A DNA stretch of 64,000 nucleotides, from positions 1 to 64,000 of the forward strand of contig JAJDAL010000039.1 of assembly GCA_029261875.1 (NCBI GenBank), written 5' to 3'. Shown here in pieces: positions 1-64,000 of the stretch. The translations under genes were made by a program, and so were the position numbers. Source of the stretch: Deltaproteobacteria bacterium (GTDB taxonomy: Bacteria; Myxococcota_A; UBA9160; JAJDAL01). The notes beneath the pieces are model-generated. The model worked only from the letters and a program-made list of their open reading frames with translations, had not been told where the DNA came from and made no database searches. Positions within the stretch are counted from its first letter, which is position 1. Every line of letters starts with the position of its first letter.

Positions 1-360
1 TCCCGAACGCGCCCCCCCTCCCGCGTTACATGAAAATGAAGCACTTCACACACACTGGTATCAATATGTAGGGGGGCTACCCTCACTTTGACACTCAGCC
101 ACCCCTTCCCAGGCCGAGAAGTCAATCCTCCGCGGTTCCGAGCGGGCCTTTGTGACCGAACACGCGGATCTGAAATCGAAGCATTCGAGTGCGACCCATT
201 CTTTGGCCGCCGCCGTCGCCACGGCTGTCGGCCACGGTCGCGCATGGCCCTCGCGCGGCTCCTCGCCGTCGCGATCTCCGGAGTCCGCGCCACGGGCACC
301 GGGGCGGCCGCGGATCGATTCAAATCGGGTTTTGGGTGATCCCGCAGGGATTTGGGGAAA
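1..360. other. upstream gene-free stretch before cinA
   Basis: No convincing gene is visible in this stretch. The short open frames here have no recognisable motifs and no good ribosome binding sites. A small hairpin (GTAG, five G, CTAC) lies near base 67-79. A perfect TTGACA is present at 88-93, but no matching -10 element stands 16-18 bases downstream. The cinA promoter may lie in this stretch but cannot be placed with confidence. Confidence 0.4.
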
Positions 361-1635
361 ATGAAAGCCGAAATTCTCACGATCGGAGACGAACTGCTGC
401 GCGGCGAGATCGTCGATTCGAACAAAGCGCGAATCGCCGATCGCCTGCTCTCCCTCGACATCGAAACCCATTTTCACGCCACCGTACGCGACAACCCGGC
501 GGACATGCGCGAGGTGTTCCTGCGCGCATCCGGGCGCAGCGATCTGGTCCTGGTTTCCGGTGGGCTCGGACCGACCCGGGACGATCTGACCGCTCAGGTG
601 CTCGCGGACACGTTTGGCCGCAAGCTCGTCCTCGACGAACCCTCGTTGGCCACCCTCCGCGGTTTCTTCTCGCGTCTCGGTCGCGAGATGTCGGAGAACA
701 ACGCCAAGCAGGCTTACTTTCCCGAAGGGTCCGACATTCTCGCGAACCCGTTGGGGACGGCCCCGGGCTTCGGCATCGAGGCCGGAAAAGCGGTCATCTA
801 TTGCATGCCCGGCGTTCCCCGGGAGCTCGAGCGCATGCTCGACGAAGAAATTCTGCCGCGGGTTCGCAAACGACTCGGGGGCGGAACCGTCGTGCGCGCC
901 ACGCTGCTGCGCACGTTCGGCTTGGGCGAGTCGACGCTCGACGACGAATTGAAAGACATTGCCGCCGACGGCGAAGTCACCCTGGGTTTCCGCACGGCGT
1001 TTCCCGACAACTATTTGCGTCCGTTGGCGCGCGCTGCGAGTCTCGAGGAAGCGGATGCCAAGCTCGCCACCGTATGCGAGACGATTCGCAACCGCTTGGG
1101 GGCGCTGGTTTACGCCGAGGGCGACCAAACCATGGAGGCGGTGGTGGGGGAACTCCTGCGCGCTCAGGGCAAGACCGTGGCGGTGGCGGAATCCTGCAGC
1201 GGTGGCCTGTTGGCCGAACGCATTACGTCCGTGCCCGGGGCATCGCACTATTTCCTCGGCGGCGTCGTCGCCTACGCGAACGCGGCCAAACGCGAATTGC
1301 TGGGTGTTCCGGCAGAAGTTCTCGATTCCGACGGCGCGGTTTCGGACCGGACGGTCCGCGCCATGGCGGAAGGCGTGCGGCGGCGTTTGGGAGCGGACTA
1401 CGGCATCGCGACCACGGGCATTTCCGGGCCCGACGGCGGCAGCGAAGAAAAACCCCTGGGACTCGTCCACGTGGCTTTGGCCCAAGCAGGGGATACCCAC
1501 GCCGAGAGTTTCGTGTTCCCGCTGGATCGCATTCGCCACCGCCAGCTCGTCGCGCAGGTGGCCCTCGATTGGCTGCGCCGCGCACTGCTGGGCGTCGAAC
1601 TCCTGGCGCCGTCCATCGTTCGGGGCCGACGATGA
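361..1635 (+). CDS. cinA: CinA-family protein (nicotinamide-nucleotide amidohydrolase with N-terminal MoCF domain)
   Basis: This is a two-domain CinA protein of 424 residues, the usual size. The N-terminal molybdopterin-binding-like (COG1058) domain carries GDELLRGEIVDSN and SGGLGPTRDD. In characterised homologues this domain has ADP-ribose/CoA pyrophosphatase activity. The C-terminal PncC-type domain deamidates nicotinamide mononucleotide in pyridine-nucleotide recycling, and shows AESCSGGLLAERIT and TTGISGPDGGSEEKP. The ATG at 361 is preferred over an in-frame TTG three codons earlier because the family begins M-K-A-E-I. The stop overlaps the next start as ATGA, so cinA and thpR are probably translationally coupled. 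The role is cytosolic. Family assignment is secure. The competence role implied by the name comes from other organisms and is not shown here. Confidence 0.96.
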   Translation: MKAEILTIGDELLRGEIVDSNKARIADRLLSLDIETHFHATVRDNPADMREVFLRASGRSDLVLVSGGLGPTRDDLTAQVLADTFGRKLVLDEPSLATLRGFFSRLGREMSENNAKQAYFPEGSDILANPLGTAPGFGIEAGKAVIYCMPGVPRELERMLDEEILPRVRKRLGGGTVVRATLLRTFGLGESTLDDELKDIAADGEVTLGFRTAFPDNYLRPLARAASLEEADAKLATVCETIRNRLGALVYAEGDQTMEAVVGELLRAQGKTVAVAESCSGGLLAERITSVPGASHYFLGGVVAYANAAKRELLGVPAEVLDSDGAVSDRTVRAMAEGVRRRLGADYGIATTGISGPDGGSEEKPLGLVHVALAQAGDTHAESFVFPLDRIRHRQLVAQVALDWLRRALLGVELLAPSIVRGRR

Positions 1636-2243
1636 CGCGCGCTGCGGAGTCCACCTGCGTGCGGGCATTCTTCGGCTTGGAGGTCGGAGAGGCGGTGCGT
1701 CAGCGCGCTTTGGAAATTCGCGAGAGCGTGTGCGCCCAGGGTGAGCTCAAGGGCGTGCACTGGGTGCGCGCGGAATCCATTCATTTGACGCTGCGTTTTC
1801 TCGGCGAGATTGCCGAGACGCGCACGGCGGAACTCCTCGAGCGGGCCGGCGAAGTCCTGGACCGGGTTCGTCCGTTCGAAGCCGTCGCCCGGATGGCGCG
1901 CTACTTCCCGAGCGCGAGGCGTCCGCGCGTGCTGATCCTCGGAGTCGAGCCGCGCGCTGCGTTCGTGGGGCTAGCGCGTGCCGTCGATGAAGCCTGTGTG
2001 AAAGCGGGCTTCCCCAGCGACGAACGCAGCTTTCGTCCCCACGTCACGCTGGCACGCTTGCGCGGCGGACCGCCGCCGGCCATCCCTGCGCTCGAAGGCG
2101 CTGCGCCGGCCGAGTTTTCGGTGCGCGAAGTGGTGCTGTTTCGCAGCCAACTCGGCCGCGGCGGATCGATCTACACCCCCGTTGGGCGGAACCCATTGCA
2201 GGGCTCCGCGAGGACTCAACCCCAGTTTCAACAGGAGAACTGA
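1632..2243 (+). CDS. thpR: RNA 2',3'-cyclic phosphodiesterase (2H/LigT family)
   Basis: This 203-residue protein belongs to the 2H phosphoesterase superfamily. The two catalytic HxTx motifs are both present: HLTL at residues 51-54 and HVTL at 137-140. Family members hydrolyse 2',3'-cyclic phosphates on RNA ends to 2'-phosphates in the cytosol. The start ATG overlaps the cinA stop, and the recA ribosome binding site (AGGAG) lies inside the last codons, so the gene is wedged in a cinA-thpR-recA operon. That order is common in deltaproteobacteria-like genomes. The C-terminal tail (QPQFQQEN) is short and not conserved. Confidence 0.93.
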   Translation: MTRAAESTCVRAFFGLEVGEAVRQRALEIRESVCAQGELKGVHWVRAESIHLTLRFLGEIAETRTAELLERAGEVLDRVRPFEAVARMARYFPSARRPRVLILGVEPRAAFVGLARAVDEACVKAGFPSDERSFRPHVTLARLRGGPPPAIPALEGAAPAEFSVREVVLFRSQLGRGGSIYTPVGRNPLQGSARTQPQFQQEN

Positions 2244-2249
2244 AACGAT

Positions 2250-3341
2250 ATGGCGACTAAAACGACGGTGAAGCGAGAAGAGGGAGTGGACAATCGGCGC
2301 AAGGCGATGGACCTGGCGGTTTCGACGATCGAGAAACAATTCGGCAAAGGCTCGATTCTGACCATGAACGAAGACGCCATCGATCGCGAGATCGGGGCAT
2401 TTTCGAGTGGTTCGCCGAGTCTCGATATTGCCCTGGGCATCGGTGGGTTTCCGCGGGGGCGTGTGGTCGAGATCTACGGACCGGAATCCAGTGGGAAGAC
2501 GACGCTCGCACTGCACGCCGTGGCCGAAGTGCAGAAGACCGGCGGCGTTGCGGCGTTCATCGATGCGGAACACGCCCTCGACGTCGGGTATGCCCGGCGT
2601 CTGGGTGTTCACGTCGAAGACTTGCTGGTTTCCCAGCCCGATACGGGCGAGCAGGCCCTGGAGATCACCGACATGTTGTTGCGCTCGGGTGCCATCGACG
2701 TGGTGGTGGTGGATTCCGTGGCGGCGTTGGTCCCCAAAGCGGAGATCGAGGGCGAAATGGGGGACCACCATGTGGGCCTCCAGGCGCGCTTGATGAGCCA
2801 GGCCCTTCGCAAGCTGACGGGGACGGTGTCGAAGTCGAACGCCACGGTGATCTTCATCAATCAGATTCGCATGAAGATCGGTGTGATGTTCGGGAATCCT
2901 GAAACCACGACCGGTGGCAATGCGCTCAAGTTCTACTCTTCCGTGCGCCTGGACGTGCGGCGGATTGGGGCCATCAAGGACAGTGAGCAGGTGGTGGGAA
3001 GTCGCACGCGGGTCAAGGTGGTGAAGAACAAGGTGGCGCCGCCGTTCCGCCAGGCGGAGTTCGACATCCTCTACAACCACGGCATCTCCGTCGAAGGCGA
3101 CTTGCTCGACCTGGCGAGCGAATCCGGCATCGTGGAAAAGAGCGGTGCTTGGTATTCCTATGAAGGCGAGCGGATTGGGCAGGGGCGTGAAAATGCGCGT
3201 CGCCTTCTGGTGGAAAACCCCGACATTCGCGAGAGCATCGCGGACAAGGTGTACGCGGAGAAGGGATTGAAGCGCCAGGCGCCCGCCCGCGTGGAAGAAA
3301 AGGCCGAAAAAGTCGAGGCCGGGGACGCCAAAGAAGCCTGA
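2250..3341 (+). CDS. recA: Recombinase RecA
   Basis: RecA forms ATP-dependent filaments on single-stranded DNA, catalyses strand exchange and triggers LexA self-cleavage. The 363-residue length is normal. Walker A (GPESSGKTT) is at residues 77-85, the Walker B strand reads [15 protein letters not shown], and the L2 DNA-binding loop contains [15 protein letters not shown]. The C-terminus ends in the usual charged, Glu/Lys-rich tail. ATG at 2250 follows an AGGAG that lies in the end of thpR. No LexA operator could be recognised nearby, so SOS control cannot be claimed from the sequence; any damage-inducible promoter would have to lie farther upstream. Confidence 0.99.
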
Positions 3342-3493
3342 ATCTATCCTCAGGAACCGGCAAGAAACGCTCGAGTGCGGCGCCAACGCTCGAAGCGGGT
3401 CCGGTCGAGGGGCAGTTCAAGAGGGCTTCGCAGACGGTCGAAACACCCGGAGGGTGAGTGTGCATTCCCGCCACTCCCTTTCGGGTGTCGACC

Positions 3494-4675
3494 ATGGCGT
3501 TTGATCTGAACGAGCTGCTGAAGATTGCGGTCAAGGGTGGGGCTTCGGACATCCATCTGAAGGCCGGCTTGCCGCCGATGTTTCGCGTCGACGGTCTGTT
3601 GGTCCCGTTGAAGACCGGCGAGCGCATGTCACCCGATGAAGTCAGTCGGCTTGGCTTCGATCTCATGAATCCCGCCCAGCGCCAGAAATTCGAAGCGCAG
3701 CACGAATGCGACCTCGCCTACGGGATCTCCGGCATCGGCCGCTTCCGCGTCAACGTGTTTCAACAGCGCGGGACCATCGGCGTTGTGTTCCGCGTCATCC
3801 CCTTCGTGGTGAAGACCATCGAACAGCTCACGCTTCCCAAGGTGATCGAGACCATCGCCATGGAACAGCGGGGTCTCGTGTTGGTCACCGGTACCACGGG
3901 TTCCGGTAAGTCGACCTCCTTGGCCGCCATGGTGGACCACATCAACGCCAACCGAACCTGTCACATCATGACGATCGAGGATCCCATCGAGTTCCTGATT
4001 CGAGATCGCCGTTCGCTGATCAATCAACGCGAGATCGGTGTCGACACCGACAGCTTCGCCCACGCCCTGCGGGCCGCCCTGCGCCAGGACCCGGACGTGA
4101 TTCTGGTGGGTGAGATGCGGGATTTCGAGACGATCCAAACGGCGCTGGTCGCGGCCGAAACCGGCCACCTGGTCATGAGTACGCTCCATACGCTGGATGC
4201 CGCCGAGACCGTGAATCGCATCATCTCGGTCTTTCCGCCCCACCAGCAGAAGCAGATTCGGCTGCAAATCACCGCCGTGCTGAAAGCGGTGGTTTCCCAG
4301 CGGCTGGTGCCCCGGGCAGACGGCAAAGGCCGGGTTCCCGCCCTCGAGATTCTGCGCACCACGGCGCGGGTGCGCGAATGCATTGCGGACAAGGAACGCA
4401 CCAAGGAACTCCACGACGCCATCGCCAAGGGCTTCACCACCTACGGGATGCAGACCTTCGACCAATCGCTCATGCATCTCGTGAAGCAGGGGCTCGTCAC
4501 CTACGAAGAGGCGATGAAGCAAGTCTCCAACCCCGACGATTTCGCCCTGCGATTCCGCGGCATTTCGTCCACGTCCGACGGCACCTGGGACGACTTCGAC
4601 GGGGACGGCGAACCGGCCGAGGCCGAGGAAGTCGAGCTCGAGGAGAGCACGCCGTTGAAAGTCGATCGCTTCTAG
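3494..4675 (+). CDS. pilT: Type IV pilus twitching motility ATPase PilT
   Basis: PilT is the hexameric cytoplasmic ATPase that powers pilus retraction. The N-terminal PAS-like part carries GASDIHLKAGLPP. Walker A (GTTGSGKST) is at residues 133-141, the Walker B region reads DPDVILVGEMRD, and the His box reads TGHLVMSTLHT. A roughly 40-residue acidic C-terminal tail follows the family core. ATG at 3494 fits family N-termini. A GTG at 3458, in the same frame, has a better GGAGG just upstream and would add 12 residues, so the start is uncertain. No other pilus genes lie in the window. Position between recA and alaS is typical of deltaproteobacteria-like genomes. Confidence 0.93.
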   Translation: MAFDLNELLKIAVKGGASDIHLKAGLPPMFRVDGLLVPLKTGERMSPDEVSRLGFDLMNPAQRQKFEAQHECDLAYGISGIGRFRVNVFQQRGTIGVVFRVIPFVVKTIEQLTLPKVIETIAMEQRGLVLVTGTTGSGKSTSLAAMVDHINANRTCHIMTIEDPIEFLIRDRRSLINQREIGVDTDSFAHALRAALRQDPDVILVGEMRDFETIQTALVAAETGHLVMSTLHTLDAAETVNRIISVFPPHQQKQIRLQITAVLKAVVSQRLVPRADGKGRVPALEILRTTARVRECIADKERTKELHDAIAKGFTTYGMQTFDQSLMHLVKQGLVTYEEAMKQVSNPDDFALRFRGISSTSDGTWDDFDGDGEPAEAEEVELEESTPLKVDRF

Positions 4676-4700
4676 GGGGCTGCACCCCCACTCTCCTCGC

Positions 4701-4706
4701 TATAGT
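4701..4706 (+). promoter_or_regulatory. putative -10 element (TATAGT) for alaS
   Basis: TATAGT (5 of 6 consensus) ends eight bases before the alaS ATG, and there is no Shine-Dalgarno sequence in between. If used, transcription would begin at or next to the start codon, giving a leaderless mRNA. No clear -35 is visible. Confidence 0.4.
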
Positions 4707-4714
4707 CTTCTCCG

Positions 4715-7360
4715 ATGACAGCACCCCAATCCGGACGCGACATCCGTGAAGCGTTTCTGAACTATTTCGAGAAACGCGACCACCGCCGGGTGGCGAGTTC
4801 GTCCCTCGTGACCGAGGGCGACCCGACCCTGTTGTTCACCAACGCGGGAATGGTCCAATTCAAACGCACGTTTCTCGGCGAAGAAGCCCGCGATTACAAG
4901 CGTGCATGCACTTCCCAGAAGTGCATGCGGGTATCGGGCAAGCACAACGATCTCGAGAACGTAGGTCGCACCCCGCGCCATCACACCTTCTTCGAGATGC
5001 TCGGCAATTTTTCCTTTGGCGATTATTTCAAGGAAGAAGCAGTCGAGATGGCTTGGGAGCTCGTGACCGACACACTCGGTATTGCGCCGGAACGGCTGGT
5101 GGCCAGTGTCTTCCGGGAAGACGACGAAGCCTTCGGGATTTGGCGCGATCGCATCGGACTACCGGAGTCGAAGATCTATCGCCTGGACGAGAAGGAGAAC
5201 TTCTGGTCCATGGGCGACACGGGTCCTTGTGGGCCGTGCTCGGAAATCCATGTGGATTTCGGCGCCAAAGGCGATCACGACACATGCGATCCCTCCTGCG
5301 ATTGCGGCCGCTGGCTCGAAATCTGGAATCTCGTGTTCATGCAATTCAGCCGCGACGCCAACGGCAAGATGGATCCCCTACCCAAACCCTCCATCGATAC
5401 CGGCGCCGGACTCGAACGATTGACCTGCGTTCTGCAAGGCGCCACTTCCAACTACGGAACCGACTTGTTCATTCCGATCTTGGCGCGGGCCCAGGAACTC
5501 TCCGGCGTGTCCTTGGGGCAGGAACCGGAGAAAGACGTTTCGCTTCAGGTGGTCGCCGATCACGCGCGCGCCTGTACGTTTCTGATTGGAGACGGGGTCC
5601 TGCCCGCCAATGAGGGGCGGGGCTATGTGCTGCGCCGCATCCTGCGGCGGGCGGCACGCCACGGCGTTCTGTTGGGTCTGGAGCGGCCGTTCCTCCACCA
5701 GGTGGCGGATGTGGTGATCGACGAAATGTGCGGTGCCTATCCCGAGATCGCCGAGCGCCGCGCCTTCATCACCGGGCGCATCGAACGCGAAGAAGAGCGT
5801 TTTCTCGAGACGCTCTCCAAGGGCCTGGCGCTTCTCGAAGAGGAAATCCGCCAACGCCAAGACAAGCGCGATGCCAGTCTTCCGGGCGACGTGGCGTTCC
5901 GCTTGTACGACACGTTCGGTTTTCCCCTGGATCTGACCGAAGACATCTTGCGCGATCGCGGAATGGGGATCGACCGCGCGGGCTTCGACGCCTCCATGGA
6001 GGAACAGCGCACGCGTGCGCGGGCCGCATGGAAGGGCAGCGGGGACGCGCGCGTGGACGTGGTTTACGGGGAGTTGGACGCCCAACTCGCCAGCGAATTT
6101 CGCGGCTACGAAAGCCTGACGGAAACCTCGACCGTCGATGCTTTGCTCGTGGATGGTGCGCGCGCAAAGACGGCGTCCGAAGGACAGCCGGTCGAAATCG
6201 TGACGGCCGTGACTCCCTTCTACCCCGAAGGCGGCGGTCAGGTGGGGGACCGCGGGCGCGCGACGACGGAGTCCGGCGAGATCGAGATCGAGTCGGCCCA
6301 GAAACCGCTCGGCAACCTCATCGTGCATCGCGGGCGCGTCGTGCGCGGAGAGGTGAGCGAAGGCGAAACCGTCGAACTGGAAGTCGACGCGCGTGCGCGC
6401 GCTGCGACCGTGCGCAATCACTCCGGGACCCATCTCCTGCACGCGGCTCTGCGCAAAGTGCTCGGCCCCCAGGCGGTACAGAAGGGATCGCTCGTCGCCC
6501 CGGATCGCCTGCGCTTCGACTTTACCCACGACTCGCCGCTCACCCGAGACGAGATTGCCCAGATCGAAGATTTTTCGAACGAGTGGATCGAGGAGAACGC
6601 CGCCGCGGAGATCCGACAACTCCCCTACGCCGAGGCCATTGCGGCCGGTGCCATGGCGATGTTCGAAGAGAAGTACGGCGACCAGGTGCGTGTGGTTTCT
6701 TTCGGCGAAGCCTCGACGGAACTCTGCGGAGGGACCCACGCCAAGGCCGCCGGTGACATCGGCTTCTTGAAAATCTTGTCGGAGACGGGAATCGCGGCCG
6801 GGGTACGGCGCATCGAGGCGCTTACCGGGATGGGGGCGCTCGCCCATGTGCGGCAGCAGGAGCAGGCCCTCGACGACGTGGCGCAGAAGTTGAAGTCCGC
6901 GCCTTCCGAAATTCCCGAGCGCATCGAGAAGCTGCTCGAGGAACGTCGCGCCCAGGATCGCGAGATCGAGAAGCTGCGCGCGGCGGCGCGCGGTGCAGCT
7001 TCCGGTGGCTTGCTCGACCAGGTCCGGGAGATTGGTGGCGTTCGCGCGCTCGCGGCGCGTGCCGAAGGCGCCCAAGCGAAGGAGCTTCGCAATCTCGTCG
7101 ACGACCTCCGCGCCAAGCTCGAGAGTGGGGTCGTGTTGCTGGTGGCCGAATCCGAGGGACGCGTTTCGCTCGCGCTGGGGGTCACGCCGGATTTGACGAA
7201 ATCGCACCCGGCCGGAGAACTCGTGCGCGAGGTGGCGGGAATCGTCGGAGGCAAAGGCGGTGGGCGCCCGGATTTCGCCCAGGCGGGTGGCAAGGATGCC
7301 GCGAAGATCGATGCGGCCATCGCGCGTTTCTACGAGCTACTCGAAGAAAAATCTTCATGA
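4715..7360 (+). CDS. alaS: Alanine--tRNA ligase
   Basis: AlaRS charges tRNA-Ala and hydrolyses mischarged Ser/Gly-tRNA-Ala. At 881 residues it is full length. The catalytic class II core is N-terminal. The editing site appears as NHSGTHLLH, with H569 and H573, and as CGGTH, with C671 and H675; together these form the zinc-binding HxxxH...CxxxH set. A heptad-rich linker and a DHHA1-type C-terminal domain ending in GGKGGGRPDFAQAGG complete the protein. It is cytosolic and essential. Its stop overlaps the ispG ATG by four bases (ATGA), so the two genes are probably co-translated. Confidence 0.99.
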   Translation: MTAPQSGRDIREAFLNYFEKRDHRRVASSSLVTEGDPTLLFTNAGMVQFKRTFLGEEARDYKRACTSQKCMRVSGKHNDLENVGRTPRHHTFFEMLGNFSFGDYFKEEAVEMAWELVTDTLGIAPERLVASVFREDDEAFGIWRDRIGLPESKIYRLDEKENFWSMGDTGPCGPCSEIHVDFGAKGDHDTCDPSCDCGRWLEIWNLVFMQFSRDANGKMDPLPKPSIDTGAGLERLTCVLQGATSNYGTDLFIPILARAQELSGVSLGQEPEKDVSLQVVADHARACTFLIGDGVLPANEGRGYVLRRILRRAARHGVLLGLERPFLHQVADVVIDEMCGAYPEIAERRAFITGRIEREEERFLETLSKGLALLEEEIRQRQDKRDASLPGDVAFRLYDTFGFPLDLTEDILRDRGMGIDRAGFDASMEEQRTRARAAWKGSGDARVDVVYGELDAQLASEFRGYESLTETSTVDALLVDGARAKTASEGQPVEIVTAVTPFYPEGGGQVGDRGRATTESGEIEIESAQKPLGNLIVHRGRVVRGEVSEGETVELEVDARARAATVRNHSGTHLLHAALRKVLGPQAVQKGSLVAPDRLRFDFTHDSPLTRDEIAQIEDFSNEWIEENAAAEIRQLPYAEAIAAGAMAMFEEKYGDQVRVVSFGEASTELCGGTHAKAAGDIGFLKILSETGIAAGVRRIEALTGMGALAHVRQQEQALDDVAQKLKSAPSEIPERIEKLLEERRAQDREIEKLRAAARGAASGGLLDQVREIGGVRALAARAEGAQAKELRNLVDDLRAKLESGVVLLVAESEGRVSLALGVTPDLTKSHPAGELVREVAGIVGGKGGGRPDFAQAGGKDAAKIDAAIARFYELLEEKSS

Positions 7361-9348
7361 AACCCTACGTCGCCGACCCTTTTCGGCCGGTGCGTCGGCG
7401 CACGCGTGAAGTTCGGGTCGGCGATGTCGGGCTCGGGGGGGCGAATCCCATCCGCGTCCAGTCCATGACGACGACCGACACCCGCGACGTGGTGGCGACC
7501 GCGGCGCAGATCGAACGCCTTGCGGACGCGGGCTGTGAGATCGCGCGCATCACGGTTCCCTCGATCCGCGAGGCGGAATGTTTGCCGGCCCTGCGCGCAG
7601 AACTCGAGCGGTTGGGCGTCTCGATTCCGCTGGTCGCCGATATCCACTTCACCCCCAATGCCGCGCTGATCGCGGCGGACCACGTGGAGAAAGTCCGAAT
7701 CAACCCGGGGAACTACGCGGACAAGAAACGTTTCGAAGTGCGTGAATACAGCGACGCCGAGTACGGCGAAGAACTCGCGCGCGTGGCCGAACGCTTCCTT
7801 CCGTTGGTGGAGCGGTGTCGCGAGAATGGCCGCGCCATGCGGATCGGAACCAATCACGGATCGCTTTCGGATCGCATCCTCAATCGCTTCGGCGACACAC
7901 CGCGGGGTATGGTGGAAAGCGCCTTGGAATTTCTGGATGTGTGCGAAGCCCACGACTTTCGCGACATCGTGTTCAGCATGAAGGCCAGCAATCCCCAAGT
8001 CGCCATCCAGGCCTACCGCCTGTTGGCGGCGCGCTTGGAAGAGCGGGCGCCGGGAGCGCCCAGCTATCCCTTCCACGTGGGCGTGACCGAGGCCGGCGAC
8101 GGGGTCGACGGTCGCGTCAAGTCGGCGATCGGGATCGGCGCGCTGCTCGAAGACGGTCTCGGCGACACCGTACGCGTGTCGTTGACCGAAGACCCGGTGC
8201 GCGAGATTCCCGTGGCACAGGCCTTGGCGCGGCCCTACGCGGAGTTTCCCGAGAACGCGCACGGCGTCGCGTTCGGCACTCCCTTCGTTGCGAACTTCTA
8301 CGAGCACGCGCGTCGGGAAACGCTGCCTGTGCGCTGTGGAGACATCGAACTGGGTGGGGAGCATCCGGTTCGCGCGGAGATCGATCTCGGCGCGATGCCC
8401 GAGAACCCCCAGCTGGCGGCTGAAGAGTGGAAGAACGCACTGGCGCGCGTGGATTCGCTGGCCTGCGAAGGCATACACGTGAGCGCCCGGGACGTGCACG
8501 ACCTCGCGCGAGCCGAGCGACTTCGCGCTGCGCTCGCGCCGCTGCCCTTGATCGTACGCGCGACTGCGGAGTGGGTGTTGGCGTCGGAGCCCGCGGCGGA
8601 TCGGCTCGCGATTGCGGTGGAGGAGCCGAGCACGGCTTTGCGGCGCGTGGCGGAATTCGCGGCTTCGCGGAAAATCCTCGTCGAGTGGAGCGTGCGGGTC
8701 GACAACGTCAACCAGATGGCCGGGCGAGTCGATGCGGTTCTCGAAGCCGTCGAGGGTTTGGAAGTCGCTCAACTCTTCTCCGTCCAAGCCCCCCAGCCCG
8801 TTCACGCCACGCGCGCTCTGGTGAGCTGTCTGCGGGCCCGGTCGTGCGCGGCGCCGATCCTTTTGCGCGGCGCCTGGCCAAGCGGGCTCGACGAAGATGA
8901 ACGGGTGACGCGGGCCGCAACGACGGTAGGGGCGCTCTTGTGCGACGGTATCGGGGACGCGGTCGTGCTCGGACCCATCGATGCGCCCGCGCGCGGAATC
9001 GATTGCGTCTACCGAATCTTGCAGGGCGCGCGACAGCGAACCTCCTGGACGGAATTCATCTCCTGCCCGTCTTGCGGGCGCACGCTGTTCGACCTCGAAG
9101 AAACCACCGAGCGCATCAAGAGCCGCACCGGCCACCTGAAGGGTGTGAAGATCGCCATCATGGGCTGCATCGTGAATGGACCCGGCGAGATGGCGGATGC
9201 GGACTTCGGTTACGTGGGATCCGGTCCGGGGCGCGTCAACCTCTACGTCGGCAAGGACGTGGTGTTGCGCAACGTCGCCGAAGCCGAGGCCGACGATCGC
9301 CTCGTGGATTTGATTCGCGACCACGATCGCTGGATCGATCCGGTCTGA
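7357..9348 (+). CDS. ispG: 4-hydroxy-3-methylbut-2-en-1-yl diphosphate synthase, long form
   Basis: IspG (GcpE) reduces methylerythritol cyclodiphosphate to HMBPP in the MEP isoprenoid pathway using a [4Fe-4S] cluster. The N-terminal TIM barrel starts with GGANPIRVQSMTTTDT. The cluster ligands lie at the C-terminus: C570 and C573 in CPSC, C604 in MGCIVNGPGE, and E611, matching the spacing of the E. coli ligands. At 663 residues it is the long form, with a domain of roughly 270 residues inserted between barrel and cluster domain. That architecture is known from plants, Chlamydia and Bacteroidetes, whereas the E. coli type is about 370 residues. The inserted domain lacks obvious motifs. Confidence 0.97.
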   Translation: MKPYVADPFRPVRRRTREVRVGDVGLGGANPIRVQSMTTTDTRDVVATAAQIERLADAGCEIARITVPSIREAECLPALRAELERLGVSIPLVADIHFTPNAALIAADHVEKVRINPGNYADKKRFEVREYSDAEYGEELARVAERFLPLVERCRENGRAMRIGTNHGSLSDRILNRFGDTPRGMVESALEFLDVCEAHDFRDIVFSMKASNPQVAIQAYRLLAARLEERAPGAPSYPFHVGVTEAGDGVDGRVKSAIGIGALLEDGLGDTVRVSLTEDPVREIPVAQALARPYAEFPENAHGVAFGTPFVANFYEHARRETLPVRCGDIELGGEHPVRAEIDLGAMPENPQLAAEEWKNALARVDSLACEGIHVSARDVHDLARAERLRAALAPLPLIVRATAEWVLASEPAADRLAIAVEEPSTALRRVAEFAASRKILVEWSVRVDNVNQMAGRVDAVLEAVEGLEVAQLFSVQAPQPVHATRALVSCLRARSCAAPILLRGAWPSGLDEDERVTRAATTVGALLCDGIGDAVVLGPIDAPARGIDCVYRILQGARQRTSWTEFISCPSCGRTLFDLEETTERIKSRTGHLKGVKIAIMGCIVNGPGEMADADFGYVGSGPGRVNLYVGKDVVLRNVAEAEADDRLVDLIRDHDRWIDPV

Positions 9349-9355
9349 CGCGAAA

Positions 9356-9826
9356 CTATCCGTTCTGAAAAATTTGCAGCCAGCGCAAGGCTTCGGACCC
9401 GGCGAAGAGCGAATGGTCCGCACCGAGGAAGGTCGTCCCCAGGCTCAGCAAGAGGGTCGCCGCCAGGGCGCCTTCGGCGGCTCCGAGAATTCCCCCGGCG
9501 AGGCGGTCGGCGAAACCCAGGCCCGCGGCCTTCACCCCGCGTTGCATCATCCGGCTCACTAGCGTGACGGCGATGATCACCCCCACCACGATGGCCGCAC
9601 CCGACAACCCACGGGCGACCAGGGGATTGAGGTCGCTTCCGGCGGGACCGTTGACCCAACCCGCCAGGCTGTCGGTGTAGAGCCAGGCGAGAATGCACGC
9701 GCCGCCCAGGGCCAGGATCGAGAACGCCTCGCGGACCAGGCCCAGGAAGAGCCCGCGCAAGATCGCGATCGCCAAGATGGCGATCACGACCCAATCCACT
9801 CCGGTCAATTGGGGCACTTCTTCCAA
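9356..9826 (-). CDS. cvpA: CvpA family membrane protein
   Basis: This 156-residue inner-membrane protein has about four hydrophobic segments and the CvpA-type N-terminus (DWVVIAILAIAILRGLFLGL). CvpA was named for colicin V production in E. coli and has been linked to envelope integrity; its molecular activity is not settled. A glycine-rich middle and the FADRLAGGILGAAEGAL stretch are typical of the family. It converges on ispG with only seven bases between the stops. It is divergent from the FAD oxidoreductase, with 53 bases between the starts. Confidence 0.85.
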   Translation of the reverse strand: MEEVPQLTGVDWVVIAILAIAILRGLFLGLVREAFSILALGGACILAWLYTDSLAGWVNGPAGSDLNPLVARGLSGAAIVVGVIIAVTLVSRMMQRGVKAAGLGFADRLAGGILGAAEGALAATLLLSLGTTFLGADHSLFAGSEALRWLQIFQNG

Positions 9827-9879
9827 CAGAACCTCCCGCCGGTCTCCGAATTCCCGCGCGAGTCGATAAAGTAACGATC

Positions 9880-11475
9880 GTGCACAGCGATGCGATTGTT
9901 ATTGGCGCCGGCCACAACGGACTCACTACCGCCGCCTACCTGGCCCGCGCCGGGGTCCGGACCACGGTGCTGGAGCGCCGGCACGTCCTCGGCGGTGCCT
10001 GCGTGACCGAGGAGCTCTGGCCGGGATACCGCGTCTCCCGAGCCGCCTATGTGGCGGGGCTGCTTCGACCCGATCTGATTCGCGAATTGGACTTGAAGGC
10101 CAAAGGGCTGGAGCTGCTGCGTCGCGATCCCGCGTCCTTTACCGCGCTGCCCGAGGGGCCCGGGCTGCTCTTGGGGAGCGACCGCGCGGCGTCCTGCGCG
10201 GAGATCGGTCGGTTTTCGGAGCGCGATGCGCGCCGCTACCCGGAATACGAAGCCTTCGTGGATCGCGTGGCGCGCGCGCTCGAATCGCTCCTCGACGTAC
10301 CGCCCCCGGATCCGGCTCGCCTCTACGCCCGGGACCTGGTTCCCTTGCTGCGTGCGGCGGCGGGCGGATTGCGCCTACGCGCCGAATTGCCCGAGGCGCT
10401 GTCGTTCCTGCTCGGCCCCGCGCGGCCGACCCTCGAAGCCTGGTTCGAAAGCGAACCCCTGCGCGGCACCCTCGCCACCGATGCACTGATCGGTGCCTGG
10501 GCCGCACCCTCGACACCGGGAACCGGCTACGTGCTCTTCCATCACGTAATGGGCGAGACCGGTGGCGCGCGCGGTGTTTGGGCCTACGTGAAAGGGGGGA
10601 TGGGGGCACTGTCCGGCGCTTTGGCGCGCGCCGCGGAAGAAGCCGGTGCCCGCGTTTGCCTCGAAAAACCGGTCCGCTCGATTCGCGTGGAGGAAAACCG
10701 CGCCCGGGGCGTGGAACTCGAAGACGGTTCCGTTCTCGAAGCGGACCTCGTGATCTCCAACGCGGATCCCCACCGCACGTTCCTCGGGCTGGTGGGGGAG
10801 GAACGGCTGCCGGAAGAATTTGCGGCTCGCGTCCACGCGCTGGACTTTCGCAGTCCCGCCATGAAGATCAATCTCGCCCTGGATGCGCTTCCCCAGTTTC
10901 GCGGGCGTCCGGGCGCGGAGGCGGGGCCCCACCACCGGGGCACGATTCACATCGGTGCCACCGGCTTGGACGAACTCGAAACGTCCCACGAGGCCGCGTG
11001 CAACGGCGCCCTGCCCGAGCGCCCGATGGTGGAACTGACACTGCCCTCGGTCCTCGATCCGACCCTGGCGCCCCAAGGCCACCACGTGGCGTCGATGTTC
11101 ATCCAACACGTCCCCTACGCGCTGCGGGAGGGGAGCTGGGACGACCATCGCGATGCCTTCGCGGATCGGGTCATGGCCTGCGTGGACGAGGTCGCGCCGG
11201 GGTTTTCGAGCAGCGTCCTGCAGCGCGACGTCTTGGCTCCGCCGGATCTGGAAAGTGTGTTCGGCTTGACGGGAGGGAATCTGTTTCACGGTGCCATGTC
11301 GTTGGACCGACTGCTCTTCATGCGGCCGTTCCCGGGTTGGTCGCGCTACCGAACGCCCATCCAGGGGCTCTATCTATGTGGCGCGGGCACCCATCCGGGC
11401 GGGGGCGTGATGGGAGCGTGCGGACGCAACGCGGCCGGCGAAATCCTGCGCGATCTGGGGAAGAAGCGCCGCTAG
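9880..11475 (+). CDS. Phytoene-desaturase-like FAD-dependent oxidoreductase (COG1233)
   Basis: The 531-residue protein starts with a dinucleotide-binding fold (VIGAGHNGLTTAAYLARAG) and has the late FAD-contact region LYLCGAGTHPGGGVMGACGRNA. This is the pattern of the carotenoid/phytoene desaturase superfamily, close to the PYROXD2-like branch. No carotenoid genes are nearby, so the substrate is unknown. The GTG at 9880 has no Shine-Dalgarno sequence; TAAAGT at 9867-9872 could be a -10 giving a leaderless mRNA. The stop codon interlocks with that of the convergent CBS gene (CTAG at 11472-11475). Superfamily assignment is firm; naming it a carotenoid enzyme would be unsupported. Confidence 0.85.
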   Translation: MHSDAIVIGAGHNGLTTAAYLARAGVRTTVLERRHVLGGACVTEELWPGYRVSRAAYVAGLLRPDLIRELDLKAKGLELLRRDPASFTALPEGPGLLLGSDRAASCAEIGRFSERDARRYPEYEAFVDRVARALESLLDVPPPDPARLYARDLVPLLRAAAGGLRLRAELPEALSFLLGPARPTLEAWFESEPLRGTLATDALIGAWAAPSTPGTGYVLFHHVMGETGGARGVWAYVKGGMGALSGALARAAEEAGARVCLEKPVRSIRVEENRARGVELEDGSVLEADLVISNADPHRTFLGLVGEERLPEEFAARVHALDFRSPAMKINLALDALPQFRGRPGAEAGPHHRGTIHIGATGLDELETSHEAACNGALPERPMVELTLPSVLDPTLAPQGHHVASMFIQHVPYALREGSWDDHRDAFADRVMACVDEVAPGFSSSVLQRDVLAPPDLESVFGLTGGNLFHGAMSLDRLLFMRPFPGWSRYRTPIQGLYLCGAGTHPGGGVMGACGRNAAGEILRDLGKKRR

Positions 11476-11903
11476 AGCGGTTGCTGGTGGAGATACTCGC
11501 GTAGACTGCGGATCTCTTCCTGCTTCTCGTCGATCTCGTCGCGCAGCAGGTCCCGCATGGACAACATGGAGATCGCTCGGCCCTGCACCATGATGGGCAA
11601 GTGACGACATCCCGCGCGTTGCATCTTTTGCAACGACGCCTCGCGCGATTCGTCGATCGCCGAGGTGATGACATCTCCCGTCATCACGTCCCCTACGCGG
11701 GTGTTGGCCGCGTCGAGTTCCGGCGCGACGACGCGCGTCAGCAGGTCGCGCTCCGAGAAGACGCCAACGAGTTGATCGTCTTCCACGACTGCGACTGCAC
11801 CGACGTGGGCGGCGGTCATCAGTTTGGAAACGGTCAGGACACTGGCGTCGGGTTTGACTGCGACGAGATCGCGTCGCCGAAGGACATGTTCAATGGTGTG
11901 CAT
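11472..11903 (-). CDS. Tandem CBS-domain protein
   Basis: This is a 143-residue stand-alone pair of CBS domains. The first includes AVVEDDQLVGVFSERDLLTRVV and the second LPIMVQGRAISMLSMRDLL, followed by a short charged helix (EIDEKQEEIRSLREYL). Such Bateman modules bind adenine nucleotides and sense energy state or act as partner regulators. The start at 11903 is chosen because GGGAGGAAAGGCG stands directly before it; upstream in-frame starts would add 28 non-family residues. A TATAAT element lies upstream. No partner protein can be identified from the neighbourhood. Confidence 0.88.
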   Translation of the reverse strand: MHTIEHVLRRRDLVAVKPDASVLTVSKLMTAAHVGAVAVVEDDQLVGVFSERDLLTRVVAPELDAANTRVGDVMTGDVITSAIDESREASLQKMQRAGCRHLPIMVQGRAISMLSMRDLLRDEIDEKQEEIRSLREYLHQQPL

Positions 11904-11944
11904 CGCCTTTCCTCCCGGTCTGGCAGACACCCAATGGGCTGACC

Positions 11945-11973
11945 CATTATAGCGCTCAGCGCCTCGAAAAAGG
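11945..11973 (-). promoter_or_regulatory. putative promoter of the CBS-domain gene
   Basis: On the minus strand a perfect TATAAT occupies 11950-11945, about 42 bases upstream of the start codon and ahead of a good Shine-Dalgarno sequence. The -35 region is poor. The flanking 11988-12020 is the most AT-rich spot in the area (TTATAAATATCTGTTTTTAAA). Confidence 0.45.
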
Positions 11974-12050
11974 GGGTGTCGACGCAATTCAAGGTTATAA
12001 ATATCTGTTTTTAAAGGGAAATGTCGGTTTTCCGCGGTCGCGGGCGCGGA

Positions 12051-12851
12051 CTAATTGTCCTCGGGGATCGTCTCGGCCGCGATGTCGGCCAGTTCGCTCT
12101 CGCTGTAGTTCCGGAGCACGACTTCGAAGATGTAGGCCGCTTCATCCTGGCGGTGGAGGGCTTGGTAACACGTCCCGAGCCGGTAGAGGGCGTCGGCATC
12201 GAGCCCCAGGCCGGGATACTCGTTGAGGACGCGGCGATAGCGCTCCGCCGCGGACTGATACTCCTCGCGCGTCATGTAGTAGTCCGCGACTTCCATCACA
12301 TGCTCGGCGAGTCGCCGCCGCATGGCGCGCCACAGCACTTCGGCTTCATTGGCTTCCGGGGTTCCCGGATAGCGCGACAGCAAGTGATCCAAGTACACGA
12401 GCGTCTGACGCGTCGGGGTTTGATCGCGGCCGGGGTCGCGGGTTTGGTTGTAGTGGCTCAGGGCCGTTCGATAGACCGTGTAGGGGACGAGATCGTGGGA
12501 CGGGTGGAGGTCGCCGAACTCGCGGTAATAGGTGAGGGCTTCTTCGTAGCGCTCTTGTTCGAAATAGGCGTCGGCGATCTTGATCTCCGCCAGCACCGCG
12601 TATTCGCTGTAGGGATAGTTGTCGATGATGGCCTGAAAGGTCTCGATCGCTTTGTCGTAGTCCACGGTCTTGAACAGGAGAACGCGGCGGCGGCCGGCGA
12701 GTTCCGTGAGTCCTTCGTCGTAGAGGGCTTCGGCCGAGGGAACGTCTTCGAGCAGGGGAACGGGGTCCGACGAACACGCGCCGAGTGCGAGAAAGAGGAT
12801 GCACAGCGGAGCGATGGCGGCTTGCGTGCGATGTCGGCGCGCGCTTCTCAT
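12051..12851 (-). CDS. bamD: Outer membrane assembly lipoprotein BamD
   Basis: BamD is the lipoprotein subunit of the beta-barrel assembly machine and is essential in E. coli. The N-terminus has a hydrophobic signal and lipobox LALGAC with the lipidated Cys at residue 26. It is followed by tetratricopeptide-like repeats (for example AIETFQAIIDNYPYSEYAVLA, seen in part, and AERYRRVLNEYPG). The length of 266 residues fits. It acts on the periplasmic face of the outer membrane. Its presence shows a Gram-negative envelope. The gene stands alone, divergent from the small gene at 13012. Confidence 0.92.
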   Translation of the reverse strand: MRSARRHRTQAAIAPLCILFLALGACSSDPVPLLEDVPSAEALYDEGLTELAGRRRVLLFKTVDYDKAIETFQAIIDNYPYSEYAVLAEIKIADAYFEQERYEEALTYYREFGDLHPSHDLVPYTVYRTALSHYNQTRDPGRDQTPTRQTLVYLDHLLSRYPGTPEANEAEVLWRAMRRRLAEHVMEVADYYMTREEYQSAAERYRRVLNEYPGLGLDADALYRLGTCYQALHRQDEAAYIFEVVLRNYSESELADIAAETIPEDN

Positions 12852-13011
12852 CGTCCAGCTCCCAGCTAAGTGCCCCTAAGGAAAGGGGAATTCCGACTCA
12901 CGCAGGCTATCTCATCGACCGTGCCGGCGCCAATCCGAGATATGCTAGGTTCCTCGCCCCAGCGCACCCGATCCTCCGTGGTCGGGGTCTCGCGGGATAG
13001 GAACTCCACCC

Positions 13012-13179
13012 ATGCAGAACGTCAAAGAACAATTTCGCCTCGACAAGCGCTTGCTGAACCGGCGCGGTTGGATCTCCACGGCCGAACTCGACAAAGAACT
13101 GGCGGCGTTGCCCGACGTCGCCGACAAAGCGGAAGCGACCGAAGTCGATCCGCCCGCAACGACCGAACAAGAAGGTTAG
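13012..13179 (+). CDS. small conserved-looking protein, 55 aa, function unknown
   Basis: This short gene encodes a charged, soluble 55-residue protein: basic in the first half (EQFRLDKRLLNRRGWIS), acidic in the second (ELDKELAALPDVADKAEATE). It has an ATG start with AGGA about 9 bases upstream, and sits 57 bases before the phosphatidyltransferase gene. I do not recognise a family. The orderly amphipathic sequence and fit between bamD and the next operon make it a plausible real gene. No membrane segment or signal is present. Confidence 0.6.
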   Translation: MQNVKEQFRLDKRLLNRRGWISTAELDKELAALPDVADKAEATEVDPPATTEQEG

Positions 13180-13236
13180 GCGGCCGGGGACTCTCTCCTC
13201 GATCGGCCCACCTCCTGGGCGCGGGAGGTTCCTGAA

Positions 13237-13851
13237 ATGATCAAAGCGAAATTCGGAAAAGACCTGGATCCGTTCATCCATCGGGTCTTTCCATTCTTGT
13301 TCAAGCGCGCCGTCAATCCGAATCTGCTCACGGTGCTGGGCGCTTTCGTCTCCTTCGCGGCCGGCACGGCTTTCGCCCTGGGCCATTTCTTCGTCGGCGG
13401 CCTGCTGATCCTGTTCGGGGGATTGTTCGACCTGGTCGACGGCGTGGTCGCGCGCCATTTCGGAATTTCCACCACCTTCGGCGCGTTCCTGGACTCGACC
13501 CTCGACCGACTCGTCGACATGATGCTGATGTTGGGCATCATTCTGTACTTCGCTTCGGCCGGGGCGATGGGGGTCGCTGTGTTGGCAGCGTTGACCCTGG
13601 TGCTTACGGTTCTCGTCTCGTACGCGAAGGCGCGAGCCGAACGCTACGTCGAGGACTTCGAAGGGGGGTTGATGGAGCGCGGCGAACGGGTCGTCGTGCT
13701 CGCCCTGGGTGGCCTTACGGGACTGATGGTTCCCGCGCTTTGCATCGTCGCCGTGGGTTCGTTGGTGACGGTCACCCAGCGTTTTTCCAGAGCGTATCGC
13801 GAGATGGCTCGTCTCGATGCCGAGCGCGCGACGAATCCCGGAGGAGACTGA
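13237..13851 (+). CDS. CDP-alcohol phosphatidyltransferase family protein
   Basis: This 204-residue integral membrane enzyme has the complete CDP-alcohol phosphotransferase signature D-x2-DG-x2-AR-x8-G-x3-D-x3-D, seen as DLVDGVVARHFG followed by GAFLDSTLDR. Such enzymes exchange CMP of a CDP-lipid for an alcohol such as glycerol phosphate, inositol phosphate or serine. About six hydrophobic segments follow the amphipathic N-terminus. The acceptor cannot be inferred. ATG at 13237 follows GGGAGG. The downstream gene starts one base after this stop, with its GGAGGAG inside the end of this gene, so they form an operon. Confidence 0.88.
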   Translation: MIKAKFGKDLDPFIHRVFPFLFKRAVNPNLLTVLGAFVSFAAGTAFALGHFFVGGLLILFGGLFDLVDGVVARHFGISTTFGAFLDSTLDRLVDMMLMLGIILYFASAGAMGVAVLAALTLVLTVLVSYAKARAERYVEDFEGGLMERGERVVVLALGGLTGLMVPALCIVAVGSLVTVTQRFSRAYREMARLDAERATNPGGD

Positions 13852-13852
13852 A

Positions 13853-14236
13853 ATGCCGGACGAAAATCAGGAACGAGGGTTTACGGTCGTCGATCGTCGA
13901 GGGGAGGAGGACGCGCCGGCGCAGCCGGAGGCGTCGAAGCAAGCCGAGGCGCCCGCCCAGGATAAGCCGAAGGCCGTGCGCGAAATGCCCGCCATCGATT
14001 TTTCGACCTTCGTGCTGTCGCTCTCCACATCGGCCTTGTTCCACATGGGCCTGGTCGAGGATCCGGAAACCGGCAAGCCCGCCGAGCCCAACTTGCCGAT
14101 CGCGCGGCAGACCATCGACACGCTGGAAATGTTGCAGGAGAAGACGCGCGGAAATCTCGACGAGGAGGAGGCGCGTCTGCTCACGGGGCTGCTCTACGAA
14201 TTGCGCATGCGCTTCGTCGAGAGCCGTAAAGGCTGA
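13853..14236 (+). CDS. DUF1844 domain protein
   Basis: This 127-residue soluble protein has a disordered charged N-terminus (about residues 1-45, rich in Gln, Glu, Ala) and a conserved DUF1844 core. The core begins with IDFSTFVLSLSTSALFHMG and ends with LLTGLLYELRMRF. DUF1844 proteins are helical, of unknown function, and common in deltaproteobacteria-like genomes near isoprenoid and phospholipid genes. The start at 13853 has GGAGGAG directly upstream. It lies between the phosphatidyltransferase and ispE, with ten bases to the ispE start. Confidence 0.88.
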   Translation: MPDENQERGFTVVDRRGEEDAPAQPEASKQAEAPAQDKPKAVREMPAIDFSTFVLSLSTSALFHMGLVEDPETGKPAEPNLPIARQTIDTLEMLQEKTRGNLDEEEARLLTGLLYELRMRFVESRKG

Positions 14237-14246
14237 GTTCTCGGCT

Positions 14247-15179
14247 GTGGGTGAGCTGCGCCGCATCGAGCTACGCGCTCCGGCCAAGATCAATTTCGGC
14301 CTGCGGGTCGTGGGGCGCCGCCCGGATGGCTACCACGAACTCGAGAGCCTGTTTCTGCCCCTCGACCTGTCGGACCGCGTAACGCTCGAAGTCGGTCCCG
14401 GCCGCGGTGTCGATTTCACGCTTCGGGCGCCCGTGGCCGGGGTTCCCGCCGACGCGACGAATCTGGCGGTTCGCGCCGCCCGGGGCTTCCTCGAACGCGT
14501 CCCCGAGGCATGCCGGGTTGCGATCCAGCTGGAGAAGGAGATCCCCGCCGGAGCGGGGCTCGGCGGTGGTTCGAGCGATGCCGCGACGGTGCTACGCGGT
14601 CTGTCCGAGCTGTTTCCCGGATGCGTTGGCGAGCAGGAACTGTCCTCCCTGGCCCTCTCGCTCGGCGCGGACGTGCCGTATTTCCTGGACCCGAGGCCCG
14701 CACGGGTCTCGGGGATCGGGGAGAAAATCGAGGCGTTGGGTGGAATCCAGCCCCTACACCTGCTCCTGGTCAATCCCGGAACTCCATTGGCGACCGCCGA
14801 GGTCTTCCGTGCCTACGACGCCCTCACAGCCGCGTTGACGCCTTCGGAGTCAAGATCTACGCTGCCAGCGCTTTCCGGTGCGGGCACGGCGAGGTACCCG
14901 GCCGAGGATCGGAAAGCGTTAGGAATATCGTTGGGTTCCGTGGGGGCTCCGCTCGAGAACGATCTCGAGCCCGCCGCCGTTCGTCTCTGTCCCTCGATTG
15001 CGCGTTTGCGCGTGGCCCTCGGGGCGGCAGGAGTCGAGATCGTGGGCATGTCCGGGAGCGGACCGACGCTCTTTGGCGTGTTCGAAGATGCCGATGGATT
15101 GGATGCGGCACTTGCCCGGGCCGATCTCCGCGACCCGGTATGGGTGCGGAGAGCCCAAAGCTTGGGGTCGCCGGGATGA
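14247..15179 (+). CDS. ispE: 4-diphosphocytidyl-2-C-methyl-D-erythritol kinase
   Basis: IspE phosphorylates CDP-methylerythritol at the 2-hydroxyl in the MEP pathway, the same pathway as ispG in this window. The 310-residue protein has the expected PAKINFGLRVVGRRPDGYHEL start, in part, and the GHMP kinase ATP loop PAGAGLGGGSSDAATV. GTG at 14247 is the best start because it sits a few residues before the conserved PAKIN. A longer frame upstream overlaps the DUF1844 gene and is unlikely. The tRNA-Gln gene begins 57 bases after its stop. Confidence 0.94.
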   Translation: MGELRRIELRAPAKINFGLRVVGRRPDGYHELESLFLPLDLSDRVTLEVGPGRGVDFTLRAPVAGVPADATNLAVRAARGFLERVPEACRVAIQLEKEIPAGAGLGGGSSDAATVLRGLSELFPGCVGEQELSSLALSLGADVPYFLDPRPARVSGIGEKIEALGGIQPLHLLLVNPGTPLATAEVFRAYDALTAALTPSESRSTLPALSGAGTARYPAEDRKALGISLGSVGAPLENDLEPAAVRLCPSIARLRVALGAAGVEIVGMSGSGPTLFGVFEDADGLDAALARADLRDPVWVRRAQSLGSPG

Positions 15180-15236
15180 GTTCGACGCAGGACTCGCGGG
15201 AGTGTGCCAGCGAGTCTGGTTTCGTGGGACGCTGAC

Positions 15237-15311
<75 letters not shown>

Positions 15312-15358
15312 TCGCACGTCCCAGGATGGGCGAACCGATGTGGTCGAGGAAGCGCAGT

Positions 15359-16300
15359 ATGCAAAATTTGAAGCTCTTCCCCGGGAACTCCAACGTGAAG
15401 TTGGCGGGCGATATCGCGGGCTACCTCGACATCGCCATGGGGTCTGCGGAGGTGGGAACGTTCAGCGACGGTGAAGTCTGTGTGGAGATCACCGAGAACG
15501 TACGCGGGTCCGATTGCTTCGTGATCCAATCGACTTCTCCGCCGGCCACCAACACCTATCTCATGGAACTCCTGATCATGATCGACGCCCTACGCCGCGC
15601 CTCGGCGAAGCGCGTCACGGCCGTGCTCCCCTATTACGGATATGCGCGTCAGGACCGAAAGGTCCAGGCGCGAGCCCCCATCAGCGCCAAGTTGGTGGCG
15701 GACCTGATCTGCACTTCGGGCGCGGACCGCGTGCTGTGCGTGGAACTCCATGCGGGACAGATTCAGGGCTTCTTCAATGTTCCCGTCGACAACTTGTACG
15801 CCACGCCGGTCATGCTCGAAGCGATTCGCTCGCGCTTTCCCGGTGACGTCGCGATCATTTCGCCGGACGCCGGCGGTGTGGAACGCGCCCGCGCCTACGC
15901 GAAGCGCCTGGGCGCCCCCATCGCAATCGTGGACAAACGCCGCGACGGACCCAACGTGTCGGAAGTCATGAATATCGTGGGTAACGTGCGCGGGCAGAAC
16001 TGCTTGATCGTCGACGATATGGCGGACACGGCGGGCACGCTCTGCGAGGCCGCACGTGCCCTCGACAAGGCGGGGGCTTCGGAAGTCAACGCCATCATCA
16101 CACACCCGGTGCTTTCGGGGCCGGCGGTCAAACGCATCGACGAATCTCCCCTGCGCGAGATGATCGTGAGCGACACGATTGGGCTCAGCGATCAAGCCCG
16201 CGAATGTGCGAAGATCAAAGTGGTTTCCATCGCATCCCTGTTGGGCGAGGCGATTCGACGAATCAACAACGAAGAGAGTGTAAGCTCGCTCTTCGTTTGA
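15359..16300 (+). CDS. prs: Ribose-phosphate pyrophosphokinase
   Basis: Prs makes PRPP from ribose 5-phosphate and ATP for nucleotide, His, Trp and NAD synthesis. The 313-residue protein shows the N-terminal FPGNSNVKLAGDIAGYL, the flexible catalytic region YARQDRKVQARAPISAKL and the PRPP-binding loop IVDDMADTAGTL. That loop has Ala where many homologues have Ile. ATG at 15359 has GAGGAAG upstream. The chain prs-rplY-pth follows with 27 and 6 bases between genes. It is cytosolic. Confidence 0.98.
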   Translation: MQNLKLFPGNSNVKLAGDIAGYLDIAMGSAEVGTFSDGEVCVEITENVRGSDCFVIQSTSPPATNTYLMELLIMIDALRRASAKRVTAVLPYYGYARQDRKVQARAPISAKLVADLICTSGADRVLCVELHAGQIQGFFNVPVDNLYATPVMLEAIRSRFPGDVAIISPDAGGVERARAYAKRLGAPIAIVDKRRDGPNVSEVMNIVGNVRGQNCLIVDDMADTAGTLCEAARALDKAGASEVNAIITHPVLSGPAVKRIDESPLREMIVSDTIGLSDQARECAKIKVVSIASLLGEAIRRINNEESVSSLFV

Positions 16301-16327
16301 CGAAGAAATTCATGGGAGGGCCCTGAC

Positions 16328-17020
16328 GTGGCCGACAACGCACTGGCATCGGAACTTCGAGAAGGCATTGGCAAAGGCGTAGCGCGAAAACTGCGCGCCG
16401 CAGGCCGCGTGCCCGGCACACTGTATGGACCGGGCAAGACGCCGACCTCCATCGCACTCGACCCGAGGGCGCTCGAGCGCATTCTCAAGAAGAGCGCCCA
16501 GGGGCGGAACACCTTGATCGATCTGACCGTCAGCGCGAATGGCAGTGGATCCTCGAATCAAGTGGTGCTCATCAAAGACATGCAGCGTGAACCGCTCAGC
16601 GGATCGCTGATCCACGTCGACCTCTACGCCCTGGATCTCTCCCAGATGATTTCCGTGGAAGTTCCGATCCACGTGATCGGGACCCCCGTGGGCGTGCAAG
16701 TGGGCGGCGGTATTCTCGATCACCCCTTGCGAACCCTCGAAATCGAATGTCTTCCCCACGCGATTCCGGAGGCCTTGGAAGTCGAAGCCGGGCAACTCGA
16801 TCTGGGTGACTCGATTCACGTTCGCGACGTTCCGCTGCCGACCGGCGTCACCCTCAAGACCGACGAGGACCTGACCGTGATCTCCGTCGTGGCTCCGAAG
16901 GCCGAGGTCGAAGAGACCCCGGTCGTCGAAGGCGAAGGCGAAGAAGGGGCCGAAGTGGCCGAAGGCGCTGCGGCGCCGACCGAAGGGGCCGGCGCCGAAG
17001 GCGGGGGCGACGACTCCTAG
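16328..17020 (+). CDS. rplY: 50S ribosomal protein L25/general stress protein Ctc
   Basis: This is the long (TL5/CTC) form of ribosomal protein L25, 230 residues, which binds 5S rRNA. The N-terminal L25 domain contains GKGVARKLRAAGRVPGTLYG. The beta domain follows (SVEVPIHVIGTPVGVQVGG). The last 40 or so residues form an acidic Glu/Ala/Gly-rich tail beyond the usual core. The start is GTG with GGGAGGG upstream. It lies in prs-rplY-pth, the standard order. Confidence 0.96.
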   Translation: MADNALASELREGIGKGVARKLRAAGRVPGTLYGPGKTPTSIALDPRALERILKKSAQGRNTLIDLTVSANGSGSSNQVVLIKDMQREPLSGSLIHVDLYALDLSQMISVEVPIHVIGTPVGVQVGGGILDHPLRTLEIECLPHAIPEALEVEAGQLDLGDSIHVRDVPLPTGVTLKTDEDLTVISVVAPKAEVEETPVVEGEGEEGAEVAEGAAAPTEGAGAEGGGDDS

Positions 17021-17026
17021 GGCGGC

Positions 17027-17605
17027 GTGAAGCTCCTCGTCGGGCTCGGCAATCCCGGGCCCGAGTACGCGGAAACCCGTCACAACGTGGGGTTCGCGGT
17101 GCTCGAGCGCCTCGCGGCTTCGCACGGCATCGCCCTCGATGCATTTCGCTTCGACGGCGTTTTCGGCCAGGGGGCGATTTCCCGCCACCCCGTATCCTTG
17201 CTGCTCCCCCAGACCTTCATGAACCGCTCGGGTGGGCCCACCGCGGCGGCGGTTCGCGGCCTCGGGGTCGATCCCGAGACCGAAGTCATGATCGTCTACG
17301 ACGATCTCGATCTTCCGTTCGGGCGTCTGCGGATTCGGGCCGTCGGTGGCGCCGGAGGTCACCGCGGACTCGGCAACATCCAGGAAATCCTCGAAACCGA
17401 AGAGCTGGCGCGCCTGCGCTTCGGAATCGGTCGTCCGCCCGCGGATCGCGATACCGTGGAATATGTTCTCAGCGGTTTTGGGGCCGACGAGTCGGCGCGC
17501 CTGGAGGACCTGCTCGAGCGCGCCGCAAACGCGCTCGCCAGCTACGTCGAGCACGGGGTCGTCGAGGCGGCCAACCGCTTCAATCGCGACGCCGAGGCCG
17601 ATTGA
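17027..17605 (+). CDS. pth: Peptidyl-tRNA hydrolase
   Basis: Pth releases tRNA from peptidyl-tRNA that has dropped off the ribosome. The 192-residue protein begins with GLGNPGPEYAETRHNVGF, which includes the catalytic His of RHNVGF. It also contains PQTFMNRSG and MIVYDDLDLPFGRLRIR with the conserved Asp. The start is GTG six bases after rplY. Its last bases run into a 9-bp tandem repeat (17604-17621) that begins the regulatory region of the next gene. Confidence 0.97.
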   Translation: MKLLVGLGNPGPEYAETRHNVGFAVLERLAASHGIALDAFRFDGVFGQGAISRHPVSLLLPQTFMNRSGGPTAAAVRGLGVDPETEVMIVYDDLDLPFGRLRIRAVGGAGGHRGLGNIQEILETEELARLRFGIGRPPADRDTVEYVLSGFGADESARLEDLLERAANALASYVEHGVVEAANRFNRDAEAD

Positions 17606-17696
17606 TTGTCTGGATTGTCTGGTCAGTAATCTCATAAAAAATACAAAATTGTCCCGATATTGGATTATTGACCCCTGATTGACCCCCCGATAGGCT
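17604..17696 (+). promoter_or_regulatory. pdxR promoter with two sets of direct repeats
   Basis: GATTGTCTG is repeated in perfect tandem at 17604-17612 and 17613-17621. A second pair, ATTGACCCC, is at 17667-17675 and 17678-17686, spaced by 11 bases or one helical turn. The second pair covers a candidate -35 (TTGACC, 17668-17673), followed 17 bases later by TAGGCT (17691-17696). The ATG follows seven bases later, so the transcript may be leaderless. MocR/PdxR regulators are known to bind direct repeats, so both pairs are operator candidates. Confidence 0.5.
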
Positions 17697-17703
17697 GTCT
17701 CCC

Positions 17704-19197
17704 ATGCAGATCCCGCTCTTGCGCGACATGCGCCGCGAAGGCCGGCCCGTCTACGGTCAGATCGCCGACCACATCCGCCGGGAAGTGGAAGCCGGGCGCA
17801 TCGAGCCCGGCGATCGCTTGCCCCCCATCCGCAGCTTGGCGGAGAAGCTCGGCGTCAATCGCGACACGGTTTCGCTCGCGTACGAGAATTTGGCCAACGA
17901 GGGTGTCGTGGAGTCCACCGTCGGCCGCGGCACTTTCGTGCGGACCGCGCTGTCTCGCCGCAACGGCCACGCGACCGCTTTCGCACCGCCCCTCACGCCC
18001 GTGGTCGAGCGTCTGCTCGACTTCGAGCGCGCGCGCCCGGAATACGATCCGGCCAGCGGTGCCGTGCCGCTTCACTCGTTGGTTCCGGATCCGGCCACGT
18101 ACCCCCTGGACGCGTTTCGCCGCACCCTGAACCGGGTCATGACCCGCGACGGAGCGGACCTCTTGCTCTATGGGCCGCCTCAGGGCCATCGCGGACTGCG
18201 CGAGGTCTTGTCCAATCGCTTCGGCGCCATGGGGATCGACGCCGGCGTCGACGAGATCGTGCTGTGTCAGGGCGCGAGCCAGGGCATCGCGTTGGCGATG
18301 CGCTTGTTCGCTGCGCCCGGAGATTGCGTTGCGGTCGAGGAACCGACCTACCACAACGTGCTGGCCGCCATGTCGGGTCAGGGGATCCACGCCGCGCCGG
18401 TTCCCATGTCCGGAGAAGGAGTCGATCTCGACGTACTCGAGCGAACCCTGAAGCGCCCGGAGGTGAAGGCCTTCTACACGATTCCGACCTTCCACAATCC
18501 GCTGGGCACTTCCACGCGCCTCGAACACCGCAAGGCGTTGCTCGACATCGCCGAGCGCTGCGCCAAGCCGGTCGTGGAGGACGCCTACGAGATGGACCTG
18601 CGTTATCTCGGGCGGCCGGTTCCCTCCCTCGCCGCCCTGGATGCCACCGGGCTCGTGGTGCAGCTGTTCTCGTTTTCCAAGGCGCTGTTTCCCGGCGCGC
18701 GAGTGGGCTCGATCCTCGCGCGCGGTCGCAGTGTGGATGCGCTCCTGGCGCTCAAGCACGCCACGGACCTCGGCGGTCCCTTGGCGCTGCAAGCCGCGTT
18801 GGCGGACTTCGTCTCCAACGGAGATTACGACCGCCACCTCGTGAAGCTCCGCAAGCTGCTGTTGGTGCGGCGCGCCGCCATGCTCGAAGCCCTCGAGCGC
18901 GAGATGCCCGCGGGCAGCCGCTGGAGTTCCCCGGAAGGGGGCTATCAGGTTTGGGTCGATTTGCCGGAGCCGCTCGATTCCAGTGCCCTCATGGCCCCCG
19001 CCGCACGCGCGGGTGTGCTGTTTGCTCCGGGGTATCAGTTTCATCACGATGGCCGCCCATCGGGTGGCCTGCGCTTGACCATGTCGATGGCGGATGAGCC
19101 GGCAATCCGCCGCGGGATCGCGGCCCTGGGCCGCGCCGTTCGCGATGCGCTGGCGAACGGGCAATACAAGAGCCCGCCCGCCAGCGTGCAAGTTTGA
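17704..19197 (+). CDS. pdxR: MocR/PdxR-type GntR-aminotransferase regulator
   Basis: The protein (497 residues) fuses an N-terminal GntR winged helix (VYGQIADHIRREVEAG, then LAEKLGVNRDTVSLAYENL) to a fold-type I aminotransferase domain. The PLP Schiff-base lysine is K326 in LFSFSKALFPGARVGS. MocR proteins use the aminotransferase domain as a ligand sensor. The PdxR subgroup senses PLP and controls pdxST. The immediately downstream pdxS and pdxT genes make that the likely role. The start ATG has no Shine-Dalgarno sequence, consistent with a leaderless message. Symbol given by context and domain pattern; activator or repressor mode is not shown by the sequence. Confidence 0.88.
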   Translation: MQIPLLRDMRREGRPVYGQIADHIRREVEAGRIEPGDRLPPIRSLAEKLGVNRDTVSLAYENLANEGVVESTVGRGTFVRTALSRRNGHATAFAPPLTPVVERLLDFERARPEYDPASGAVPLHSLVPDPATYPLDAFRRTLNRVMTRDGADLLLYGPPQGHRGLREVLSNRFGAMGIDAGVDEIVLCQGASQGIALAMRLFAAPGDCVAVEEPTYHNVLAAMSGQGIHAAPVPMSGEGVDLDVLERTLKRPEVKAFYTIPTFHNPLGTSTRLEHRKALLDIAERCAKPVVEDAYEMDLRYLGRPVPSLAALDATGLVVQLFSFSKALFPGARVGSILARGRSVDALLALKHATDLGGPLALQAALADFVSNGDYDRHLVKLRKLLLVRRAAMLEALEREMPAGSRWSSPEGGYQVWVDLPEPLDSSALMAPAARAGVLFAPGYQFHHDGRPSGGLRLTMSMADEPAIRRGIAALGRAVRDALANGQYKSPPASVQV

Positions 19198-19223
19198 ACC
19201 ACTGAAGTTTCGAGGAGGGAACC

Positions 19224-20141
19224 ATGCAAGATCAAAACAACGGGAACGGCGAAGCGCGCACCGGTGCGCAGGCGTTCGAAATCAAAGTGGGTCTGGCGGA
19301 GATGCTCAAAGGCGGCGTCATCATGGACGTCACCACGCCCGACCAGGCGAAGCTCGCCGAAGATTCCGGAGCGGCCGCCGTGATGGCCCTCGAGCGGGTT
19401 CCCTCGGACATCCGCAAGGATGGCGGCGTGGCGCGCATGTGCGCCATCGAGATCATCGAAGGCATCCAGCGTTCGGTCTCCATCCCGGTGATGGCCAAGG
19501 TGCGGATCGGACATTTCAGCGAGGCCCAGGTACTCGAGTCTCTGGGGGTCGACTTCATCGACGAAAGTGAAGTATTGACTCCGGCCGATGACGCACACCA
19601 CATCGACAAAGCTCCCTTCCGATCGCCTTTCGTTTGCGGTGCGCGGGACCTGGGCGAGGCCCTGCGACGCATCGGTGAAGGTGCCGCGATGATTCGCACC
19701 AAGGGCGAGGCGGGCAGCGGAAACATCGTGGAAGCCGTGCGCCACCTGCGGCAGGTGATCGGCGACATCCGGACGTTGGCCGCGGCGCGCGGCGACGAAA
19801 TCTTCGCCCGCGCCAAGGAGCTGCGCGCGCCGGTGGACCTGGTGCGATACGTGGCAGAACACGGCGCGCTACCGGTTCCGAACTTCGCGGCCGGCGGAAT
19901 CGCGACGCCCGCAGACGCGGCGTTGTGCATGTCCCTCGGTGCCGAGGCGGTCTTCGTGGGCTCGGGCATCTTCAAGAGTGAGGATCCGGCGGCGCGTGCG
20001 CGGTCCGTGGTGCACGCCACCACCCACTGGCGCGAGCCCGGAGAAGTCCTGAATGCCAGCCGCGGACTCGGGGCTGCCATGGAGGGCATCGAACTCGAAA
20101 CGCTCGCGGAATCCGAGCGGCTCGCGAATCGAGGCTGGTAG
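19224..20141 (+). CDS. pdxS: Pyridoxal 5'-phosphate synthase subunit PdxS
   Basis: PdxS builds PLP from ribose 5-phosphate, glyceraldehyde 3-phosphate and ammonia supplied by PdxT. The 305-residue barrel keeps all known catalytic residues at a constant offset of 11 from the B. subtilis numbering: D35 in [11 protein letters not shown]92 in MAKVRIGH and K160 in [12 protein letters not shown]. The section [13 protein letters not shown] is slightly divergent from the common VARMSDP. The first 15 residues are extra and polar. A strong GAGGAGGGAACC precedes the ATG. It forms an operon with pdxT (four bases apart). Confidence 0.97.
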
Positions 20142-20145
20142 TCGC

Positions 20146-20724
20146 GTGGGGAGCCCTCGCGTCGGCATCCTCGCCATTCAAGGCGACGTCGAAGCCCACG
20201 CCGCGGCGGTCCGCGGTGTGGGGGCCATACCCGTGCGGGTATTGCGCGAGAAGGATCTCGATGGGCTGGCGGCGTTGATTCTCCCCGGTGGGGAGAGCAC
20301 TACGATCACCAAAGGCATGGATCGCCTGGGCCTTTGGCAGCCGCTTGCGGAATTCGCCAACGGGGGACGCCCGATTCTCGGGACCTGTGCCGGGGCGATC
20401 CTGATGGCGCGCGAGGTGGAGCACCACCCGGTCCAGACCCTATCGCTGATCGACGTGACGGCTCGCCGCAACGCCTATGGGACGCAGGTGGATTCGTTTG
20501 CGGCGCAGGTCGACCCCGGGGGAGCGGACCGGCTGTCGGGTTTCCGCTGTGTCTTCATTCGCGCCCCTCAACTGCGCCGACCGGGACCCGAGGTCGAAGT
20601 CCTGGCCCGGGTGGCGGGGGAGGCGGTCCTCGTCCAGCAAGGCCGCTGTCTGGCGGCGACCTTCCACCCGGAACTTTCGGAAGATCGACGCGTTCATCGC
20701 CTGTTGCTGGAATTGGCCGACTAG
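20146..20724 (+). CDS. pdxT: Pyridoxal 5'-phosphate synthase glutaminase subunit PdxT
   Basis: PdxT is the class I glutaminase that feeds ammonia to PdxS. The 192-residue protein shows GILAIQGDVEAH, LPGGEST and the nucleophile C81 in GTCAGAILM. The His/Glu pair is in TFHPELS near residues 172-177. GTG at 20146 is chosen since it starts just before the conserved GILAIQGD and lies four bases after the pdxS stop. Together with PdxR and PdxS it makes a complete DXP-independent vitamin B6 unit. The gene is followed by a 184-base non-coding leader before rpsF. Confidence 0.95.
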   Translation: MGSPRVGILAIQGDVEAHAAAVRGVGAIPVRVLREKDLDGLAALILPGGESTTITKGMDRLGLWQPLAEFANGGRPILGTCAGAILMAREVEHHPVQTLSLIDVTARRNAYGTQVDSFAAQVDPGGADRLSGFRCVFIRAPQLRRPGPEVEVLARVAGEAVLVQQGRCLAATFHPELSEDRRVHRLLLELAD

Positions 20725-20786
20725 GCGCCAGGCCCACACCAGCAGGCGTTCAGCGCAGATCTGTGGTACCCATGCGCCCCTTGGGA

Positions 20787-20904
20787 GGAGATCCACCGGG
20801 GATCTCCGTCGCCCCTCAGCTTCCGCGTTCAAGGCCGTCCTTACCCGCCGGCCAACGATCTTGCGGGGAAGCTCAGTGCCGCGAGGCACTTGCCCACGAG
20901 GAGG
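20787..20904 (+). promoter_or_regulatory. rpsF leader with two hairpins
   Basis: The 184-base gap before rpsF holds two clear hairpins. The first pairs GGAGATC (20787-20793) with GATCTCC (20801-20807) around a 7-base loop. The second pairs AGTGCC (20875-20880) with GGCACT (20885-20890) around the stable tetraloop GCGA, ending eight bases before the GAGGAGG of rpsF. Leaders of rpsF in many bacteria bind the S6:S18 complex for autoregulation. This leader is in the right place, but I could not match the published CCG-bulge motif, so that role is only inferred. Confidence 0.4.
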
Positions 20905-20908
20905 TTTC

Positions 20909-21535
20909 ATGCGGGAGTACGAAACCACTTTCATCGTACAACCCGAGATTTCGGACGAAGGCCGGCAAGCGGTCTGCGATCGACTCGGGACTATTCTGGA
21001 AGGCAAAGGCTCCGTCCGCCTGATGGTGGACGACGTCGGCAAGCGCCGGCTCGCCTATCCGATCAAGAACTTCCAAAAGGGTCACTACCTGACTCTCTAC
21101 TATTTGGACGAAGGCGAAGTCGTCTCCGACGTCGAACGTCAGCTTCGCCTCGACGAATCGATCCTGCGTTTTCTCACCGTGAAGTCCGACGAGGAAGTCG
21201 CGGACATCGAAGCCCGCAAGGCCGAGGCGGCCGAGATGGAGCGCGTGCAGGAGCAGAAGGCTGCGGAACGCGCGGCGCGTGAGGCGGAGGAAGAAAAAGC
21301 CCGTCAGGTCGCCGCCGAAGAGGCCGCCGCCCAGGCCGCGGAATTGGCCGCCAATGCCAGTGCGGAGGCCGCGGCCGCCGCGCCCGCCGAGGGAGCGGAA
21401 GCCGCGGAATCGGGCGAAGCCGCACCGACCGCTGCACCCGAAGCGGAGGCCGCTGCTCCTGAAGCGAAGGCCGAAAGCCCGGCAACGGATTCGGCCGAGA
21501 GCAAAGCTTCGGACGAGAGTGAGGTGAAGGAATGA
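20909..21535 (+). CDS. rpsF: 30S ribosomal protein S6 with long C-terminal tail
   Basis: The first 95 or so residues are a normal S6 ([18 protein letters not shown], then [18 protein letters not shown]), which pairs with S18 on the 30S platform. A tail of about 110 residues follows. Its start is helical and charged ([20 protein letters not shown]), then it becomes Ala/Glu/Pro-rich. At 208 residues the protein is about twice the common length. A strong GAGGAGG stands before the ATG. The stop overlaps the rpsR start as ATGA. The tail is probably disordered; its role is unknown. Confidence 0.95.
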
Positions 21536-21840
21536 GCTCTGGATACGGCGGTGGGAACGCGGGACTGAAATCCCGCTTGCGTGCGAAAGCGCGCAAAAAG
21601 GCGCGCAAGACAGGTCGACTCTCCTTCAATCGGCGCAAGGTTTGTCGCTTCTGCGCGGACTCCAATCTCAAACTCGATTACAAAGATGCCAAGGGATTGC
21701 GGTTCTTCGTGACCGAGACCGGGAAATTGATTCCGCGGCGAATCTCCGGGAATTGTGCGCGCCACCAGCGTCAGGTCACCCTGGCGATCAAGCGGGCCCG
21801 CCAACTCGCCCTCATGCCCTTCGCGGTTTCGGGCGCGTAA
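21532..21840 (+). CDS. rpsR: 30S ribosomal protein S18
   Basis: S18 binds S6 on the small-subunit platform. The core [19 protein letters not shown] is preserved with both cysteines, and [18 protein letters not shown] follows. An N-terminal basic extension of about 30 residues ([17 protein letters not shown]) precedes the core, so the protein reaches 102 residues instead of about 75-90. It overlaps rpsF by four bases, and rplI begins one base after its stop. Confidence 0.97.
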
Positions 21841-21841
21841 C

Positions 21842-22300
21842 ATGGCCCAAACCAAACTCATCCTCACGGAAGACGTTCCCAGTCTGGGGAATGCGGGCGA
21901 CCTGGTCGGCGTGAAGCCCGGTTACGCGCGCAATTATCTCCTGCCCCAGGGCAAGGCGATTGCCGCCACCAAGGCCAAGGTCAAGGAACTCGAACATCAT
22001 CAGCGGGTGGTGGCGGAAAAAGTGGCGAGGCATCTGAAGACGGTGCACGCCGAGCGCGACCGCTTGCAGCAGGTTTCCCTCGAAGTCTCGGTTCAGGTGG
22101 GCGAAGAGGGCAAGCTGTTCGGATCCGTGACGGCCCAGAACGTCGCGGACTTGCTCAAGGAAAAAGGCTTCGAGATCGATCGCAAGAAGATTGCCATGGA
22201 CGGGCCGATCAAAGAAGTGGGCGAACACGAGATCCCGATTCGCCTGCACCGAGAACTCGACGCGAAAATTGTATTGAAAGTCACCGCGGCCGAGGGGTAA
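21842..22300 (+). CDS. rplI: 50S ribosomal protein L9
   Basis: L9 (152 residues) has the N-terminal rRNA-binding domain with VPSLGNAGDLVGVKPGYARN and YLLPQGKA, a long connecting helix (about residues 40-75) and the C-terminal domain with EEGKLFGSVTAQNVADLL. The ATG directly follows the rpsR stop, so it is part of the rpsF-rpsR-rplI operon that leads into dnaB. No unusual residues are seen. Confidence 0.97.
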   Translation: MAQTKLILTEDVPSLGNAGDLVGVKPGYARNYLLPQGKAIAATKAKVKELEHHQRVVAEKVARHLKTVHAERDRLQQVSLEVSVQVGEEGKLFGSVTAQNVADLLKEKGFEIDRKKIAMDGPIKEVGEHEIPIRLHRELDAKIVLKVTAAEG

Positions 22301-22335
22301 AAGGATTCTTCATACGCGACCCGAAGGGGGCTAGG

Positions 22336-23826
22336 GTGGCGTCAACCGTCGGACCTGAAAACCAACAAAGTCAGTCGCCGAGAAATTCCTCGCGGCGCCA
22401 AGCGTCGGCTGAACCGCGCGTTCCCGCGGGGCGCGTTCCGCCCCACGATCTCGAAGCCGAGAAGGCGGTGCTCTCGGCGGTCTTGATCGACAACGAAGCC
22501 CTGCACGCCGTCGCATCCGAACTCAAAGTCGAAGACTTCTATCATCCCGCGCACCAGATCCTGTTCAACGCCATGGTGCATCTGCGCGACGACAATCAAC
22601 CCGTCGACCTCCACACCCTCGCGGATTATCTCTCGACGCGGAAGATGCTCGACGGTGTGGGGGGGCACGTCACGCTCGGGGAAATTGCAGACTACGAAGC
22701 GACCGCGGCCAACTGCGCCTTCCACGCCCGCATCGTGCGCGACAAGGCGATCAAACGCAGTCTGATCTCGGCCGCGACCGCCATCGCGGAGGCGGGTTAC
22801 GAAGCCGAAGGCGATGCCGACGAGTTGCTCGATACGGCGGAATCGAAAATCTTCGAGCTTTCCCAGATCAAGAGCCGCAGCACGTTCCGAAGCTTGCACG
22901 ACGAGATGCCCGGAACCTTCGATTACGTCGAAGCCATCATGAAGCGCGGCGGAGAGCTGACGGGGATCCCTTCGGGATACGCGGATCTCGATGAGATGAC
23001 GGGCGGTTTGCAACCGGGAGAGCTGATCATCATCGCCGCGCGACCCAGCATGGGGAAAACCGCGTTGGCACTCAACATTGCGCGCAATGCGGCGGTCGAT
23101 CACGGCAAGAAGGCGGCGGTCTTCTCGCTGGAAATGACCACGCGTGCGCTGGTGCTGCGTCTGTTGGCCGCCGAAGCGCGCATCGATTTTTCGACCCTGC
23201 GCAAGGGGTTCCTTGCGGCTTCGGATTTTCGCCGCTTGAGCGATTCCGCCGGGCGCATCGAGCGCGCGGATGTCTGGATCGACGACAGCGGATCGCTCAC
23301 GATTCTGGAAATGAAGGCAAAGAGTCGGCGCCTCCACGCGGAACGCGGCCTCGACCTGCTGGTGGTGGATTACCTGCAGCTCGCCAAGGGAGACGAAAAA
23401 TCCGGTCGCAAAGATCTGGAGATCGCCGACGTGAGTCGCGGTCTCAAGGCCCTCGCCAAGGAACTGGAGATTCCCGTCATCGCACTCTCGCAGCTCAATC
23501 GCGGTCCGGAGCAACGCGATCCCGATAAACGGCGTCCGATCCTCGGAGACTTGCGGGAATCCGGCGCCATCGAGCAGGACGCGGATCTGATTGGCTTCAT
23601 CTACCGGGACATCGTCTACAACAAGGACACCGAAGATCCGAACCTGGCCGAACTCATCATCGCCAAGCAGCGAAACGGTCCCACGGGAACCGTCAAGCTT
23701 CACTTCGACGGTCGTTACGCCCGGTTCGAGAACCGTGCGAACACCGACGAGGGGGCTTCCAACGCGCTGCCGGGCAATGACGGATTCAGCGGCTTCCCGG
23801 CTCCCGACGAAGAAGCGCCGTTCTGA
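22336..23826 (+). CDS. dnaB: Replicative DNA helicase DnaB
   Basis: DnaB is the hexameric 5'-3' helicase at the replication fork. The 496-residue protein starts with a polar tail of about 30 residues, then the N-terminal domain (PHDLEAEKAVLSAVLIDNEA). The RecA-like motor has Walker A ARPSMGKTAL with K241 and the Walker B strand LDLLVVDYLQL. No intein is present. The start is GTG. It follows rplI by 35 bases, a widespread order. The stop TGA overlaps a CTG that is the probable start of the next gene. Confidence 0.97.
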   Translation: MASTVGPENQQSQSPRNSSRRQASAEPRVPAGRVPPHDLEAEKAVLSAVLIDNEALHAVASELKVEDFYHPAHQILFNAMVHLRDDNQPVDLHTLADYLSTRKMLDGVGGHVTLGEIADYEATAANCAFHARIVRDKAIKRSLISAATAIAEAGYEAEGDADELLDTAESKIFELSQIKSRSTFRSLHDEMPGTFDYVEAIMKRGGELTGIPSGYADLDEMTGGLQPGELIIIAARPSMGKTALALNIARNAAVDHGKKAAVFSLEMTTRALVLRLLAAEARIDFSTLRKGFLAASDFRRLSDSAGRIERADVWIDDSGSLTILEMKAKSRRLHAERGLDLLVVDYLQLAKGDEKSGRKDLEIADVSRGLKALAKELEIPVIALSQLNRGPEQRDPDKRRPILGDLRESGAIEQDADLIGFIYRDIVYNKDTEDPNLAELIIAKQRNGPTGTVKLHFDGRYARFENRANTDEGASNALPGNDGFSGFPAPDEEAPF

Positions 23827-24734
23827 GCATCGAGAAACCGCACGCGCTTCCCGCGGGCGGGCGGGTTGCGGTGGTGGCTCCCGCCGGTCCGATCGATGTC
23901 GACGTGCTCGAAGCGGGTATCGAGGATTGGCGACGCGCCGGTTTCGCGATCGAGATGCGCGACGACCTGCTCGCGCGCCGCGGATATCTGGCAGGAGATG
24001 ACGAGCGCCGCAGCGCAGAGTTGATGGACGCGGTTCGAAACCCCGCGGTCGATGCCATTCTTTGCGCCCGCGGCGGCTACGGCTGCCACCGCATCATTTC
24101 GCGACTCGACCCGCGCGCGTTCCATCGGGCCCGAAAGCCGCTGGTCGGATACAGCGACATCGCGACCCTGTTGCTCTGGCAGCAACGCGTGGCGGGTTTG
24201 TCGGGGTTCCACGGTCCCATGCTCGAACGCGGCGGCGACCTGGCGGGGGAAGATTTCGAAACCCTCGTAGCGTCCCTGGAGGGTGCGCTTGCGCCGCCCT
24301 TGCGGGGAAAGCCGGGCGCTGGCGGTCGCGGAGAGGGTGTTCTGATCGGCGGGGCGCTGGCGGTTTTGGTCGCCAGCCTCGGTACCCCCTGGGAAATCGA
24401 TTGCCGGGGTGCGATCTTGCTCGTGGAAGAGATCCACGAACCTCCGTACCGGATCGACCGCATGTTGGCGCAGCTCGATGCGGCAGGAAAACTTCGCGAG
24501 CTCGCGGGTTTTGGCTTGGGTTCGCTCGAGGGATGCGAGGATCGCAAGTACGAGGGGACTGATGCCTGGGCGGTGATCGAGGAGTTCGTCGCACCGCTGG
24601 GGATTCCCTGGGTGACCGAGCTGCCCATGGGGCACGGGGCGCGCAATCAGGCGTGGCCGTTCGGTCTACCGGGAACGATCGATGGGGAACGCGGAGAAGT
24701 CGTGATACTCGAATCCGGCGTAGCGGTGAGGTGA
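23823..24734 (+). CDS. ldcA: Murein LD-carboxypeptidase (S66 family)
   Basis: LdcA trims the terminal D-Ala from murein tetrapeptides released during wall turnover. S66 features are present: VAVVAPAGPIDVDV at the N-terminus, the nucleophile Ser in VGYSDIATLL (residue 111 when counted from 23823), a Glu in LLVEEIHEPPYRIDRM, and the His in LPMGHGARN. No ATG, GTG or TTG precedes the conserved N-terminus in this frame after the last stop at 23778. A GTG at 23871 would cut off the family segment before VVAPAG. The likely start is therefore the CTG at 23823, overlapping the dnaB stop as CTGA. Function by family; the start is the uncertain part. Confidence 0.88.
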   Translation: MSIEKPHALPAGGRVAVVAPAGPIDVDVLEAGIEDWRRAGFAIEMRDDLLARRGYLAGDDERRSAELMDAVRNPAVDAILCARGGYGCHRIISRLDPRAFHRARKPLVGYSDIATLLLWQQRVAGLSGFHGPMLERGGDLAGEDFETLVASLEGALAPPLRGKPGAGGRGEGVLIGGALAVLVASLGTPWEIDCRGAILLVEEIHEPPYRIDRMLAQLDAAGKLRELAGFGLGSLEGCEDRKYEGTDAWAVIEEFVAPLGIPWVTELPMGHGARNQAWPFGLPGTIDGERGEVVILESGVAVR

Positions 24735-24735
24735 G

Positions 24736-25890
24736 ATGAAGCGAGCGGTCGTTGTAAAGAAACTGCAGAAGGTGGATCGCGTTCTCGATAAGTCGATCGA
24801 GAAAGCCGAGATTCCCGGTGCCGTGGTGTTGGCGCGGATGCCCCTGGAGGGGGAGTTGCTCGAACACACCTCGGTGCGCGGCATGGCGGTCATGCGGCCC
24901 GAGCGGATTCCCATGGCGCGCGAGACGGTCTTCGATCTGGCATCGCTCACGAAGCCCATGGCGACCACCACCGCGATCCTCGACCTGGTGCACCGCGGTC
25001 TGGTGGACCTCGACGACCCGGTCGCCAAACACCTGCCCGCTTTCGCGGATCACGACAAGGAAGCGGTCACGATCCGCCATCTCTTGACCCACTCCTCGGG
25101 CCTCAAACCCTGGCGTGCGTTTCACAAGGATTTGATTCAACGCGAGCGCAAAACCGGAGAACGGCTGCTCGGGACCGCCGAAGCGCGCGCGTGGATCATC
25201 GAACGCGTTTGCCGCTCGCGCCCGGTCCACGATCCCGGCGCGGCGGCGGTCTACGGAGACCTCGATTTCATTGCCTTGGGTGCGTTGGTGGAAGCGGTGA
25301 CCCAGGAACCCTTCGACGCCTTCTGTGAAGGATTGCTGCGCAACCTCGGGCTCGACGCCACGCGCTTCTATCCGCTGCCCGACGGCGGCGGCGCGCCCGC
25401 GGAAGCGTTTCGGCGCCGTTTTGCCGCCACGGAGAATTGTCCCTGGCGCGATCGCATCCTCTGGGCCGAAGTCCACGATCCCAACGCGTGGTCCATGGGG
25501 GGCGTGGCGGGTCACGCGGGGTTGTTCTCGACGGCAGACGATGTGATGGCGTTCGCGGTCGTGCTGCTCGACGTTTGGCACGGTCGCAGCGACGCTTTGC
25601 CCAGGGAATTGCTCCACACTTTCTTTACGCGCCAGGGTTTGCCCTCGACGTCGGATTGGGCTCTCGGGTGGGATACGCCGACCGCCGGGTCGTCGACCTC
25701 GGGCAAACACTTCTCCGCGAATTCGGTCGGGCACCTGGGCTTTACCGGTACATCACTTTGGGTCGATCTCGAGCGCGAAGCGGTGGTGGTGATGCTCACC
25801 AACCGCGTCCATCTCGTGGCCAAGCGCAGCCAGTTCAGTCTGCGGCCCGTGGTCCACGATCTGATTCTCGAGGCGTTTCTCTCGGGGTAG
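24736..25890 (+). CDS. Serine hydrolase of the class C beta-lactamase/PBP4* family
   Basis: This 384-residue protein carries the beta-lactamase/DD-peptidase fold: SxxK as S70-L-T-K73 in FDLASLTKPMATTT, a YxN-like triplet (VYGDLDFIALG) and a third motif near HLGFTGTSLWVD. No signal peptide is visible, so it may be cytosolic. It begins one base after ldcA, and mpl follows three bases after its stop. The tight order ldcA-hydrolase-mpl suggests a step in muropeptide recycling, for example processing of peptide or sugar-peptide fragments. The true substrate is unknown. Confidence 0.82.
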   Translation: MKRAVVVKKLQKVDRVLDKSIEKAEIPGAVVLARMPLEGELLEHTSVRGMAVMRPERIPMARETVFDLASLTKPMATTTAILDLVHRGLVDLDDPVAKHLPAFADHDKEAVTIRHLLTHSSGLKPWRAFHKDLIQRERKTGERLLGTAEARAWIIERVCRSRPVHDPGAAAVYGDLDFIALGALVEAVTQEPFDAFCEGLLRNLGLDATRFYPLPDGGGAPAEAFRRRFAATENCPWRDRILWAEVHDPNAWSMGGVAGHAGLFSTADDVMAFAVVLLDVWHGRSDALPRELLHTFFTRQGLPSTSDWALGWDTPTAGSSTSGKHFSANSVGHLGFTGTSLWVDLEREAVVVMLTNRVHLVAKRSQFSLRPVVHDLILEAFLSG

Positions 25891-25893
25891 CGG

Positions 25894-27321
25894 TTGCACG
25901 TTCATTTCATCGCCATCGGCGGAACGGGTATGGGGACCCTCGCCGGCCTGTTGAAGAGTCGGGGTCACGACGTCACGGGTTCGGACGGGACTCTGTATCC
26001 GCCCATGAGCACGGCGCTCGCGGATTGGGGAATTCCGGTTTTTCGCGGTTTCGCGGCGGACCACGTCACCGTGCGTGCGCCCGATCTCGTGGTGATCGGC
26101 AATGTGGTTCGCGCGGACAACGAAGAAGCGCGCGCCGCCATCGACAGCGAGATCCCCTACCGATCCTTCTCGGACGCCCTGTACGAACTGGCCATCGAAG
26201 GCAAACATTCGGTGGTCGTCAGCGGGACCCACGGCAAGACGACCGTGACGAGCGCCATCGCGGCGCTGCTCACCGAGGCGGGACGCGACCCTTCGGCCCT
26301 GGTGGGAGGCTTCGTGCACGACCTCGAGGGCGGTTTTCGAGACGGTGCCGGACCGCATTTCATCGTCGAAGGCGACGAGTACGACACCGCATTCTTCGAT
26401 AAGACACCCAAGTTTCTCCACTACGGCGCGCGCACGCTGGTGCTGACTTCCGTCGAGTTCGATCACGCCGACATCTACCGCGACCTCGATCACGTGAAGG
26501 AGGCCTTTCGTCAATTGGTGGCCGGCCTTCCGTCCACGGGGCACTTGATCGCGTTTGGCGATGATCCCAACGTGGTCGCCGTCATCGCCCAGGCGCGCTG
26601 CCCGGTTGTCCGTTACGGCTTCGCGGAGGATTCCGAATTCCAAGCGGAGGTGCTGGAGATCGACAAGGGGGGGACTCGCTTTCTGCTACGGCGCAACCGC
26701 GCGTCCCTGGGCGAAGCCCAGGTCCGTCTCTTCGGTCGCCACAACGTCGCCAACGCCACCGCGGCTTTGGCGACAGCCATCGTGTTGGGCGTACCGTTCG
26801 AAGAAGCGGCGCGCGCCCTCGGGCGCTTCCGGGGCGTGCGACGTCGGCAAGAGGTTCGGGGCATCGTCGGTGGCGTCACGCTGATCGACGACTTTGCCCA
26901 CCATCCGACCGCCGTGCGCGAGACCCTTACTGCCTTGCGGGCGCGCTACCCGGACCAAAGACTCTGGGCGGTCTTCGAGCCGCGCACGAACACCAGTCGG
27001 CGGCGCGTGTTCCAATCCGCCTACGCGGAAGCGTTCGATTCCGCGGACCGGGCCGTCATCGCGATCGTGCCCGATACACCGATCTACAGCGCGACCGGCG
27101 TGGTCGAAGAGCGTTTCTCCGCCACCGAACTGACGAAGAGCCTGGAGGCCCGCGGCGTTTCCGCATGCGCGATGGCGGACGTCGGTGGCATCGCGGATCG
27201 GTTGGTGGGCGAAGTCGCGGACGGCGACGTGGTGGTGGTGATGAGCAATGGTGGCTTCGGCGGCTTGTGCGAGAAGCTGCTCGAAGGCTTCGCGCGGAAG
27301 ACGTCCGAGGGCGCGAAATAG
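25894..27321 (+). CDS. mpl: UDP-N-acetylmuramate:L-alanyl-gamma-D-glutamyl-meso-diaminopimelate ligase
   Basis: Mpl joins recycled murein tripeptide directly to UDP-MurNAc in the cytosol. The 475-residue Mur ligase has a glycine-rich N-terminus (IAIGGTGMGTLAGLLKSRGH), the ATP loop GTHGKTT at residues 111-117, and the Mpl-typical FEPRTNTSRRRVFQ. The last motif separates it from MurC. The start is TTG at 25894, three bases after the hydrolase stop. It is the logical partner of LdcA, whose tripeptide product is its substrate. Confidence 0.94.
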   Translation: MHVHFIAIGGTGMGTLAGLLKSRGHDVTGSDGTLYPPMSTALADWGIPVFRGFAADHVTVRAPDLVVIGNVVRADNEEARAAIDSEIPYRSFSDALYELAIEGKHSVVVSGTHGKTTVTSAIAALLTEAGRDPSALVGGFVHDLEGGFRDGAGPHFIVEGDEYDTAFFDKTPKFLHYGARTLVLTSVEFDHADIYRDLDHVKEAFRQLVAGLPSTGHLIAFGDDPNVVAVIAQARCPVVRYGFAEDSEFQAEVLEIDKGGTRFLLRRNRASLGEAQVRLFGRHNVANATAALATAIVLGVPFEEAARALGRFRGVRRRQEVRGIVGGVTLIDDFAHHPTAVRETLTALRARYPDQRLWAVFEPRTNTSRRRVFQSAYAEAFDSADRAVIAIVPDTPIYSATGVVEERFSATELTKSLEARGVSACAMADVGGIADRLVGEVADGDVVVVMSNGGFGGLCEKLLEGFARKTSEGAK

Positions 27322-27341
27322 CGACTCGAGACGACCGGGTT

Positions 27342-28124
27342 CTAGAAGCCCAACACCCGCGCGCCCTTCCCAATGGTGCCCGCTCGCTCGATTCCATCGC
27401 GCACGAATTGTCGTGCGCGTTCGATCGACGTGTCGAGGCATTCGCCCTGGGCGAGAAGGGCGGTGACCGCCGACGCCAGAGCACAACCGGTTCCGTGGAC
27501 CGGGTCGCCTTCGATGCGTTCGCCCTCGAGCCAGCGCAGGGATACCCCCCCCCCCGACTTTTCCGCCAATAGATCGCGTGGCGCGCCGGGCCAGTGCCCC
27601 CCGGTGAGGAGCACCGCTTGCGCGCCGAATTCCTCGAGCCAGATCCCCGCGGCCCGTTGCGCGTCTTCGGGCGAATCGATGGCTTGGCCGCTCAAGGTGC
27701 TGGCTTCGGAAAGATTCGGCAGCGCGAGGCGGGATCGACCGATCAGCTCGATCAAGGTCGGATACGCGCGTCGTTCGAGAAGCGCGGATCCGTCGCTGGC
27801 GGCAATCACCGGGTCGATGACGATCGGGACCGATTCCGGGAGCTCGTAGAGGGCGTGTGCGACGGCGCGCGCCACGTCGTCGGTGCCCAACATGCCGATC
27901 TTGACCGCATCCGGGGTGCAATCCCGGAGCAGCACGCGAATCATGTCCAGGATCGCGCTGCCGAACACCGGCAGGACTTTGTGGACCTTCGCGGTATCCT
28001 GCACGGTGAGCGCGGTCGGAATGGCGGCGCCGTGGACCCCAAGGGTCCGAAACACCTGTACGTCGAGTTGGAGACCGGCACCCCCGGTCGGATCGGAACC
28101 GGAGATGCTGAGTGCCATGGGCAT
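27342..28124 (-). CDS. thiD: Hydroxymethylpyrimidine/phosphomethylpyrimidine kinase
   Basis: ThiD phosphorylates HMP and HMP-P in thiamine synthesis. The 260-residue ribokinase-fold protein has LSISGSDPTGGAGLQLD at the N-terminus, AVKIGMLGTDD, and the C-terminal anion hole DPVHGTGCALASA. The reading frame contains an 11-G tract (27545-27555) that encodes part of KSGGGVSL; a one-base change there would break the gene. ATG at 28124 (or 28118) fits the family start. These start codons interlock with those of the divergent gene. No Shine-Dalgarno sequence is visible. Confidence 0.92.
   Translation of the reverse strand: MPMALSISGSDPTGGAGLQLDVQVFRTLGVHGAAIPTALTVQDTAKVHKVLPVFGSAILDMIRVLLRDCTPDAVKIGMLGTDDVARAVAHALYELPESVPIVIDPVIAASDGSALLERRAYPTLIELIGRSRLALPNLSEASTLSGQAIDSPEDAQRAAGIWLEEFGAQAVLLTGGHWPGAPRDLLAEKSGGGVSLRWLEGERIEGDPVHGTGCALASAVTALLAQGECLDTSIERARQFVRDGIERAGTIGKGARVLGF
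27545..27555 (-). repeat. 11-base homopolymer (poly-G on the coding strand) inside thiD
   Basis: Eleven consecutive C on the plus strand read as G11 in thiD. It is the longest homopolymer I noticed in the window and stands in coding sequence, preserving the frame (Ser-Gly-Gly-Gly-Val). Such tracts are prone to replication slippage and also to sequencing or assembly length errors. Confidence 0.9.
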
Positions 28125-28854
28125 GAAATCGGATGGTAAAGCGCGGCGACCCTGGGTGCACGCCTTCGCGCGGGGTTTTGCGCTGGCGTTCGGATCGGTG
28201 CTGTTGTTGTTGCCGGAAGCTCCTACGCACGCCGCGGAAGCACCGGGTCCCGACACCTGGACCGCGGAAGCGATCATTCACGGGGACGAGGGCGTCAACG
28301 TCACGCAATATTGGTCCCAGGGGCGAAAGCTTCGCGCCGAAACCCTCGTGGGGGGGCATCGGGTTCTCACCATCGTCAATGGCTCGACCTACTACGCCCT
28401 CGATCCCGTGGCCGGCGTGGGCGTGGCGATCGAACGCAGTCCCAAGGCCCTCGCGGAGGACAAACCCAATACGCGCCCGTTTGCGCGCGAGTTGAACCAG
28501 GTGATTCGCGACGGCGCGGAGCAGATTGGGACGGAGAAATTGTTTGGCCAGGATTGCGACGTCTATCGACTCACGGATGAGCGCGGACGGCAGGAGGTGT
28601 GGGCTACCCGCGGGGCCCTGCGCGTTCCGCTGCGCGTCGAGACCTACGCGCGGCGTCGAGCCAAAACCGTTCGCACGGACTACGTGGCATGGGATCGCGG
28701 TTTGACGATTGCACCGTCCTTCTTCGAACCGGACCCACGTCTCAGTTTGGAAACGGTGACCTATGATGCCTACCGGGAACGAACCGCGAAAGGCGAAGCG
28801 GTGGGGCCCGTGCCGGTCATGTACGCGGATCTGTTACACGGGATCCGTCGCTAG
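28123..28854 (+). CDS. exported LolA-like (DUF4412-type) protein
   Basis: This 243-residue protein has a signal peptide: basic start, hydrophobic run GFALAFGSVLLLLPEAP and a likely THA/AEA cleavage near residue 35. The mature part has the look of outer-membrane-lipoprotein-sorting/DUF4412 beta proteins, with an early WTAEAIIHGDE strand and GQDCDVYRLTDERGRQEVWAT in the middle. Function is not known; it probably sits in the periplasm. Possible starts are ATG at 28105 (closest to a GGAG), 28117 or 28123. The last two overlap thiD start codons on the other strand. Confidence 0.7.
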   Translation: MKSDGKARRPWVHAFARGFALAFGSVLLLLPEAPTHAAEAPGPDTWTAEAIIHGDEGVNVTQYWSQGRKLRAETLVGGHRVLTIVNGSTYYALDPVAGVGVAIERSPKALAEDKPNTRPFARELNQVIRDGAEQIGTEKLFGQDCDVYRLTDERGRQEVWATRGALRVPLRVETYARRRAKTVRTDYVAWDRGLTIAPSFFEPDPRLSLETVTYDAYRERTAKGEAVGPVPVMYADLLHGIRR

Positions 28855-28866
28855 GACGGCGGCCCG

Positions 28867-29982
28867 CTAGCTGGGATCTGCCACCCACGTGATGTTTCCA
28901 TCCGCAACCGTCGAATCGGACGCGAGCACCGCGAGTCTGCGCGCGATGGTCCCGGCGATTTCGCGAAATGCACCGGCGGCGTCGGAATCGGGTGCATAGG
29001 AGATGATCGGCTTGCCTTTGTCGCCGCCCTCGACCACTCGCGGGTCGATGGGGATCTCCCCGAGGAATTCCACTCCCAGCTCCGCGGCCGTGCGCTTGCC
29101 GCCGCCTTCGCCGAAGATGTAATAACGCCGATCCGGTAGCTCGGGCGGCGTGAAGTAGGACATGTTCTCGACGATGCCCAGGACCGGGACGTTGACCTTC
29201 TCGAACATCTTGAGTCCCTTGCGGGCGTCGATCAGAGAGAGGTCGTTCGCGGTGGTGACGATCACCGCACCCGAGAGCGGCGCCTGTTGGGTCAAGGTCA
29301 GTGCCGCATCGCCGGTACCCGGCGGCAGATCGATGATGAGATAGTCGAGTTCGCCCCAATCGACGTCGGCGAGAAACTGGCGAATGAGCCCGTGCACCAT
29401 GGGGCCGCGCCAAATGACCGGCGAGTTGTCGTCCACGAAGAAACCGATCGACATCACCTTGAGCCCGTAGGCTTCGAGGGGGTCGATGACTTTGTTCTCC
29501 GAATGCGGGCGCCCTTGAACGCCCAGCAACAGCGGAAGGGACGGTCCGTAGACGTCTGCGTCCAACAGACCCACGCTGGCGCCGGTTTCGCGCAGGGCCA
29601 GGGCGAGATTCGTCGCGGTGGTGCTCTTCCCGACACCGCCCTTGCCCGAGGCGACGGCGATCGTGTTCTTGACCCCGGGCAGGAGGTTCTTGGTTTCCGG
29701 TGTCTCCCCGCTGCGTCCGGAGCCGCGGGTTTGGGACGTCATGCTGACATCGACCTGGTCCACACCCGCTATGGCGCTCACCCGTTCCCGGGCGGCTTTT
29801 TGAAACTCTTCCTTCACCGGGCAGGCGGGGGTGGTGAGCTCGATCGCGAAAGCGACGCGGCCTCCGTCGATCGCGACATTCTTCACGAATCCGAGATCGA
29901 CGATGCTTTTGCCGAAGTCGGGGTCGATGATCGGGCGCAGGGCTTCTAGAACGTCTTGCTCGGAAATCGTTGCAGGGGCCAT
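28867..29982 (-). CDS. mrp: Mrp/ApbC-family iron-sulfur cluster carrier ATPase
   Basis: This 371-residue P-loop protein has an N-terminal MIP18/DUF59 domain (about residues 1-100; ELTTPACPVKEEF) and the Mrp ATPase with the deviant Walker A ASGKGGVGKST. The family transfers Fe-S clusters to target proteins. The C-terminal CxxC that binds the bridging cluster in characterised members normally follows ENMSYF. Here that stretch reads TPPELPDRRYYIFGEGGG, with no cysteine. Cluster binding, if any, must differ. The start at 29982 has TGGAGGATCC upstream; three in-frame upstream residues are not needed. Confidence 0.92.
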   Translation of the reverse strand: MAPATISEQDVLEALRPIIDPDFGKSIVDLGFVKNVAIDGGRVAFAIELTTPACPVKEEFQKAARERVSAIAGVDQVDVSMTSQTRGSGRSGETPETKNLLPGVKNTIAVASGKGGVGKSTTATNLALALRETGASVGLLDADVYGPSLPLLLGVQGRPHSENKVIDPLEAYGLKVMSIGFFVDDNSPVIWRGPMVHGLIRQFLADVDWGELDYLIIDLPPGTGDAALTLTQQAPLSGAVIVTTANDLSLIDARKGLKMFEKVNVPVLGIVENMSYFTPPELPDRRYYIFGEGGGKRTAAELGVEFLGEIPIDPRVVEGGDKGKPIISYAPDSDAAGAFREIAGTIARRLAVLASDSTVADGNITWVADPS

Positions 29983-30088
29983 GGATCCTCCAGGCACGGA
30001 AGTCTAGCGCAGGGCGAACTCGGCGGCGGAACCGTACAATGAGCCGCCGCGCCACGGGGACTCGGGCGGCAGATGAAGGGGAGAGAAC

Positions 30089-30403
30089 ATGGACGCGTAT
30101 TGGGAGGCTTTCCTGGCCGATCCCTATTGGACTCTATTCGGTCTCACGGGCAACGCCGCTTTCTTTTCGCGCTTCCTCGTGCAGTGGGTGATTTCCGAGC
30201 GTCGCGGCGAGAGTGTGGTGCCACCGATCTTCTGGTATTTCAGCCTGGTGGGGTCGGTGATTCTTCTCTTCTACGCCATCCACAAGCAGGATCCGATCTT
30301 CACCCTGGCCTACCTCCCCAATTCCGTCGTCTACGTGCGAAATCTGATGCTCGTGCGGCGCAAGGAAAAACGCGACGCTTTGGAACGGGGAGAAACGGGT
30401 TAG
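30089..30403 (+). CDS. Lipid-A-disaccharide synthase N-terminal (LABN) domain membrane protein
   Basis: This 104-residue protein has three hydrophobic segments and the LABN pattern (LTGNAAFFSRFLVQWVISER, then FWYFSLVGSVILLFYAIH). The domain was first described at the N-terminus of some LpxB proteins. As a separate small protein it accompanies lipid A or glycolipid genes, and its activity is unknown. ATG at 30089 follows GGGAGAGAAC. No lpx gene is adjacent. TACAAT at 30035-30040 is a possible -10. Its stop and that of the convergent SDR are three bases apart. Confidence 0.88.
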   Translation: MDAYWEAFLADPYWTLFGLTGNAAFFSRFLVQWVISERRGESVVPPIFWYFSLVGSVILLFYAIHKQDPIFTLAYLPNSVVYVRNLMLVRRKEKRDALERGETG

Positions 30404-30406
30404 GCG

Positions 30407-31228
30407 CTAGGCGTCCTCGGACCAGCTTTCGTCCTGGAACACCGCCTCCAGGCGCTCGGCGCGACGGCGGATGAACTCGCGATGAGAGAGATGGGTCAGG
30501 ATGTAGAGGTCGCGCCGCTCGATTCCCCGCACGACCCGCGCCGCGACTTCGTCGGCACGTAGAAAGCCCCCCTTCATTTCGCCGGCCGGAACCGAAGGCG
30601 GTGCTTCTTTGGGCAGTTCGATGCCGCGCGTGCGCGCGGAGTTGGGTCCGATGTTGGTCTCCACCATGCCCGGGCAGAGGACGCTGACGCCGATGTCGTG
30701 CTCTTTCATTTCTCGGAACATGGCCTCGCTGAGCCCCACGACGGCAAACTTCGACGCGCAGTAGACCCCGAGCCAGCTCATTCCCACCAGGCCCGCCATG
30801 GACGCGGTATTGACGATGTGGCCGCCTTGTTCTTGCTCGACCAAGAGCGGTGCAAATGTTTCGACGCCGTGCACGACGCCCCAGAAGTTCACCCCCATGG
30901 TGAGCTCCCAATCTTTGTGGGGCGCTTCGGCAATTTTTCCCACCAGTGCGATTCCCGCGTTGTTGCACACGATGTGAACCGCGCCGAAGCGGTCGACGCT
31001 CGCGTCGCGCAGGGCTTGGACCTGGGCGAGCTTCGTGACGTCGGTTTGAACCGGGAGGACTTCGTAACCCGCGCTCTCGAATTCCGCCGCCTTGGCTTGG
31101 AGGCTCGGCTTGTCGATGTCCGCCAGGACGAGTTTTGCGCCGCGCGCGCCAAAGGCTCCCGCCATGGCGGCCCCGATGCCACTGGCTCCGCCGGTAATCA
31201 CTGCCACTCGGTCGCGAAAGGGATCCAT
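30407..31228 (-). CDS. Short-chain dehydrogenase/reductase
   Basis: This classical SDR of 273 residues has the cofactor loop TGGASGIG, NNAG in IVCNNAGIALVG, the catalytic Ser in VNTASMAGL and the YxxxK motif YCASK. It ends with a basic C-terminal helix (HREFIRRRAERL). An Asp after the second strand (LADIDK) favours NAD(H). Substrate is unknown. It is the last gene of a minus-strand run tldD-tldE-thioesterase-SDR, 21 bases after the thioesterase, with a strong AGAGGAGG before the ATG. Confidence 0.88.
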   Translation of the reverse strand: MDPFRDRVAVITGGASGIGAAMAGAFGARGAKLVLADIDKPSLQAKAAEFESAGYEVLPVQTDVTKLAQVQALRDASVDRFGAVHIVCNNAGIALVGKIAEAPHKDWELTMGVNFWGVVHGVETFAPLLVEQEQGGHIVNTASMAGLVGMSWLGVYCASKFAVVGLSEAMFREMKEHDIGVSVLCPGMVETNIGPNSARTRGIELPKEAPPSVPAGEMKGGFLRADEVAARVVRGIERRDLYILTHLSHREFIRRRAERLEAVFQDESWSEDA

Positions 31229-31249
31229 CGGATTGCCTCCTCTGCGGGT

Positions 31250-31681
31250 TCAGCTGTCCAGGGTTTGAATGACCTGGGTGGCAGTGGCCTTCCCGGCCAC
31301 CTTGTCGTCATCGCGCGTAAACACCACTTCGACGTGCGCCATGCGACGTCCGCGGTTGACCACCGAGGCTTCGCAATGCAGAACCCCCGAGACCACGGGC
31401 CGGAAGAAGTTCAAGCGCAGGTCGGCGGTCGTGAAGTTTTCGTTGTCGTCGAGCACGGTCATCATGGCCAGGCTCGCAAACGCATCCGCCAGGGCGGCGA
31501 GGTAGCCGCCGAACACCGCGCCCTGGCCGTGGTACATAACCGGGTTCACGGTCCAATCGCCCCAAACCCGCGTTTCGTCCCAGCCTTGAATGCCCGGGAG
31601 ATCCAGGGCCTCGACGTGGGGCGGTTTTTCGCCCGCGGTACCGGCGATGATTTGATCGAGTAGTTCGTGGTAGCGGCCCAT
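31250..31681 (-). CDS. PaaI-type hotdog-fold thioesterase
   Basis: This 143-residue single hotdog domain has VMYHGQGAVFGGYLAALADAF, the segment that carries the helix and catalytic region in PaaI-like acyl-CoA thioesterases, and a later RRMAHVEVVFTRDD strand. It likely hydrolyses an acyl- or aryl-CoA in the cytosol. ATG at 31681 gives the family-like start; an in-frame upstream codon at 31708 would add nine unrelated residues. It lies between tldE and the SDR on the same strand. Confidence 0.8.
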   Translation of the reverse strand: MGRYHELLDQIIAGTAGEKPPHVEALDLPGIQGWDETRVWGDWTVNPVMYHGQGAVFGGYLAALADAFASLAMMTVLDDNENFTTADLRLNFFRPVVSGVLHCEASVVNRGRRMAHVEVVFTRDDDKVAGKATATQVIQTLDS

Positions 31682-31725
31682 GGCGCGCAGCGTAGCGCAG
31701 CCGCGCACGCGCGTGGCTGCGGGCC

Positions 31726-33048
31726 TCAGAGGGTCAGGGTGAAGTCGTCGATCAGGGCACCGGGCAGATGGGCACTGCGCGTACTGCGTTCACAGTAGGT
31801 GCCCGGGTCGAAGATGCGTTCGCGTTCGCGGGTGAGACCCAGCAGGTTCTCACCCAACATGCGGTAGAGGGTTTCGTCGAAACGCATGGCGGGAATCGGC
31901 GCCTGCAGGTGACCGTCTTCGACCCAGAACGTCGCGAAGCGCGTCATGCCCGTGGTGCGGCAGGCGTTGCGATCCGAGTAGTTGAGATACCACAAGTTGC
32001 TCACGTAGATCCCGCGTCCGAGTTCGCGCGACACGTTTTCGGTGGCCAGGCTTCCGGCGCTCATGCCGAGGGAGTTCGGTGCCTCCGAGCCCGACGCGCC
32101 GTTGGTCGCCACATCGAATTCGACCGCCGAGCGCGGAGAGACCAGACATTCGCGGTAGCGACCGCCCTCGATCAGTGGAACCTGGTCCGGCCGGTGGAAA
32201 CCCGAACTTTCGAAAGGCGGGGCGACGCCGTGGGCCGTATCCTCGCGCAGGTCGAGACTCGGATGCAGGTGCGCGCCTTGCTCCACCATGCGCAGAAGCG
32301 GCGTCGCTTTGGTGCGGTGGGCCCGCAAACTGAATCCCCCCCAACCGAGTAGCTCCACGATTTCCCACAACGCGCCCGGAGACAGGTAGACGCGGTAGCG
32401 ACCCGGGTCGAGGTTTCGGATCGGACGTTCGAGGACGCGCAAGCGTTCACCGGCTGCGGCCAGCTTGGCTTCGAACGTTCCCGGGTCCCACTCGAAGCCC
32501 GCGTAGCTCTCTTTGACCGCCTTGTCGGCCTGGGCGAAGAAGCTCCAGTCGAAATTGTAACTGTGATGGGTGATCCAATTGCGCTGGCCCAGGGAATTGG
32601 CGAAGCCCGCGTGGGTCGCACCGGATGCGTAGATTCCCACGAGGTCGCGCCCGGAGCCGGCTTCCGCAACGGCGTCGAGTGCATCCGCGGCTCGGGGAAT
32701 TCGATTGGTCCCGATTTCTTCGCTCGAGTGGGGTTCCGTGGCGTACAGGAAATGCGGATCTTCGGGTGAGGCGTCGCGGCGAATGCGCAGATCCGCGAGC
32801 GCCTGGCGAAACATCGGCTCGTCCTCGGCGAGGGAACCCGCCAGGCTGTAGCGCGCCTGGGCATGGCGACGACCGCGGATCAATTCGAGACGCAGGCTGC
32901 GTTGTTCGACGTTGCCCGCCTGGCGCACCGCGCTCTTGTTCATCCGTACGAAGTCCGACTCTTCTCCGGAGAAGCTGCACAGCAGAACTTCATCCGCGTG
33001 AATCTGTCCGCAGAGCCGTTCCGCCAGGTTGAAGAAGTAATCCCGCAC
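31726..33048 (-). CDS. TldD/PmbA-family protein, TldE-like subunit
   Basis: This 440-residue member of the TldD/PmbA family lacks the zinc-binding HExxxH of TldD, as expected for the TldE (PmbA) partner. Family-like stretches include GIYASGATHAGFANSLGQRN in the middle and SNLWYLNYSDRNACRTTGMT towards the C-terminus. TldD and TldE form a heterodimeric metalloprotease that degrades unfolded or leader peptides. The GTG start lies one base after the tldD stop, so the two subunits are co-translated. Confidence 0.87.
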   Translation of the reverse strand: MRDYFFNLAERLCGQIHADEVLLCSFSGEESDFVRMNKSAVRQAGNVEQRSLRLELIRGRRHAQARYSLAGSLAEDEPMFRQALADLRIRRDASPEDPHFLYATEPHSSEEIGTNRIPRAADALDAVAEAGSGRDLVGIYASGATHAGFANSLGQRNWITHHSYNFDWSFFAQADKAVKESYAGFEWDPGTFEAKLAAAGERLRVLERPIRNLDPGRYRVYLSPGALWEIVELLGWGGFSLRAHRTKATPLLRMVEQGAHLHPSLDLREDTAHGVAPPFESSGFHRPDQVPLIEGGRYRECLVSPRSAVEFDVATNGASGSEAPNSLGMSAGSLATENVSRELGRGIYVSNLWYLNYSDRNACRTTGMTRFATFWVEDGHLQAPIPAMRFDETLYRMLGENLLGLTRERERIFDPGTYCERSTRSAHLPGALIDDFTLTL

Positions 33049-33049
33049 G

Positions 33050-34483
33050 CTACTCGCCCCCGAATACGTCGACGTTTTCGAATCGACAGGTGGGAGAGGC
33101 GTGTCCGACCCGGGCGAGCTGGTTGGGTTCGCCCTTCCCGCAAGTGGGGGTTCCCAGGGTCTCCGCGGTCGAGGCGTCTCCCACGCCCGCCAGGCTGCGC
33201 CAGAAGGTCGCCGAAACGCCGCGGTAGTTGGGGTTCTTGACCACCTGGGTGAGTTCGCCGTCTTCGATCAATTGCGCGCGCTCGCAACCGAACTGGAACT
33301 TGTTGCGGGAATCGTCGATCGACCAGGAACAATTGGTTTGCATGAAAACGCCGCGCTCGATGCCGGCGATCAGGCGATCGAAGGAGTCGTGGCCCAGCTC
33401 GAGGTTGAGGTTGGCCATGCGGTCGATCGGCGGGCGATTCCAACTGCTCGCGCGCGCATTGGCGACGCCTTCGATTCCCGCCCGATTCTGGGAAGTCGTT
33501 CCGCCGAGTGGGCGCTCGAGGATGCCGTCGCGGATGATGTACTGCCGCTCTGCGGGTGTGCCCTCATCATCGAACGCGTACCCCGCGAGCTCCGATGCAT
33601 GATTGGGATCGAACACCACATTGAGCAGCGGGGATCCGTAGCGATAGCTCCCAAACATGTCGAGGCGGACGAAACTCGTGCCCGCGTAGTTGCGTTCGTC
33701 TCCCAGGATCCGATCGAGTTCCAGGGGATGTCCGATGGATTCGTGGATCTGGAGAATCATCTGGTCCGGCGCGAGGACGAGGTCCAGGGTTTCCGTCGGA
33801 CAGTTGGGGGCATCGAGTAGTTGGAGGGCTTCTTCGGCGACGCGTGGCGCGGCGCTCGTGAAGCCCGTCTGTTCGAGAATCTCGAGCCCCCCCTGGCGCG
33901 CGAAAGCGTCGCCGCCGAAGCTGCGCCGCTGCGTGTGGGAGCCCGAATTCGCGACCACCGAAAGCATCGGCATCACGATCTCGGTGCGCTGAGCGATGTG
34001 GCCCCCGGCCGAAGTCGCGAGCAGGGAATCGATGCGCTCGCCGTAGAGTGCGGCGCTCCAGTCGAGAATGCGCGGGTCCGGATGGAGGGCGTGGGACAGC
34101 TCCATCAAGAGATCGAGTTTTTCGGCGACGGATGTGGAATCCCACGGGCGCAAGACGTTCGATGCGTATTCGCCGGACGCGGTGGCGATCGGTTGCGTCC
34201 CGGCCTCCGCCACCGTGCGCCCGCGGGTGGCGCGGGCCCAATCGCTGGCGCGTTCACATGCCCGCCGAAGTCCCTCGTTGGAAAGGTCCGAAGTCGCCGC
34301 GTAGCCCGTTGCTCCGCCATCCCAGATCTGAATCATCGCGCCCCGGTCCTGGCGCAAGCTGCAGGGCATCGGGACGTCGCGGCGCGTGGCGACGGATTCC
34401 ATGCGTTCCTCGACGATCCGCAGGGACCACCCTTCGACGGACGGTGCGATCGCGCGAAACCGAGCGAGAAACTCTTCGTGCAT
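33050..34483 (-). CDS. tldD: Metalloprotease TldD
   Basis: This is the catalytic subunit of the TldD/E protease, 477 residues. The zinc motif is IHESIGHPLELDR with H247, E248 and H252. A C-terminal Cys lies in TPTCGKGEPNQ, the usual third-ligand region. Glycine-rich SRNKFQFGCERA and the final EN-rich strand fit the family. In other bacteria the pair matures microcin B17 and degrades CcdA. No RiPP precursor or toxin-antitoxin pair is visible here. It is first in the tldD-tldE-thioesterase-SDR run and divergent from the acyl-CoA dehydrogenase (120 bases between starts). Confidence 0.92.
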   Translation of the reverse strand: MHEEFLARFRAIAPSVEGWSLRIVEERMESVATRRDVPMPCSLRQDRGAMIQIWDGGATGYAATSDLSNEGLRRACERASDWARATRGRTVAEAGTQPIATASGEYASNVLRPWDSTSVAEKLDLLMELSHALHPDPRILDWSAALYGERIDSLLATSAGGHIAQRTEIVMPMLSVVANSGSHTQRRSFGGDAFARQGGLEILEQTGFTSAAPRVAEEALQLLDAPNCPTETLDLVLAPDQMILQIHESIGHPLELDRILGDERNYAGTSFVRLDMFGSYRYGSPLLNVVFDPNHASELAGYAFDDEGTPAERQYIIRDGILERPLGGTTSQNRAGIEGVANARASSWNRPPIDRMANLNLELGHDSFDRLIAGIERGVFMQTNCSWSIDDSRNKFQFGCERAQLIEDGELTQVVKNPNYRGVSATFWRSLAGVGDASTAETLGTPTCGKGEPNQLARVGHASPTCRFENVDVFGGE

Positions 34484-34603
34484 AACCCCCCCAGGACACG
34501 CGACACTAACGGATCGGCCGGGAAGGCCGCGAGCTTGTGGGGCGAGCGGTCCGATTGGCTCCGCGGGGCGGGCGGCCTACGCTTACACCATCCCGGAGGT
34601 CCC

Positions 34604-35794
34604 ATGCATTTCGAGATTCCCGAGCACATCCTGCCGATTCGGGCCCGCGTCCGCGAATTCGTCGAGCAGGAGATCTATCCCCTCGAACCGGTTCTCGACC
34701 GTGGCGACGAAGAATCCCGCGAGGCCCTGCGCGGCTTGATGGACCGAGCCAAATCCGCCGGGCTTTGGGCCCTGGGGCATCCCAAGGAGATCGGGGGTCA
34801 CGGGCTGCCTTTTCTCGACTACGTCTACGTCAACGAAATCTTGGGCCGGTCGGAATACGCGATGGTCGCCCTGGGGACGCACTCCCTTCAGGATTCGATC
34901 ATGCTCGATCTTCACGCCTCGCCGGATTGGCGGGATCGATACCTGAAGCCCCTGGTGGAAGGGGAGGTGTTTCCGAGTTTCGCCATGACGGAACCCGATG
35001 TGGCGAGTTCGGATCCCACGCAACTCCAGACCCGAGCGGAGCTGGAAGACGGTCATTGGGTCATCAACGGTCGCAAGTGGTTTACGACCGGAGCCAATCG
35101 CGCCGCCTATACGACCGTCATGGTGCGCACGGAAACGGATGTGGAGGACCACCGCGCCTTCAGCATGATCGTGGTTCCGACGGACACGCCGGGCTATCGC
35201 ATCGTTCGCGAAACACCCGTCATGGGCATGCGGGGCGGGCATTGCGAGGTCGCGTACGAGAGCGTGCGCGTGCCGGAAAACCACTTGTTGGGTCCGCGCG
35301 GCGGCGGTTTCGTGATTGCCCAACAACGGCTCGGCCCCGGTCGGATCTTTCACTGCATGCGCTGGCTCGGGCAGGCCCAACGCGCCTTCGATTTGATGTG
35401 TGAGCGCGCAAATTCGCGCAGCGCCTTCGGCTCGAGTCTGGCGGACAAACAACAGGTTCAAGTGATGGTCTTCGAGAGCGCGGCGCAGATTCAAGCTTGC
35501 CGCCTCTTGACCCTCGAGGCGGCGGCGAAGATCGACCGCGGCGACGCCGCGCGTGTGGAGATCGGTCTGATCAAGGTTGTGGGGGCGAAGATGCTCCACG
35601 ACGTGATCGATTGCGCGATTCAGGTGCACGGCGCCTGCGGGGTCACGGACGATACGCCCCTCGAGCGGATGTACCGACACGCGCGCTTCGCGCGCATCTA
35701 CGATGGACCCGACGAAGTGCACCGCGCGACCGTCGCGCGCTTGTTGCTTCGGAGCTATCGCCGCGGTGACGGGTGGGATTTCGGGACGTCCTGA
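34604..35794 (+). CDS. Acyl-CoA dehydrogenase
   Basis: This 396-residue flavoenzyme has the ACAD pattern: FAMTEPDVASSDPTQLQT (FAD contact), GRKWFTTGANRA, GPGRIFHCMRWLGQAQRAFD, and the C-terminal RIYDGPDEVHRATVAR. The last motif resembles the ACAD10/11 group, where the Asp or Glu in this region serves as base. It oxidises an acyl-CoA to the enoyl-CoA with electrons passed to ETF. The ATG at 34604 has CGGAGG upstream. It is followed 82 bases later by an SDR on the same strand. Exact acyl chain is unknown. Confidence 0.92.
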   Translation: MHFEIPEHILPIRARVREFVEQEIYPLEPVLDRGDEESREALRGLMDRAKSAGLWALGHPKEIGGHGLPFLDYVYVNEILGRSEYAMVALGTHSLQDSIMLDLHASPDWRDRYLKPLVEGEVFPSFAMTEPDVASSDPTQLQTRAELEDGHWVINGRKWFTTGANRAAYTTVMVRTETDVEDHRAFSMIVVPTDTPGYRIVRETPVMGMRGGHCEVAYESVRVPENHLLGPRGGGFVIAQQRLGPGRIFHCMRWLGQAQRAFDLMCERANSRSAFGSSLADKQQVQVMVFESAAQIQACRLLTLEAAAKIDRGDAARVEIGLIKVVGAKMLHDVIDCAIQVHGACGVTDDTPLERMYRHARFARIYDGPDEVHRATVARLLLRSYRRGDGWDFGTS

Positions 35795-35876
35795 CGTCGT
35801 CCCTACTCACCGGAATGGATTCGCCCGGGCGTACTGGGCCGACATGAACGCAACATCGGTTCGAGGAGGATCAGTC

Positions 35877-36692
35877 TTGGCACGTTTCGACGGTAAAGTG
35901 GCTTTGATCAGTGGAGCGGCATCGGGCATCGGTGCGGCGACCGCCCGGCGCTTCGCAGCGGAAGGGGCCGCGGTGATGCTCGGCGACATCAACGACGTCG
36001 ATGGGTCTTCCCTGGCGAAAGAGCTGCGGGAGGGTGGGGCGAAGGCCGAGTTCCAGCGCGTGGACGTCGCGGATCTCGAGCAGGTGGAGAGTTTCACCCA
36101 GGCGGCCGTCGATCAGTTCGGCCGGCTCGACATCGTGTTCAACAACGCGGGCATCGGGGCCTACGGACGCACGCCCGACCTCGAGCCCGAAGTGTGGCAC
36201 AAGGTGATCGACGTCGATCTCCATTCGGTCTTCTACGGTTGCCGCGCAGCGATTCCGCGTCTGCGGGAGAACGGCGGCGGCGCAATCATCAACACGGCAT
36301 CGATTTCCGGCCTGTTTGGCGACTATGGTCTCGCGGCCTACAACGCGGCCAAAGGAGCGGTGATGAACTACACCCGCGCCGCAGCCGCCGACCACGCAGC
36401 GGAGAACATCCGCATCAATGCCGTGTGCCCGGGGCCGGTCGAGACCGCGTTGACCCAGGCGATTCTCGCGCTTCCCGATGCCGAAGCGCGTTGGTCCGCT
36501 GCGATTCCCATGGGGCGGCTCGGGAAAGCCGAAGAGATTGCGGGCGTCGTGGCGTTCCTGGCTTCCGACGACGCATCTTTCGTCACGGGAACCTCCATCG
36601 TTGCGGATGGTGGCGTGACGGCGGTGACGGGCCAGGTGAACTTCCACCAGCTCTTTTCGCCCGTGTTGGGCGACAAGGGGACGGTGGGTTAG
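35877..36692 (+). CDS. Short-chain dehydrogenase/reductase
   Basis: This classical SDR (271 residues) has SGAASGIG, FNNAGIGAYG, INTASISGL and the active-site YNAAK. The C-terminal SDASFVTGTSIVADGG-like segment is seen as DDASFVTGTSIVADGG. The start is TTG at 35877, chosen since GAGGAGGA stands six bases before it and the fold begins at once. An ATG at 35844 is poorer. Substrate is unknown; pairing with the acyl-CoA dehydrogenase suggests a beta-oxidation-like route. Its stop interlocks with the convergent SDR stop (TTAG). Confidence 0.88.
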   Translation: MARFDGKVALISGAASGIGAATARRFAAEGAAVMLGDINDVDGSSLAKELREGGAKAEFQRVDVADLEQVESFTQAAVDQFGRLDIVFNNAGIGAYGRTPDLEPEVWHKVIDVDLHSVFYGCRAAIPRLRENGGGAIINTASISGLFGDYGLAAYNAAKGAVMNYTRAAAADHAAENIRINAVCPGPVETALTQAILALPDAEARWSAAIPMGRLGKAEEIAGVVAFLASDDASFVTGTSIVADGGVTAVTGQVNFHQLFSPVLGDKGTVG

Positions 36693-37516
36693 CTGGAGCG
36701 TTCGCCCGTCGGGTTGGCGCCGCCGCGCACGTCGATGCCGCGAAACAGAAACTCCGAAATCCGACGCGTGGCCTCGGCGGTGGCGCAGAGCGGCGCCAGC
36801 ATCCGGGGCAAGCGCACGTGGCGGCGGTTGTTCTCGATGGCGTCGACGATGGCGTCCGCCACGGTTTCGCGCGGAACCCGATCGCGATCCGGGTCGAAAC
36901 GGGGATTGCGTTTCTCGCGAAACTCGACGTAGGGCGCGTAATCCTGGGTCGAATCGTCCATCTCCGTCGGAACGCTCCCGAGTTCGACGAGGGTGGTCCC
37001 GATCGGCAAGCCCTGAAGTTCGTTGCGCAGGCACGCGGTGTAGTGGGAGAGACCGGCCTTGCTGGCGCCGTAATGGACCAGGCCCGGGGGGCACAACACT
37101 CCGGCGATCGACGAAATGTTCACGATGTGTCCCTCGCCGCGTTTCAACATGGGGGGGATGGCCTGGCGACAGATCTCCACCGGGGCGAGCAGATTGGTGC
37201 GAAAGATGGCCTCGACGTCGTCCGCGCTGTGGTGCAGGAAGTAATCGATCAGCGAAACGCCGGCGTTGTTGATCACGATGTCGACGGGGCCCGCCTCGGC
37301 TTCGACTCGTTCGATCAAGCCCGCCACGGCGCTGGAATCACACAGGTCCAACGGGTGTGGGGTACCGCCCAGGCGCGCGGCCAGTTCCTTCAATGGGCCT
37401 TCGCTTCGCGCCACCAGCGCGAGGCTGGCGCCGGCGCGAGCGAAACGTTCGGCCAGGGTTTCCCCGATGCCCCGGGAGGCTCCGGTGAGGAGGACGCGCT
37501 TTCCGGAAATCTGCAT
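36689..37516 (-). CDS. Short-chain dehydrogenase/reductase
   Basis: This 275-residue SDR starts with VLLTGASRGIGETLAERFARAG and has NNAGVSLIDYF, VNISSIAGV and YGASK. An Arg after the second strand (LVARSEGPL) suggests NADP(H) use. The C-terminal half (NNRRHVRLPRMLAP) resembles the sterol/acylglycerol-linked SDR group. The start lies two bases after the P450 stop, so the P450 and SDR form an operon and may act on the same compound, the SDR oxidising the alcohol made by the P450. Confidence 0.87.
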   Translation of the reverse strand: MQISGKRVLLTGASRGIGETLAERFARAGASLALVARSEGPLKELAARLGGTPHPLDLCDSSAVAGLIERVEAEAGPVDIVINNAGVSLIDYFLHHSADDVEAIFRTNLLAPVEICRQAIPPMLKRGEGHIVNISSIAGVLCPPGLVHYGASKAGLSHYTACLRNELQGLPIGTTLVELGSVPTEMDDSTQDYAPYVEFREKRNPRFDPDRDRVPRETVADAIVDAIENNRRHVRLPRMLAPLCATAEATRRISEFLFRGIDVRGGANPTGERSS

Positions 37517-37518
37517 GG

Positions 37519-38745
37519 CTATTGGGCTCCAAACCGGACCGGCAGTTTTCGCGGTGAGCGAAACGCCTGGCCCGTGATGTGAATGTCGACCGCCGCGGGA
37601 TCGAGTCGCAAGCCGGGCAAGCGATCGAGCACCGATCCCAAGACGACTTCGGTTTCCATGGTCGCCAGATGCATCCCCAAACAGCGATGGGGGCCAAAGG
37701 CGAACGCCATGTGTTGGCGAGCCGGACGGAAAATGTCGAAGCGCTCCGGGTCTTCGTAGCGGGTGTCGTCGTGGTTCGCCGCGCCGAGGTTGACGCCGAT
37801 CGTCGAGCCGGCGGGGATCTGCACGCCGGCGAGCTCCACGTCCCGCGTGCACACCCGGGCGATGCCGGTCAAGGGCGGCTCCCAACGCAGGCCTTCCTCC
37901 ATGGCCTGGGGAATCAGGGACCGGTCGTTGCGCACGGCCTCGAGCTGATCGGTGTTCGAGAGCAGACCGAACAGTAGATTGCTCGTGGAGCGATAGGTGG
38001 TCTCCGCACCGGCCGGAAGGAGTAGGCGTAGAAAGGCGAGGATCTCTTCGTCCGTGAGGCGTTGCCCATCGAGCTCCGCGTGGGCGAGCACGCTGATCAG
38101 GTCATCGGTCGGATCCGCGCGCCGTTGGTCGAGAAAGGGCTGCAGATACTTCGCCAGATGCTGGGAGGCCCGCACGCCGGTTTCCCAATCGAAACCGACA
38201 CTGATCAACTCGACGGTCCAGCGGTGAAATTGCGGCAAGTCCGCGTGGGGGAGGCCCAGCATGCCGGCGATCACGTGGACCGGGAAGGGGAACGTGAGCT
38301 CCCGCACGAGATCCGCGCGGCCGCGCTCGACGAAGCGGTCGATGAAGCCGTTTACGATCGGACGCACGAGTTCGTCTTCCCAACGTTCGAGCGCCTTCTT
38401 GGAGAACGCTTTCTGAATCAGCCCGCGGTAGCGCCCGTGCTCGGGTGCGTCCATCTCGAGGATGCTGTGTCCCATGACGGCGCCCATGGTGTTGCTGTAG
38501 AAGCTCGAGGAGAACGTCTGCCCGTCGCGCAGCACCTGGGAGACGAGATCGTGACTCAATACCTGATACACGTTCGGGAGGGCCTGGGCCTGCTCTTCGG
38601 AAATTCCCTTCGCCATGGCGCGGAGGTCTACTTTTTGAACCGGGCAGCGGCGGCGCTGTTCGGCGAATTCCGGATAGGGATTGCGGACGGTGTCCGCGCC
38701 GGTGGCGCGGTCGAAGTAGTCGAAGGGATCCGAATCGTCGGACAT
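37519..38745 (-). CDS. Cytochrome P450
   Basis: This 408-residue soluble bacterial P450 has the heme Cys C355 in FAFGPHRCLGMHL, the I-helix LPAGAETTY (residues 243-251) and the K-helix ExxR at E284-R287. It inserts one oxygen into a substrate using electrons from ferredoxin or a similar partner; no redox partner gene is in the window. The neighbouring SDR and the VOC protein point to a small catabolic or tailoring unit. The start has an ATG at 38745, 15 bases after the VOC stop. Confidence 0.93.
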   Translation of the reverse strand: MSDDSDPFDYFDRATGADTVRNPYPEFAEQRRRCPVQKVDLRAMAKGISEEQAQALPNVYQVLSHDLVSQVLRDGQTFSSSFYSNTMGAVMGHSILEMDAPEHGRYRGLIQKAFSKKALERWEDELVRPIVNGFIDRFVERGRADLVRELTFPFPVHVIAGMLGLPHADLPQFHRWTVELISVGFDWETGVRASQHLAKYLQPFLDQRRADPTDDLISVLAHAELDGQRLTDEEILAFLRLLLPAGAETTYRSTSNLLFGLLSNTDQLEAVRNDRSLIPQAMEEGLRWEPPLTGIARVCTRDVELAGVQIPAGSTIGVNLGAANHDDTRYEDPERFDIFRPARQHMAFAFGPHRCLGMHLATMETEVVLGSVLDRLPGLRLDPAAVDIHITGQAFRSPRKLPVRFGAQ

Positions 38746-38760
38746 GGGGCTCGGCGGTCC

Positions 38761-39138
38761 TTAGCGTTTGGGCTCGATCAGCTCGATGATGTTTCCATCG
38801 GGGTCGCGAATCCACATTTGTCCGAGTTGGGCGTTGGTCTGCATGACTTCGATGCCCCGTTGCTGCATCACGTCGAGCACCTTGCTGTAGTCGTCGATGC
38901 GGAACGCCACGTGATTGGCGAGCGGATTGATGGTGTCGGGCGGTTGACCGAGGCGCGCGCCGGGCGGAGTTTCGATCAGGTGAACCTGGGAGGGTCCTGC
39001 GCCATACCAGACGCCGCCCAGCGAACCCATGTTGGGGCGCTCGATTTCCGGCAGCCCCAGAAATTCCCCATAGAACTGCTTGGCCAGGGCGAGATCGCGG
39101 ACGGCAAACGAAACGTGGTGGACAGCGTCGGTAATCAT
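38761..39138 (-). CDS. VOC (glyoxalase/bleomycin resistance) family protein
   Basis: This 125-residue vicinal-oxygen-chelate domain has the metal-binding His near HHVSFAVRDLALAKQFYG, a second near ANHVAFRIDD, and a terminal Glu in DPDGNIIELIEP. Such proteins act as lyases, dioxygenases or epimerases, or bind drugs. The start at 39138 has GCGAGGAGCC before it. It is the first gene of the run VOC-P450-SDR on the minus strand. The specific reaction is not evident. Confidence 0.86.
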   Translation of the reverse strand: MITDAVHHVSFAVRDLALAKQFYGEFLGLPEIERPNMGSLGGVWYGAGPSQVHLIETPPGARLGQPPDTINPLANHVAFRIDDYSKVLDVMQQRGIEVMQTNAQLGQMWIRDPDGNIIELIEPKR

Positions 39139-39196
39139 GGGGGCTCCTCGCTGATTTTCCGGTCGGGAATTCCCGGTCGTGCGTAGTATAGGGGCA

Positions 39197-40171
39197 ATGA
39201 GTTCGGCGCTCCTGATTTCCGAAGAAGTGGAGTCGCGCTTCGGTGCGGCACTCGACCGGATCGCGCCCGGGCGAGACCGCGTGGTGCTCACGGAATCGGG
39301 CGCCGTGGGGGATCCCAAGGCCATCGAGGTGGCCTACTTCTCCGGCGACGTATTCCCGGAGCGCGCCAGGCACTTCGCCCGTACGCTTCGCGAGAGCGAG
39401 CACCTGCGCTGGCTCCACGCGTTCGGCGCGGGGGTCGACGATCCCTGGTTTCAGCGCATGCTGGAGCGGGGCGTGGTCGTCACGACGTCTTCGGGAGCAT
39501 CAGCGGTTCCGATCGCGCATTCGGTGTTGGGTTTCATCCTTTCGCTTTCGCGCGACTCTCCGGCCTGGATGCGCGATCAGGACCAACGCAGGTGGAATCC
39601 GCGCCCGGTCGCAGACCTGCAAGGGAAGACCCTGATCGTCGTCGGACTGGGTCCGATCGGACTCGAGGTGGCGCGCCTCGGCGGCGAATTCGGGATGACG
39701 GTCGTGGGCCTGCGGCGTACGCCGAAAGGGGACGAACCGTGTCGGGTCGCGACCCTGGAACGACTCGGCGAGTTTCTCCCGCAAGCGGATTTTCTCGTGC
39801 TCGCGCTGCCCCTTGCGGCCGAGACCCGCCACATCCTCGACGCCGCCGCGCTGGCGCGCATGAAATCCGACGCCTTCGTCATCAACGTCGGGCGCGGTGC
39901 GCTCGTGGACGAAGCGGCGCTGATCCAGGCGCTCGAAAGCCATGCCATCGCCGGGGCGGCACTCGACGTGTTCGAAACGGAGCCGCTCCCCGAAGACAGC
40001 CCGTTGTGGTCGCTGCCCCGGGTGATCATCACACCCCACAGCCTGGGACAGAGCCCGGGGAACTACGACCGTGCGACGGAGATCTTCCTGGAAAACCTGG
40101 GTTGCTATCTCGCGGGGCAACCCTTGCGCAATCAGGCGCGCGTCGAAGCGCCCAGATCGGAGGACCGGTGA
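39197..40171 (+). CDS. D-isomer-specific 2-hydroxyacid dehydrogenase
   Basis: This 324-residue NAD-dependent enzyme has the Rossmann motif VVGLGPIGLEVARLGGEFG. The catalytic Arg lies in VINVGRGALVDEAAL, the Glu follows in FETEPLPED, and the His lies in IITPHSLGQ. It interconverts a 2-oxoacid and a D-2-hydroxyacid. The ATG at 39197 is four bases after TATAGG (39187-39192), so the mRNA may lack a leader. It is divergent from the VOC-P450-SDR run. Its stop overlaps the next VOC start as GTGA. Confidence 0.9.
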   Translation: MSSALLISEEVESRFGAALDRIAPGRDRVVLTESGAVGDPKAIEVAYFSGDVFPERARHFARTLRESEHLRWLHAFGAGVDDPWFQRMLERGVVVTTSSGASAVPIAHSVLGFILSLSRDSPAWMRDQDQRRWNPRPVADLQGKTLIVVGLGPIGLEVARLGGEFGMTVVGLRRTPKGDEPCRVATLERLGEFLPQADFLVLALPLAAETRHILDAAALARMKSDAFVINVGRGALVDEAALIQALESHAIAGAALDVFETEPLPEDSPLWSLPRVIITPHSLGQSPGNYDRATEIFLENLGCYLAGQPLRNQARVEAPRSEDR

Positions 40172-40689
40172 GTCGAATCTTCGGAGAGGTGCGACAGAAC
40201 GGATACGTGGTTCGCGATATCGAAGCCGCCATGCGCCATTGGACCGAAGTGTTGGGCGTTGGACCGTTCTTCTATTTCGAGCGCGTTCCGATCGAGAATT
40301 TCCGCTACCGGGGAGATCCGTCCGCTTTGGACGTCAGCATCGCGCTCGCGAATTCCGGAAGTCTCCAGATCGAGCTGATCGAGCAGCGCAACGACGCGCC
40401 TTCCATGTATCGGGATTTTCTCCAGAGCGGAAACGAAGGCCTTCAACACGTGGCCTATTGGACCGAAGCCATGGCCGCGGATCTCGCCCGCTTCGAATCC
40501 GCGGGCTTCGAGATCGGCCAATCCGGTGAGATCGGTGCGAACGGACGCTTCGTGTACTTCGACACGGAAGCGCACCCGGGTACGGTGATCGAACTCTCGG
40601 AAATCAGCGGCGCCAAGGGCAAGTTCTTTCAGCACATCGCGGACGTGTCCCGGTCGTGGGACGGTAGTAATCCGATTCGTCCGATGTAG
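40168..40689 (+). CDS. VOC-family protein, glyoxalase_4 type
   Basis: This 173-residue protein has VRDIEAAMRHWTEVLGVGPFF and a later EGLQHVAYWT with a metal-ligand His. The Glu near GTVIELSE would complete the site. The arrangement resembles methylmalonyl-CoA-epimerase-like VOC proteins. GTG at 40168 has CGGAGGACC upstream and overlaps the dehydrogenase stop. Coupling suggests a shared pathway. An intrinsic-terminator-like hairpin stands about 50 bases after the stop. Confidence 0.85.
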   Translation: MSRIFGEVRQNGYVVRDIEAAMRHWTEVLGVGPFFYFERVPIENFRYRGDPSALDVSIALANSGSLQIELIEQRNDAPSMYRDFLQSGNEGLQHVAYWTEAMAADLARFESAGFEIGQSGEIGANGRFVYFDTEAHPGTVIELSEISGAKGKFFQHIADVSRSWDGSNPIRPM

Positions 40690-40739
40690 TCCGACACTGT
40701 CCGACTACGCGAAACGCGGATTTCGTGGATACTCGGCTG

Positions 40740-40767
40740 CCCGATCTTCGATCGGGTTCGTTTCTTT
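40740..40767 (+). terminator. intrinsic terminator-like hairpin after the VOC gene
   Basis: CCCGATC (40740-40746) pairs with GATCGGG (40750-40756) around TTC, followed by TTCGTTTCTTT. A seven-pair stem and T-rich tail fit a Rho-independent terminator for the plus-strand operon that ends at 40689. Confidence 0.65.
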
Positions 40768-40834
40768 CCGGTCGCAATCTCCGTGCTACTCCCCGGCACG
40801 ATTGTTCCCCGAAAACGCACGCGTGAGAGGTGGA

Positions 40835-40854
40835 CGCGCGCGCAGCAGCGCGCG
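40835..40854. repeat. inverted repeat CGCGCGC/GCGCGCG
   Basis: CGCGCGC at 40835-40841 and GCGCGCG at 40848-40854 form a seven-pair stem with the loop GCAGCA. It is part of the structured gene-free stretch. Confidence 0.6.
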
Positions 40855-40905
40855 GAACGTGGAGTTCGAGATTCAGGCGGAGGAAAGCGCATCGCGCGGG
40901 TTACC

Positions 40906-40939
40906 CCGGTGCAATCAGCTACAGCGCATCTTGCACCGG
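40906..40939. repeat. 9-bp perfect inverted repeat
   Basis: CCGGTGCAA at 40906-40914 is exactly complementary to TTGCACCGG at 40931-40939, with a 16-base spacer. It could be a hairpin or a regulator site; no gene start lies close by, which favours an RNA structure. Confidence 0.65.
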
Positions 40940-41023
40940 CGCAGCGTCAGCGGCTGAGTCGGGAGCGGAACGCGACGCGGATCCACTCTCACTCCGATGG
41001 GGAACAGGCGGACCCGGGTTGCC

Positions 41024-41049
41024 GCTGGCGCTGACTCTTCTGCGCCAGC
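41024..41049 (-). terminator. hairpin after the CMD-like gene
   Basis: GCTGGCGC (41024-41031) pairs with GCGCCAGC (41042-41049) around a 10-base loop, 12 bases beyond the stop of the minus-strand gene. It lacks a T tract, so it may slow or protect rather than strictly terminate. Confidence 0.4.
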
Positions 41050-41060
41050 CCGGGGCGACG

Positions 41061-41609
41061 CTATTCGAGGGAGTCCACCACGGCGGTTCCGGCGGGAGCA
41101 TCGATATCGACCGCCAGCGTTTCCGTGACTCGCGCCACGGTCATGTAGAACCCGATGGCGAGCACCAATTCGACGATCTCCTGGGGCGAGAAGTGTTTGG
41201 CCATGGCGGCGAAGGTCGTATCGCTGGCTTTTACGTTATCGACGACTTCATCGGTAAAGCGCAGCACGATGGTTTCGACTTCGTCGAAGCACTCGCCACT
41301 GGCGAGACCTTGTTCGAGGGCCTCGATCTGCGCATCCGTTACCCCTGTGTGCTTGGCGATGGGGACGTGCTGCGTCCATTCGTAGGGGGCTTTCTCGATC
41401 TGGGCGATGCGCAGAATGGCGAGTTCGCGCAGCTTCGACGAAAGGGACTGTCGACCGAGAATGCTCGCGCCCAATCGAAGCCAAGGGCGGAAATTCGTTT
41501 CCGCGTGGGCAACGGTCTTGAAGATGTTCAGGAGAACCGGAGACTGCGCAAGCGTTTCGCGCACGGCTTCCGGCGCCGTTTCGGGATCGACATAGGGGAT
41601 TCTCGCCAT
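41061..41609 (-). CDS. Carboxymuconolactone decarboxylase-like protein
   Basis: This 182-residue helical protein belongs to the CMD/AhpD superfamily, with KLRELAILRIAQIEKAPYEW followed by TQHVPIAKHTGVTDAQIEAL. The AhpD CxxC redox pair is absent (the site reads YEWTQH), so it is not a peroxidase reductant; this variant is common and its reaction is generally unknown. The start at 41609 has GGGAGGCCCC before it. It lies 35 bases after the desaturase and is the third gene of the paaX-desaturase-CMD run. Confidence 0.85.
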   Translation of the reverse strand: MARIPYVDPETAPEAVRETLAQSPVLLNIFKTVAHAETNFRPWLRLGASILGRQSLSSKLRELAILRIAQIEKAPYEWTQHVPIAKHTGVTDAQIEALEQGLASGECFDEVETIVLRFTDEVVDNVKASDTTFAAMAKHFSPQEIVELVLAIGFYMTVARVTETLAVDIDAPAGTAVVDSLE

Positions 41610-41644
41610 GGGGCCTCCCTTTGAGTGCCCAAAGCATACCCTAC

Positions 41645-42646
41645 TTAGAGAAACGGAAACTCCGTCGGGTGGGTGACGGGCGGGCCGTCGGCGGGCTGGG
41701 CCGAGGAGGCGCGTTCGAGAACGGACCAATATCCGTTGGCCACGCAGGCCCCCTCCAGCGCGCCGCGCTCACGCAGCATGCGGTGCATTCGCGGCAGGTT
41801 GTAATGGGGAACCATGAATGCCAGGTGATGCTCCAAGTGATAGTTCACACGGTTGGGCGCGATCAGAAAGCGCTCCCAGAGACTGGCCAGCGTGGTTCGC
41901 GTGTTGCGCAGCAGACTGCCGGTGTCGGGCACCATGGTGTGTTCCGCAATGGCGCGAATGCGCGTCATCAGGGCATTGGTCGTAAACCATGCGGCGACCC
42001 ACACGAGATACAGTGCCGGATACCCCGCAGCGGTCAGAATTCCCAGCAGCACGAGATTCGTAATCACCACGCCGCGCAGGTTCCGCCAGCTTCCCCCGCC
42101 GTCGCGCATGACTTTGCCGCGCGTCCGTCCCAGGTCGCGCTTGAGCGTTACCTTGGCGCGCTTCCAACCGGTTTGTCCCGACAGGTCGCGCCAGATCTTT
42201 CGCCGCAGGCTCTCGCGCGTGATGGGGAACGGGGTTGCGAGGCCCAAGTCCGGGTCTTCGTGGGTCCAGGTCTTCAAGTGATGTTGCAGGTGGTAATTGC
42301 GGTAGGGACGCAGGTCGCTCCAAACCGGAAAGGCGCACAGCCAGTTGCCCACCCAATCGTTGAGTTTGCGGTTCTTGAGCAAGGTGCGGTGGGCGGCTTC
42401 GTGCATGAGGACCGCCATTCCGAGTTGACGCGCGCCGATGATGACGATGGCGGCCAGGACCGTCAGCGGATTGGGCCAAACGCCCACCAGAGCCAACGCG
42501 CCGAATACCACCGCCCAGTTGAGTGCGATGGACGCCCAACCCTTGAGGTCGTTCATCTGCAACAGGTCCCGGTATTCGGCCTCGGTCAGCGTTTCACGCC
42601 ATTCCCAACGCGGACAGGTGTCCGCCGGTTGCGGTGCAGCGCTCAT
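41645..42646 (-). CDS. Membrane fatty acid desaturase
   Basis: This 333-residue integral membrane diiron desaturase has all three histidine boxes: HEAAH at 82-86, HLQHH at 119-123 and HLEHH at 270-274. Hydrophobic pairs flank them. It introduces a double bond in an acyl chain (or hydroxylates a related lipid) with oxygen and an electron donor. The ATG overlaps the stop of the PaaX-type regulator by four bases (ATGA), so expression of both is coupled. Confidence 0.92.
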   Translation of the reverse strand: MSAAPQPADTCPRWEWRETLTEAEYRDLLQMNDLKGWASIALNWAVVFGALALVGVWPNPLTVLAAIVIIGARQLGMAVLMHEAAHRTLLKNRKLNDWVGNWLCAFPVWSDLRPYRNYHLQHHLKTWTHEDPDLGLATPFPITRESLRRKIWRDLSGQTGWKRAKVTLKRDLGRTRGKVMRDGGGSWRNLRGVVITNLVLLGILTAAGYPALYLVWVAAWFTTNALMTRIRAIAEHTMVPDTGSLLRNTRTTLASLWERFLIAPNRVNYHLEHHLAFMVPHYNLPRMHRMLRERGALEGACVANGYWSVLERASSAQPADGPPVTHPTEFPFL

Positions 42647-43500
42647 CGGGTTCCTCCCGCGGCGACGGCCAATCCCCGTGCCGCTTCTTCACTTCTCAAA
42701 TCCGACGGAACCTGGGCGTCCAACACGCCAAAGCCCCGCATGAAATCCGCCCAGCGCGCGCGACCGCGACGTTCGTAGGCCCGCATGGCCCGCACGAGTT
42801 CGTCGCGTGCGGCGCCGGGTGCAATCGCGTCCGGGAGGAGCGGGTCCGCGCGCAATTGGCGGATCACGGCCCCACCGACGCAGAAACTTTCGACCATGGC
42901 TTCGGTTGCGGGGAGTCGATCCAGGCGCGCTTCGCTGGCGGCGAGGGTTGCGAGGGAGTTTTCGTATCCCCGTTGCAGTTCCGCCTGGTCCCACAGCGCT
43001 CGCGCTCGCGTGTCACTCGCGGAATCGAGTCCCGAGAGCGCGAAGACGAGAGCGTCGGACGGCAATCCCAGGGCGCGCAAAGTAGTGCGCGCTTCTTCCA
43101 CGCCTCCCACGCGGTTGTCCGGGCGCAGGGCGAGGCCCGGTCGCAGGTTTCGAAATCCCACCAGGCGCAGGGCCCGGGCACTCGCGCGTCCGTGCGCGCC
43201 GCAAACTGAAACCCAGCCGCCCCGCCAGGGGCGCGTTCGCTCGCTGAGACGTCGCCAGGAAACGATCCAGCGCTGGACCTGCGCGAGCTTGGGGCTCGCG
43301 TGGTAGCGCCCGCGATGGTCGCGTTCGACGCGGCCCGCGGACAACAACCGCGCCAGTGCGACACGCGTGTTGTTCGGTGTGATGCCAAATAGTTCGCCGG
43401 CGGCGATCAAGGTGGCTACGGGCATCGGGTGCCCCGCCGGCAGCGTGGCGAGCAGGTCGAGGACCAGGCTCTTGGCGGAGGGGGTCGGGCGTGTCGTCAC
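42643..43500 (-). CDS. PaaX-family transcriptional regulator
   Basis: This 285-residue regulator has the PaaX winged-helix start (SLVLDLLATLPAG, then LFGITPNNTRVALARLLSAG) and the PaaX C-terminal domain. PaaX represses phenylacetate catabolism in E. coli and its effector is phenylacetyl-CoA. Here no paa genes are near, and the gene is fused by overlap to a fatty-acid desaturase. It may therefore respond to another acyl-CoA. The GTG start at 43500 lies nine bases after a TAATAT -10. An inverted repeat brackets the promoter. Confidence 0.88.
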   Translation of the reverse strand: MTTRPTPSAKSLVLDLLATLPAGHPMPVATLIAAGELFGITPNNTRVALARLLSAGRVERDHRGRYHASPKLAQVQRWIVSWRRLSERTRPWRGGWVSVCGAHGRASARALRLVGFRNLRPGLALRPDNRVGGVEEARTTLRALGLPSDALVFALSGLDSASDTRARALWDQAELQRGYENSLATLAASEARLDRLPATEAMVESFCVGGAVIRQLRADPLLPDAIAPGAARDELVRAMRAYERRGRARWADFMRGFGVLDAQVPSDLRSEEAARGLAVAAGGTR

Positions 43501-43509
43501 GGGGGTCCG

Positions 43510-43550
43510 ATATTACAGAATTTTTCAATGTATCGTCAAATACTGTAATA
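43510..43550 (-). promoter_or_regulatory. paaX-type gene promoter with inverted-repeat operator
   Basis: On the minus strand TTGACG (43539-43534) and TAATAT (43515-43510) are separated by 18 bases, a good sigma-70 promoter. The perfect repeat TATTACAG (43511-43518) / CTGTAATA (43543-43550) has one arm over the -10 and the other just upstream of the -35, with centres 32 bases apart. This layout suits autoregulation by the PaaX-like product. The start codon follows nine bases after the -10. Confidence 0.65.
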
Positions 43551-43571
43551 ACTGGAGCTCCCGCGAAGGCG

Positions 43572-44237
43572 CTACCCCGCGAACAGGGGCGCGTGAAAGA
43601 CCCGCAGGAGCACCGTCACCGCGATTCCCGCCGCGACGGCGAGCTTCGGAAGCTCCGCCAGGCCGCGGAGCGCCCCGGACCCTGCGAAGGGCAGGAAGGG
43701 CGTCTCCGCGTGGAACTTGCGGAAGTCGTCGCCCAGGCTGGCGAGCTTGCGGCGGTCCTGATGGTGGCAGCCCACGACGGCAAACACGGGGAAGCCCCCG
43801 AAGAACGCCAAGTCCGTCGCGCTGGCATTGGGGATCGCGTGCAGGATTCCGAACAGACCGAGGCCCATGAAGAGCGGATGGCGCGTAATGCGATGGACAC
43901 CGCGCGCGGTCACCATGGGGCCGCCCAGGGCCAGGGGGCTCGGGGAGACGAAGCTCGCGGCCATCAGGCAGAACGCGACCCCCATCCCGACGTAGAGCGC
44001 CCAGCGCGCGATCGGACCCAGGGCCACGGAGTAGAGCCAGGGCCCCGTGTGTTTGTGGCCGAAGTAGAAACTGACGAGCGGGACGAAGATGACCAGGGCG
44101 AGGAGCGAGAAGAGCGCCAGGTAGCCGCGTTCGCCCACGCGGGCCACGATCCGCGGTCGAAGCGTGACGCTCGACAGCGCGATGTGGGTTCCGCCAAACA
44201 GAATCCAGAGTCCGGCGACGATGATGGCATCTTGCAT
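43572..44237 (-). CDS. NnrU-family membrane protein
   Basis: This 221-residue protein has about six hydrophobic segments and the NnrU-like signature GVHRITRHPLFMGLGLFG, related to isoprenylcysteine methyltransferase-like membrane methyltransferases. NnrU was named from a nitric-oxide-linked locus, but its role is unproven and no denitrification genes are here. ATG at 44237 follows GAAGGAGACACC. It starts 21 bases after the DNA-repair gene stop, on the same strand. Confidence 0.82.
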   Translation of the reverse strand: MQDAIIVAGLWILFGGTHIALSSVTLRPRIVARVGERGYLALFSLLALVIFVPLVSFYFGHKHTGPWLYSVALGPIARWALYVGMGVAFCLMAASFVSPSPLALGGPMVTARGVHRITRHPLFMGLGLFGILHAIPNASATDLAFFGGFPVFAVVGCHHQDRRKLASLGDDFRKFHAETPFLPFAGSGALRGLAELPKLAVAAGIAVTVLLRVFHAPLFAG

Positions 44238-44258
44238 GGTGTCTCCTTCCGGGAACGA

Positions 44259-45017
44259 TCAATCGCGACGCATGGCGACCCGGCGTCGCGAAGGCGAAAG
44301 CTTCTCGATCGCGTAACGCAAAGCGGTACGGGGCATCCGCGCTTTGTGTCGCAGGACGAATTCGTAGACTTCGTCCGGATACAACTTGCTCGCTTCTTTG
44401 AGCGTCCAGCCGTACCCCTTTTGAACCAGATCGTCCGGGTCGCGCAGCAGGCTACGGGCGGTCTTGAAGATGCGAGGCAGGGCTTCGCCCCGGCGTACGG
44501 CGTAGATCCAGGCAATCGCGCTGGCCCGCCGCAGCCAGCGGTTGCGCGACCGCGTCCAGGGTTCGACCCGGGGTGCGAGCTTGGGATAGCGATGCAGCAG
44601 GTCGCCCAGGCTGTGGGTGCAGAGGTCATCGCATTCCGGCCAGTCCGCGACGTGGCGCCGCAGCCAGCGCTGGAAGTGAGGAAAATGCCCGATCCGGGTT
44701 TGCTCGCGCACGGCGAACGCCCATTGGAAGGCGATGATCTTGGGTTCATAGAGTCCGGTCTCGAGTAGGGCATCCGAGAATGGGAGGATTTCGTCGATGC
44801 CCCGGTCGCGCAATTGCGCGTAGTGCGCTCGACCAATTTTTCGGACCCGGGCGTTTCGCACGCCGAGAAAACCGTTGTCCTGGACCGCGAAGTGGGTCAG
44901 CACGGTCTCGCGGTAGCGTGCGTCGATGTTCTGGCGCAGTTCTTTCTCGATCTGCAAAGCCAGAGCGCGAGGTTCGCCGCTCTGGGAGCGGGTGTGGTTA
45001 CGGCTTCGTGCGGGCAT
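44259..45017 (-). CDS. DNA alkylation repair protein, AlkD-like
   Basis: This 252-residue helical HEAT-like protein matches the AlkD family: LRDRGIDEILPFSDALLETG, HSLGDLLHRYP, the Trp-rich NRWLRRASAIAWIYAVRRGE, and VQKGYGWTLKEASKLYPDEV. AlkD-type glycosylases excise positively charged alkylated bases without base flipping. The start at 45017 has a weak ribosome site. It heads a two-gene run with the NnrU-like gene and is divergent from the unknown gene at 45097. Confidence 0.88.
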   Translation of the reverse strand: MPARSRNHTRSQSGEPRALALQIEKELRQNIDARYRETVLTHFAVQDNGFLGVRNARVRKIGRAHYAQLRDRGIDEILPFSDALLETGLYEPKIIAFQWAFAVREQTRIGHFPHFQRWLRRHVADWPECDDLCTHSLGDLLHRYPKLAPRVEPWTRSRNRWLRRASAIAWIYAVRRGEALPRIFKTARSLLRDPDDLVQKGYGWTLKEASKLYPDEVYEFVLRHKARMPRTALRYAIEKLSPSRRRVAMRRD

Positions 45018-45096
45018 CGAACGGAGTATGCAGATGCCCGGAGCATCGACGCCACCCGGAATCGGATACCTTGGTGTGCACGCAGGAGGAGTTTCC

Positions 45097-45900
45097 ATGA
45101 GCACCGATACGATGACCCTGGAGGAGGCCGAATCCGGACGCGATTGGCGCATCTGGTTTGGCTTGGCGACCACGCTGTTCTGGCTGTTGCTGGGCTTTCA
45201 GTACATCAGCGGCGTGGTGGGCTGGCGGGTTTTCATCTTTCAGCCCGCCGAGGCGATGGGGGGATTCCTCGAAGGCGCGTTTGCGCCGTTGGCGTTCTTG
45301 TGGCTCGTGATCGGGTTTTTCTTGCAGCAGCGGGAGCTGAGCCAGAACACCAAGGCGATCCGCGCCCAGTACGAAATGATGCGCCGTACGGCGGAGAACG
45401 CGGAGGTTCAGGCCCGCGCCATTACCTCCAACGCGTTGCACCAACGCCAGGAAACCATGCTCATGGTGGCGGACCGCGTGGCGAAGCAGCTCGGTGCCGT
45501 GACGGGGCTGCTCTTCATGTCCAGTCAGACGCTGGACGCCGGCGGTGAAGCGACCGACGAGCAGGTTGGGGAGATGTGGCATCGCCTGGGGGATGGGGAT
45601 CCCGAGGTATTCAGCCGCCAACTCTTGGCCGCTCATTTCCGAGCACAACCCGAATCCGATTTCGAAATCTTTTACGGAACCGAAATTCGCGCGCGGCACA
45701 GCGAGACCATCTATTCCAATTTCAAGCGCTTGATGGACGCCGTGGAGGGCTGCGATCCCGAGGGCATCATCCGCGATGCGATTCGGGGAAGTGCCCACGG
45801 TCGGGTCTTCCAGTTCATCTCCGACCATCGCGCCGACCCTTCCCGGGCGGACGCGCTCGCGCGGGTCGTGGCACCGGGTGTCGAGCGGCGCTCGCCCTAG
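45097..45900 (+). CDS. membrane protein with coiled coil, unknown function
   Basis: I do not recognise a family. The 267-residue protein has two N-terminal hydrophobic segments (about residues 20-42 and 55-85, the second FAPLAFLWLVIGFFLQQREL), then a helical, coiled-coil-like part (LSQNTKAIRAQYEMMRRTAE). An acidic C-terminal domain of about 150 residues follows. The layout suggests an inner-membrane anchor with a cytosolic sensor or scaffold domain. A strong CAGGAGGAG precedes the ATG. Its stop interlocks with the convergent diiron gene (CTAG). Confidence 0.75.
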   Translation: MSTDTMTLEEAESGRDWRIWFGLATTLFWLLLGFQYISGVVGWRVFIFQPAEAMGGFLEGAFAPLAFLWLVIGFFLQQRELSQNTKAIRAQYEMMRRTAENAEVQARAITSNALHQRQETMLMVADRVAKQLGAVTGLLFMSSQTLDAGGEATDEQVGEMWHRLGDGDPEVFSRQLLAAHFRAQPESDFEIFYGTEIRARHSETIYSNFKRLMDAVEGCDPEGIIRDAIRGSAHGRVFQFISDHRADPSRADALARVVAPGVERRSP

Positions 45901-46910
45901 GCGAGGCCGAGTTCCCGATCCTGGGCTTCGGGATCCGCGTTCTCGAACTCGATGATTTCGAGTTTCTCGAAGGCGCTGCGTACCCGCGGCGTGATCAGAC
46001 CCAGGCGGTTCAGGTTCGGCACGACGCGCGCGAACAGCATGCGGCGAAAGATGGTGCCGGTCTTCGACTGCAGCACGACGTCCTGCACTTCCTGGGGGTT
46101 CCACCCCATGGCGTCGGCGATCTGTGAGCCCACCAGACGATTGCGCATCAGTTCACACGAGTAGATGATGAAATCCTCGCGGTCCTTGAGCTCATTGGCG
46201 GGCATGTCCTTGTAGTAGTCCTTGAGGGACAGCATGCCGAACGCCACGTGGCGCGACTCGTCGCGCATCACGTTGTAGACGAGGTCTTTCAGGAGCGGTT
46301 CGTTGGCCATCTTGTACATGCTGCCGAAGGCCGCCATGGCCAAGCCTTCGATGATGATCTGCATGCCGAGATATTTGAAGTCCCAACGCGAGTCGGTGAT
46401 GGTGGCGTCGAGCAGCTCCTTCAAACTTTCGTTGATGGGCCATTCCCACTCGAGCTTCTCGCGCGTGTAGCGGCTGAAGACCTCGACGTGGCGCGCTTCG
46501 TCCATGGTCTGGGTGCTGGCGTAGTACTTGGCATCCATCCAGGGGACGCCCCCCACGAGCTGCGACGCCACGATCATGGCGCCTTGCTCGCCGTGCAAGA
46601 ATTGGGAGAGCTGCAGGGCGATCTGGCCGTGGCGCAGCCGCAGTCGTTCTTTTTCGTTCAGCTTCTGGAACGGCGCGTAATCTTCCAGAGGATTGAAGAT
46701 CTGCGGGATGATTTCGCTTTCGGGGTCGACGTCCGTGTCCCAGGCGAGCTGCTCGCTGGCGTTCCATTGCTCGCGCTTGGCTTTTTCGTAGAGATCGTGG
46801 AGGCCCTCTTTGGAGGAGCCGTAATTCCACACGTAATTCGTGTCGAAGTTGGCAAGGATGGTCTCCAACTCCGAGTCGAGCTGTTGCAACTGATTTACCG
46901 CAGTGGCCAT
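45897..46910 (-). CDS. Ferritin-like class I diiron protein, probable oxygenase
   Basis: The 337-residue protein has a complete 4-Glu/2-His diiron set: E108 (HGEQGAMIVA), E138 and H141 (DEARHVEVF), E188 (IEGLAMAAFG), E218 and H221 (DESRHVAFG). This is the ribonucleotide-reductase-like/AurF-like ferritin superfamily. A radical-site Tyr is not obvious, so oxygenase or desaturase chemistry is more likely than nucleotide reduction. The start at 46910 follows CGGAGGAAC and a clear promoter. The gene is divergent from a TetR regulator with which it shares a control region. Substrate unknown. Confidence 0.85.
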   Translation of the reverse strand: MATAVNQLQQLDSELETILANFDTNYVWNYGSSKEGLHDLYEKAKREQWNASEQLAWDTDVDPESEIIPQIFNPLEDYAPFQKLNEKERLRLRHGQIALQLSQFLHGEQGAMIVASQLVGGVPWMDAKYYASTQTMDEARHVEVFSRYTREKLEWEWPINESLKELLDATITDSRWDFKYLGMQIIIEGLAMAAFGSMYKMANEPLLKDLVYNVMRDESRHVAFGMLSLKDYYKDMPANELKDREDFIIYSCELMRNRLVGSQIADAMGWNPQEVQDVVLQSKTGTIFRRMLFARVVPNLNRLGLITPRVRSAFEKLEIIEFENADPEAQDRELGLA

Positions 46911-46962
46911 GAGTTCCTCCGGGGCGTCGGCTCTGCCGGACGCAAGGCGGGCACGCCAAAAA

Positions 46963-47027
46963 ATCATAGATCTCGGGAATTTAGGCGTCAATGCGAAATT
47001 GAATTCAGATTCAACTTTCTTTAGAAT
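46963..47027. promoter_or_regulatory. divergent promoters with shared palindrome (diiron gene / tetR)
   Basis: Minus strand: TTGACG (46991-46986), 17 bases, TATGAT (46968-46963) drives the diiron gene. Plus strand: TTGAAT (46999-47004), 17 bases, TAGAAT (47022-47027) drives tetR. The perfect palindrome TTGAAT-TCAG-ATTCAA (46999-47014) contains the tetR -35 and lies just upstream of the diiron gene's -35. It is the obvious operator for the TetR-type product. Confidence 0.75.
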
Positions 47028-47058
47028 TCGAGGCCTTGCCCCAGCCGGGAGTCCCCTC

Positions 47059-47694
47059 ATGGCCGCACAGCCCAAACGCGCCTCCGGATCCCGGGTCCGG
47101 GTTCCCCAGCAGGCCCGCAGCCGCCGCACCCGCGACCGCATCCTGGAGGCCGCGGTCGCGTGTTTCGAGGAGCGGGGGTACGACGAGACGCCCATCACCG
47201 CGATCGCGAAACGCGCCAAGATCTCTGTGGGGAGCTTCTACACCTATTTCGAGGAAAAGCAGTCGATCCTGCTCGAGCTGGTCGACCGCACGGTCAATCG
47301 GATCGCGAAGCACGTCATCGCCAATGTCGATCCCGAAGCCTGGCAGGGGCGCGACCCGCGGGAGATCTTGCGTTCGTTGATCGACGCGGTGTTTCACATG
47401 CAGCGCCTGAATCCCGGGATGCAGCGCATCATGCTCGAGCGCTACTTCAAAGACGAAGCGCTGCGTGCGCCGGTCGAGGAAATCCGAGCGCAGATTCGCG
47501 AAGCCGTGGAGAAGTATCTCGAAGCCTTGGCGGCGGAAGGTCAGCTGCGCGCGGTCGATCCCCACAGTGCCGCCTACGTGATCACCAACGCGGTGCAGTG
47601 GAACGCGATTCACGCCTATGTCGAGGGCGAGGATCTCGATCGGGCCGCGGCCACCACGGCCCGCATGGTGGAACGCTTCCTGTTTTCCGATTGA
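47059..47694 (+). CDS. TetR/AcrR-family transcriptional regulator
   Basis: This 211-residue regulator has an N-terminal TetR helix-turn-helix: RDRILEAAVACFEERGYDET, then ITAIAKRAKISVGSFYTYF. The ligand domain is all-helical and uninformative. ATG at 47059 has GGGAG upstream. The protein probably binds the palindrome in the shared upstream region, repressing itself and controlling the diiron gene. The inducer could be a fatty acyl or aromatic molecule, but nothing in the sequence decides this. A strong hairpin overlaps its stop codon. Confidence 0.92.
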   Translation: MAAQPKRASGSRVRVPQQARSRRTRDRILEAAVACFEERGYDETPITAIAKRAKISVGSFYTYFEEKQSILLELVDRTVNRIAKHVIANVDPEAWQGRDPREILRSLIDAVFHMQRLNPGMQRIMLERYFKDEALRAPVEEIRAQIREAVEKYLEALAAEGQLRAVDPHSAAYVITNAVQWNAIHAYVEGEDLDRAAATTARMVERFLFSD

Positions 47695-47718
47695 GGGCTC
47701 GCCTTGCGGCGAGCCCTC
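47693..47718. terminator. 11-bp hairpin between convergent tetR and DUF2330 genes
   Basis: GAGGGCTCGCC (47693-47703) pairs exactly with GGCGAGCCCTC (47708-47718) around TTGC, overlapping the tetR stop codon. Neither side has a T tract, so it may work as a bidirectional barrier or need Rho. Confidence 0.5.
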
Positions 47719-47733
47719 GGTCGTGCGTCCGGA

Positions 47734-49053
47734 CTAGTTCCAGATTTTCTCCCACCACGGGTTCGGCGAGAGAGCGCGGAACCACTTCACCTTCTTTCGG
47801 ATTCGATCCTCTTCCCAGGCGGTGAGTTTCGCGAGCATTTCGACTTCGCGTTCCTGCCGTTCGCGGACCTGTTCCGCGTAGCGGTCCGCATTGCAGGTCA
47901 GCTCCCCTGCGAAGGGTTGCCGCATTACGTAACGACCCTGGAAGTTGGAACGATCGCCGGTCTCCTGGAAGACCAGGTCCGCGGGAAAGTGTTCCTCGTC
48001 GTAGCGCACGTGCATTCGCGTGACGTACACCGGGGCTGCGCCACCGCGAAATTGTTGCCCGCCCGGCAGCCAGAAGACCCCCAGGCTCCGCAACTCCTCG
48101 TTCGACAGGGGGTCGGCGGCACAGGGGTCGCACCAACCCATGTCCCAGGCGTACTCGAGGAATACGCTGCTCATTTTTTCCTGGCGCACCTGCTCGTCGA
48201 ACATCGCGCGGTAGAATTCTCCGAACTCGTCTTTGACGAAGGTGGGAATTTCGACGCCCGACGGCAGCTTGGTGGTCTTGTAGTTGGCGGTCTCCACGCG
48301 ACCCTTCTGGGTCAGGGTGTAGACGAACAACTCCTGGGGACCGTTGGCGTTCAGCATTCCCAGGCGAATCGGCAACATGAACTTGGGCGATTCGAAGGCG
48401 ATCTGAAGCGGACGCAAATTCGCCGAGCCCTGACGCGCGTGCTCCTTCAAGTTGACCTTCGCGACGAAGAAGCGCATGTCCTGTTTGAGGTAGCCCTCGA
48501 GGACCTGCGAGGCGCCGCGCGGAACCCGGTAGCCATTCTTGCGCAACCACACTTCGAGCCCGTCACTCTCCTTCGCCGACAGAATCAAGATTTCGTATTC
48601 GCCCACGTTGTAGCTGGCTTCGATCGAAACCCCGAGGCCCTCGCCGGACACTTGCGGCCTAGATCGGCTCGCGTCCTCCCGCGCGCTCTTCATTGCCCCG
48701 AGAATGTCTTGCCGGTATTGCGCGCGAACACACGGATCCGGGTCGTGGTACTCGACCAAGCGCGGAGACGTGTAGGCGTCGAGGTGGGCGAGCACCTGAG
48801 GGTCGCCCACGTGAATCTGGCCTTCTTCGATGAAGGTCGGGACCGGGATCACCATGGCGAATTCCGCGGGATCGCCCTGGTAGTCGTTTGCCAGGGTCAT
48901 GACGGTTCGCTTGCCGCTTCGGGCAATCACGACCTGAGAGGCTTTGTTGAAGAGCTTCGTGTCCGCTTTGGAGACGAAGAATCCGCAGAAGGCGCCAGCG
49001 TCACTCTGCACGAGCAGCAGCGACACCAGCAGCGCTAGGGTGAAGCGTCGCAT
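47734..49053 (-). CDS. DUF2330 domain protein, exported
   Basis: This 439-residue protein begins with a signal peptide (LALLVSLLLVQSDAGAFCGFF) and continues with the DUF2330 pattern: ANDYQGDPAEFAMVIPVPT, then VEYHDPDPC. It is probably periplasmic or surface-located. Several cysteines (near the signal site, DPDPC and DMGWCDPCAADP) could form disulfides. A strong AAGGAG precedes the start at 49053. The first 53 bases lie inside the end of the RnfD-like gene, so the two are translated together. Function unknown. Confidence 0.82.
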   Translation of the reverse strand: MRRFTLALLVSLLLVQSDAGAFCGFFVSKADTKLFNKASQVVIARSGKRTVMTLANDYQGDPAEFAMVIPVPTFIEEGQIHVGDPQVLAHLDAYTSPRLVEYHDPDPCVRAQYRQDILGAMKSAREDASRSRPQVSGEGLGVSIEASYNVGEYEILILSAKESDGLEVWLRKNGYRVPRGASQVLEGYLKQDMRFFVAKVNLKEHARQGSANLRPLQIAFESPKFMLPIRLGMLNANGPQELFVYTLTQKGRVETANYKTTKLPSGVEIPTFVKDEFGEFYRAMFDEQVRQEKMSSVFLEYAWDMGWCDPCAADPLSNEELRSLGVFWLPGGQQFRGGAAPVYVTRMHVRYDEEHFPADLVFQETGDRSNFQGRYVMRQPFAGELTCNADRYAEQVRERQEREVEMLAKLTAWEEDRIRKKVKWFRALSPNPWWEKIWN

Positions 49054-49861
49054 GGTTTTCTCCTTTTGGGTTTTGTTGTAGGGCGCGCCATTGGTAACGA
49101 CGCGCGGGAAAGATTCGGTCCAGCAGCGGAACGGCCGGGGCGCAGGCCGCCAGAGCCCAGAGCAAGGCGTTGGGGTGGTAGAGGCCGAACTGGATCCAGA
49201 GCGCCGTTGCGGCGACGAGTCCCGCGAACAGCACCCGGGCGGGACGCGCATCCGGGATCGTCTTCGGATCCGAGATCATGAAGAAAGCGAAGATCAGGAG
49301 TGCGCCGCTCACCAACCCGTGCAGGGGAACGCCGAGCGGTTCGCCGAGCCAGATCGAGCGTCCGATCACTGCACTGGTGTAGAACCCGAGAAAAGCCCAG
49401 GTGACGTCGCTGCGCGCCGCGCGCTGGGTCACGAAGAATCCGAGTCCCGCTACCGCGAAGGCGAACAGCGCGGTGCTTCCCCACTGTCCGGCGGAAACCC
49501 AGACTCGGTCCGACATCCCCATCAACGCGACGAGCGCGAAGCAGGTCGGGTTGAAGAGGTGTTTCCCGCGGATGCGCAACACGAACTTGCTCGCGATCGC
49601 GAGGGCGGCGCCCGCGGGCGCCAGCCAGAACTGATCCGTGCGCATGAGGAGCGAGAGGGAGAGACCGGAAATCAGGGCACTACGCGGGTCGAAGCGTTGC
49701 CGGGTGAGGCGACTTCCGCAGTATTGCGTGACCAGCGCCGAGACCAGGGTCGCCGCCGCACGCAGGGCCTCGACTTCGAAGTCGAGGAACAGCACGCCGT
49801 AGCCCAGGAGCAGGGAGAGTACGCCGATCTGAAAGATTCGAGGGTCGTTTCGGTTTGCCAT
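49001..49861 (-). CDS. RnfD/NqrB-like membrane protein
   Basis: This 286-residue protein has about nine hydrophobic segments and Rnf/Nqr type D features: LSLSLLMRTDQFWLAPAGAA, RGKHLFNPTCFALVAL and MISDPKTIPDARPAR. In Rnf and Nqr complexes the homologue binds FMN covalently through a Thr. No other rnf or nqr gene is in the window, so this is an orphan paralogue. Its end overlaps the DUF2330 start by 53 bases, implying the exported DUF2330 protein is its partner. Confidence 0.8.
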   Translation of the reverse strand: MANRNDPRIFQIGVLSLLLGYGVLFLDFEVEALRAAATLVSALVTQYCGSRLTRQRFDPRSALISGLSLSLLMRTDQFWLAPAGAALAIASKFVLRIRGKHLFNPTCFALVALMGMSDRVWVSAGQWGSTALFAFAVAGLGFFVTQRAARSDVTWAFLGFYTSAVIGRSIWLGEPLGVPLHGLVSGALLIFAFFMISDPKTIPDARPARVLFAGLVAATALWIQFGLYHPNALLWALAACAPAVPLLDRIFPARRYQWRALQQNPKGENHATLHPSAAGVAAARAE

Positions 49862-49885
49862 CGACCCATAAGTCGCCGGCTTCCG

Positions 49886-49905
49886 AAAATCGGATCACGC
49901 TCCGA
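49886..49905 (-). terminator. short terminator-like hairpin after the dienelactone hydrolase gene
   Basis: On the minus strand TCGGA-GCGTGA-TCCGA (49905-49890) is followed by TTTT (49889-49886). The stem has only five pairs, so this is a weak candidate terminator. Confidence 0.35.
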
Positions 49906-49929
49906 AAAGAAAGTGAAAAACCTTTTCCC

Positions 49930-50727
49930 TCAGGCGGTTTCCGGCCGAAGACGCTCGTTGAAGTAGCCCAGAACCCGGTCCAGGGCGGCGCGCGTGGGGT
50001 GGCCTTCTTCGTCCACCAGGTCGAGGGTGAGGACGGAATGGGCCGTGCGCGAGATGCCGTGCGGGTTTCCGCGCGAGGAATCGATTTCGATTCCCTCGAA
50101 GTTCGCCCCCAACTCCCGGCGCAGGGTTTCGAAGCGTTCACCCGGCACCAGGGGATCGCCGGTGAACCGCAAACCCATCACACGGCAGCCCTCTTTGGCG
50201 CGCTCCTTTACGGCTTCGAGTTCGCGCTCGGAAATGCCCAGGGCGGCGCGGCGTTGCGAACCGATCGGAAAAGGGAGGGAGGGTTGGCTCAGCACTGGGG
50301 CCATGACCGAAGGCTCCACCATCAGCGACAGGGCGAAACCGCCCGTGAGGCACATGCCGAGGGCTCCTACGCCGGGGCCCCCGCATTCGCGGTGCGCTTC
50401 CCGACACAGGGCGCGTACGAAGTTCGTGATGGGGCTCGATTGGCGCGCGGTCAACACCGAAAATTCGCGACTGATGCACGCGCGCAGGATGCCCTGCACC
50501 GCGTAGCTGTTCGAGAAGTCGCGCCCCGGATCGCCGAACAGCATCGGCATGAAGGTCGTGAAGCCCGCGTCGGAAACCCGGCGCCCGAAGTTCGCTACCT
50601 CCGGCGTGATTCCGGGAACCTCGTGGATCACGATCACGGCGGGTCCGTTGCCGCGCCGGTAGACGGATTTTTGGGTGCCTTCGTAGGAGAAGTCCGTGCG
50701 TTCGAAGTCGGAGAGGGAGTCGGCCAT
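49930..50727 (-). CDS. Dienelactone hydrolase family protein
   Basis: This 265-residue alpha/beta hydrolase has VIVIHEVPGITPEVANFGRR after the first strands and the Cys nucleophile C126 in GALGMCLTGGFAL. An Asp lies in FTGDPLVPGERF and a His near ISRTAHSVL. A Cys nucleophile is typical of dienelactone hydrolases, which open lactone rings of chlorocatechol breakdown; here the substrate is unknown. The start at 50727 has no Shine-Dalgarno sequence. A palindrome with TATACT ends four bases upstream of the ATG, so the mRNA may be leaderless. Confidence 0.88.
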   Translation of the reverse strand: MADSLSDFERTDFSYEGTQKSVYRRGNGPAVIVIHEVPGITPEVANFGRRVSDAGFTTFMPMLFGDPGRDFSNSYAVQGILRACISREFSVLTARQSSPITNFVRALCREAHRECGGPGVGALGMCLTGGFALSLMVEPSVMAPVLSQPSLPFPIGSQRRAALGISERELEAVKERAKEGCRVMGLRFTGDPLVPGERFETLRRELGANFEGIEIDSSRGNPHGISRTAHSVLTLDLVDEEGHPTRAALDRVLGYFNERLRPETA

Positions 50728-50730
50728 GGG

Positions 50731-50744
50731 CGCAGTATACTGCG
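50731..50744. promoter_or_regulatory. 14-bp perfect palindrome CGCAGTATACTGCG
   Basis: The palindrome lies in the divergent gap between the dienelactone hydrolase and the chalcone-isomerase-like gene. It contains TATACT, a good -10, six bases from the hydrolase ATG. A regulator bound here would block that promoter. It does not match the E. coli LexA box (CTGT-N8-ACAG). Confidence 0.5.
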
Positions 50745-50879
50745 ATGGAGCTTCAGGTTGCCTCGGATTAGGCACGGGAATAGGGCGTCGATCGCCGCAG
50801 TTCGGGCGGAGTGATCCGTTCCAGATTTGCTCCATCGGCAAAGAACGGAAACACTTCCGAACGAGGTAGCGGAACCACC

Positions 50880-51461
50880 ATGCGTGAAATCAAGACGGGA
50901 CTCCTCGGAACGGCTCTCGGTGTAACGATCCTCAGCCTCGCGGTCTGCGGGACCGCGCGGGCGGGCGAGATCGAGGGGGTCTATTTCCCGGATGCGGTCC
51001 GGGTCGGGGGCGACCGCCTCCCGCTGTACGGCCTGGGTCTGCTGCGCTATCGCATTTTCATCAAGGCCTACGTGGCCGCGTTGTATCTTCCGAGCGAAGC
51101 CAAACCCAGCTCGGTGTTGGACGATATCCCCAAGCGGTTGGAGCTGCACTACTTCTGGAGCATCGGGGGGGAGGGTTTCGGCAAGGCCGCGGATCAGATA
51201 TTGGAACAGAATCTGGACGAACCTTCGCTTGCGCGTTTGCGCGAGCGACTCGATCGATTGCACGCGCTGTACCAGGACGTAAAAGACGGCGACCGCTATT
51301 CGCTCACCTACCTTCCCGGCGTGGGTACGGAGCTCGCCAAGAACGGGAAACCGCTGGGAACCATTCCGGGAGCCGATTTTGCCCAGGCGTACTTTTCGAT
51401 TTGGCTCGGTGCGGCACCCATCGACGATTCTCTGAAGCGCCAACTGTTGGCGGGGCTTTGA
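50880..51461 (+). CDS. Exported chalcone-isomerase-like domain protein
   Basis: This 193-residue protein has a signal peptide ([19 protein letters not shown], cleaved before GEIEGV) and a chalcone-isomerase-like fold: [21 protein letters not shown] and later [18 protein letters not shown]. Related bacterial proteins bind fatty acids or are of unknown role; flavonoid chemistry is not implied. It is likely periplasmic. The ATG at 50880 has GAGGTAGCGG upstream. Its stop overlaps the next gene's start as TTGA. Confidence 0.85.
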
Positions 51462-52489
51462 GTCAGGGGCGGCGCTCTCCTGTAGGGTTGTCGGCGGCGG
51501 CTCGTCGCAGCATCACGGTTCCGCTCTACACCCTTCTGTTTCTCATCGGTGTGGCGACGGCGATCGTCTGGGTGCCTGCCCTGACGATTGTGGATCGATC
51601 GCGCAGCGGTGTTCGCGCGGCGCTTCGCTGCGGCTTGTTCTTCGTCTACTACCTCGGAATCGAGGTGGTCGGGATCGCAGCGGCTTTCGCGGTGTGGTGT
51701 GTTCGTTGGCTTCGCCCGGGGGTCACGCCCGAGCAGTACCAGCGTTGGAATCTCGCCCTCGAACACACCTGGGGCCAGGCGCTGCTGGCTGGAAGCCAGC
51801 GTATCTTCGGTTTCCGGATCGAGGTCGAGGGAACGCAAGCCGTAGCCTCGGGGCCGATGCTGCTGCTGCTGCGTCATGCGAGCGTCGCCGATACGCTGCT
51901 CGCCGCCCACGCGATCTCCAAACCCTATGGGTGGAGCTTCCGCTACGTGATGAAGCGCGAATTGCTCTGGGATCCCTGCATCGACATCGTCGGACTGCGC
52001 GTGCCCAATTATTTCGTCGATCGGGCGTCGGACGATCCGGCGAGCGAGGTCGAAGCCGTTCGCGAATTGATGCAGGGACTGTCCGATTCCGAGGGGATCT
52101 TGATCTACCCCGAAGGCACGCGGTTCACAATCGCCAAACGCGAACGCATTCTGGGACGCCTCGAAGCGCAGCCAAGTCCGAACCTCGAACGCAGCCGGCG
52201 CCTGCAGAACGTTCTGCCCCCGCGTCTCGGCGGCAGCCTCGCCTTGTTGGACGCCAACCCCGGTCTCGACGCCGTGTTTTGCGCCCATGAAGGGTTCGAT
52301 AGCGCGGGCACGTTCTGGGATCTCTGGACCGGGTGCTTGGTGGATCGGCGGATTCGCGTGTGCTTTTGGCGCATTCCCTTTTCGGAAATTCCCAAGGATT
52401 TCGACGGACGCGTGGAATGGTTGTTCGACCAGTGGGACCGCGTCGATGCCTGGGTGGGGCAAGTGAAGCGAGAGGCTGCGGGTGAGTAG
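51458..52489 (+). CDS. Lysophospholipid/1-acylglycerol-3-phosphate acyltransferase
   Basis: This 343-residue membrane acyltransferase has two N-terminal hydrophobic segments (about residues 20-45 and 60-85), the catalytic HxxxxD motif at H140-D145 (RHASVADTLL), and the phosphate-binding YPEGTRF. It resembles the LCLAT/AGPAT-like group. It should move acyl chains onto glycerophospholipids. TTG at 51458 is chosen because it overlaps the preceding stop as TTGA. The gene ends with an 8-base overlap with polB. Confidence 0.86.
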   Translation: MSQGRRSPVGLSAAARRSITVPLYTLLFLIGVATAIVWVPALTIVDRSRSGVRAALRCGLFFVYYLGIEVVGIAAAFAVWCVRWLRPGVTPEQYQRWNLALEHTWGQALLAGSQRIFGFRIEVEGTQAVASGPMLLLLRHASVADTLLAAHAISKPYGWSFRYVMKRELLWDPCIDIVGLRVPNYFVDRASDDPASEVEAVRELMQGLSDSEGILIYPEGTRFTIAKRERILGRLEAQPSPNLERSRRLQNVLPPRLGGSLALLDANPGLDAVFCAHEGFDSAGTFWDLWTGCLVDRRIRVCFWRIPFSEIPKDFDGRVEWLFDQWDRVDAWVGQVKREAAGE

Positions 52490-54788
52490 CGGGGACTTTC
52501 GGGGGTTCATCGTCCAGCCCACCTATCGGATGCGCAACGAGATCCCCGTGATTCACCTGTTCGGTCGGCTCGACGACGGTCGGCCATTCCTCGTCGAGGA
52601 CGACCGCTTTCGCCCCTACTTTTTCGTGCGGCGGGAGGACGCGACGCTGCTCGCGGATGCGAAACTCGCGATCGAAGATTCGGATCTGCGCGACTTCAAC
52701 GGCGGTTCCCTGACACGGGTCGGCGCTACGCGCCCGGCGGAGGTCCCGGCGTTGCGCGAGCGACTTGCGCGCTCGGGGCGCCCCACCTTCGAAGCGGACA
52801 TCCGGTTTCCCTATCGGTTCCTGATCGATCACGGGATTCGTGGCGATCTGGAAATCCGCGGCGAGCCAAAGATCTCCGCCACGGGTCTGGTGCGGTTCCA
52901 CAATCCGGAAATCGTCGGTGCGGTTTCGCGTCCCGATTTGCGCACCCTGTCGATCGATCTCGAAACCCTGCCCGACGCCAGTCGCATTCTGTCGGCGGCT
53001 CTGGTGGGCAAGGGCTGTGAGGAAGTTCATTTGCTCGCGCGGGCTCCGGTCGAGGGCGCCATCGTCCACGCCGATGAAGCCAAGCTACTCGGCGCCGTCG
53101 TCGCGCGGATTCGCGCCCTGGATCCCGACATCATCACGGGCTGGAATGTGATCGACTTCGATCTGCGGGTATTCGATGCCCGTTGCGAAGCCTTGGGGGT
53201 GGCGCGGGATCTCGGACGCATTCCGGGGACCACGAGCTTTCAACAAGACCGCGGATTCACGCGCCAGAGTCGCGCGTCGATTCCCGGGCGTATGGCGCTC
53301 GACGGAATTCCGCTGGTGCGCGATGCGCGGCGCCTCGACGACTACCGTCTCGAAACGGTCGCCCAGGCCGTGTTGGGACGCGGGAAACTGCTGGACTCGG
53401 AATCGGGGGACGCAGCCCAGGAAATATTGCGCCTCTACCGCGAGGATCCGAAAGCGCTGGTGGACTACAACCGCGAAGACGCGCGCCTGGTCCTCGATAT
53501 CCTCGAGCGCGAAGGGTTGCTCGATCTCGCTCAGGAACGCAGCCGCCTTTCGGGGATGCAGCTGGATCGGGTCGGCGCGAGTGTGGCGTCCTTCGACCTC
53601 CTCTACCTGCCGGAGCTGCGAGGTCGCGGCATCGTGGCGCCCAGCGTGGATCCCGAGCGCAAGAGCACGCCCGTCAAAGGCGGAACCCTGTTGCATCCGG
53701 TGCCGGGCGTTTTCTCCCAGGTCGCGCTGTTCGACTTCAAGAGCCTCTACCCGAATCTGATTCGAACCTTCCAGCTCGACCCGCTGGCCTTCGCGACGGC
53801 GGACGACGACGCGATCGAGGCGCCCAACGCCGCCCGTTTTGCCCGCAGCGGTGCGATCCTGCCCGGCATCATCGATCGCTTCATGGAGCGCCGCGATCGG
53901 GCCAAGCGTCGTCAGGATCGCAACGCCGATCAGGCGATCAAAATCATGATGAACGCGTTGTTCGGTGTGTTGGGGTCGCCCGGCTGCCGCTTTTCCATGG
54001 GTGAGATCGCGAATGCGATTACGAGCTTCGGTCAACAGACCCTGACCTGGACCCGCGACGCCTTCGAGGAGCAGGGCGTGTCGGTCCTCTACGGCGATAC
54101 GGATTCCGTTTTCGTGCAGTTGCGGGCAAGCGGGCGCGCCGAAGCGCTCGCCGAAGCGGAGGGTTTGCGGGAGCGGGTCGAGACCGGCATCGGCCGACGG
54201 ATTCGCGACGAATATCGAGTCGAATCCCGCCTCGAACTGGAACTCGAAAAAGTGCTCGACCGGTTCTTTCTTCCGACACTGCGCGGGGGGGTGGGCGGCA
54301 GCAAGAAGCGCTACGCGGGCTGGCAGGACGGAAAGCTACTCGTGGTGGGGCTCGAATCCGTGCGTCGGGACTCGCCCGCAATCGCTCGCCGGCTCCAAGA
54401 GGGAATGCTCGAACGCCTCTTCACGGATCGCGAACTCCTGCCCTTCGTGCGCGAGACCGTCGAAAGCGTGCGCCGGGGTGAACTCGACACCGAACTCATC
54501 TACATCAAACGCGTTCGCAAGGGTTCCCTCGATCGCTACACCGCGACGACGCCCCCCCACGTTCAAGCCGCCCGCAAGATCGAGGGCCGCGTGGGGCCCG
54601 TGGTGCGCTACGTCATCACGCGACGTGGCCCGGAACCGGTATTCCCGCACGGTCCGATTCCCGAAGACGTGGATCGCGAACACTACGTCGACCGGATCTT
54701 GCGCCCGGTGGCCGAATCCATCCTCGAACCGACGGGCGCCTTCTTCGCGGACGCCGTCGGAGAAGCGCGCCAGCTCGAGCTCATCTAG
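52482..54788 (+). CDS. polB: DNA polymerase II (family B)
   Basis: The 768-residue polymerase matches Pol II in length. The 3'-5' exonuclease residues are D159 and E161 (SIDLETLPD), D225 (GWNVIDFDL) and Y329-x3-D333 (DYNREDARLVLD). The polymerase motifs are FDFKSLYPN (D418, SLYP), KIMMNALFG (K487, N491; Phe where most have Tyr) and YGDTDS (537-542). Pol II acts in replication restart and lesion bypass. The GTG start overlaps the acyltransferase gene by eight bases, an unusual setting for a repair polymerase. No LexA box was recognised. Confidence 0.95.
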   Translation: MSSGDFRGFIVQPTYRMRNEIPVIHLFGRLDDGRPFLVEDDRFRPYFFVRREDATLLADAKLAIEDSDLRDFNGGSLTRVGATRPAEVPALRERLARSGRPTFEADIRFPYRFLIDHGIRGDLEIRGEPKISATGLVRFHNPEIVGAVSRPDLRTLSIDLETLPDASRILSAALVGKGCEEVHLLARAPVEGAIVHADEAKLLGAVVARIRALDPDIITGWNVIDFDLRVFDARCEALGVARDLGRIPGTTSFQQDRGFTRQSRASIPGRMALDGIPLVRDARRLDDYRLETVAQAVLGRGKLLDSESGDAAQEILRLYREDPKALVDYNREDARLVLDILEREGLLDLAQERSRLSGMQLDRVGASVASFDLLYLPELRGRGIVAPSVDPERKSTPVKGGTLLHPVPGVFSQVALFDFKSLYPNLIRTFQLDPLAFATADDDAIEAPNAARFARSGAILPGIIDRFMERRDRAKRRQDRNADQAIKIMMNALFGVLGSPGCRFSMGEIANAITSFGQQTLTWTRDAFEEQGVSVLYGDTDSVFVQLRASGRAEALAEAEGLRERVETGIGRRIRDEYRVESRLELELEKVLDRFFLPTLRGGVGGSKKRYAGWQDGKLLVVGLESVRRDSPAIARRLQEGMLERLFTDRELLPFVRETVESVRRGELDTELIYIKRVRKGSLDRYTATTPPHVQAARKIEGRVGPVVRYVITRRGPEPVFPHGPIPEDVDREHYVDRILRPVAESILEPTGAFFADAVGEARQLELI

Positions 54789-54845
54789 CGAGTCGAGCCG
54801 AACGCCTCCACTGCGGGGTCGTCGCGATTCCGCGACGCTCGGCGA

Positions 54846-55820
54846 ATGGTCCAGGTCAAGCCGGATCCGGGACAAGCCGATGCCTCCCCGATGATCGAGG
54901 TTTGCGATCTCGTCTTTGAGTATCCGGGCAAGCGCGCCCTCGATGGCGTGTCCTTCTCCCTGCCCGCAGGGAGCATCACAGCCCTCGTCGGACCCAATGG
55001 CGCGGGAAAGACCACACTGATGCGCTGCCTCGCAGCCCTCGAAGAGCCCATGAGTGGATCGATCCGGATCGGAGGCGTCGATGTCGCCGAGGATCCGCGA
55101 TCCTGCCACCAGCGCGTGGGATACCTGTCGGACTTCTTCGGACTCTACGACGAGCTCCGTGTGGACCATTCGCTGGCTTTCATCGCAGGTCTCCATGGAA
55201 TTGCGGTCGAGGATCAGCCCGGCGTGGTCGCGGAAACCGCCGATCGAGTGGGAATCCAGGATTTGCTCTACAAGAGCGCAGGTTCGCTTTCTCGCGGCCA
55301 ACGCCAACGGTTGGGCGTAGCGCAGGCCATCATTCATGGACCTCGAATCGTACTCCTGGACGAACCGGCCTCGGGGCTCGACCCGGAAGCGCGCCACGAA
55401 CTCTCCTCTTTGCTTCTCGACCTTCAAGCTCGGGGCATGACGGTTGTCGTGTCCTCTCACATTCTGGCGGAGCTCGACGAGTACTCTTCCCGCATGTTGA
55501 TACTTCGCGACGGCGCGATTCTCGAGAGTCGTGCGTTGGAAGAGATCGATGCCCCAACCCGCGTATTCCAACTCCAACTGGCGCACGGAATCGAGGATGC
55601 CGCCCATCGCTTGAGTGGCGTCGAGGGGGTCGAGAACGTGAGTGTTCGCGGCCTGGAGGCTCAGTTCGAGTTTCGCGGCGATCGTTCCGCGCAAAGCGAA
55701 CTGCTGCGCCGCTGGATCGAAGGGGGCCTTCCCATTGCCTCCTTCGGAGAAACACGCTCCAACTTACAGGACCTCTACCGCGAGAAGGTCCGCGGCGCCG
55801 AAGCGGAGCCCCGGTCGTGA
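54846..55820 (+). CDS. ABC transporter ATP-binding protein
   Basis: This 324-residue ABC ATPase has Walker A VGPNGAGKTTL, signature LSRGQRQRL and Walker B IVLLDEPASGLDP, with the switch His in SSHILAELDEY. A C-terminal extension of about 90 residues follows, as in ABC-2 exporters of drugs or polysaccharides. Its stop overlaps the permease start as GTGA, so the two form one exporter. No Shine-Dalgarno sequence is evident before the ATG. The cargo is unknown. Confidence 0.93.
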   Translation: MVQVKPDPGQADASPMIEVCDLVFEYPGKRALDGVSFSLPAGSITALVGPNGAGKTTLMRCLAALEEPMSGSIRIGGVDVAEDPRSCHQRVGYLSDFFGLYDELRVDHSLAFIAGLHGIAVEDQPGVVAETADRVGIQDLLYKSAGSLSRGQRQRLGVAQAIIHGPRIVLLDEPASGLDPEARHELSSLLLDLQARGMTVVVSSHILAELDEYSSRMLILRDGAILESRALEEIDAPTRVFQLQLAHGIEDAAHRLSGVEGVENVSVRGLEAQFEFRGDRSAQSELLRRWIEGGLPIASFGETRSNLQDLYREKVRGAEAEPRS

Positions 55821-57175
55821 ATCCGCACCTGCAACGGCACGTCTGGACGGAGCTGACCTTTACGCGCCTCTTGGTCATGCCCGCGGTCCTCGCGATCGCC
55901 TTCATCTTCGTGGCCGTGGTGACGGACTTTTCGGGTGAACACACGCGACGCACTCTGTCCCAGGCCGCGTTGGTGCTGTTCGTTGCCATCGTTCATGTCT
56001 GGGGATCCCGATTGGCCGCCGACGCGATCTTGCGCGAGTTCATGGAACGAACTTGGGATTGGCAACGGCTTTCCCCCCAGTCACCCGGATCGTTGACTTG
56101 GGGGAAGCTGCTGGGGAGTCCCGTCTATACCTGGTACGGGGGCATCTGGTGCCTCGCGGTATTCTTCCTCACCTCGGACGACTCCATCGGTCTGCGGCTC
56201 CAGAGCGCCGGGCTCCTCTGCGTCGCGGGTCTCGGGGTGCACGCGTCCTCACTGCTCGCGAGTCTACAGACCGCGCGAAAGCTGCGGCTCAGCACGCACA
56301 CCTCCCAAAACGCCTATACACTTCTCTCGCTTCTTTTCGTGTGGGTGTGGTTCTTGGTATTGAGCAACCCGCTCGAATCGGTGCTTTGGTTCGGCCGATC
56401 CTTCGAGCTGATGGATTTCGCGCTGGTAACCGTGGGAGCGTTTACTCTCTGGGCCGTGGTTGGGCTTCACCGCCTCGTGCGCCTCGAGCTCCAAATGCGC
56501 AGCGGTCCGATGGTCTGGGTCGGTTTCGTCGCGTTCCTCTCGACTTTTTCTGCGGGATTCGTTCCCTTTGGCACCACGCATTTGGATGCGGAGCGAATCC
56601 TGTTGGCGCGCGTCGCCATCGCCTATGGCCTGTCCATCGCGTTTGTCTACCTACTCGCATTCGGAGAACTCAAGACCTGGATCCTGTTTCGGCGCCTTGG
56701 CGAATTTTGGCGGAATGGGAATTGGTCGCGCTTCGGTCACGAACTCCCCCTGTTTCTCGTGACATTGGCGTTGGCCGCGCCGATCGCCATCGGGCTGCTG
56801 TTTCTATTTCCGGCTCCGGAAACGGGTGACCGCTCTGGAGACCCGCGGGTCTTGGTGCTCGGGATTCTGTTGCTCGCCACTCGCGATATGGCGCTCCTGC
56901 TCGGGTTCCACTTCGCAGCCAACCCGAGACGCCCCGAGGCTTCATTCCTATTGTGTGCGGCCCTGCTCTACTGGATCCTTCCCTCGATGGCCGAGCGCAT
57001 TCACCCCGTCCTGACGGGACTCTTCTGGCCGACGGCGGGTGGCACTGTGGGGCTCTTGTTCCTTGCCGTCGAAACCCTGGCGGTGGCGGCCTGGGCACGA
57101 GCGCGCTGGACTCGCGTAGCGCGCCAGGGTGAACTGGCGAGTTCACCCGTCTCCTTGCGACACCAAGCCTCTTAG
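55817..57175 (+). CDS. ABC-2-type exporter permease
   Basis: This 452-residue protein has about twelve hydrophobic segments with no cytosolic enzyme domain. It follows the ATPase with a 4-base GTGA overlap and is its likely membrane partner. The N-terminal soluble start (NPHLQRHVWTELTF) resembles the elbow helix of ABC-2 permeases. I see no signature that gives the substrate. Its stop interlocks with that of the convergent nitroreductase (TTAG). Confidence 0.82.
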   Translation: MNPHLQRHVWTELTFTRLLVMPAVLAIAFIFVAVVTDFSGEHTRRTLSQAALVLFVAIVHVWGSRLAADAILREFMERTWDWQRLSPQSPGSLTWGKLLGSPVYTWYGGIWCLAVFFLTSDDSIGLRLQSAGLLCVAGLGVHASSLLASLQTARKLRLSTHTSQNAYTLLSLLFVWVWFLVLSNPLESVLWFGRSFELMDFALVTVGAFTLWAVVGLHRLVRLELQMRSGPMVWVGFVAFLSTFSAGFVPFGTTHLDAERILLARVAIAYGLSIAFVYLLAFGELKTWILFRRLGEFWRNGNWSRFGHELPLFLVTLALAAPIAIGLLFLFPAPETGDRSGDPRVLVLGILLLATRDMALLLGFHFAANPRRPEASFLLCAALLYWILPSMAERIHPVLTGLFWPTAGGTVGLLFLAVETLAVAAWARARWTRVARQGELASSPVSLRHQAS

Positions 57176-57768
57176 AAGGCGGCCTCGCCGAAGCGCGTAC
57201 CGAACACGAACTCGCCCAGCGGCTTGCGGGTGCGCGGGGCGAGATCTCGCTCGCGCAGGTTTTCGGGTAGGGATTCCGCCGGAGCCGCGTAGCCGATGGC
57301 GAGTCCGGTGAAGGCTTCGGATCCTTCGGGGATGGCGTAGAGCTCCGCGGCGCGCTCCGGCAGGATGCCGATCATCTGGTGAACCGCGATGCCGCGCGTC
57401 GTTGCTTCCGCACACAGGTTTCCCGAGGCGAGTCCGAGATCGTGCGGCGCGGCTTTGTTGGGTTTCCCGTTGCGGCGAAACGGGTGGGTGACGATGCCGA
57501 GCGCCAACACCGGCGCCGCCGCGGCCCAGCCCTGATTTCCTTCGACGAGACACGAAAGCAACTTGCCGTGGGCTTCGGCGTCCGCACGCGTCGCCAGGAT
57601 GTAGCTCCAGGGTTGCTCGTTGTAGGAAGAAGCCGCCCAGCGCGCGGCTTCGAACAGGGATCGCAGGTCGTCCGAAGACACGTCCCGGTCCGCGAACGCG
57701 TAGGGGCTGTAGCGATCCGCGAGGACGGATGCGATCGGATGGTCGAGTTGAGCAGCCTTGGCGGACAT
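57172..57768 (-). CDS. Nitroreductase-family flavoprotein
   Basis: This 198-residue FMN protein has the nitroreductase start RYSPYAFADRDVSSDDLRSL, the cofactor contact AARWAASSYNEQPWSYILA, and the middle segment LGLASGNLCAEATTRGIAVH. It reduces nitro compounds, quinones or flavins with NAD(P)H. The start at 57768 has CCAGGAGCC upstream. It lies 23 bases after selD on the same strand, so is probably in the same operon. Confidence 0.9.
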   Translation of the reverse strand: MSAKAAQLDHPIASVLADRYSPYAFADRDVSSDDLRSLFEAARWAASSYNEQPWSYILATRADAEAHGKLLSCLVEGNQGWAAAAPVLALGIVTHPFRRNGKPNKAAPHDLGLASGNLCAEATTRGIAVHQMIGILPERAAELYAIPEGSEAFTGLAIGYAAPAESLPENLRERDLAPRTRKPLGEFVFGTRFGEAAF

Positions 57769-57791
57769 GGAGGCTCCTGGTGTTGGGGGGA

Positions 57792-58835
57792 TTAGGCGCG
57801 AACTTCGATGCGGCCGGCCGGCCCCGCGATGACTTCGCCGACCTCGGCGTGGGCCGGTGTGCCGCGCTGTTCGAGTTCCGCGAGCAAGGTTCCGACGCGC
57901 TCGGCGGGAACCGCGAGCAACAGACCACCGGACGTCTGCGCGTCGGCGAGTAGCAGTTGGTCGTCGCCGGATACGCGCTCGCCGAATTCGACATGGGGTG
58001 CGGTGTAGTCCGCGTTGCGGCGACTGCCGCCGGGAACCAATCCCTGGGCGACGAGATCGCGCGCAAACGGAAGCAGGGGAATCCGCTCGACGGAAATGCG
58101 CGCCGATACGCCGGATCCCAGCAGGAGGTGGTGGAGGTGCCCCAGGAACCCGAAGCCCGTGACGTCGGTCGCGGCGCGGACACCCGCCCGCAGCGCCGCG
58201 TCCTTGGCGTCGCGGTTCAGCGTCGTCATGACCCGGGTCACGGCAGCGATCTCGGCTTCGCCCAGGGCTTGCTTCTTGATCGCCTGGGCGGAAACGCCGA
58301 TTCCCAGGGGCTTGGTGAGCACCAAACGATCTCCGGGGCGAGCGCCGGTTTGGGTGAGGGCATGTTGCGCGTCCACGGAGCCGATCACGCACAGGCCGTA
58401 TTTGAGCTCCGGGTCGATCACCGTGTGTCCGCCCGCGATCGCGCACCCCGCCTCGGCGGCCTTGTCGCGCCCGCCCCGAAAAATGCGTTCGAGAATTTCC
58501 GAACCGATTTTTCCTTCGGGAAATCCGCACACCGCGAGTGCGACCTGCGGATCGCCCCCCATGGCGTACACGTCGGACAACGCGTTCGCGGCCGCGATCG
58601 CGCCGTAGGTTTCGGGGTCGTCGACGATCGGTGTGATGAAATCGACGGTAAAGGCTAGGGGGGAGCCGTTCGGCGGGCGCACGAGTGCCGCGTCCTCCAT
58701 GCTGCCGACTGCGGTGTCGACCCACGGATGGCGAAAGGGTGCAATCTTCCCCAGGACCTGAACCAGGTCACTCGCGCCCAGCTTGCGCGCTCAGCCGCCG
58801 CCGGGCACGAGTTCGGTCAATCGAACTTCGGCCAT
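57792..58835 (-). CDS. selD: Selenide, water dikinase containing selenocysteine (in-frame TGA)
   Basis: SelD makes selenophosphate, the selenium donor for Sec and selenouridine. Read through the TGA at 58793-58791 as Sec, the gene gives 347 residues, the same length as E. coli SelD. It begins MAEVRLTELVPGGGUARKLG. Sec15 and K18 stand where E. coli has the catalytic C17 and K20. The ATP-binding part follows (TVDFITPIVDDPETYGAIAA, NALSDVYAMGGDPQ). The ATG at 58835 has GTGGAGGGACG upstream. Stopping at the TGA, or starting at the ATG at 58700, would remove the active site. A SECIS-like hairpin lies just after the TGA. The organism must then have SelA, SelB and tRNA-Sec elsewhere. Downstream, nitroreductase follows by 23 bases. 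Confidence 0.95.
58755..58793 (-). promoter_or_regulatory. bacterial SECIS-like element after the selD TGA codon
   Basis: Twenty-one bases after the TGA (58793-58791) the minus strand reads GACCTG-GTT-CAGGTC (58769-58755), a perfect six-pair hairpin. The loop can also be drawn as GGTTC, starting with G as in known bacterial SECIS loops. The distance from TGA to the loop, about 26 bases, is within the usual range. SelB would bind it to decode UGA. Confidence 0.75.
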
Positions 58836-58860
58836 CGTCCCTCCACGTCGAGTGGGGAGG

Positions 58861-59856
58861 TTAGCGACTTGCGGTGGCGGGGAGCAGGCGGCGGAATTCG
58901 AAGCGTGCGGGAACCTTTTCGACGCGCTTTCCCGCGATCTCCGCATAGGGGTAGATGAAGTAGTTGATGGGTTCACCCGCTTGAGGGGGTTCGAGCACCA
59001 GGTCGCGCCCCAATGTAAAGGCGATGCGATCGGAAGGGAGCGCGCCGAAATATTCCTCGATGCGGCCGGACTTCTTCGCCTCACTGGCATCGAAGGGAAA
59101 CCAGCCGCGGGTGGGGTCGTAGACCTCGGCCCAACAGTGGTAGCCGGGAATCGTGCCGTGGGTCTTGTCGTAGGGAATCGGGAAGCCGATCAAGAAGCGG
59201 GCCGGGATCTGCTGACTACGCGCCATTCCGATGAAGAGCGAATGAAAATCGGTGCAGTTGCCGTACTTCGAAGTGCAAGCCCAGATGGCATCGCCCTGGC
59301 CCCAGCCTTCGCCGTGCTTGCTGTACTGCATGGTCTTGACCACGTAGTCGTAGTAGGTGCGGATCTTCTCGCTGTCGTCGGTGATTCCTTGGCCCTCGCG
59401 CACGGCGATCTCGCGAATCAAGCCGTCGAGGGGAATGCGGCGCTGGGATTTCAGATAGCGTGCGGGATCCAGGGGGCCGCCCGCGAGGTTCTTCGAAGCG
59501 GGAACGCCGCGATCCGGACTGCGTTCGACGGTGAAGTGCGCGACGACTTCTTGGGAAGCTCCGGGTTTGGGCGACGCTTCGATGTAGACGATGCGGTTGC
59601 CGAGGGTGTCGAGGGTCTCCCGGTATTCCCACGGAGAATCGATCTTGCTGCTGAGCAGGCGTTGGGCCGTTGATTCCGAGGGCGTCGGGAGCCAGAGCCG
59701 GACCGGTTGTCCGTCGCCAAGTAGCGGCTCCAGATCGACCCGGTAGGTGAACTCGTACCGTGTGGTGTCGTTCCAGCGATCAAAGGCCGCCGCCGGAACG
59801 ATGCCTGCCGCGAACGCAGCCGCGGCCAAAACCCCTGCGAGAATTCGTCGTTTCAT
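58861..59856 (-). CDS. Exported transglutaminase-like protease
   Basis: This 331-residue protein has a signal peptide (AGVLAAAAFAAGIVPAAA) and a transglutaminase core with Cys in YGNCTDFHSLFIG, His in GYHCWAEVYD and Asp in WFPFDAS. Such periplasmic proteins are usually thiol peptidases. The ATG at 59856 is eight bases after TATAGT (59870-59865), with no Shine-Dalgarno sequence, so a leaderless transcript is possible. It ends 25 bases before selD; a link with selenium use is not implied beyond shared transcription. Confidence 0.88.
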   Translation of the reverse strand: MKRRILAGVLAAAAFAAGIVPAAAFDRWNDTTRYEFTYRVDLEPLLGDGQPVRLWLPTPSESTAQRLLSSKIDSPWEYRETLDTLGNRIVYIEASPKPGASQEVVAHFTVERSPDRGVPASKNLAGGPLDPARYLKSQRRIPLDGLIREIAVREGQGITDDSEKIRTYYDYVVKTMQYSKHGEGWGQGDAIWACTSKYGNCTDFHSLFIGMARSQQIPARFLIGFPIPYDKTHGTIPGYHCWAEVYDPTRGWFPFDASEAKKSGRIEEYFGALPSDRIAFTLGRDLVLEPPQAGEPINYFIYPYAEIAGKRVEKVPARFEFRRLLPATASR

Positions 59857-59886
59857 GGCGGGGCACTATAGCTCCGATTTCGAGTT

Positions 59887-61143
59887 CTAGAACGACTCGC
59901 AATCCAACGCGGTCAAGAGGTCGAGGGAATCGACGGCCGCATTCAGCAAGGCCACGATGTCCGTGGCGTCGAAGGCGCCGGGGCCGTCACTGACGATGGT
60001 CGTGATGTTCTGTTGGATCGCTTCCAGGGTGGCCTGGTCGGCCGGCGGAAACCGGGCGAGGTCGCCGAGGGCGCTGGTGAAGACCATGTCGAGCTCGATC
60101 GCGTCGTCGAAGGTGGCAAGCTGGGGATTGGGGGGCACGAAGGTCGGCGGTGTGTCGGTTTCCGCCATTTCGACCGCCAGGCGAAAGGCGCTGCGGCTGA
60201 TGGCTTGGGCTTTCTTCCAGTTGACGCGTTTGCGGTCGTCGCCGGTAGTGTGGTAGCAGGCGTTGGTCGAGTCCCCGTAGAAAACCGTGGGCACGCCGTT
60301 GGAAACGAAATTCGCGTAATCGCTTCGCAGCTGGCCGAAGATGAATCCCAGCTTGTGGGGGGTGATGTCGGTTTCGGGTTGGTAGGCGGCATCGACGGCG
60401 GCCAGGAAGTCCGGACCTCCGGTTTCCGGACTGATGGCGAAGGTGGTGGATGCCAGCGTCGGGACCAGGTCGGATCCCAAGATGTCGAAATTGATGTACG
60501 TCACGGTTTGCGCCAGGGGCACCGCGGGGTTGTTGACGTAGAACTCCGACCCCACCAAGCCATCTTCTTCCGCATCCCAAAGCGCGAGCACGATCGAACG
60601 GCGCGGCCGGCGGGGAAGTTTCTTCAGCGCGGTCCCCACGGCAATCACCGCGGCCGAGCCCGTGCCGTTGTCCGTCGCTCCGTTGCAGATTTCGCCGCCC
60701 GGTGCGATGCCCCGCGAACATCGGCCGCTGGCGTTGCTGCGCGTGCCCAGGTGATCGTAGTGAGCGCCGATCACGACGTATTCATTGGGGAGTTCACTGC
60801 CGACGATGATGCCCAGGAGATTGGTCCCGACTTCGCCTTGGAAATCGAAGGGCTGCTTGAAGCCCTCGTCGCCGGGACCGAGGATGGGGTCGGAAATGCG
60901 CTTCAGCTTTCGGATCAGTTTCTTCTGGGCGAGAGCGGAGCCGTCGGTGTCGTTGTCGCGTCCGTTGACGCGGCGCGAAGTGAGTTGTCCGGTAATCCCG
61001 CGCAGGCGTTTGGCCTTTTTCGCGGCGCGTTCGATCGCGGCATCGCTGTAGGGTGCCGCGTTCGCGATCCGCGGGGGCGCTCCCCACGCGAGCCCGACGA
61101 CGAGCAACAGGGGAATGGAGGCAAATCGAAGGGCGTGGCTCAT
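59887..61143 (-). CDS. M28-family zinc metallopeptidase, exported
   Basis: The 418-residue protein has a signal peptide (FASIPLLLVVGLAWGAPP and on to ANAAP) and the M28 metal set: H and D in VVIGAHYDHLG, the bridging D in GATDNGTGSAAVIA, the Glu pair in LALWDAEEDGLVG, a later Asp in NFDILGSD, and a C-terminal His near ACYHTTGDD. M28 enzymes are aminopeptidases or carboxypeptidases. A C-terminal tail of about 90 residues follows. It starts with ATG at 61143, five bases from its -10, so it is probably leaderless. Confidence 0.9.
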   Translation of the reverse strand: MSHALRFASIPLLLVVGLAWGAPPRIANAAPYSDAAIERAAKKAKRLRGITGQLTSRRVNGRDNDTDGSALAQKKLIRKLKRISDPILGPGDEGFKQPFDFQGEVGTNLLGIIVGSELPNEYVVIGAHYDHLGTRSNASGRCSRGIAPGGEICNGATDNGTGSAAVIAVGTALKKLPRRPRRSIVLALWDAEEDGLVGSEFYVNNPAVPLAQTVTYINFDILGSDLVPTLASTTFAISPETGGPDFLAAVDAAYQPETDITPHKLGFIFGQLRSDYANFVSNGVPTVFYGDSTNACYHTTGDDRKRVNWKKAQAISRSAFRLAVEMAETDTPPTFVPPNPQLATFDDAIELDMVFTSALGDLARFPPADQATLEAIQQNITTIVSDGPGAFDATDIVALLNAAVDSLDLLTALDCESF

Positions 61144-61148
61144 GCCCG

Positions 61149-61178
61149 CTTATACTCCCGGTCGACTTCTCGCGTCAA
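61149..61178 (-). promoter_or_regulatory. promoter of the M28 peptidase gene
   Basis: On the minus strand TTGACG (61178-61173) and TATAAG (61154-61149) are 18 bases apart. The ATG begins six bases after the -10, which predicts initiation at the start codon itself. Confidence 0.65.
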
Positions 61179-61207
61179 ACGCCCGGGATCCCTGTGGGGG
61201 TGAGGGG

Positions 61208-62440
61208 CTAGAGCAGGATTCCCGCGAATGCACCGGTCATGAAGGTGGCGAGGCTGCCGGCCAGAATCGATCGCAGTCCCAACTGGGCGAGGTCGCCCCG
61301 GCGCGACGGCGCCATTCCGCCGATTCCGCCCAGCAAGATGGCGAGGGATCCGAAGTTGGCGAAACCGCACAGGGCGTAGGAGGCGATGGTGGCGGAGCGC
61401 TCGCCGATGGCGCCGGAGGCCATCATCTCCCCCAGGGCCTGATAGGCGAGGAATTCGTTCAAGACGGTCTTGATCCCGAGCAGGGAGCCCACGCTCACCG
61501 CCTCGGACCAGGGAACGCCGAGCAACCACGCGACCGGGGCCAAGCACCACCCGAGCAATCGCTCGAGGGTGAGTCCTTCGATGTCGAACCAGCCGCCCGC
61601 CAACTCGAGGCCGTGATTCGCCATGGCGACCAGCGCGACGAACGCGATCAGCAATCCGCCGACGTTGGCGGCCAGGCGCAGCCCCTGGGTCGCGCCCCTT
61701 GCGGCCGCGTCGATCACGTTCACGGTTTCGCGTTCGACGCGGGCGTGGCCCACGTCCGAGGTCTCCGGGGTTTCCGATTCGGGCACCATCATCTTTGCGA
61801 TCAGGATCGCAGCGGGAGCCGAAAGCAGGCTGGCGGTCACGAGGTGCCCCGCGAATTCGCCACCGCCCAGCATCTGCGCGTAGGCGACGAGGACCGAACC
61901 CGCGACCGTCGCCATGCCGGTGGTCATGACCGTAAAGAGTTCCGAGCGCGTCATGCGCTCGAGGTAGGGCCGCACCAACAGCGGCGCTTCGGTCATGCCC
62001 ACGAAGATGTTGGCCACGGCGGCGAGGCTTTCGGCGCCGGAGGTCCCCAGGGTTCGACGCAACCCCCAGGCCAGGGCATCGACGATGCGCTGCACGATGC
62101 CCGCGTGGTACAGGATGCCGAACACGCTTCCCATGAAAATGATGATGGGCAAGACGTTCACCACGATGGAAAATTCCGAATTCGCGAGCCCGCCGAACAC
62201 GAACTGAACGCCCGCATCGGTGAACGCCACGACGCCGTTGACGACGTCGTTCATCCCCAGGAAGAAAACGCGACCGGGCGCGGTCTTGAGCAACGCCAGG
62301 GCGAGCACGGCTTGGATCGCCAATCCCCAAGCGACCGTGCGCCAGGGGATCCGTCGCCGATCCGTGGAGACCGCCCAGGCGATGGCGAGCATGGCGAAGA
62401 TGCCCAGCAAAGAGGTGGCGCGCGGAAGCAGCTCGTTCAT
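61208..62440 (-). CDS. NupC-type concentrative nucleoside transporter
   Basis: This 410-residue membrane protein has about ten hydrophobic segments and CNT family stretches: FGILYHAGIVQRIVDALAWG, VFIGMTEAPLL seen as IFVGMTEAPLLVRPYL, the central ASLLSAPAAILIAKMMVPE, LLGIKTVLNEFLAYQAL and YALCGFANFGSLAILLGGIG. It couples nucleoside uptake to Na+ or H+. Its ATG overlaps the thiE stop as ATGA. A link to thiamine salvage is possible but not shown. Confidence 0.92.
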   Translation of the reverse strand: MNELLPRATSLLGIFAMLAIAWAVSTDRRRIPWRTVAWGLAIQAVLALALLKTAPGRVFFLGMNDVVNGVVAFTDAGVQFVFGGLANSEFSIVVNVLPIIIFMGSVFGILYHAGIVQRIVDALAWGLRRTLGTSGAESLAAVANIFVGMTEAPLLVRPYLERMTRSELFTVMTTGMATVAGSVLVAYAQMLGGGEFAGHLVTASLLSAPAAILIAKMMVPESETPETSDVGHARVERETVNVIDAAARGATQGLRLAANVGGLLIAFVALVAMANHGLELAGGWFDIEGLTLERLLGWCLAPVAWLLGVPWSEAVSVGSLLGIKTVLNEFLAYQALGEMMASGAIGERSATIASYALCGFANFGSLAILLGGIGGMAPSRRGDLAQLGLRSILAGSLATFMTGAFAGILL

Positions 62441-63099
62441 GAAAGGGGGCCTTCCTCGATGGCGCGCACCAGGCTGCGGACGGACAGGACCGGATCGTCG
62501 CTCCCGGCGACGGCGGAGATCACGGCTGCACCACTGGCACCGCAGCGCACGGCCTCCCGCACGCCCGCAACGTCGATCCCCCCGATACCTACCACGGGGA
62601 GCGGTGCCAACGCATGACTGACTTCGCCGAGGGCGGCGAGCCCGACGCTCGTGTCGGGCGCAAGCTTGCTCGCCGTGTCGAAGACCGGGCCGAATCCCAG
62701 GTAATCGACCGGGGTGCGGCCAGCGGCCCGGGCTTGTTCGAGCGAATGTGTCGATCGACCCAGGGCAAGTCGCCCGCGCACGGATTCGGGAATGCGCGCA
62801 GGCGGAAGGTCGTCTTGACCCAGGTGAACCGCGTCGGCTTCGGCTAGGAGCGCGATGTCGAAGCGGTCGTTGACGACGAAAAGGAGACCGCTTTCGCGCG
62901 TGAGGCCGCGTATGGCGTGTGCCCAAGCCAGGGTCTGTCGGTCCGTGGCGTGTTTGGCGCGCAGCTGGACCACCGCGGCTCCGCCCGCGCAAGCCGCGTG
63001 GGCGATGGCGACGGGGTCGTGCTTCCAATGCGGCGCGTCGTCCGCCAACACGTGCAGGCCGTGCCAGCGGGTCTTCGCCGCGTGGTCGGCGGGGGTCAA
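62437..63099 (-). CDS. thiE: Thiamine-phosphate synthase
   Basis: ThiE joins HMP-PP and the thiazole phosphate to thiamine phosphate. The 220-residue barrel shows [37 protein letters not shown] (the Asp/Asn metal site), GRSTHSLEQ and VVGIGGID. The TTG at 63099 overlaps the stop of the upstream regulator gene as TTGA, and gives a normal length. thiD, the enzyme before it, is about 35 kb away. The gene's stop overlaps the nucleoside transporter start. Confidence 0.92.
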
Positions 63100-64000
63100 T
63101 TGCGGCCCGGCAATTCGACGCCGAGTTCGGTGATCTTCTTGCGCAGCGTATTGCGATTGATGCCCAACAGGGCTGCCGCGCGAATCTGATTGCCGCCGGT
63201 TCGTTCGAGTACACACTCGAGCAACGGCTTCTCGACCTGTTCGATCACGCGCCGGTAGATCTCGTCACCGTCGGCTTCTTCGAGGACGCGAGTCACTTCG
63301 GCCATCACGAGCTCCGACAGGGTGGCGGAAGCGGGGCCGCTTCCCGCCTGGCCCAGGAACGCGAAGTCGTCGGGGGTGAGAACGTCCGAGGCCGCCAGAA
63401 CCACCGCGCGCTTGATGGCATTTTCGAGTTCGCGCACGTTGCCGGGCCAGTCGTAGGCGAGCAGCCGTTGCGAAGTCGCATCGGCGAGGGCCATGGGGCG
63501 CCCGGCCAACGCTTCCGCGTAACGGGCCGTGAAATGTTCCGCGAGCAGCGCGATGTCTTCCGCGCGATCGCGCAGGGGAGGGATGTGGAGTGGGACCACC
63601 CGCAGGCGGTAGAGCAGGTCTTCTCGGAAACGGTCCTCGCTGACCGCCGCGTCGAGATCGCGGTGCGTGGCGGCCAGGATTCGAACGTCTACCTGAGACG
63701 GCGTCTGCCCACCGACGGACGTGACTTCGCCGCTCTGCAATACGCGCAACAACTTCGATTGGAGTTCGATGGGCATGTCGCCGATTTCGTCGAGGAACAG
63801 GGTGCCGCCATCGGCGTCCCGGAAACGCCCGCGCCGAGCCTCGATCGCTCCGGTAAACGCACCGCGTTCGTGGCCGAAGAGTTCGCTCTCCAGCAGGTCG
63901 CGCGGAATCGCCGCCGCGTTGATGGTGATGAACGGTCGCTCCGCGCGGGGACCTGCGTTGTGAATCGCGCGCGCCACCAGCTCCTTTCCGGTTCCGCTCT
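63096..64000 (-). CDS. Sigma-54-dependent response regulator, NtrC type (partial)
   Basis: The gene runs off the window end, so only the last 300 residues are visible. They contain the AAA+ domain with the end of Walker A ([12 protein letters not shown]), the sigma-54 contact GAFTGA in [17 protein letters not shown], Walker [12 protein letters not shown] and the arginine-finger region [10 protein letters not shown] Fis-type helix-turn-helix closes it ([20 protein letters not shown], then RKK). The C-terminal pattern is that of NtrC (nitrogen regulator I). A histidine kinase and receiver domain should lie beyond the window. thiE follows with an overlap. Confidence 0.9.

Follow-up and report, generated by a model that had tools for sequence, protein, structure and literature searches.

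A conserved putative operator shared by a tetR gene and a divergent diiron oxygenase gene

The locus and its palindrome

Does a short palindrome lying between a gene for a TetR-family regulator and a divergent gene for a diiron oxygenase serve as the operator of that regulator, and would its occupation affect one gene or both? The question arises from a 64,000-nucleotide stretch of DNA (hereafter the window). The regulator gene, tetR (47059 to 47694, plus strand), encodes a protein of 211 amino acids with an N-terminal helix-turn-helix, seen in the alignment and matched by PF00440 (2.1e-15; 56.7 bits against a cut-off of 24). KstR and Bacillus FadR-type TetR regulators, by their NCBIfam and PDB names, are among its best sequence matches, and its scores against the corresponding NCBIfam equivalogs are 50.1 bits where KstR takes 280 and 55.5 bits where Bacillus FadR takes 200. 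Directly after the tetR stop codon lies a strong hairpin (window 47691-47722: GAGGGCTCGCC-TTGC-GGCGAGCCCTC; fold z-score -5.65) that has no T run and may serve as a terminator separating tetR from the convergent gene. The neighbor on the other side (45897 to 46910, minus strand) encodes a 337-residue AurF-like diiron oxygenase with the ExxH motifs EARH and ESRH in its translation. It matches PF11583 (7.5e-8) with 32.3 bits, just over the curated cut-off of 29.6, and this match is what it shares with the AurF p-aminobenzoate N-oxygenase family; no AurF chain was matched when the protein was compared by sequence with solved structures. The gap between the two genes is 148 bp, and the regulator thus has a divergent neighbor within 200 bp. 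Fatty acid desaturase-like and acyltransferase-like genes, recognized by eye from their translations (window 41645-42646 and 51401-52489), lie less than 6 kb from the pair.

The first-pass annotation had described one TetR-type palindrome serving two promoters, and the palindrome and both promoter-like pairs are found exactly where it placed them, by direct reading and by a promoter scan. The core TTGAATTCAGATTCAA (TTGAAT-TCAG-ATTCAA) occupies 46999 to 47014, with its dyad centre between 47006 and 47007. Toward the diiron gene, on the minus strand, lie a -35 box TTGACG (46986 to 46991) and a -10 box TATGAT (46963 to 46968); toward tetR, on the plus strand, lie a candidate -35 box TTGAAT within the palindrome (46999 to 47004) and a candidate -10 box TAGAAT (47022 to 47027). 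Both pairs have a spacer of 17, and they were exactly the two that a consensus scan of 46700-47300 returned, against 0.1 expected from shuffles. They had been called facing promoters; in the window they run divergently, back to back. A whole-genome pattern search found one copy of the exact palindrome, TTGAATNNNNATTCAA, in the 5.68-Mb genome. Taken alone, the bare palindrome is unremarkable and weak evidence, given that, when the 148-base gap was shuffled 400 times by dinucleotides, 19 of the shuffles held a 6+6 repeat with a loop of 4 and 124 held one with any loop from 0 to 8.

A conserved site in homologous gaps

Relatives of the two genes were collected from 79 genomes of the order (18 of them, including that of the window, gave a TetR match at 1e-33), from 377 genomes of the phylum (19 with a TetR match at 1e-30) and from a further genome-contig collection, which contributed eight diiron loci. 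The combined searches yielded 20 TetR places. At 15 distinct loci, window included and duplicate fetches of one place set aside, tetR and a same-clade diiron gene diverge across gaps of 114 to 375 bases. The other five are a place at a contig edge (L010), two with tetR placed after another kind of diiron gene (L014 and L015), one with no diiron neighbor (L040) and one with another neighbor (L042).

An unsupervised motif search over the 15 gaps, allowing zero or one site per sequence and not supplied with the palindrome, returned a motif of width 24, gAAa.TGACGTCGg.TTCAgaTTT, present in 15/15 gaps; its log-likelihood was 237.0, where six shuffled sets gave 71.1-83.2. The stretch that it covers in the window is GAAATTGAATTCAGATTCAACTTT (46995 to 47018, plus strand), that is, the palindrome with its flanks, and this footprint is what we take as the conserved, putative operator; the KstR motif differs from it. 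Scored with a model built without the window, the site is the best of the whole 64 kb (22.9 bits), followed by an overlapping reading (16.4) and by 14.0 elsewhere. When each locus was left out in turn and both strands were scored, the site ranked first in its whole locus in 13 of 15 cases and second in the other two (L006 and L007), where an overlapping reverse-strand reading scores higher; L007 therefore has the site in inverted orientation. Phylogenetic footprinting of the 148-base gap, named by the first-pass annotation as a check on its proposal, has thus come out in its favor, and it also upholds the placing of the element directly upstream of the diiron -35 box and in common to two divergent genes.

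The comparison establishes the site and its conservation, and at the same time changes its description. On average, 6.5 of 12 pairs are dyad-symmetric about the aligned centre, compared with 3.1 about other centres within the gaps. Pairs 5 and 6 (GA/TC) are kept in every gap, and pairs 3 and 4, which form part of the palindrome arms, are kept in 2/15 and 1/15. The conserved putative operator is thus about 24 bp long, AAAnnTGAnnnn|nnnnTCAnnTTT, and only half symmetric. What had been proposed as the operator holds good as a conserved element, but only the window shows the perfect 6+6 symmetry, and the conserved site is longer. The alternative that the palindrome arose by chance in an AT-rich promoter gap, for which the shuffling frequency of 124 in 400 speaks, is extremely improbable: since the element is kept in all 15 homologous gaps, far above the shuffled sets, and its symmetry peaks at the aligned centre, the window palindrome goes beyond chance.

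Association of the site with the TetR clade

A site adjoining the -35 box of the diiron gene might also be a promoter or UP-type element, or be recognized by some other regulator, with TetR not bound to it at all, and the binding of TetR is indeed a prediction. Upstream of same-clade diiron genes lacking an adjacent tetR, however, the site is absent in 22 of 23 rows (best score 6.4 or less), several of these rows being one place from two collections. The sole exception (L056, 32.5) stands at a contig edge, where tetR could lie beyond. The site stays beside the same TetR when the diiron gene is of another clade: at L014 and L015 (28.1 and 30.7; two of two) it stands upstream of such a gene, which shows 27% identity over part and is followed by a co-directional tetR. 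It is also kept at L042 (25.4), where no diiron gene is adjacent, and its inverted occurrence in L007 likewise speaks against a promoter element. Together these observations make an element independent of TetR highly improbable.

One place counts against the operator reading. The TetR of L040, a close relative (56% identity), has no site upstream (best 8.0) and no diiron neighbor; in its genome a weaker site (19.8) lies upstream of a second diiron gene. At up to two mismatches, the pattern is found in 15 of 18 TetR-bearing relatives and in 3 of 31 relatives without TetR, a comparison that is partly circular because the pattern was drawn from TetR-bearing genomes. G002, in which no TetR was found, was set aside from it, and in G027, among the matches, the match stands at another gene. 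Its occurrence nonetheless shows that the site follows the TetR clade rather than the diiron gene itself. The palindrome is one species' version of a site conserved among relatives, and through it TetR very probably controls the diiron oxygenase gene and its own.

Promoters and the predicted mode of regulation

Conservation of the promoters differs between the two sides of the site. Counting from the dyad centre toward the diiron gene, TTGAC begins 14-15 bases away in 8 of the 15 gaps, with a fair -10-like hexamer at a spacer of 16-18 in the same eight; the five best columns average 0.60 bits, whereas the offset controls reach 0.38 at their 95% level. Alignment thereby establishes a constant position of the diiron -35 box in these gaps, and the seven gaps with no TTGAC box at that offset count against the operator reading. 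On the tetR side no block of columns stands out among the 15 gaps (0.26 bits at best), and no tetR promoter at a fixed spacing was found there, a further point against. The window's own tetR promoter is consequently supported by a single genome's sequence: the earlier claim that the palindrome overlaps the tetR -35 box is correct for the candidate box of the window, but no such promoter is seen at fixed spacing in its relatives.

With a probability of roughly 0.7, we infer that the adjacent TetR has its operator in this element and that TetR represses both tetR and the diiron gene; the binding, the repression, the start sites and the release by a ligand all belong to this inference. TetR would bind as a dimer to the 24-bp site that separates the divergent genes. 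On the window sequence this dimer would cover the candidate tetR -35 box, with the dyad centre near -28 relative to the inferred start of tetR, and would shut off its own gene. The operator also adjoins the diiron -35 box on its upstream side, with the dyad centre near -50 relative to the inferred start of the diiron gene, and RNA polymerase would most likely be blocked there as well. A ligand, probably the oxygenase's substrate or one of its products, would then free TetR from the operator.

Activators, too, commonly bind at about -50, which counts against double repression. The same dimer on the same operator might repress tetR and activate the diiron promoter by contacting RNA polymerase just upstream of the -35 box. 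The constancy of the 14-15 base offset in 8/15 gaps, despite gap lengths of 114 to 375, would suit such a contact, and activating and dual TetR proteins do exist, as stated in the available text of PMC3511530. Yet the footprint ends only 2-3 bases from the -35 box, so that a constant spacing needs no special cause, and the diiron boxes of the window already make a good promoter (TTGACG-17-TATGAT). Moreover, in the available text of PMC3511530, gaps below 200 bp go with repression, and all five tested TetR regulators with such gaps repressed their divergent neighbor. Activation of the diiron gene is therefore unlikely. Repression is favored by this precedent, given a gap of 148 bases here, and repression of both genes fits an operator lying over the tetR -35 box and against that of the diiron gene.

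Relation to known systems

The arrangement as such is of an ordinary and known kind; the operator family is new. As in the TetR/tetA system, tetR is divergent from a single neighbor and the operator, in a gap of 148 bp, overlaps the candidate promoter of the regulator; TetR/tetA differs in having two operators and a pump as target, in place of one operator and a diiron oxygenase (PMC3511530, available text). The window operator is also unlike the operator sequences given in that part of PMC3511530. A diiron oxygenase under a dedicated repressor is known from BioE-BioL, according to the available text of PMC12915131, in which BioL is a MocR-family protein and BioE serves biotin synthesis; the likeness is one of arrangement. 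Literature searches with the motif strings, and for a pair of TetR with an AurF-like or other diiron protein, returned nothing relevant and no report of such a pair, which is no proof of absence. What had been a bare palindrome thus becomes a supported putative operator that has a consensus, in a group for which the records named here come from uncultured assemblies. It ties an uncharacterized clade of diiron oxygenases to a dedicated regulator, the ligand of which would point to the substrate of the enzyme.

Possible wider targets and a probable change of operator

In the window's own genome the window site is the only perfect match to the pattern, and a second target was not found, 22 of the matches having been judged from their listing entry. 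Two places with two mismatches (L077, 25.5; L078, 23.6) were rejected as targets on account of lying inside likely genes, and no site stands upstream of L168, the second diiron gene as it occurs in this genome (best 6.5). Among relatives, six places away from the tetR loci score at least 23.5. Four of them, with genes called by a GC3 gene caller, concern a PhyH dioxygenase gene (L114 in G027, 30.6), a flavoprotein gene recognized by Pfam (L140 in G052, 25.9), the second diiron gene (L126, 23.8, taking a later start than the longest frame) and a cupin gene (L134 in G056, 23.5). The first three sites lie between genes, upstream of the gene named; the caller puts the fourth inside a 5' extension of the cupin gene itself, and with a later start taken it lies 23 bases upstream. 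The remaining two (L182 and L188) reach equal scores but lie inside genes, and chance matches therefore occur at such scores. The second, distant diiron gene has upstream sites in G052, G044 and G006, and a weaker one in G066; at L164 the gene caller puts the site inside an extended frame. A wider regulon in relatives is thus only suggestive.

In the TetR tree, the window protein falls inside the clade (97/99), the other site-bearing members of which have half-sites of the GACGTC or GACGTG type. As the rest of the clade with sites carries this type, the GAATTC half-site of the window is probably derived. The recognition helix of the window protein reads SVGSFYTYF, compared with mostly AVG[TS][VL]Y[GN]YF, and its F and T occur only in the window among 20 aligned clade proteins; F is found at the same place in a paralogous TetR group. 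Our hypothesis is that operator and recognition helix may have changed together, one lineage counting as one event. That across the order the clade governs a small regulon made up of oxygen-dependent enzymes, and that the window lineage underwent a natural switch of operator specificity, from GACGTC-like to GAATTC along with the recognition helix, is a tentative proposal that we think somewhat doubtful. The altered operator and helix of the window nevertheless offer a ready test of how TetR specificity changes.

A paralogous TetR-diiron pair, with both genes co-directional, has a palindrome of its own near AGAATCAGAATACTGATTCT upstream of tetR, the letters of which vary (by eye; L016, L017, L018, L019, L020, L022, L023, L027, L028, L030 and L106), and the window's genome has one copy of this pair (L106, G000:C6). 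The idea that the window operator is a hybrid with this operator was rejected, because the GAAT/GATTC letters common to both lie, by eye, at unequal distances from the two dyad centres. A related palindrome, AAAATTGACATCGAGTCAATTTTT, was seen at L133 (G044:C6:2275-2297), 36 bases upstream of another TetR gene.

Follow-up and report, generated by a model that had tools for sequence, protein, structure and literature searches.

Only one bacterial selenoprotein family is more widespread than selenophosphate synthetase (SelD). In a reference set of 223 genomes, selenocysteine (Sec) was found in 19% of the SelD genes, always at the same position, and the commonest SelD fusion, with an NADH dehydrogenase, carried a Cys-type SelD (PMC4561486). 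A survey of 2006 found a Sec-containing formate dehydrogenase (FdhA) or SelD in every Sec-decoding bacterium; where FdhA was missing, Sec-SelD was present and, in most cases, the selenouridine trait as well (PMC1794560). Sec-containing SelD enzymes are already well known, and the gene described here, which lies in a window (the whole stretch of DNA analysed) of 64,000 nucleotides, adds another member. It resembles the other Sec-SelDs (bacterial SelD and eukaryotic SEPHS2, TIGR00476) in family assignment, in the position of Sec within the N-terminal loop and in a SECIS element placed just downstream. A literature search combining Myxococcota and selenoprotein returned no study of Sec use in the class to which this organism belongs.

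Reading frame and gene neighbourhood of selD

The selD frame runs on the minus strand from 58835 to 57792, from ATG to TAA, over 347 codons, and its sole internal stop is a TGA at codon 15 (58793-58791). The product has AIRS and AIRS_C domains and scores above the cut-offs of the SelD equivalog TIGR00476 (E=1.3e-101; 339.9 bits, cut-off 125) and of NF002098 (302.4 bits, cut-off 299). The SelD of Escherichia coli (PDB 3u0o, E=3.8e-65) aligns to it across residues 3-344, with K18 on K20 and Sec15 on C17, the E. coli enzyme having Cys where the window protein has Sec. Both the catalytic Cys/Sec and the Lys of the N-terminal loop, by which members of the family are recognized, are present in this way. 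A Shine-Dalgarno-like GGAGGG (58844-58839, minus strand) stands ahead of the ATG. The first-pass annotation had proposed a SelD selenoprotein of 347 residues with an in-frame TGA at the catalytic Cys position, Sec15 and K18 matching C17 and K20 of E. coli, and a ribosome site ahead of its ATG; the single-TGA frame, the family match, the alignment and the conservation presented below bear it out on all these points.

It had also warned that standard gene calling would truncate the enzyme, and this is indeed the outcome. If the TGA is taken as a stop, the standard code leaves an ORF of 302 aa (57792-58700, minus strand) that begins at the ATG of 58700 and misses the N-terminal loop and with it the active site. 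This ATG could be taken as the true start of a truncated SelD-like protein, the upstream reading being due to chance, but the N-terminal 45 residues, including the motif GGUARKL, are conserved across the class and the catalytic residues are located within them, which makes such a start very improbable.

A transglutaminase-like gene lies 25 nt upstream of selD (58861-59856, minus strand; PF01841, E=4e-26; tblastn) and a nitroreductase-family gene 23 nt downstream of its stop (57172-57768, minus strand; PF00881, E=7e-13; tblastn). A conserved selD-nitroreductase pair was considered and rejected, the nitroreductase being absent beside selD in the relatives compared (tblastn). The adjacency of the transglutaminase-like gene and selD is kept in the loci L019, L020, L023, L050 and L054 of relatives (tblastn). 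A codon-usage scan of the window for a second UGA gene gave one site, 337 (plus strand), where one gene seems to end and another to begin (MKAEILTIGDEL...); the site was not retained as a UGA gene on that reading.

Conservation of the UGA and of the downstream hairpin

For a closer comparison we have used 32 distinct close homologues (58-74% identical), made up of 30 loci from the class and two close relatives filed under other phyla. Checked residue by residue, codon 15 is TGA in all 32. The source is a draft genome of 60 contigs and single-base errors occur, and the TGA might be a sequencing or assembly error, or a nonsense mutation, in what is really a Cys-SelD or a pseudogene. However, its recurrence in 32/32 homologues from independent assemblies refutes such an error, and the conservation of the coding sequence upstream of a TGA that is the only stop in the frame also argues against it; we give this explanation hardly any weight. 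At 37-52% identity, the more distant homologues divide into 42 distinct contexts with TGA and 15 with a Cys codon (TGT or TGC), and the family thus displays a typical feature of selenoproteins, an in-frame UGA at a conserved catalytic position with Cys homologues. Close Sec-SelD homologues appear in MAGs filed under Planctomycetota and Gemmatimonadetes (L055 and L065), by misbinning or transfer.

Past the TGA, the sequence GACCTG-GTT-CAGGTC (58769-58755, minus strand) forms a hairpin of 6 bp with the loop GUU (58763-58761). A 6-bp hairpin with a G-starting loop had been reported "about 26" bases downstream in the first-pass annotation; it is confirmed and conserved, its stem starting at 22 nt and the G of its loop lying at 28 nt. 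A stem-loop past the UGA whose first or second loop base is G, another feature of selenoprotein genes, is found here with the loop at +28. Throughout the 32 homologues standard pairs occupy 95.8% of the pair cells, compared with 10-55% when the partner is slid, and the closing pair shows three compensatory changes from G-C to C-G. This covariation is modest (matched by 24/500 shuffles). The synonymous codon entropy of codons 22-28, inside which the hairpin lies, is 0.33 of expectation, the minimum of 340 seven-codon windows (median 0.82). The case for the hairpin is a comparative one, in which synonymous constraint is stronger than covariation; folding of the window sequence alone is unexceptional (z = -0.24), and a SECIS match was not found in Rfam at gathering thresholds.

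The SECIS was also checked with a hairpin scan equivalent to bSECISearch, run on Sec-SelDs and on Cys-SelD controls. The Cys-SelDs gave mostly no hairpins, or weak ones at scattered positions. The loop starts at +27/28 in 31/32 close homologues; among those whose loop starts at +28 the window stem is the weakest, with 6 perfect pairs where the others mostly have 7-9. In the more distant Sec-SelDs the loop starts at +33/34 nt in 28/42 and at about +21 nt in 7. Since the loop start differs between close and more distant Sec-SelDs, the SECIS element occupies several registers (+28, +34 and +21 nt) inside one gene family, by bacterial group, as seen over the 60 nt past the UGA in the loci L018-L127. 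Most other Sec-SelDs have the loop two codons farther from the UGA than the window gene, a difference slightly beyond the routine.

Decoding machinery and other selenoproteins of the genome

The source assembly (5.68 Mb in a draft of 60 contigs, 94% complete, so that claims of absence are provisional) contains the tRNA-Sec gene selC (C19:23988-24082; SeC in ARAGORN, anticodon TCA), selA (C11:3015-4355; 525 bits, cut-off 267.9) and selB (C27:8065-9960; 314 bits, cut-off 242). The set selA, selB and selC, itself a mark of selenoprotein genomes, is present, and the organism is a Sec user, as had been expected from the SelD gene. Its SelB bears the winged helices PF09106 and PF09107; the winged helices of SelB bind the SECIS.

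This machinery bears on one further alternative, namely that TGA has been reassigned throughout the genome (e.g., to Trp) and Sec is not involved. The frame is conserved on both sides of the TGA, indicating that it is read through, as reassignment would also have it. However, TGA is the terminal stop of selA, selB, thiE and an ABC ATPase gene and is therefore also a normal stop, the code not being simply reassigned; moreover, the TGAs of the redox proteins described below fall at active-site Cys, not at Trp positions, and the full machinery for Sec (tRNA-Sec, SelA and SelB) is there. The probability of a reassigned code appears to us negligible.

The gene almost certainly encodes a selenophosphate synthetase with selenocysteine as catalytic residue 15, its UGA being decoded by Sec-tRNA-Sec. 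The frame, the alignment, the conservation, the constraint on the hairpin and the machinery in the same genome are all computed observations. What is known of the family suggests that Sec is actually inserted and that the enzyme is active. Its predicted activity is the conversion of ATP and selenide to selenophosphate for Sec synthesis. From selenophosphate SelA would make Sec-tRNA-Sec, and SelB would bind the hairpin (G-U loop starting 28 nt downstream) and deliver Sec-tRNA-Sec to the UGA. The selenophosphate would then serve SelD itself as well as the peroxiredoxin- and thioredoxin-like selenoproteins of the genome. A second SelD was not found in the genome; apart from selD, the search matched only a sequence on contig C25, with 33% identity across residues 27-253. 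SelD synthesis therefore probably depends on its own product, in what the pathway suggests is a positive loop. Since SelD would need its own product to be made, selenium supply is likely to feed back on SelD.

The first-pass annotation had also anticipated further selenoproteins elsewhere, and these were found in the AhpC-TSA family, with 22 matches in the genome, 9 of them with one TGA. In 9/9 the TGA is at the active-site Cys (TPTU, GHWUPYC, GGWUPYC, DWUPF, SWUGC, RWUPFC, FGULFC, FGUPLC and FWUPPC). In most of these nine AhpC/TSA or thioredoxin-like loci (L139, L141, L143, L145, L148, L150, L152, L153 and L155) a hairpin with a G loop lies 17-26 nt past the TGA, and the TPTU protein keeps its TGA in seven relatives (63-71% identity). 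Compared with the Sec peroxiredoxin, ResA-like WAxxUGC and SelL-related families, the UGA redox proteins match NF040737, NF041054 and NF040769, all below the curated cut-offs. The selenoproteome was sampled by family searches, and with at least nine such proteins the organism is selenoprotein-rich. The formate dehydrogenase homologues of the genome are free of TGA and all score below the family cut-off, its single SelW/Rdx homologue is without TGA, a thioredoxin (PF00085) search gave no UGA gene, and the selenouridine synthase MnmH was not found. The genome thus fits the FdhA-or-SelD part of the 2006 rule, but without a selenouridine synthase. A standard annotation would list SelD without its active site and cut at least nine redox proteins at the catalytic residue.

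Selenocysteine use across the class

The selA gene is found in 84/91 class genomes, and Sec use appears to extend nearly throughout the class. Among the matches listed, a SelD with exactly one internal TGA, 58-73% identical to the window protein, is present in about 30 of the 91 genomes searched and a UGA SelD in 33, all 33 with selA. The NADH-dehydrogenase-SelD fusion is, among the matches listed, the sole SelD found in many selA-bearing genomes of the class. Its SelD domain, which follows an NADH-dehydrogenase-like domain, is shared with the window gene (about 35-44% identical), but the fusion is Cys-type, with Cys at the catalytic position in the fusions inspected, where the window protein has Sec. 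That relatives with only the Cys-type fusion still keep selA is slightly beyond the routine.

UGA formate dehydrogenases were found in about 11 class genomes, again among the matches listed. With 33 genomes having UGA SelD and about 11 UGA formate dehydrogenase, some Cys-fusion genomes seem to have neither, a provisional statement for draft assemblies and the matches listed. Putative UGA redoxins occur among the matches for some Cys-fusion genomes, taken from the TGA-containing matches as listed. A tentative scenario, to which we would give somewhat less than even chances, is that the class keeps Sec decoding mainly for selenium redoxins, sister genomes having swapped Sec-SelD for the Cys fusion and kept selA and UGA redoxins; were these also devoid of Sec-FdhA, the FdhA-or-SelD rule would be broken. 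The class offers a natural comparison of Sec-SelD and Cys-fusion SelD in one lineage. Fusion-type loci include L160-L165, L171 and those of other class genomes, and both SelD forms are found together in some (e.g., G044, G028, G075 and G077).
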